DNA from: Actinomycetota bacterium
GTDB taxonomy: Bacteria; Actinomycetota; Thermoleophilia; Gaiellales; Gaiellaceae
DNA: 11,802 nucleotides
Assembly (NCBI GenBank): GCA_005883235.1
Contig: VAYE01000063.1
Location: forward strand, 1 to 11,802
Reading direction: 5' to 3'
Shown: one piece after another, positions 1 through 11,802 of the stretch
Numbering within the stretch: position 1 is the stretch's first letter
How the letters are laid out: each line of letters starts with the position of its first letter
Program-made: the position numbers and the translations under genes
Notes under the pieces: model-generated
What the model was told of the DNA's origin: nothing
The model's database searches: none
What the model saw: only the letters and a program-made list of their open reading frames with translations

Positions 1-405
1 GAGCCGGCGCGCGAAGCGATTCGCCGCCCGATTCGCCGTGCCCGCCTCGGTCAGCGCCACCTGGATCCCGGAGCGGTCGCCGCCCTTGGCCGCATCGCGC
101 AGCCGCTCCATGGCGGCGACGACGGCGTCGTTCTGGTCGACCCACTCCTTCGCCGTCTTCTCCTCGGACTTGGGGGCCTTCAGGCCGCGCAGCTCGTCGT
201 TCCCCTTCCGTGCAATCGGCAGTGCGCGGTCGACGTAGCTCGGCAGGGCCTTGATGCCGCCGGGCCGGCCGAGCGCGTTGATCTTCGCGTTGTACTTGGA
301 GCAGATCGCGTCGGCGCGCTTGGCGTAGTCGGTCTTGGACAGCCGCGAGCCGCCGCCGCAACCCGCGGCGATCAGGACGAGCAGGACGAAGGCGACCCGA
401 CGCAT
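1..405 (-). CDS. Putative lipoprotein, 3' end beyond window
   Basis: An open frame of 135 codons runs from an ATG at 405 to the left edge without a stop, so the C-terminus is missing. The N-terminus is a short lipoprotein-type signal: MRR, a hydrophobic stretch (VAFVLLVLIAAG), then Cys16 followed by GGGS, so the mature protein would be a diacylglyceryl-anchored surface protein. The rest is charged and probably helical, rich in Lys, Ala, Arg and Asp, with one further Cys at about residue 33 (DAICSKYN). I do not recognise the family; small helical lipoproteins like this are common in actinobacteria and mostly uncharacterised. It reads in the same direction as the paa genes but begins 101 nt after paaD and has its own promoter-like hexamers, so it is probably a separate unit. 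The lipobox is slightly atypical, with Ala rather than Leu at -3. Confidence 0.7.
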   Translation of the reverse strand, partial: MRRVAFVLLVLIAAGCGGGSRLSKTDYAKRADAICSKYNAKINALGRPGGIKALPSYVDRALPIARKGNDELRGLKAPKSEEKTAKEWVDQNDAVVAAMERLRDAAKGGDRSGIQVALTEAGTANRAANRFARRL

Positions 406-415
406 CGACAGCGCA

Positions 416-447
416 AGGTTACGCAGCTGCAGCACACAGCTGGTCAA
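416..447 (-). promoter_or_regulatory. Possible promoter of the lipoprotein gene
   Basis: Read on the minus strand, TTGACC (447-442) and TAACCT (421-416) resemble -35 and -10 hexamers. The 20-nt spacer is longer than the optimal 17-18. The -10-like hexamer ends 10 nt before the ATG at 405, implying a very short leader. The -35-like hexamer overlaps the inverted repeat at 435-456. Inference from motifs only. Confidence 0.3.
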
Positions 448-456
448 ACCAGCGTG
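435..456. repeat. Inverted repeat between paaD and the lipoprotein gene
   Basis: GCTGGT (439-444) and ACCAGC (448-453) form a perfect 6-bp inverted repeat around CAA. CAC (435-437) and GTG (454-456) extend it to 9 bp with one bulged base. A second small perfect repeat, GCGCC-GCA-GGCGC, lies at 464-476, nearer the paaD stop. Neither is followed by a T-run in the minus direction, so neither is a classical intrinsic terminator. The first could be an operator, since it covers the -35-like hexamer, or a weak paa transcript-end hairpin. Confidence 0.4.
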
Positions 457-506
457 CAGCGGAGCGCCGCAGGCGCGGAGTCTGCGCGGGTTAGGCCGTA
501 GGCCGT

Positions 507-992
507 CTAAAGCGTCTTGAACTGCTCGAACGGCTGGCGGCAGCTCGCGCACCAGCGGAGCGAGCGGCACGGCGTCGGGCCGAACAGGTTCTCCAGCTTG
601 GTGTCGGTCGAGCCGCAGTAGGGACAGCGGAAGACGGCGCTCTGGAGCTGGACGAGCGTCGGCCCGCCCGCCGCGCGCGGCGCCGGAGGGGCGAAGCCCG
701 CGGCACGGAGCTTCTCGCGGCCGGCCGGCGTGATCCGGTCGGTCGACCACGAGTCGTCGGTTCGCACGCGGATCTCGGGCTCGACTCCGAGCGCCCGCAG
801 CCGCTCCGCCATCGCGTCCCGCATCACCTCGAGCGCGGGGCAACCGAGAAACGTGGGGGTGAAGTCGACCCGCACCCGGCCGTCCTCGACCGCTACGTCC
901 CGCACGACGCCGAGATCGACGAGCGAGACGACCGGGATCTCCGGGTCGGGGATGTCGGCGAGCGCCTCCCAGATCTCAGCCGCGCTTACCAC
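507..992 (-). CDS. paaD: Phenylacetyl-CoA epoxidase accessory protein PaaD
   Basis: 161 residues, close to the usual PaaD length. The N-terminal MIP18/DUF59 domain (residues ~5-85) carries DPEIPVVSLVDLG (16-28) and TPTFLGCPA (45-53, Cys51), the signatures of this iron-sulfur maturation family. The C-terminus (120-161) has a CPYC pair (Cys123/126), then Cys142 and a CASC pair (Cys148/151), the metal-binding tail typical of PaaD as opposed to general SufT proteins. PaaD is needed for phenylacetyl-CoA epoxidase activity and is thought to help mature its metal or Fe-S centres. The chosen start is the GTG at 992, in GTGGTAA, which overlaps the paaC stop by 7 nt and implies translational coupling; the frame is open further upstream, but that part is paaC coding sequence. 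It is the last gene of the paa run. PaaE, the reductase, does not follow. Confidence 0.9.
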   Translation of the reverse strand: MVSAAEIWEALADIPDPEIPVVSLVDLGVVRDVAVEDGRVRVDFTPTFLGCPALEVMRDAMAERLRALGVEPEIRVRTDDSWSTDRITPAGREKLRAAGFAPPAPRAAGGPTLVQLQSAVFRCPYCGSTDTKLENLFGPTPCRSLRWCASCRQPFEQFKTL

Positions 993-1552
993 GTCGTCCC
1001 GGCCGGTTGCGAGCGGCGCACCATCGTCATCTCTTCCCAGAGCTCGGCCAGCTCGGGTGTGTGCTCGTCGCGCAGGTCGACCAGCGGGCGAAGCTCCTCG
1101 AGCGCCTCGACGAAGCGCGGCTCGTCCTCGAGGCGTTCGAACCACATCTGCGCGTGCATGCGGTGATAGGCCTCCTCGCGGTCGATCTTCGCGGCAAGGC
1201 CGGCGACCTCCGGGTCGTCCGATGCCTTGAGCGCTTCCAGTCGCCGCTCGTCGGCCTGCTCGTACAGGTAGCGCCGCGCGATGGTGCGCGCCCAGTCGGG
1301 CACCAGCCGAAGCCCCACGAGCGCCGAGCACCGGCACTCGCTCGGAGACCGGTCGAAGGCCAGCTGGTCGGCCGTCGTTCCCAGGTCGCGCGCCGCGAGC
1401 TCGTACAGGGCCCGCGCATGGCCGATCTCGTTCTGCGCGATCGACGAGAACGCCACGTCCTCCTCGAGGAGCGGCGCGATCCCCGTCCACTCGGAGTCGC
1501 GCCAGCCGATGACGAGCTCGTCGTCAGCCAGCTCGAGCAGCAGCTCGCTCAC
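986..1552 (-). CDS. paaC: Phenylacetyl-CoA epoxidase structural subunit PaaC
   Basis: 188 residues from a GTG start. PaaC is the ferritin-like partner that pairs with PaaA in the phenylacetyl-CoA 1,2-epoxidase complex. Visible family features are SEWTG near residue 20, LEEDVAFSSIAQNEIGHARALY (29-50, with the ferritin-like EIGH at 42-45), an RxxLYEQADERRLEAL helix, and a second EEAYH (126-130). The gene overlaps the end of paaB by 29 nt and shares 7 nt with paaD, so the three are probably translated in a coupled way. The protein is short: the E. coli form is about 248 residues. The loss is in the C-terminal helical part, where only a brief DEHTPELAELWEE segment follows the second histidine motif. 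I see no frameshift. It may be a lineage-specific compact form. Product assignment is secure from sequence and context. Confidence 0.88.
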   Translation of the reverse strand: MSELLLELADDELVIGWRDSEWTGIAPLLEEDVAFSSIAQNEIGHARALYELAARDLGTTADQLAFDRSPSECRCSALVGLRLVPDWARTIARRYLYEQADERRLEALKASDDPEVAGLAAKIDREEAYHRMHAQMWFERLEDEPRFVEALEELRPLVDLRDEHTPELAELWEEMTMVRRSQPAGTTW

Positions 1553-1805
1553 GAGCCTCCTTCAGCTTCTCCTTCAGCGGATACCCGTCGACGCGGTGGT
1601 ACGTGCGCCCGAGCTCGTCCACGAAGTCGGCGAGCTCCTCGATCGCGTCGCGGGGAACGAGCCAGAGCGCCACCGACTCCTGCCGGCGCCCGTACTGCTC
1701 GCGCGCGTACACCTCCGCGAAGGCCGGGTCCGGAGCGGACAGAGCCCCCGCGTGCTGGAAGGGCTGGCCCTTCCGCTCCTGGCGGAACACCTCGTAGACC
1801 GTCAT
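1524..1805 (-). CDS. paaB: Phenylacetyl-CoA epoxidase subunit PaaB
   Basis: 93 residues, the usual PaaB size. The N-terminal pattern YEVFRQERKGQPFQHAGAL and the following APDPAFAEVYAREQYGRR are typical of PaaB, as is the SVALWLVPRDAI strand. PaaB is the small subunit that bridges PaaAC heterodimers in the multicomponent epoxidase; it has no catalytic residues of its own. The ATG at 1805 lies 82 nt after the paaA stop; no strong ribosome-binding site is visible. The coding end overlaps the start of paaC by 29 nt. Translation of the tail (LKEKLKEARERAAARAG) shows the usual charged helix. It would be expressed with paaA, unless the palindrome at 1834-1847 separates their control. Confidence 0.93.
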   Translation of the reverse strand: MTVYEVFRQERKGQPFQHAGALSAPDPAFAEVYAREQYGRRQESVALWLVPRDAIEELADFVDELGRTYHRVDGYPLKEKLKEARERAAARAG

Positions 1806-1833
1806 GCCGCAGCACCGGGTCCCACTGCGCCTG

Positions 1834-1847
1834 GTGCACTAGTGCAC
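1834..1847. repeat. 14-bp perfect palindrome between paaA and paaB
   Basis: GTGCACTAGTGCAC is a perfect palindrome. The flanking T/A pair at 1832/1849 is also complementary, with one mismatch between. It lies in the 82-nt gap between paaA and paaB, the only real gap in the paa run. It could be an operator, a processing hairpin or part of a repeat family. It is unlike the PaaR-type site at 2801-2814. Confidence 0.55.
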
Positions 1848-1887
1848 AAGCGACGCGACCCGGCGCGCCGCCCGGTCCTCGGAGGGG

Positions 1888-2787
1888 TCAAGCGGCCTCC
1901 GCGAGCACGACCTGCCGCACCCAGGCCGAGCTCTCGCGCGCCGCGCGGCGCAGATCGAGCCGCTCGGCGGTGCGCGGGCCGTGGCCCGTCACGACGTGTC
2001 GGAGCTCGGACCAGTCGGGCTCGCTGTACTCCCAGACCCCGTCGTCTCGCTTGCGGAGCTTGGGGTCGGGGACGGTCAGGCCGAGCTCCCAGATCTGCGG
2101 CACGTAGCCGTCGAGGAATCCCTGCCGCGCCTCTTCGTTGCCCTGGCTCTTGATCCGCCAGAGGTACATCGGATCCTCGTCCCGCGAGATCGGGTTCCCG
2201 TGGAACTGCATCAGCGGACCCCACCAGCGGTCGAGCGCCTCCTGCACGAGCTCGCGCTGCTCGTCCGTACCGTTCATCAGCGTCAGGACGACATCGCGCC
2301 CGTGGAGGATGTGGAACGACTCCTCCCAGCAGATCTTCTTCATGATCCGCGCGTAGGGGGCGTACGAGCACTTGAGGAGCGCCTTCTGGCTGATGATCGC
2401 GGCCGCGTCGACGAGCCAGGCGATCACGCCAACGTCGCCCCAGGTCTTCGTCGGGTAGTGAAAGACGTTGTGGAACTTCGCGCGGCCGGAGACGAGGTCG
2501 TCGAGGCAGGCCCCGCGCGGCTTCCCGAGGTCCTCGACCACGCGGTAGATGAGCTGCGCGTGGCCGACCTCGTCCTGCACCTTCGCGGTCAGCGCGAGCT
2601 TCCGCTGCAGGGTGGGCGCGCGCAGGATCCACTCCCGCTCGGGCAGCACGCCCATGAGCTCCGAGTTGCCGTGCATCTCGATGAACTTGATCAGCTTCGC
2701 GCGGTACTCGTCGGGCATCCAGTCGCCCGTCTCGACCTGGCCCCCGTCCTGCACGTACGCGAGAAACTCCTGCTCTCGGGCGCTCAT
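1888..2787 (-). CDS. paaA: Phenylacetyl-CoA epoxidase catalytic subunit PaaA
   Basis: 299 residues, near the usual 300-330. PaaA is the di-iron oxygenase subunit that converts phenylacetyl-CoA to its ring 1,2-epoxide with O2, the committing step of aerobic phenylacetate degradation in the cytoplasm. The ferritin-like di-iron signature is visible: GNSELMGVLPEREW (40-53), QDEVGHAQL (71-79, EVGH at 73-76) and CWEESFHILHG (153-163, E155 and H159). The GRAKFHNVFHYPTKTWGD segment and the QFHGNP and PMYLWRIKSQGNEEARQ blocks are typical of PaaA. The ATG at 2787 is preceded by a strong ribosome-binding site, GGGAGGAG (minus, 2797-2790), about 4 nt away from the core. It is the first gene of the paa run and is divergent from the TetR gene at 2829. 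Expression is probably repressed by PaaR at the site at 2801-2814. Confidence 0.96.
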   Translation of the reverse strand: MSAREQEFLAYVQDGGQVETGDWMPDEYRAKLIKFIEMHGNSELMGVLPEREWILRAPTLQRKLALTAKVQDEVGHAQLIYRVVEDLGKPRGACLDDLVSGRAKFHNVFHYPTKTWGDVGVIAWLVDAAAIISQKALLKCSYAPYARIMKKICWEESFHILHGRDVVLTLMNGTDEQRELVQEALDRWWGPLMQFHGNPISRDEDPMYLWRIKSQGNEEARQGFLDGYVPQIWELGLTVPDPKLRKRDDGVWEYSEPDWSELRHVVTGHGPRTAERLDLRRAARESSAWVRQVVLAEAA

Positions 2788-2800
2788 GGCTCCTCCCTAC

Positions 2801-2814
2801 CGAACGGTCGTTAG
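2801..2814. promoter_or_regulatory. PaaR-type operator in the divergent paaA/paaR promoter
   Basis: On the minus strand this reads CTAACGACCGTTCG, which fits every fixed position of CNAACGNNCGTTNG, the consensus I recall for the PaaR repressor of Thermus thermophilus. It lies in the 41-nt gap between paaA and the TetR gene. A TACCCT -10-like hexamer (minus, 2818-2813) and a TAGGGT one (plus, 2812-2817) both overlap its edge, so one bound repressor could block both directions. Binding is inferred; the match is seen. Confidence 0.75.
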
Positions 2815-2828
2815 GGTACGAGTCTACC

Positions 2829-3401
2829 GTGCCCGGAAGGCGTTCAGAGCTAACTCGCCAGGCTGCGCGGCTCTTCGCCGAGAAGGGCTACCACGGCACG
2901 TCGATGGGCGACCTCGCCGAGGCGATGGGCGTGCAGAAAGGCTCGCTCTACGCTCACACCGGCTCGAAGCAGGATCTGCTCTACGTGACGATGCGAGAGG
3001 GCGCGGACGCCTTCCACGCCGCTCTCGACGCGATCCCGGAGGAGCTGCCGCCCGCGGAGAAGATCCGGCTGGCGCTCCGTGCGCATCTGTCCGTCGTCGC
3101 CGACCAGCTCGAGGTCTCGACGGTCTTCGTGCGCGAGTGGCGCTACCTCGAGGGCGAGCGTCGCGAGGAGATCGTCGCCGAGCGCCGCCGCTACGAGCAG
3201 CGGTTCCGCGCACTCTTCCGCGACGGGCGCGAGCTCGGCGAGCTCCGGACCGACCTCGACGACGCGACCGCGGCGCTCCTCGCGCTCTCGGCGGCGAACT
3301 GGGCATACACCTGGCTGCCGCGCGGGAGCGACACCGACGAGCTCGCCGACCGCTTCTACGGGATTCTCGTCGACGGCATGCGCGGGTACGCGACGCGCTA
3401 G
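2829..3401 (+). CDS. paaR: TetR-family transcriptional regulator, probable PaaR
   Basis: 190 residues from a GTG start. The N-terminal TetR DNA-binding domain is clear: AARLFAEKGYHGTSMGDLAEAMGVQKGSLYAHTGSK-type sequence over residues 12-47, with the helix-turn-helix at about 25-44. The rest is an all-helical ligand-binding domain of the length usual for this family. Its position, divergent from paaA with a PaaR-like operator between, makes it the likely repressor of the paa genes. In studied cases phenylacetyl-CoA releases PaaR from DNA. The start is only 14 nt after the operator and 11 nt after a TAGGGT hexamer, so its own transcript would have a very short leader and be autoregulated. The family call is firm; the specific PaaR role rests on context and the operator match. 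A fatty-acid regulator of the FadR/TetR type is the main alternative. Confidence 0.85.
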   Translation: MPGRRSELTRQAARLFAEKGYHGTSMGDLAEAMGVQKGSLYAHTGSKQDLLYVTMREGADAFHAALDAIPEELPPAEKIRLALRAHLSVVADQLEVSTVFVREWRYLEGERREEIVAERRRYEQRFRALFRDGRELGELRTDLDDATAALLALSAANWAYTWLPRGSDTDELADRFYGILVDGMRGYATR

Positions 3402-3413
3402 CTTTCGGCGCGG

Positions 3414-5582
3414 ATGGGGTCGCTCCGCGCAGCAGTCGCCGTCGCCGCGTTTCTGGTCGTCGCGGTCGGGGGCGCGGTCGGGGCGGCGCCCCCCTTCCGG
3501 CCGACGGGCGGGCTCGCGTTCAGCCCGGCGGCGCCGGTCGACCCGGCGGGCACGTCGGTCCAGCCGACCCTCGCGCTCGGTGGCGACGGAGCGATGTGGC
3601 TCTCCTCCGCGGCTCTCGGCCGGACGGCCTTCGTCCGTCGCTCGGCGGACGACGGGCGAAGCTTCCGCGTCGTCTCGCCGACCGGCGTCGGCTCGCAGGG
3701 CGACACGTCGATCGCCCTCGGCGACGGCGGCGTCGTCTACGCGGTCGCCCAGGACTCGGGCTCGGGCGTCGGCGCCGCGCTCTCGACGGACGGCGGCGCG
3801 AGCTGGACGCAGAGCACGTTCTTCGTCCCCGGCACCATCGATGGCCCGCTCTCGCTCGCGGTCGACCGCGGCTCGTCGCCGTCGCCGGCCGACGACACGG
3901 TCTTCCTCGTCGTCCACTTCAGCGACGGCGCCTACCTCTACTCCTCGCCTGGAGGCGTGCTCGACTTCGCGAACGCGGCCGGCGGAGTCGCGATCGGGAC
4001 CGGGCACTGCGGCGCCCTCCTCTTCGATCCGAACCGGCGTGACCTCTATCTGCCGTGCGCCGGGACGGCGCGGGTCGCGATGATCGTCGGCCAGGTTCCG
4101 CTCGGCCAGCAGGTGGGACTGATCTTCCGGACGTTCGTCACGCCTCTCTCCCCGGGGCGGGGGCTGGTGGCCGAGCTCCTTCCCGCGGCAGCCGTCGACC
4201 AGGCGGGGACGGTCTATGCGGTGTGGGCCGACGCGGCCGACCACAACGTCTACTTCGCCGCCTCGCCCGACACCGGCCAGACCTGGCGCGGCCCCGTGCG
4301 CGTGAATGGAAACGAAGCCCTCTCGAGCGCGCTGCCTGTGGCCGTCGGGGGCGCGCCCGGTGTGCTCGCGATCGCATGGATCGGGGCCAACTCGACCGTC
4401 GGCCCGACCGAGATGCCAGACTTCGCCTCGAAGCCCGTCCCGGCCACCGCGTACAGGTGGTTCGGCTACGCCGCCCTCGTGACGGGCGCGGCGTCGCCCG
4501 GCCGGAGCATCGTCCAGCAGCGGTTCACGGCCAAGCCGATCCATTTCGGGCGAGTCGCGCTCGGCGATCCGGCTCTGGGCCAGTATCTCGGCGCCGCGCT
4601 CGACGCCGACGGTGGGCTCGTCCTGGCCTACGACGACACGACGAGCCAGCACCATGCCGCCCACCTGTTCGTGACGCGACAGCTCGCCGGGCCGACCGCG
4701 CTCGGAACGTCGATCGTCGAGGCGGAGGACCAGAATCCCGTCTCCGACCCGGCAGGTGACGCGCCCACTCCGCAGCTCGACATCCGCCGGGTCGAGCTGG
4801 TCCAGGACGACCCGACGCGACTTCGCGTCCTGATGACTCTCGCCGGCCCGCCCGCGCCCGACACGCCGGGTCTCTATCTGACGCGGTTCCAGGTGCTCTC
4901 GACAGGCGTGAGCGGGTCGGCCTCCTACCGCATCGTCTACCTGGGCGCGCGCACCGGGGCGGGCAAGGGGCCCGCCTTCTTCGGCGGGACGACCGCGTGC
5001 GCCGACCTCGCCTGCGAGGCCGTGTCGTACCCGGCCACGGTGCCTGCGGCCGGGAGCATCGACGGGGACACGATCACGGTCGACGTCGCGCTCGAGGGCG
5101 GGTTCGGAGCAGGCTTCCCGCTCAACGGCGACCTGCTCTACAACGTCGTCGGTCTCTCCTTCGCGCCCGCGGGCGGAGTGATCGGGGCGGACATCGACTC
5201 GACGGCGCCGTTCGACTACCGGCTCGAGGAGCGGATCGGCCGGACGACGGGGAACGGCAAACACATCGTGGGCGCCGGCTCGATACGCGGCGCAGGGGCC
5301 GGACGGGCGGCGTTCAGGGTCGACGTCTTCCAGGCGAAGACCGGACGGATCTCGTTCTCCGACCGCCGGGCGCGCGTCTCCTTCGTCTCGCGCCAGATCA
5401 CGCGGGTGCGGATCCTGAGCCGCCGCCGCGCCCGGATCTGGGCCACGGGCACGAGCGGCGCCTCCGCAGTCGCGACGTTCGTCGACGGGGGAACGGGCCG
5501 GCGCAGCGACTCGCTCTCCGTGGCGATCGGCCGCTACCGGCGGAGCGGCTCGCTGATCTCCGGGGGCGTGACCATCCGGTAG
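3414..5582 (+). CDS. Exported Asp-box (sialidase/BNR-like) beta-propeller protein
   Basis: 722 residues. A signal peptide is visible: MGSLR, a hydrophobic core to about residue 20, and an AVGA|AP cleavage site near residue 24, so the product is secreted or on the cell surface. The first ~420 residues contain at least three Asp boxes: SADDGRSF (77-84), STDGGASW (124-131) and SPDTGQTW (284-291), the turn motif of sialidase/BNR propellers. I cannot identify sialidase catalytic arginines or FRIP-type motifs, so an enzymatic role is not supported. Residues ~430-600 look like a beta-sandwich. The last ~110 residues form a Gly/Arg-rich basic beta module (GAGSIRGAG ... DVFQAKTGRISFSDRRARVSF), similar in style to the 'post-COAP' type C-terminal domains of actinobacterial secreted proteins. 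The ATG lies 12 nt after the paaR stop, with TAGCTT 9 nt before it, so it may have its own promoter. Substrate unknown. Confidence 0.75.
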   Translation: MGSLRAAVAVAAFLVVAVGGAVGAAPPFRPTGGLAFSPAAPVDPAGTSVQPTLALGGDGAMWLSSAALGRTAFVRRSADDGRSFRVVSPTGVGSQGDTSIALGDGGVVYAVAQDSGSGVGAALSTDGGASWTQSTFFVPGTIDGPLSLAVDRGSSPSPADDTVFLVVHFSDGAYLYSSPGGVLDFANAAGGVAIGTGHCGALLFDPNRRDLYLPCAGTARVAMIVGQVPLGQQVGLIFRTFVTPLSPGRGLVAELLPAAAVDQAGTVYAVWADAADHNVYFAASPDTGQTWRGPVRVNGNEALSSALPVAVGGAPGVLAIAWIGANSTVGPTEMPDFASKPVPATAYRWFGYAALVTGAASPGRSIVQQRFTAKPIHFGRVALGDPALGQYLGAALDADGGLVLAYDDTTSQHHAAHLFVTRQLAGPTALGTSIVEAEDQNPVSDPAGDAPTPQLDIRRVELVQDDPTRLRVLMTLAGPPAPDTPGLYLTRFQVLSTGVSGSASYRIVYLGARTGAGKGPAFFGGTTACADLACEAVSYPATVPAAGSIDGDTITVDVALEGGFGAGFPLNGDLLYNVVGLSFAPAGGVIGADIDSTAPFDYRLEERIGRTTGNGKHIVGAGSIRGAGAGRAAFRVDVFQAKTGRISFSDRRARVSFVSRQITRVRILSRRRARIWATGTSGASAVATFVDGGTGRRSDSLSVAIGRYRRSGSLISGGVTIR

Positions 5583-5602
5583 AGCCCGTCGTCGATCCTG
5601 GC

Positions 5603-6508
5603 ATGCTCCGCCAGATGAGGCGGGCGGTACTCGTCGTCAACCCGTTCGCGAGCCAGGTGACGGAGCAGCGCGTGCAGGCCGTCCGCGCCGAGCTCGAGCG
5701 CGGCGCCACCGTCGACACGCTCTTCACGGAGCGGCCCGGCCACGCCGTCGAGCTCGTCGAGGCGGTGACCGAGGTGGACGCGATCTTCGTCTTCTCCGGC
5801 GACGGCGGGTTCAACGAGGCGCTGAACGGCGCCGACGGCGAGGTGCCGCTCGGGTTCGTCCCCGGCGGCGGGACGAGCGTGCTGTCGCGCACGCTGGGCC
5901 TTCCGCGCGACCCGGTCGCCGCCGCGAAGCAGCTCGGGGAGGCGCTCGCGGCCGGGCGGACGCGCCGCATCTCGCTCGGCCGCGCGAACGGGCGCCGCTT
6001 CGGCTTCAGCTGTGGCGTGGGTCTCGACGCGGAAGCCGTGCGGCGGGTCGACGCGCTCGGGCGATCGCACGACGGTCGGCGGCCGGGCGACCTCGCCTTC
6101 GTCCGAGTCGTCGCGGGGATGGTCGTCGAACGGCGCGGCCGCTTCGAGCAGGTGCTCGAGGTGCGCGGGCTCGGAAGGGGGGCGTTCGCGCTCGTGGCGA
6201 ACACGGATCCGTACACCTACGCGGCCCGCCTTCCCATCCACGCCGCGCCGAGGGCGACCTTCGAGGAAGGCCTCGACGTCGTCGCCCCGACGCGCCTCCG
6301 TCCCTTCGGGATCGCTCGGATCCTGGCCTCGCTCGCGCGTGGGGGCGGCCACGAGCGGTATCCGGGGGTCCTCTACGGCCACGACCTCGACCGGGTCGAG
6401 ATCGTGTGCGACCGGCCGCTACCGATGCACGTCGACGGCGAGGATCTCGGCGACGTCGAGCGCGTCGAGTGCGTGTGCGAGCGCGCGGCGATCTCGGTTC
6501 TCGTCTAG
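5603..6508 (+). CDS. Diacylglycerol kinase-family lipid kinase
   Basis: 301 residues, normal for the DagK/YegS family, which phosphorylates diacylglycerol or related lipids at the membrane using ATP. N-terminal fold: VLVVNPFAS (9-17), the nucleotide-binding loop SGDGGFNEALNG (65-76), then PGGGTSVLSRTLGLPRDP (87-104). The C-terminal beta domain ends with the family motif MHVDGEDL (275-282). The family consensus at the loop is GGDGT; here it is SGDGG, so the usual Thr is Gly. All other elements are intact. Two ATGs are possible, 5603 and 5615; the second gives MRRAVLVVNPF, a more typical start, and neither has a good ribosome-binding site. The open frame extends further upstream, but that overlaps the previous gene. 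Its stop TAG overlaps the convergent gene's stop in a shared CTAG. The exact lipid substrate is unknown. Confidence 0.88.
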   Translation: MLRQMRRAVLVVNPFASQVTEQRVQAVRAELERGATVDTLFTERPGHAVELVEAVTEVDAIFVFSGDGGFNEALNGADGEVPLGFVPGGGTSVLSRTLGLPRDPVAAAKQLGEALAAGRTRRISLGRANGRRFGFSCGVGLDAEAVRRVDALGRSHDGRRPGDLAFVRVVAGMVVERRGRFEQVLEVRGLGRGAFALVANTDPYTYAARLPIHAAPRATFEEGLDVVAPTRLRPFGIARILASLARGGGHERYPGVLYGHDLDRVEIVCDRPLPMHVDGEDLGDVERVECVCERAAISVLV

Positions 6509-7671
6509 GCCACCCAGCGCCACGTGACGAAGAGGACCGTGAGGTAGACGCCGAGCGCCGCGCTGGCGGCGAGCCAGGCCCCGAGGAGAATCCGGCTCCG
6601 CGCCAGCGCCCAGCCGAGGACGACGAAGAGCGGAAAGCAGGCGAGGAGATAGCGGTTGAAGCTCGTGAGCGCCCAGAGCGGGCTCGGCGTGAGGATCGGG
6701 GCGAGGATCACGAGCACCGAGTAGACCCAGAGGTCGAGCGGCAGCTTGAACGCGCCGAGGACGACGAGGACGACGAGGATCCCGAAGAGGACGAGGTTGA
6801 ACGTGTCCGCAGCCTTGAAGGCGGGCTCGGGCGAGCTCGTCCCGAAGATCGCGTGCGGGTGGAGCGCGTAGCGCGCGCCGAAGATCCCGGTCGTCCACGC
6901 CTTGTGCATCGTGTGGATCGGGTTCGTCAGCGCCCGGCCCCACGTCTCGCGCTGCGCGACCGCGAAGTAGAGCGGGTCGCCGAGGCCCTTGGCCAGGTAG
7001 AGCATGTACGCGGCGAGGCCGCCGAGGCTTCCCACCAGCCCGAGCACTCCTTCCCAGAGCCGAGTCCGGCGGCGCCAGAAGAGCTCGTAGAGCAGCGGGA
7101 CGAGCAGGAAGACGCCGACGTTCCGCGCCGCCAGCGCGAAGTAGGCGAAGAGGCAGGCGAGCAGGAAGTGCCTGCGGACCCGAAGCGCCCAGATCGTCCC
7201 GGTTGTCGCGGCGAGGAAGACGGACTCGCTGTAGACGGCGTTCATGAAGAAGGCCGAGGGGAAGAAGGCGAAGGCGAGGGTCGTCGCACGCGCGACCCGC
7301 ACGTCGAAGAGCTCCTCCGCCAGCTCGTAGAGGAAGTAGAGCGTGGCGAGCAGGCATAGGACCGAGACGGTTACGCCCCAGAAGGCGGTGCCCCCGGGGA
7401 GGTAGTCGGCGAACCTGACGAGCAGCGGGTAGAGCGGGAAGAACGACGTCGAGGCGGGGTTGAAGTAGCCGTGGTCGGCGATCGCCGCGTACCAGCCGCC
7501 GTCCCAGTGGGCCCAGTAGTCGAGGAAGCCCGGCGGCTCGCGCGGCGACCCGCCCGGGTAGGCGAAGTCGACGTAGGCGTGCCCGATCGCGCCGACGGCG
7601 AAGAAGAACACGCGTGACGCGACGAAGACGGCCAGCACGAACGGCCAGGTCTTGCGGAGGGCGGGGGTCAA
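6505..7671 (-). CDS. PIG-V-like mannosyltransferase, integral membrane
   Basis: 388 residues, with many hydrophobic segments (roughly ten membrane spans) from residue 10 to the C-terminus. The loop after the first span has HWDGGWY (55-61), followed by FFPLYP (77-82). These are hallmarks of the PIG-V/COG5542 mannosyltransferase group, related to the GPI mannosyltransferase, with the Asp in the proposed catalytic position. Bacterial members are thought to use polyprenyl-phosphate sugars to glycosylate lipids or proteins on the outer face of the membrane. The start is uncertain: TTG at 7671 is used here, and no in-frame ATG or GTG lies between it and the pdhA start. GTG codons downstream (e.g. 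FVLAV, residue 12) would shorten it. It is divergent from pdhA with only 22 nt between them. The acceptor is unknown. Confidence 0.82.
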   Translation of the reverse strand: MTPALRKTWPFVLAVFVASRVFFFAVGAIGHAYVDFAYPGGSPREPPGFLDYWAHWDGGWYAAIADHGYFNPASTSFFPLYPLLVRFADYLPGGTAFWGVTVSVLCLLATLYFLYELAEELFDVRVARATTLAFAFFPSAFFMNAVYSESVFLAATTGTIWALRVRRHFLLACLFAYFALAARNVGVFLLVPLLYELFWRRRTRLWEGVLGLVGSLGGLAAYMLYLAKGLGDPLYFAVAQRETWGRALTNPIHTMHKAWTTGIFGARYALHPHAIFGTSSPEPAFKAADTFNLVLFGILVVLVVLGAFKLPLDLWVYSVLVILAPILTPSPLWALTSFNRYLLACFPLFVVLGWALARSRILLGAWLAASAALGVYLTVLFVTWRWVA

Positions 7672-7680
7672 GCCGCGGCA

Positions 7681-7686
7681 TACACT
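7681..7686 (+). promoter_or_regulatory. -10-like hexamer for a leaderless pdhA transcript
   Basis: TACACT fits TANNNT and ends 7 nt before the ATG at 7694, the spacing expected when transcription starts at the A of the ATG. No ribosome-binding site is well placed (GGAG abuts the ATG). No convincing -35 is seen at 17 nt. Motif-based inference. Confidence 0.45.
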
Positions 7687-7693
7687 GACGGAG

Positions 7694-8761
7694 ATGGCGC
7701 AGGTTCTTCCTGCCGAGCACGAGCTGCGGCGCGTGATCGGAGACGGCGAGGGGGTTCCGGACCGCGAGGTGGAGGGCCTCGAGGAGGCCGATCTCCTCGA
7801 GCTGCACCGGTCGCTCGTCCTGCTCCGAACCTACGACGAGCGCTCGGTCGTGTACCACCGCCAGGGCCGGATCGGCACCTACGCGATCTTCTGGAACCAC
7901 GAGGCGATGCAGGCCGGGTCCGTCTACGCCCTGGCCGACGAGGACTGGATCTTCCCGAGCTACCGGGAGTCCGCGATCGGCCTCCTGCGCGGGATGCCGC
8001 CCTCGACGATCCTCTCCTGGTGGCGCGGCCACCCGGCCGGCTGGTGGAACCCGGCCGACTACAACGTCGCCTCGATCTGCGTCCCGATCGGCACGCACGT
8101 GCCGCACGCCGCCGGCCTCGCGTGGGGGAAGAAGCTCCGCGGCGAGAGCGCCTGCGCGCTCGTCTACTTCGGTGACGGGGCCACGTCGGAGGGGTCGTTC
8201 CACGAAGGCGCGAACTTCGCGGCCGTCATGGGCGCGCCGCTCGTTCTCTTCTGCAACAACAACCACTGGGCCATCTCGACCCCGCTCGAGGCGCAGACGC
8301 GCGCCGAGACCCTCGCGGACAAGGCCGTCGGGTACGGGATGCCGGGCGTGCGGGTGGACGGAACCGACGTGCTCGCCGTCTACGAGGCGACGCGGGAGGC
8401 GGTGGCGCGCGCACGGGCGGGCGAGGGCCCGACCTTCGTCGAGGCGGTCAGCTACCGGACGGCGCCGCACGCGACCGCTGACGACCCGCGCGCCTACATC
8501 GACCTCGAACGCGTCGAGGAGGAGCGGAAGCGGGAGTGCGTCGGGCGCTACGAGGGGTACCTCGAGCGGCTCGGAGTTCTGGACGACGAGCGGGTCGAGG
8601 CCGTGCGGGCAGAGGCGCAAGAGCTCATGCGACGGGGGATTGCGCAGGCGGAGGCGGAGCCGCCGCCGGATCCGGGGCTCGTCTTCGAGCACGCGTTCGT
8701 CGATCCGCCGGCGTCGTTCGGCTCCGACCTCGAGGAGCTGCGGAGGATCCTCGATGGCTGA
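7694..8761 (+). CDS. pdhA: Pyruvate (2-oxoacid) dehydrogenase E1 component, alpha subunit
   Basis: 355 residues, full length for E1 alpha. With E1 beta it decarboxylates a 2-oxoacid on thiamine diphosphate and passes the acyl group to the E2 lipoyl arm, in the cytoplasm. The N-terminal region has RTYDERSVVYHRQGRIGTY (45-63) and FPSYRES (87-93). The thiamine motif runs from GDG (160-162) to NNN (188-190), the standard spacing, followed by AISTP (193-197). The phosphorylation-loop region reads YRTAPHATADDPRAY. The style is that of the actinobacterial PdhA group; branched-chain 2-oxoacid E1 alpha is the main alternative, and sequence alone does not settle the substrate. The stop TGA at 8759-8761 lies inside ATGGCTGAGC, the likely former start of pdhB, so the two genes once overlapped. 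Transcription is probably leaderless. Confidence 0.92.
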   Translation: MAQVLPAEHELRRVIGDGEGVPDREVEGLEEADLLELHRSLVLLRTYDERSVVYHRQGRIGTYAIFWNHEAMQAGSVYALADEDWIFPSYRESAIGLLRGMPPSTILSWWRGHPAGWWNPADYNVASICVPIGTHVPHAAGLAWGKKLRGESACALVYFGDGATSEGSFHEGANFAAVMGAPLVLFCNNNHWAISTPLEAQTRAETLADKAVGYGMPGVRVDGTDVLAVYEATREAVARARAGEGPTFVEAVSYRTAPHATADDPRAYIDLERVEEERKRECVGRYEGYLERLGVLDDERVEAVRAEAQELMRRGIAQAEAEPPPDPGLVFEHAFVDPPASFGSDLEELRRILDG

Positions 8762-8763
8762 GC
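8755..8763. repeat. Left copy of the 9-bp direct repeat flanking the insert
   Basis: TGGCTGAGC, identical to 8870-8878 and 115 bp from it. The bases outside differ (A at 8754 against G at 8869; G at 8764 against T at 8879). This fits a target-site duplication around the 106-bp segment 8764-8869. Confidence 0.65.
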
Positions 8764-8778
8764 GCTGCGCCTTTCCGG

Positions 8779-8799
8779 TTAGCAACAGACTGTTGCAAG
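8779..8799. repeat. 21-bp palindromic repeat, copy 1
   Basis: Contains GCAACAGACTGTTGC (8782-8796), a perfect 7-bp inverted repeat around a single A. It is flanked by TTA on the left and AAG on the right, and is identical over 21 bp to copy 2 at 8833-8853. No third copy was seen in the window. Confidence 0.85.
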
Positions 8800-8832
8800 C
8801 TCGGAACGGCGCTACTCGCCGGCCCAATCCAC

Positions 8833-8853
8833 TTAGCAACAGACTGTTGCAAG
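8833..8853. repeat. 21-bp palindromic repeat, copy 2
   Basis: Exact 21-bp duplicate of 8779-8799, in the same orientation, 54 bp downstream start to start (about five DNA turns). The palindromic core is at 8836-8850. It ends 15 bp before the pdhB GTG start, so a protein bound here, or an RNA hairpin, could affect pdhB translation or transcription. Confidence 0.85.
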
Positions 8854-8868
8854 GGACGAAGGGAGACC

Positions 8869-9696
8869 GTGGCTGAGCTCTCGATCGTCGAGGCGATCAA
8901 CGACTGCTTCCACGTCGAGCTCGAGCGGGATCCCTCGGTGCTCGTCATGGGCGAGGACGTGGGTCGGGCGGGAGGGGTCTTCCGCGCCACGGCCGGACTC
9001 CGCGACCGCTTCGGCGCCGACCGCTGCGTTGACACGCCGCTCGCCGAGGCCGGGATCCTCGGCGCCGCGGTGGGGCTCTGCATGACGGGGTTCCGGCCCG
9101 TCTGCGAGATGCAGTACGACGCGTTCTAGACCTACTACGTCCACACGCCCGGCGTGAAGGTGGCGATTCCGTCCACTCCGGCCGACGCGAAGGGGCTCCT
9201 CGCCGCCGCCATCCGCGACCCGGATCCGGTCGTCGTGCTCGAGCCGAAGCTCCACTACCGGACGCTGCGCGGCGACGTCCCGGACGGGGAGCACGTCGAG
9301 CCGCTCGGGAAGGCGCGGCTCGCGCGCGAGGGGAGCGACCTGACGATCGTCGCCTACGGCTCGATGGTGCCCGTCGCCGAGGGCGCCGCGGACGCGCTCG
9401 ACGCGAGCGTCGAGGTGCTCGACGTGCGGACTCTGAAGCCGCTCGACGAGGAAGCGCTCCTCGCCTCTGCCGCCAAGACCGGCCGGGTCGTGATCGTCCA
9501 GGAGGCGCCGCGAACCTGCGGCTACGCCGCCGAGCTCGCCGCGATCCTCGCCGAGAAGGCGATGCTCGACCTGCAGGGGCCGGTCCTGCGGGTCACCGGC
9601 TACGACGTCCCCTATCCGTACTGGCAGATCGAGGACGCGTACATGCCGTCGGTCGAGCGTGTCGTCGACGCATGCCGGAGGTTGCTCGAGTTCTGA
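8869..9696 (+). pseudogene. pdhB: 2-oxoacid dehydrogenase E1 beta: in-frame TAG and ~48-residue gap
   Basis: Both parts are clear E1 beta. The first 86 codons (GTG at 8869) include VLVMGEDVG (25-32), DTPLAEAGILGAAVG (55-69, with the thiamine-contact Glu60) and MQYDAF (81-86). Then comes TAG (9127-9129), and the same frame resumes with TYYVHTPGVKVAIPSTP, PADAKGLL, VVLEPKLHYR and the C-terminal transketolase domain to the TGA at 9696. In intact homologues about 48 residues lie between MQYDAF and the resumed part, holding the R-x-P-x-GGG block and the conserved active-site His. They are absent, so suppressing the stop would not restore the enzyme. The frame is the same on both sides: a Ser TCN codon joined to a Glu GAG codon after an in-frame deletion gives TAG. 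Either a true deletion or an assembly error. The rest shows no decay. Confidence 0.85.
8870..8878. repeat. Right copy of the 9-bp direct repeat flanking the insert
   Basis: TGGCTGAGC, identical to 8755-8763. Together with the preceding G8869 it forms the GTG GCT GAG start of pdhB, while the left copy gives ATG GCT GAG. Confidence 0.65.
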
Positions 9697-10109
9697 GCGA
9701 GCGGCTACGGCTCTGGCTCGAGCGCGGAACCTCGGAGGAGGGCCGCGGCTTCTGGCTCCGGGACGCGGCGACCGACGAGCCGGTGCGCTGGCGCGACGAG
9801 CGGATCCGGGTGGTGAAGGTCGCCGGCGCCTCGTACCGGGCCGACGCGCTGCAGGACGACGGGTTCGAGCCGGGTCGCAAGCTCGCGCTCGTCCCCGAGC
9901 CCGAGAACGAGCACGACCCGAACGCGCTCGCGATCTGGAACGAGGAGCGGACGCTGCAGGTCGGCTACGTCCCGGCGGAGGTCGCGCCCGAGGTTCCTCG
10001 GGACTGGAAGGCCGTCTCGCTGTGGGAGTTCCGCGGCCTGGAAGGCGACCGCATCGGTCTGCGGGTCCTGCTCGCGCCGGCCGACGCGTGGATCGGGCTG
10101 CCGCGATGA
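9672..10109 (+). CDS. Stand-alone HIRAN-domain protein
   Basis: 145 residues. Residues ~46-103 match the HIRAN pattern: RVVKVAGASYR (46-56), LALVPEPENEHDPNALAIW (71-89) and VGYVPAEVA (97-105). HIRAN is a small beta domain found in helicases such as HLTF, where it binds 3' DNA ends, and as free-standing bacterial proteins of mostly unknown role. Residues 1-45 are charged and may form a helix plus one strand pair. The ATG at 9672 overlaps the last 25 nt of E1 beta with no good ribosome-binding site; a slightly later start is possible. The stop TGA overlaps the ankyrin gene start in ATGA, so the two are translationally coupled and probably act together. Its link to the dehydrogenase is only positional. 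DNA binding has not been shown. Confidence 0.8.
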   Translation: MPEVARVLSERLRLWLERGTSEEGRGFWLRDAATDEPVRWRDERIRVVKVAGASYRADALQDDGFEPGRKLALVPEPENEHDPNALAIWNEERTLQVGYVPAEVAPEVPRDWKAVSLWEFRGLEGDRIGLRVLLAPADAWIGLPR

Positions 10110-10669
10110 ACGCGATCTCGGAGGCGATGCGGGCTCTGTACGCCGGCGAGCGGGAGCGCGCCGAGTCTCTGCTCACGCCCGGCGGTGAGACCGTGTTCGA
10201 GGCTGCGGCTTTCGGCCGGGTCGGGCGGCTCGAGGAGCTGCTCGCCGTCGAGCCCGAGCTCGTGAACGCGCGCTCCCCCGACGGGTTCACTCCGCTCCAC
10301 CTCGCCTGCTTCTCCGGCGGGGCGGAGACGACACGGCTGCTCGTCGAGCGCGGCGCCGACCTCGAGGCCCTCGCCGAGGCGAGCTTCGCGCGCGTCCGGC
10401 CGCTGGGGACGGCGGCGTTCAGCGGTGACCGGGAGAGCGCGGCCGTCCTGCTCGAGGCCGGGGCCGACCCGAACGGCCGGGGCGAGGGCGGCTTCACACC
10501 ACTCCATAGCGCGGCACAGCACGGCGACGTCGCGTTCGTCGAGCTTCTGCTCGAGTACGGCGCGGATCCATCGGCAAGCTCTGGCGACGCGCGCACGCCG
10601 GCCGACCTTGCACGAGAGTCCGGCCACGAGGAGTGTGTGGAGCTTCTCGCCGGGCGGACACGCCTCTAA
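10106..10669 (+). CDS. Ankyrin-repeat protein
   Basis: 187 residues made almost entirely of ankyrin repeats, about five: 27-57, 58-91 (FTPLHLACFSGG), 96-127 (PLGTAAFSGD ... LLEAGADPN), 128-160 (FTPLHSAAQHGDVAFVELLL) and a partial 161-187 (TPADLARESGHEECVELL). The TPLH and GADP motifs are well kept. No signal peptide or membrane span is present, so it is cytoplasmic and most likely a protein-binding scaffold or inhibitor. The ATG overlaps the HIRAN stop (ATGA at 10106-10109). The short leading helix (1-25) may be a capping repeat. The partner is not shown by the sequence; the HIRAN protein is the obvious candidate from the coupling. Ankyrin repeats alone do not define a function. Confidence 0.88.
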   Translation: MNAISEAMRALYAGERERAESLLTPGGETVFEAAAFGRVGRLEELLAVEPELVNARSPDGFTPLHLACFSGGAETTRLLVERGADLEALAEASFARVRPLGTAAFSGDRESAAVLLEAGADPNGRGEGGFTPLHSAAQHGDVAFVELLLEYGADPSASSGDARTPADLARESGHEECVELLAGRTRL

Positions 10670-10677
10670 GAGACATC

Positions 10678-10705
10678 TTGACTTCGAGGCGGCACGCGCT
10701 AGCGT
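10678..10705 (+). promoter_or_regulatory. Promoter of the small exported-protein pair
   Basis: TTGACT (10678-10683) and TAGCGT (10700-10705) with a 16-nt spacer make a good -35/-10 pair. The -10 ends 9 nt before the ATG at 10715, so the transcript would be leaderless or nearly so. It starts 9 nt after the ankyrin gene stop and suggests a new transcription unit inside the locus. Confidence 0.55.
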
Positions 10706-10714
10706 GGTGTTGCC

Positions 10715-11101
10715 ATGATGTCTACACGAATCCGGCGAGCGATGTTGGCGACGTGCATCCTGTTCTTCGTGATTCCGCCGATGCTGGCGTTCGGTTGGAC
10801 GCGGTACCGCTATTCGCAGGCGAACGTCTACCCCGGCATCCTGCCGCGCGTGACCGCCTGGACCAGTGGCTTCACCGACCGCCAGTACAACGCGGTCTAC
10901 CGCTCGCCCGACGTCTGCGAGGCGTGGCGCGTCCGCTACTACGATACGCCGACTCACATCACGTGGCAGAAGGACCAGGCCTGCAGCCCGACGAGTATCG
11001 GCCTCACCACGGGGCCGCGCAGGGCGTACTGCGAGCAGATCTACACCGGCACGGATCCGAACACCGCGTACGCCTACAACTGCGACACGACGGTGCCGTG
11101 A
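10715..11101 (+). CDS. Small exported protein with four cysteines, unknown function
   Basis: 128 residues. MMSTRIRRAM is followed by a hydrophobic stretch (LATCILFFVIPPMLAFGW, about 11-28), which is a signal peptide or N-terminal membrane anchor. The mature part is rich in Tyr, Thr and Trp and has four Cys (68, 90, 106, 123), which could form two disulfides outside the cell. I do not recognise the family. Two ATGs in tandem (10715, 10718) could both serve. A promoter-like pair lies just upstream. The stop overlaps the GTG start of the next gene in GTGA (11098-11101), so the two exported proteins are coupled and may form a complex. Codon use looks like that of the neighbours. Confidence 0.75.
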   Translation: MMSTRIRRAMLATCILFFVIPPMLAFGWTRYRYSQANVYPGILPRVTAWTSGFTDRQYNAVYRSPDVCEAWRVRYYDTPTHITWQKDQACSPTSIGLTTGPRRAYCEQIYTGTDPNTAYAYNCDTTVP

Positions 11102-11718
11102 GGCCGAAGCGCCGAAACGTCCTCGTGCCGGCCGGTCTGCTTGCGCTCGCGGTGGCGGCGTTGATTCTCGGCGGCGCCGGACCCCAAGCGCGGGCCGTCG
11201 AGCTTCCGTCGGTGGCGCACGACATGGCGGCCGCCTTCGCGCTGCCGGCCGTGCCGGACGCGCAGCTTCCCGACGCGGTCCGGCGGGAGCTGGACTATCT
11301 GCCTCGCCCCGGCGCCGCGCTCCCGAACCAGACGCGCCGCATCGCCCGCGGCCTCGGCAGGAACGGCGCCGACGTCTACGTCTTCCCGACCACCCAGGGG
11401 AAGGTTTGCACGGTCGTAACCGAGTCGACGTCCATGGGCGGCTGTGTCCAGTCGTTCGGCCTCGTGAAGGGCGAGGTCGCCTGGTCTGTCTACTCCGGCG
11501 AGACCGCGCCGAAGACCGTGACGGGTCTCGTGAGCAACCGCGTCGCCGCCGTGAGCGTCCGCGTCCGCGACCGACTCGAGCCGGTGGCTGTATCGCGCAA
11601 CACGTTCTTCTGGCAGGCAGCGACGACCGACGTCACCCGCGGCGACATCAAGGGATTGGTCGTCCGGTGGCACAACGGCCGGACCTTCGACGTGAACCTG
11701 GATTTCGGCGACCCCTAG
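11098..11718 (+). CDS. Exported protein of unknown function
   Basis: 206 residues from the GTG at 11098, which overlaps the previous stop. The N-terminus RPKRRN, a hydrophobic segment (VLVPAGLLALAVAALILGG, 8-26) and an ARA|V site near residue 33 indicate export. The mature protein has two Cys (104 in GKVCTVVTES, 116 in SMGGCVQSF), likely a disulfide. It is beta-rich: DVYVFPT, AAVSVRVRDR, VAVSRNTFFW, FDVNLDF. The GLVSNRVAAVSVRV block followed by NTFFW recalls, from memory, an uncharacterised extracytoplasmic domain common in soil actinobacteria, but I cannot name it. It ends 21 nt before the E2 gene. Its link to the dehydrogenase is positional only. Starts upstream of 11098 would overlap the previous gene entirely and are unlikely. 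Confidence 0.72.
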   Translation: MRPKRRNVLVPAGLLALAVAALILGGAGPQARAVELPSVAHDMAAAFALPAVPDAQLPDAVRRELDYLPRPGAALPNQTRRIARGLGRNGADVYVFPTTQGKVCTVVTESTSMGGCVQSFGLVKGEVAWSVYSGETAPKTVTGLVSNRVAAVSVRVRDRLEPVAVSRNTFFWQAATTDVTRGDIKGLVVRWHNGRTFDVNLDFGDP

Positions 11719-11726
11719 TCGACGGC

Positions 11727-11732
11727 TAGGCT
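11727..11732 (+). promoter_or_regulatory. -10-like hexamer before the E2 gene
   Basis: TAGGCT fits TANNNT and ends exactly 7 nt before the E2 ATG at 11740, the same geometry as TACACT before pdhA. This suggests leaderless, possibly separate, transcription of E2. No -35 was identified. Confidence 0.35.
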
Positions 11733-11739
11733 CCGGCCG

Positions 11740-11802
11740 ATGCCCTACGAGCTCAAGCTCCCCGATCTCGGGGAGGGTCTGACCGAGGGCGAGGTCGCGC
11801 GG
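11740..11802 (+). CDS. 2-oxoacid dehydrogenase E2 (dihydrolipoamide acyltransferase), 5' end
   Basis: The first 21 codons only; the gene runs off the right edge. The N-terminus MPYELKLPDLGEGLTEGEVA is the unmistakable first strand of a lipoyl domain, as in E2 subunits of pyruvate and branched-chain 2-oxoacid dehydrogenases (consensus F-x-LPDLGEGL-x-EGEI). The lipoylated lysine and the acyltransferase domain lie beyond the window. E2 would take the acyl group from the E1 made by the genes at 7694-9696 and pass it to CoA. About 2 kb holding four unrelated genes separate it from E1 beta, which is unusual for such a cluster. Confidence 0.9.
   Translation, partial: MPYELKLPDLGEGLTEGEVAR

Follow-up and report, generated by a model that had tools for sequence, protein, structure and literature searches.

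Chromosomal site networks such as matS/MatP, Noc and parS consist of near-perfect palindromes of approximately 13–16 bp, which are present in tens of copies and of which some are located inside genes. The palindromes called REPs were reported to exceed 100 copies per genome in most cases (PMC2817692) and to carry a foot tag, GTAG or CGTC (PMC3733652), and the REPIN doublets of P. fluorescens were described as having spacing peaks at 71 and 110 bp (PMC3116915). The mycobacterial MIRUs were described as entering overlapping stop/start codons with a short ORF that links the two genes, and a relay of translational coupling was proposed for them (PMC12548453).

In our study, a stretch of 11,802 nucleotides of a Gaiellaceae contig from a soil bacterium (VAYE01000063.1; hereafter the window) was found to contain a palindrome pair inserted between pdhA and pdhB, and related palindromes were found dispersed in the lineage, where they also flank a small gene. 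The family resembles the REPIN/RAYT systems in its doublets with peaked spacings, its location at gene ends and the presence of a cognate gene between such palindromes. It differs in that the cognate gene encodes approximately 97 amino acids without a Y1 domain, no Y1 gene was flanked by the same palindromes among the 12 of 27 Y1 loci examined, the copies numbered at most 57 per genome, and the arms in the flank profile read TAG/AAG/TTG instead of the GTAG/CGTC tag. As in MITEs, short copies of a longer gene-bearing element with internal deletions occur, whereas the target duplication of the window was not in excess at 105 other clusters and no known transposase is involved. With matS/MatP, Noc and parS the family shares near-perfect palindromes in tens of copies, some of them in genes, but it differs from them in having a gene between two sites, a copy with an internal deletion, an insertion that duplicated its target and a protein that matched no protein family. 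The window is like a MIRU in that the insert is located where a stop and a start overlap, with a short ORF that connects the two genes; this likeness is one of arrangement and not of sequence, the unit in the window is a palindrome pair, a small gene is associated with the family, and membership is not claimed. The window copy is most likely REPIN/MITE-like and non-autonomous. A literature search found no publication on such a palindrome/small-gene family, which is apparently undescribed.

The insertion at the pdhA/pdhB junction

The operon of the window encodes E1 of a 2-oxoacid dehydrogenase, with pdhA followed by pdhB on the forward strand. The pdhA gene (E1 alpha, 7694..8761; PF00676, E 2e-78) ended with the TGA stop codon at 8759–8761; its closest homologue showed 93% identity, and the named ones among the best 120 were Actinobacteria or Gaiellaceae bacterium. 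The pdhB gene (E1 beta, 8869..9696; PF02779 and PF02780) started with GTG at 8869. The 106-bp insert (8764..8869, forward strand) was flanked by the 9-bp direct repeat TGGCTGAGC, whose left, target copy was found at 8755..8763 and right copy at 8870..8878, both on the forward strand and recognised from the sequence and the junctions of relatives. Inside the insert, the 21-bp repeat TTAGCAACAGACTGTTGCAAG was present at 8779..8799 and 8833..8853, and its inner 15 bases (8782–8796 and 8836–8850) formed a palindrome centred on A, so that the insert holds GCAACAG-A-CTGTTGC twice, 54 bp apart. The palindrome gave four matches (two sites, both strands), against a mean of 0.15 and never four in 200 shuffled sequences.

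Relatives were collected by a pdhA profile search of genome contigs, which yielded 129, with 80 loci kept; the close ones, L001–L061, which include two loci titled as other phyla (L041 and L053) and leave out a cut-off close relative (L064), were examined at the junction. The junction length was counted in nucleotides between the stop codon of pdhA and the codons for VEAxN in pdhB, and both ends could be measured by script in 53 of the 61 loci, the other eight having no measurable ends. The junction was exactly 10 nt in 41 of the 53 relatives and 7–29 nt in 11, and it was 88 nt, without the palindrome, in L002. No palindrome, allowing two mismatches, was found in the junction of any of the 53, and that of the closest relative (L001) reads GGCGATGGCTGAGCTCTCGATCG. 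In the window the junction was 125 nt (10 + 106 + 9); the surplus over the usual 10 nt is exactly 115, which equals 106 + 9, and the segment is therefore an insertion with a 9-bp duplication in the pdhA/pdhB overlap. The first-pass annotation, which had proposed this insertion with its flanking repeats, its internal repeat pair with hairpins and an empty site in relatives, thus recognised a true insertion. The length of the duplication is less certain than the insertion, because the genes overlap in ATGGCTGA and seven of the nine repeated bases (TGGCTGA) are needed twice, for the pdhA stop and for the pdhB start, which leaves two bases as free evidence of duplication; a shared word of at least 9 in 40-nt flanks had a null frequency of 0.014. 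The whole 106-bp segment was not found in the 12 relatives searched, where only pieces of 15–44 bases around the palindromes matched.

An alignment with relatives placed an in-frame TAG in pdhB at 9127–9129, with approximately 144 nt (48 codons) missing and the frame otherwise intact, 250 bp downstream of the junction; the gene is interrupted either as a pseudogene or by an assembly error. An artefact or chimera at the junction itself, to which this interruption and the probable origin of the record as a metagenome contig could point, is very improbable, since the true target is duplicated, the surplus is exactly 115 and a palindrome pair of the lineage stands at a spacing of 54 that recurs in two other genomes (G187 and G295).

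The segment had been described as free of coding content and as uncoupling the two subunits. Neither statement agrees with an ORF of 40 codons and a stop (8754..8876, forward strand), which starts with the ATG at 8754 over the pdhA stop (ATGGCTGA), stays open across the entire insert and terminates at TGA 8874–8876, overlapping the new pdhB start at GTG 8869 (GTGGCTGA). GTG and TTG are native pdhB starts in many relatives (among 52 loci). Shine-Dalgarno-like sequences on the forward strand were GGAGG (8742..8746), 7 nt before the ATG, and AAGGGAG (8859..8865), at a short spacing of 3 nt before the GTG. The relay ORF is statistically weak, as the frame was also open in 0.335 of shuffled inserts. 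Bridging ORFs through palindrome pairs were present at two of 12 other codirectional junctions, both in G187: that of L230 has its start within a GTGA that overlaps the stop of the upstream gene and closes 4 nt short of the predicted start of the next gene, and that of L223 opens 4 nt past the stop of the upstream gene and closes within a TTGA that overlaps the predicted start of the next. Since the 40-codon ORF shares bases with the pdhA stop at one end and with the pdhB start at the other, in a MIRU-like manner, the coupling of pdhA and pdhB is probably kept despite the insert. The relay ORF would hand ribosomes on from the end of pdhA to the beginning of pdhB, and the window may represent an independent case of the MIRU solution, in which an overlapping gene pair is entered and its coupling is not cut.

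Searches for Rfam and tRNA elements, and for a promoter or terminator consensus, gave nothing. The palindrome was also considered as an operator of the TetR gene of the window and rejected, as the tetR-paaA intergene has a different sequence: at 2787–2829, between the paaA-like gene (reverse strand) and tetR, CTACCGAACGGTCGTTAGGG was found, which is a likely TetR operator unlike the palindrome of the insert.

Dispersed palindromes in the lineage

With up to one mismatch, GYAACAGNCTGTTRC was present in 12–53 copies in 15 of 23 genomes (12 pdhA relatives and 11 strict 20-mer matches) and in 0–6 copies in the other eight, and the reversed control gave 0–2. Exact copies numbered 2–33 in 11 of 25 genomes that were picked only as pdhA relatives, of which five also belong to the set of 23, and the control gave none. 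A stricter 20-mer of the palindrome was found in 16 of 399 genomes of the class. The loci fetched from six genomes contained 57 palindrome pairs, which is the doublet form of REPIN/RAYT systems; G008 and G039 contained 25 and 10 pairs with 3 and 4 singles, respectively, and the fetched loci of G001 and G153 contained singles only.

The pair spacings of G008 and G039 together cluster near 71, 83, 94, 105, 117 and 128, with a best period of 11.3 nt, whereas 8 of 10 pairs in G187 and 3 of 6 in G295 were spaced 54–56, like the 54 of the window, and these two genomes gave a period of 11.0 nt; in each case none of 2000 uniform draws was as good. Pooled over the six genomes the periodicity was weaker (R 0.44 at 12.5), and the pairs of G008 and G039 are partly orthologous. 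A second palindrome type (GTGGCTC) formed pairs in G173 and G090 at spacings of 69, 78 and 89, with a period of 10.1 nt for which no null was run; this set covers spacings up to 110 at the places listed in the GTGGCTCNGAGCCAC search.

The 57 pair clusters were located between convergent (23), divergent (3) and codirectional (18) ORFs, with 11 overlapping an ORF and two at contig ends, the ORFs being called by codon composition only. The excess of convergent over divergent places has a p value of 9e-5 with orthologues counted separately, and stop codons were often found inside the palindrome. Beyond the arms the flank profile showed only weak conservation. Direct repeats flanking 105 clusters were no commoner than in shuffled pairings, and the duplication in the window is therefore the only clear one; the first-pass annotation had suggested a check for 9-bp duplications at other copies. 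A simple MITE family that duplicates 9 bp was rejected on this result. In the related reading, the insert would be a MITE of an ordinary insertion sequence, as its 9-bp duplication allows; we consider this quite improbable, in view of the weak flank conservation, the missing duplication excess elsewhere and the gene between the palindromes, which has no transposase family match.

At the 3′ end of nuoN, a pair was present in G008, G009 and G187 and a single palindrome in G235, and pairs of other palindromes were found in G039, G239 and G295 (30 loci fetched, of which at least five, L288, L292, L298, L299 and L300, missed the nuoN end). The nuoN end of G239 contained a AACCTGGTT/AACCAGGTT hairpin pair and that of its close relative G303 contained none (L290/L291), which is a presence/absence difference of another palindrome family.

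The pairs, their preference for gene ends (23 convergent against 3 divergent) and the pairs of other palindromes in the nuoN slot of G039, G239 and G295 are what a classical REPIN, mobilised by a transposase of the RAYT (Y1/HUH) type, would show, and Y1 genes were present in 10 of 12 genomes tested. Such an origin is nevertheless improbable. Y1 was not found in the palindrome-rich G153 and G187 and was found in G003, G005 and G010, which lack the palindrome; in the 12 of 27 Y1 loci, no palindrome copy within one mismatch was present, and several contained other palindromes. With neither the distribution of Y1 genes nor the Y1 loci matching the palindrome, the RAYT link was rejected. Some Y1 genes (L202, L203, L205 and L211) adjoin other strong palindromes, e.g., TCGGTGCCAGGCACGTGCCTGGCACCGA, and belong to separate REP-like systems of the same lineage.

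The small gene between the palindromes

Two palindromes 385–401 bp apart around the same small ORF were first seen in four genomes. The product is approximately 97 amino acids long, and its AlphaFold model, of modest quality (mean pLDDT 73, pTM 0.54), contained five helices. The protein had 366 homologues, and the 120 listed were all unnamed or "hypothetical". The best Pfam match had an E value of 0.028 (for one of 39 members), NCBIfam, PHROGs and PADLOC gave none of note, and the best PDB profile match (E 0.044) was to a designed repeat protein. No transposase motif was recognisable, and the protein was not found in phages, plasmids or viral contigs. A phage or plasmid origin was rejected on this result and on that for the 21-mers, which were not found in viral contigs.

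Among the 399 genomes of the class, a profile search found the gene in 44; its absence elsewhere is not firm, because only 12 first-look candidates were scored per genome. Under a strict rule, a matching palindrome was present on each side in 22 of 30 gene loci, or 21 without L341, whose match is a chance-like GC one, and the flanking palindromes were 360–409 bp apart, centre to centre. Looser inspection added L331, L333, L346, L349 and L352, whereas L334 contained a palindrome on one side only and L345 (with a run of N) and L350 contained none. The strict palindrome and the gene co-occurred in 10 of 16 palindrome genomes, against 34 of 383 others with the gene (Fisher p 5e-7); the remaining 6 of the 16 had no gene match. 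Among the 23 palindrome-bearing genomes, eight had no gene match, including G001 and G153, which carry the GC-type palindrome of the window, and the gene of G295 was flanked by a palindrome other than GYAACAG.

The palindrome varied with the version of the gene: GTAACAGNCTGTTAC, GTAACACNGTGTTAC, GTTACAACNTGTAAC-like, GTGGCTCNGAGCCAC, GTGTTGANTCAACAC, GTGTCGAGTCGACAC and others were found, and the palindromes of two gene versions, in G147 and G198 for example, were GTAACAGACTGTTAC and GTGGCTCAGAGCCAC. The different palindromes each seem to be tied to a particular version of the gene. GTGGCTCNGAGCCAC, which was read off the gene flanks in G198 and G062, served as a test of dispersal and was present there in 23 and 57 copies, respectively. 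It was also present in 20 copies in G090 (with the gene between two of them), 51 in G173 (with a second gene copy beside one), 23 in G021, 5–6 in G327 and G247 and 1–2 in G051 and G007; it was absent from 11 of 20 genomes, and the control gave none. G021 and G327 contained GTGGCTC palindromes but no gene match. GTAACACNGTGTTAC numbered 7 in G173, 5 in G339, 3 in G247 and in G187, 2 in G170 and 1 in G007, and none in 16 of 22 genomes; its dispersal is slight, because two of the three in G247 and one of the two in G170 are the gene's own flanks. In G173 two gene copies (C8 and C210) were located beside different palindromes, of which 7 and 51 copies were found elsewhere in the genome, and two versions therefore coexist in one genome. 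An undescribed protein family whose palindromes change with it would offer a testable protein-DNA code.

Shortened copies and sites inside genes

A palindrome pair of G008 (L187), 128 bp apart, matched the gene element of G039 (L309) at its two ends (98% over 41 bp and 89% over 36 bp), and pairs can therefore be internally deleted copies of a gene element. Between the window copy and the gene element, only the palindromes match. The dispersal of the palindromes, the gene between them and this deletion copy indicate that the insert belongs, with good probability, to a family of mobile elements bounded by palindromes in a Gaiellaceae-like lineage, as one of its non-autonomous copies. The full element would consist of a palindrome, one small gene and a second palindrome, with 360–409 bp between the centres, and shortened copies would retain both palindromes. 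The window copy would have arisen as such a shortened copy, and the pair 54 bp apart would have entered where pdhA and pdhB overlap (ATGGCTGAGC), duplicating 9 bp. The small protein would bind the palindromes and help to move them, a role that we infer. The class of a small non-autonomous element had been guessed well in the first-pass annotation, as the dispersed palindromes and the deletion copy bear out; the segment as a whole had no other copy in the 12 relatives. Several results stand against this reading: the 105 clusters without an excess of direct repeats, the single sites in genes without gain of length, which insertion does not explain, the eight of 23 palindrome-bearing genomes without a gene match and the other palindrome around the gene of G295, the protein without a transposase motif, the weak relay ORF and the interrupted pdhB.

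The E2 gene of G153 contained a single palindrome and was eight residues longer than that of G001, in a linker. The polA gene of G187 contained a pair and was 21 residues longer than that of G012; it was dropped as proof of insertion, as Taq polymerase has the same length there and shows no large gap in the alignment. The single palindromes of G001 and G153 were often in the coding frame, and in comparison with solved homologues the length did not change in GlmM and PanC, had zero net change in phosphomannomutase, and increased by 1 to 3 residues in SelB and by 1 to 4 in a carboxylase. These in-gene single sites look as if they were made in place. Between genomes with approximately 60–97% protein identity, sites were present at orthologous places while the spacers changed.

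Because of the in-gene singles without length gain and the orthologous sites, the main competitor of the mobile element is the reading that the palindromes serve as binding sites, with or without mobility in addition. The palindromes would then be selected sites of a chromosomal protein, namely the small protein, whose own gene has a site on either side; the spacing of the pairs would let two bound dimers face one another, and the insertion in the window would merely have brought or kept a site pair. We regard this as possible, with less than even probability. It accounts for the orthologous sites kept while spacers change, for the sites within GlmM, PanC and phosphomannomutase and for the clade-wise periods of 11.3 and 11.0 nt (and 10.1 nt, without a null, for the GTGGCTC pairs). 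It does not account for pairs that are deletion copies of a gene element, for a palindrome on both sides of the gene, which autoregulation does not need, or for a 115-bp insertion, through which point selection does not create sites; the partial orthology of the G008 and G039 pairs and the weaker pooled periodicity also tell against it. The distribution in a 46% sample of the single-contig genome G021 bears on it from both sides: the 8 exact GTGGCTCNGAGCCAC matches (7 loci, L368–L427 set) were all located between 0.535 and 1.556 of 2.62 Mb, with an arc probability of 0.03, whereas one of three one-mismatch matches, at 2.215 Mb, was outside this arc. The clustering is no more than suggestive of confinement to a chromosome domain. 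Repeats that are usually deemed junk may be kept as binding sites.

A wider form of the mobile-element reading, which is rather doubtful and which we put forward tentatively, is that of a minimal mobile DNA without a known transposase, in which the helical protein of approximately 97 residues and a co-evolving perfect palindrome would be the whole system. It would spread as regularly spaced pairs, of which two versions can coexist in one genome (as in G173), would enter gene overlaps and keep them open, and might also convert resembling coding sequence into palindromes without a change in length. In the panC gene of G001 (L120), an exact palindrome was located over conserved core codons and placed two Cys where homologues differ; it encodes VATVCCK, and the solved homologues contained VCTVVTK and VATVVAR.
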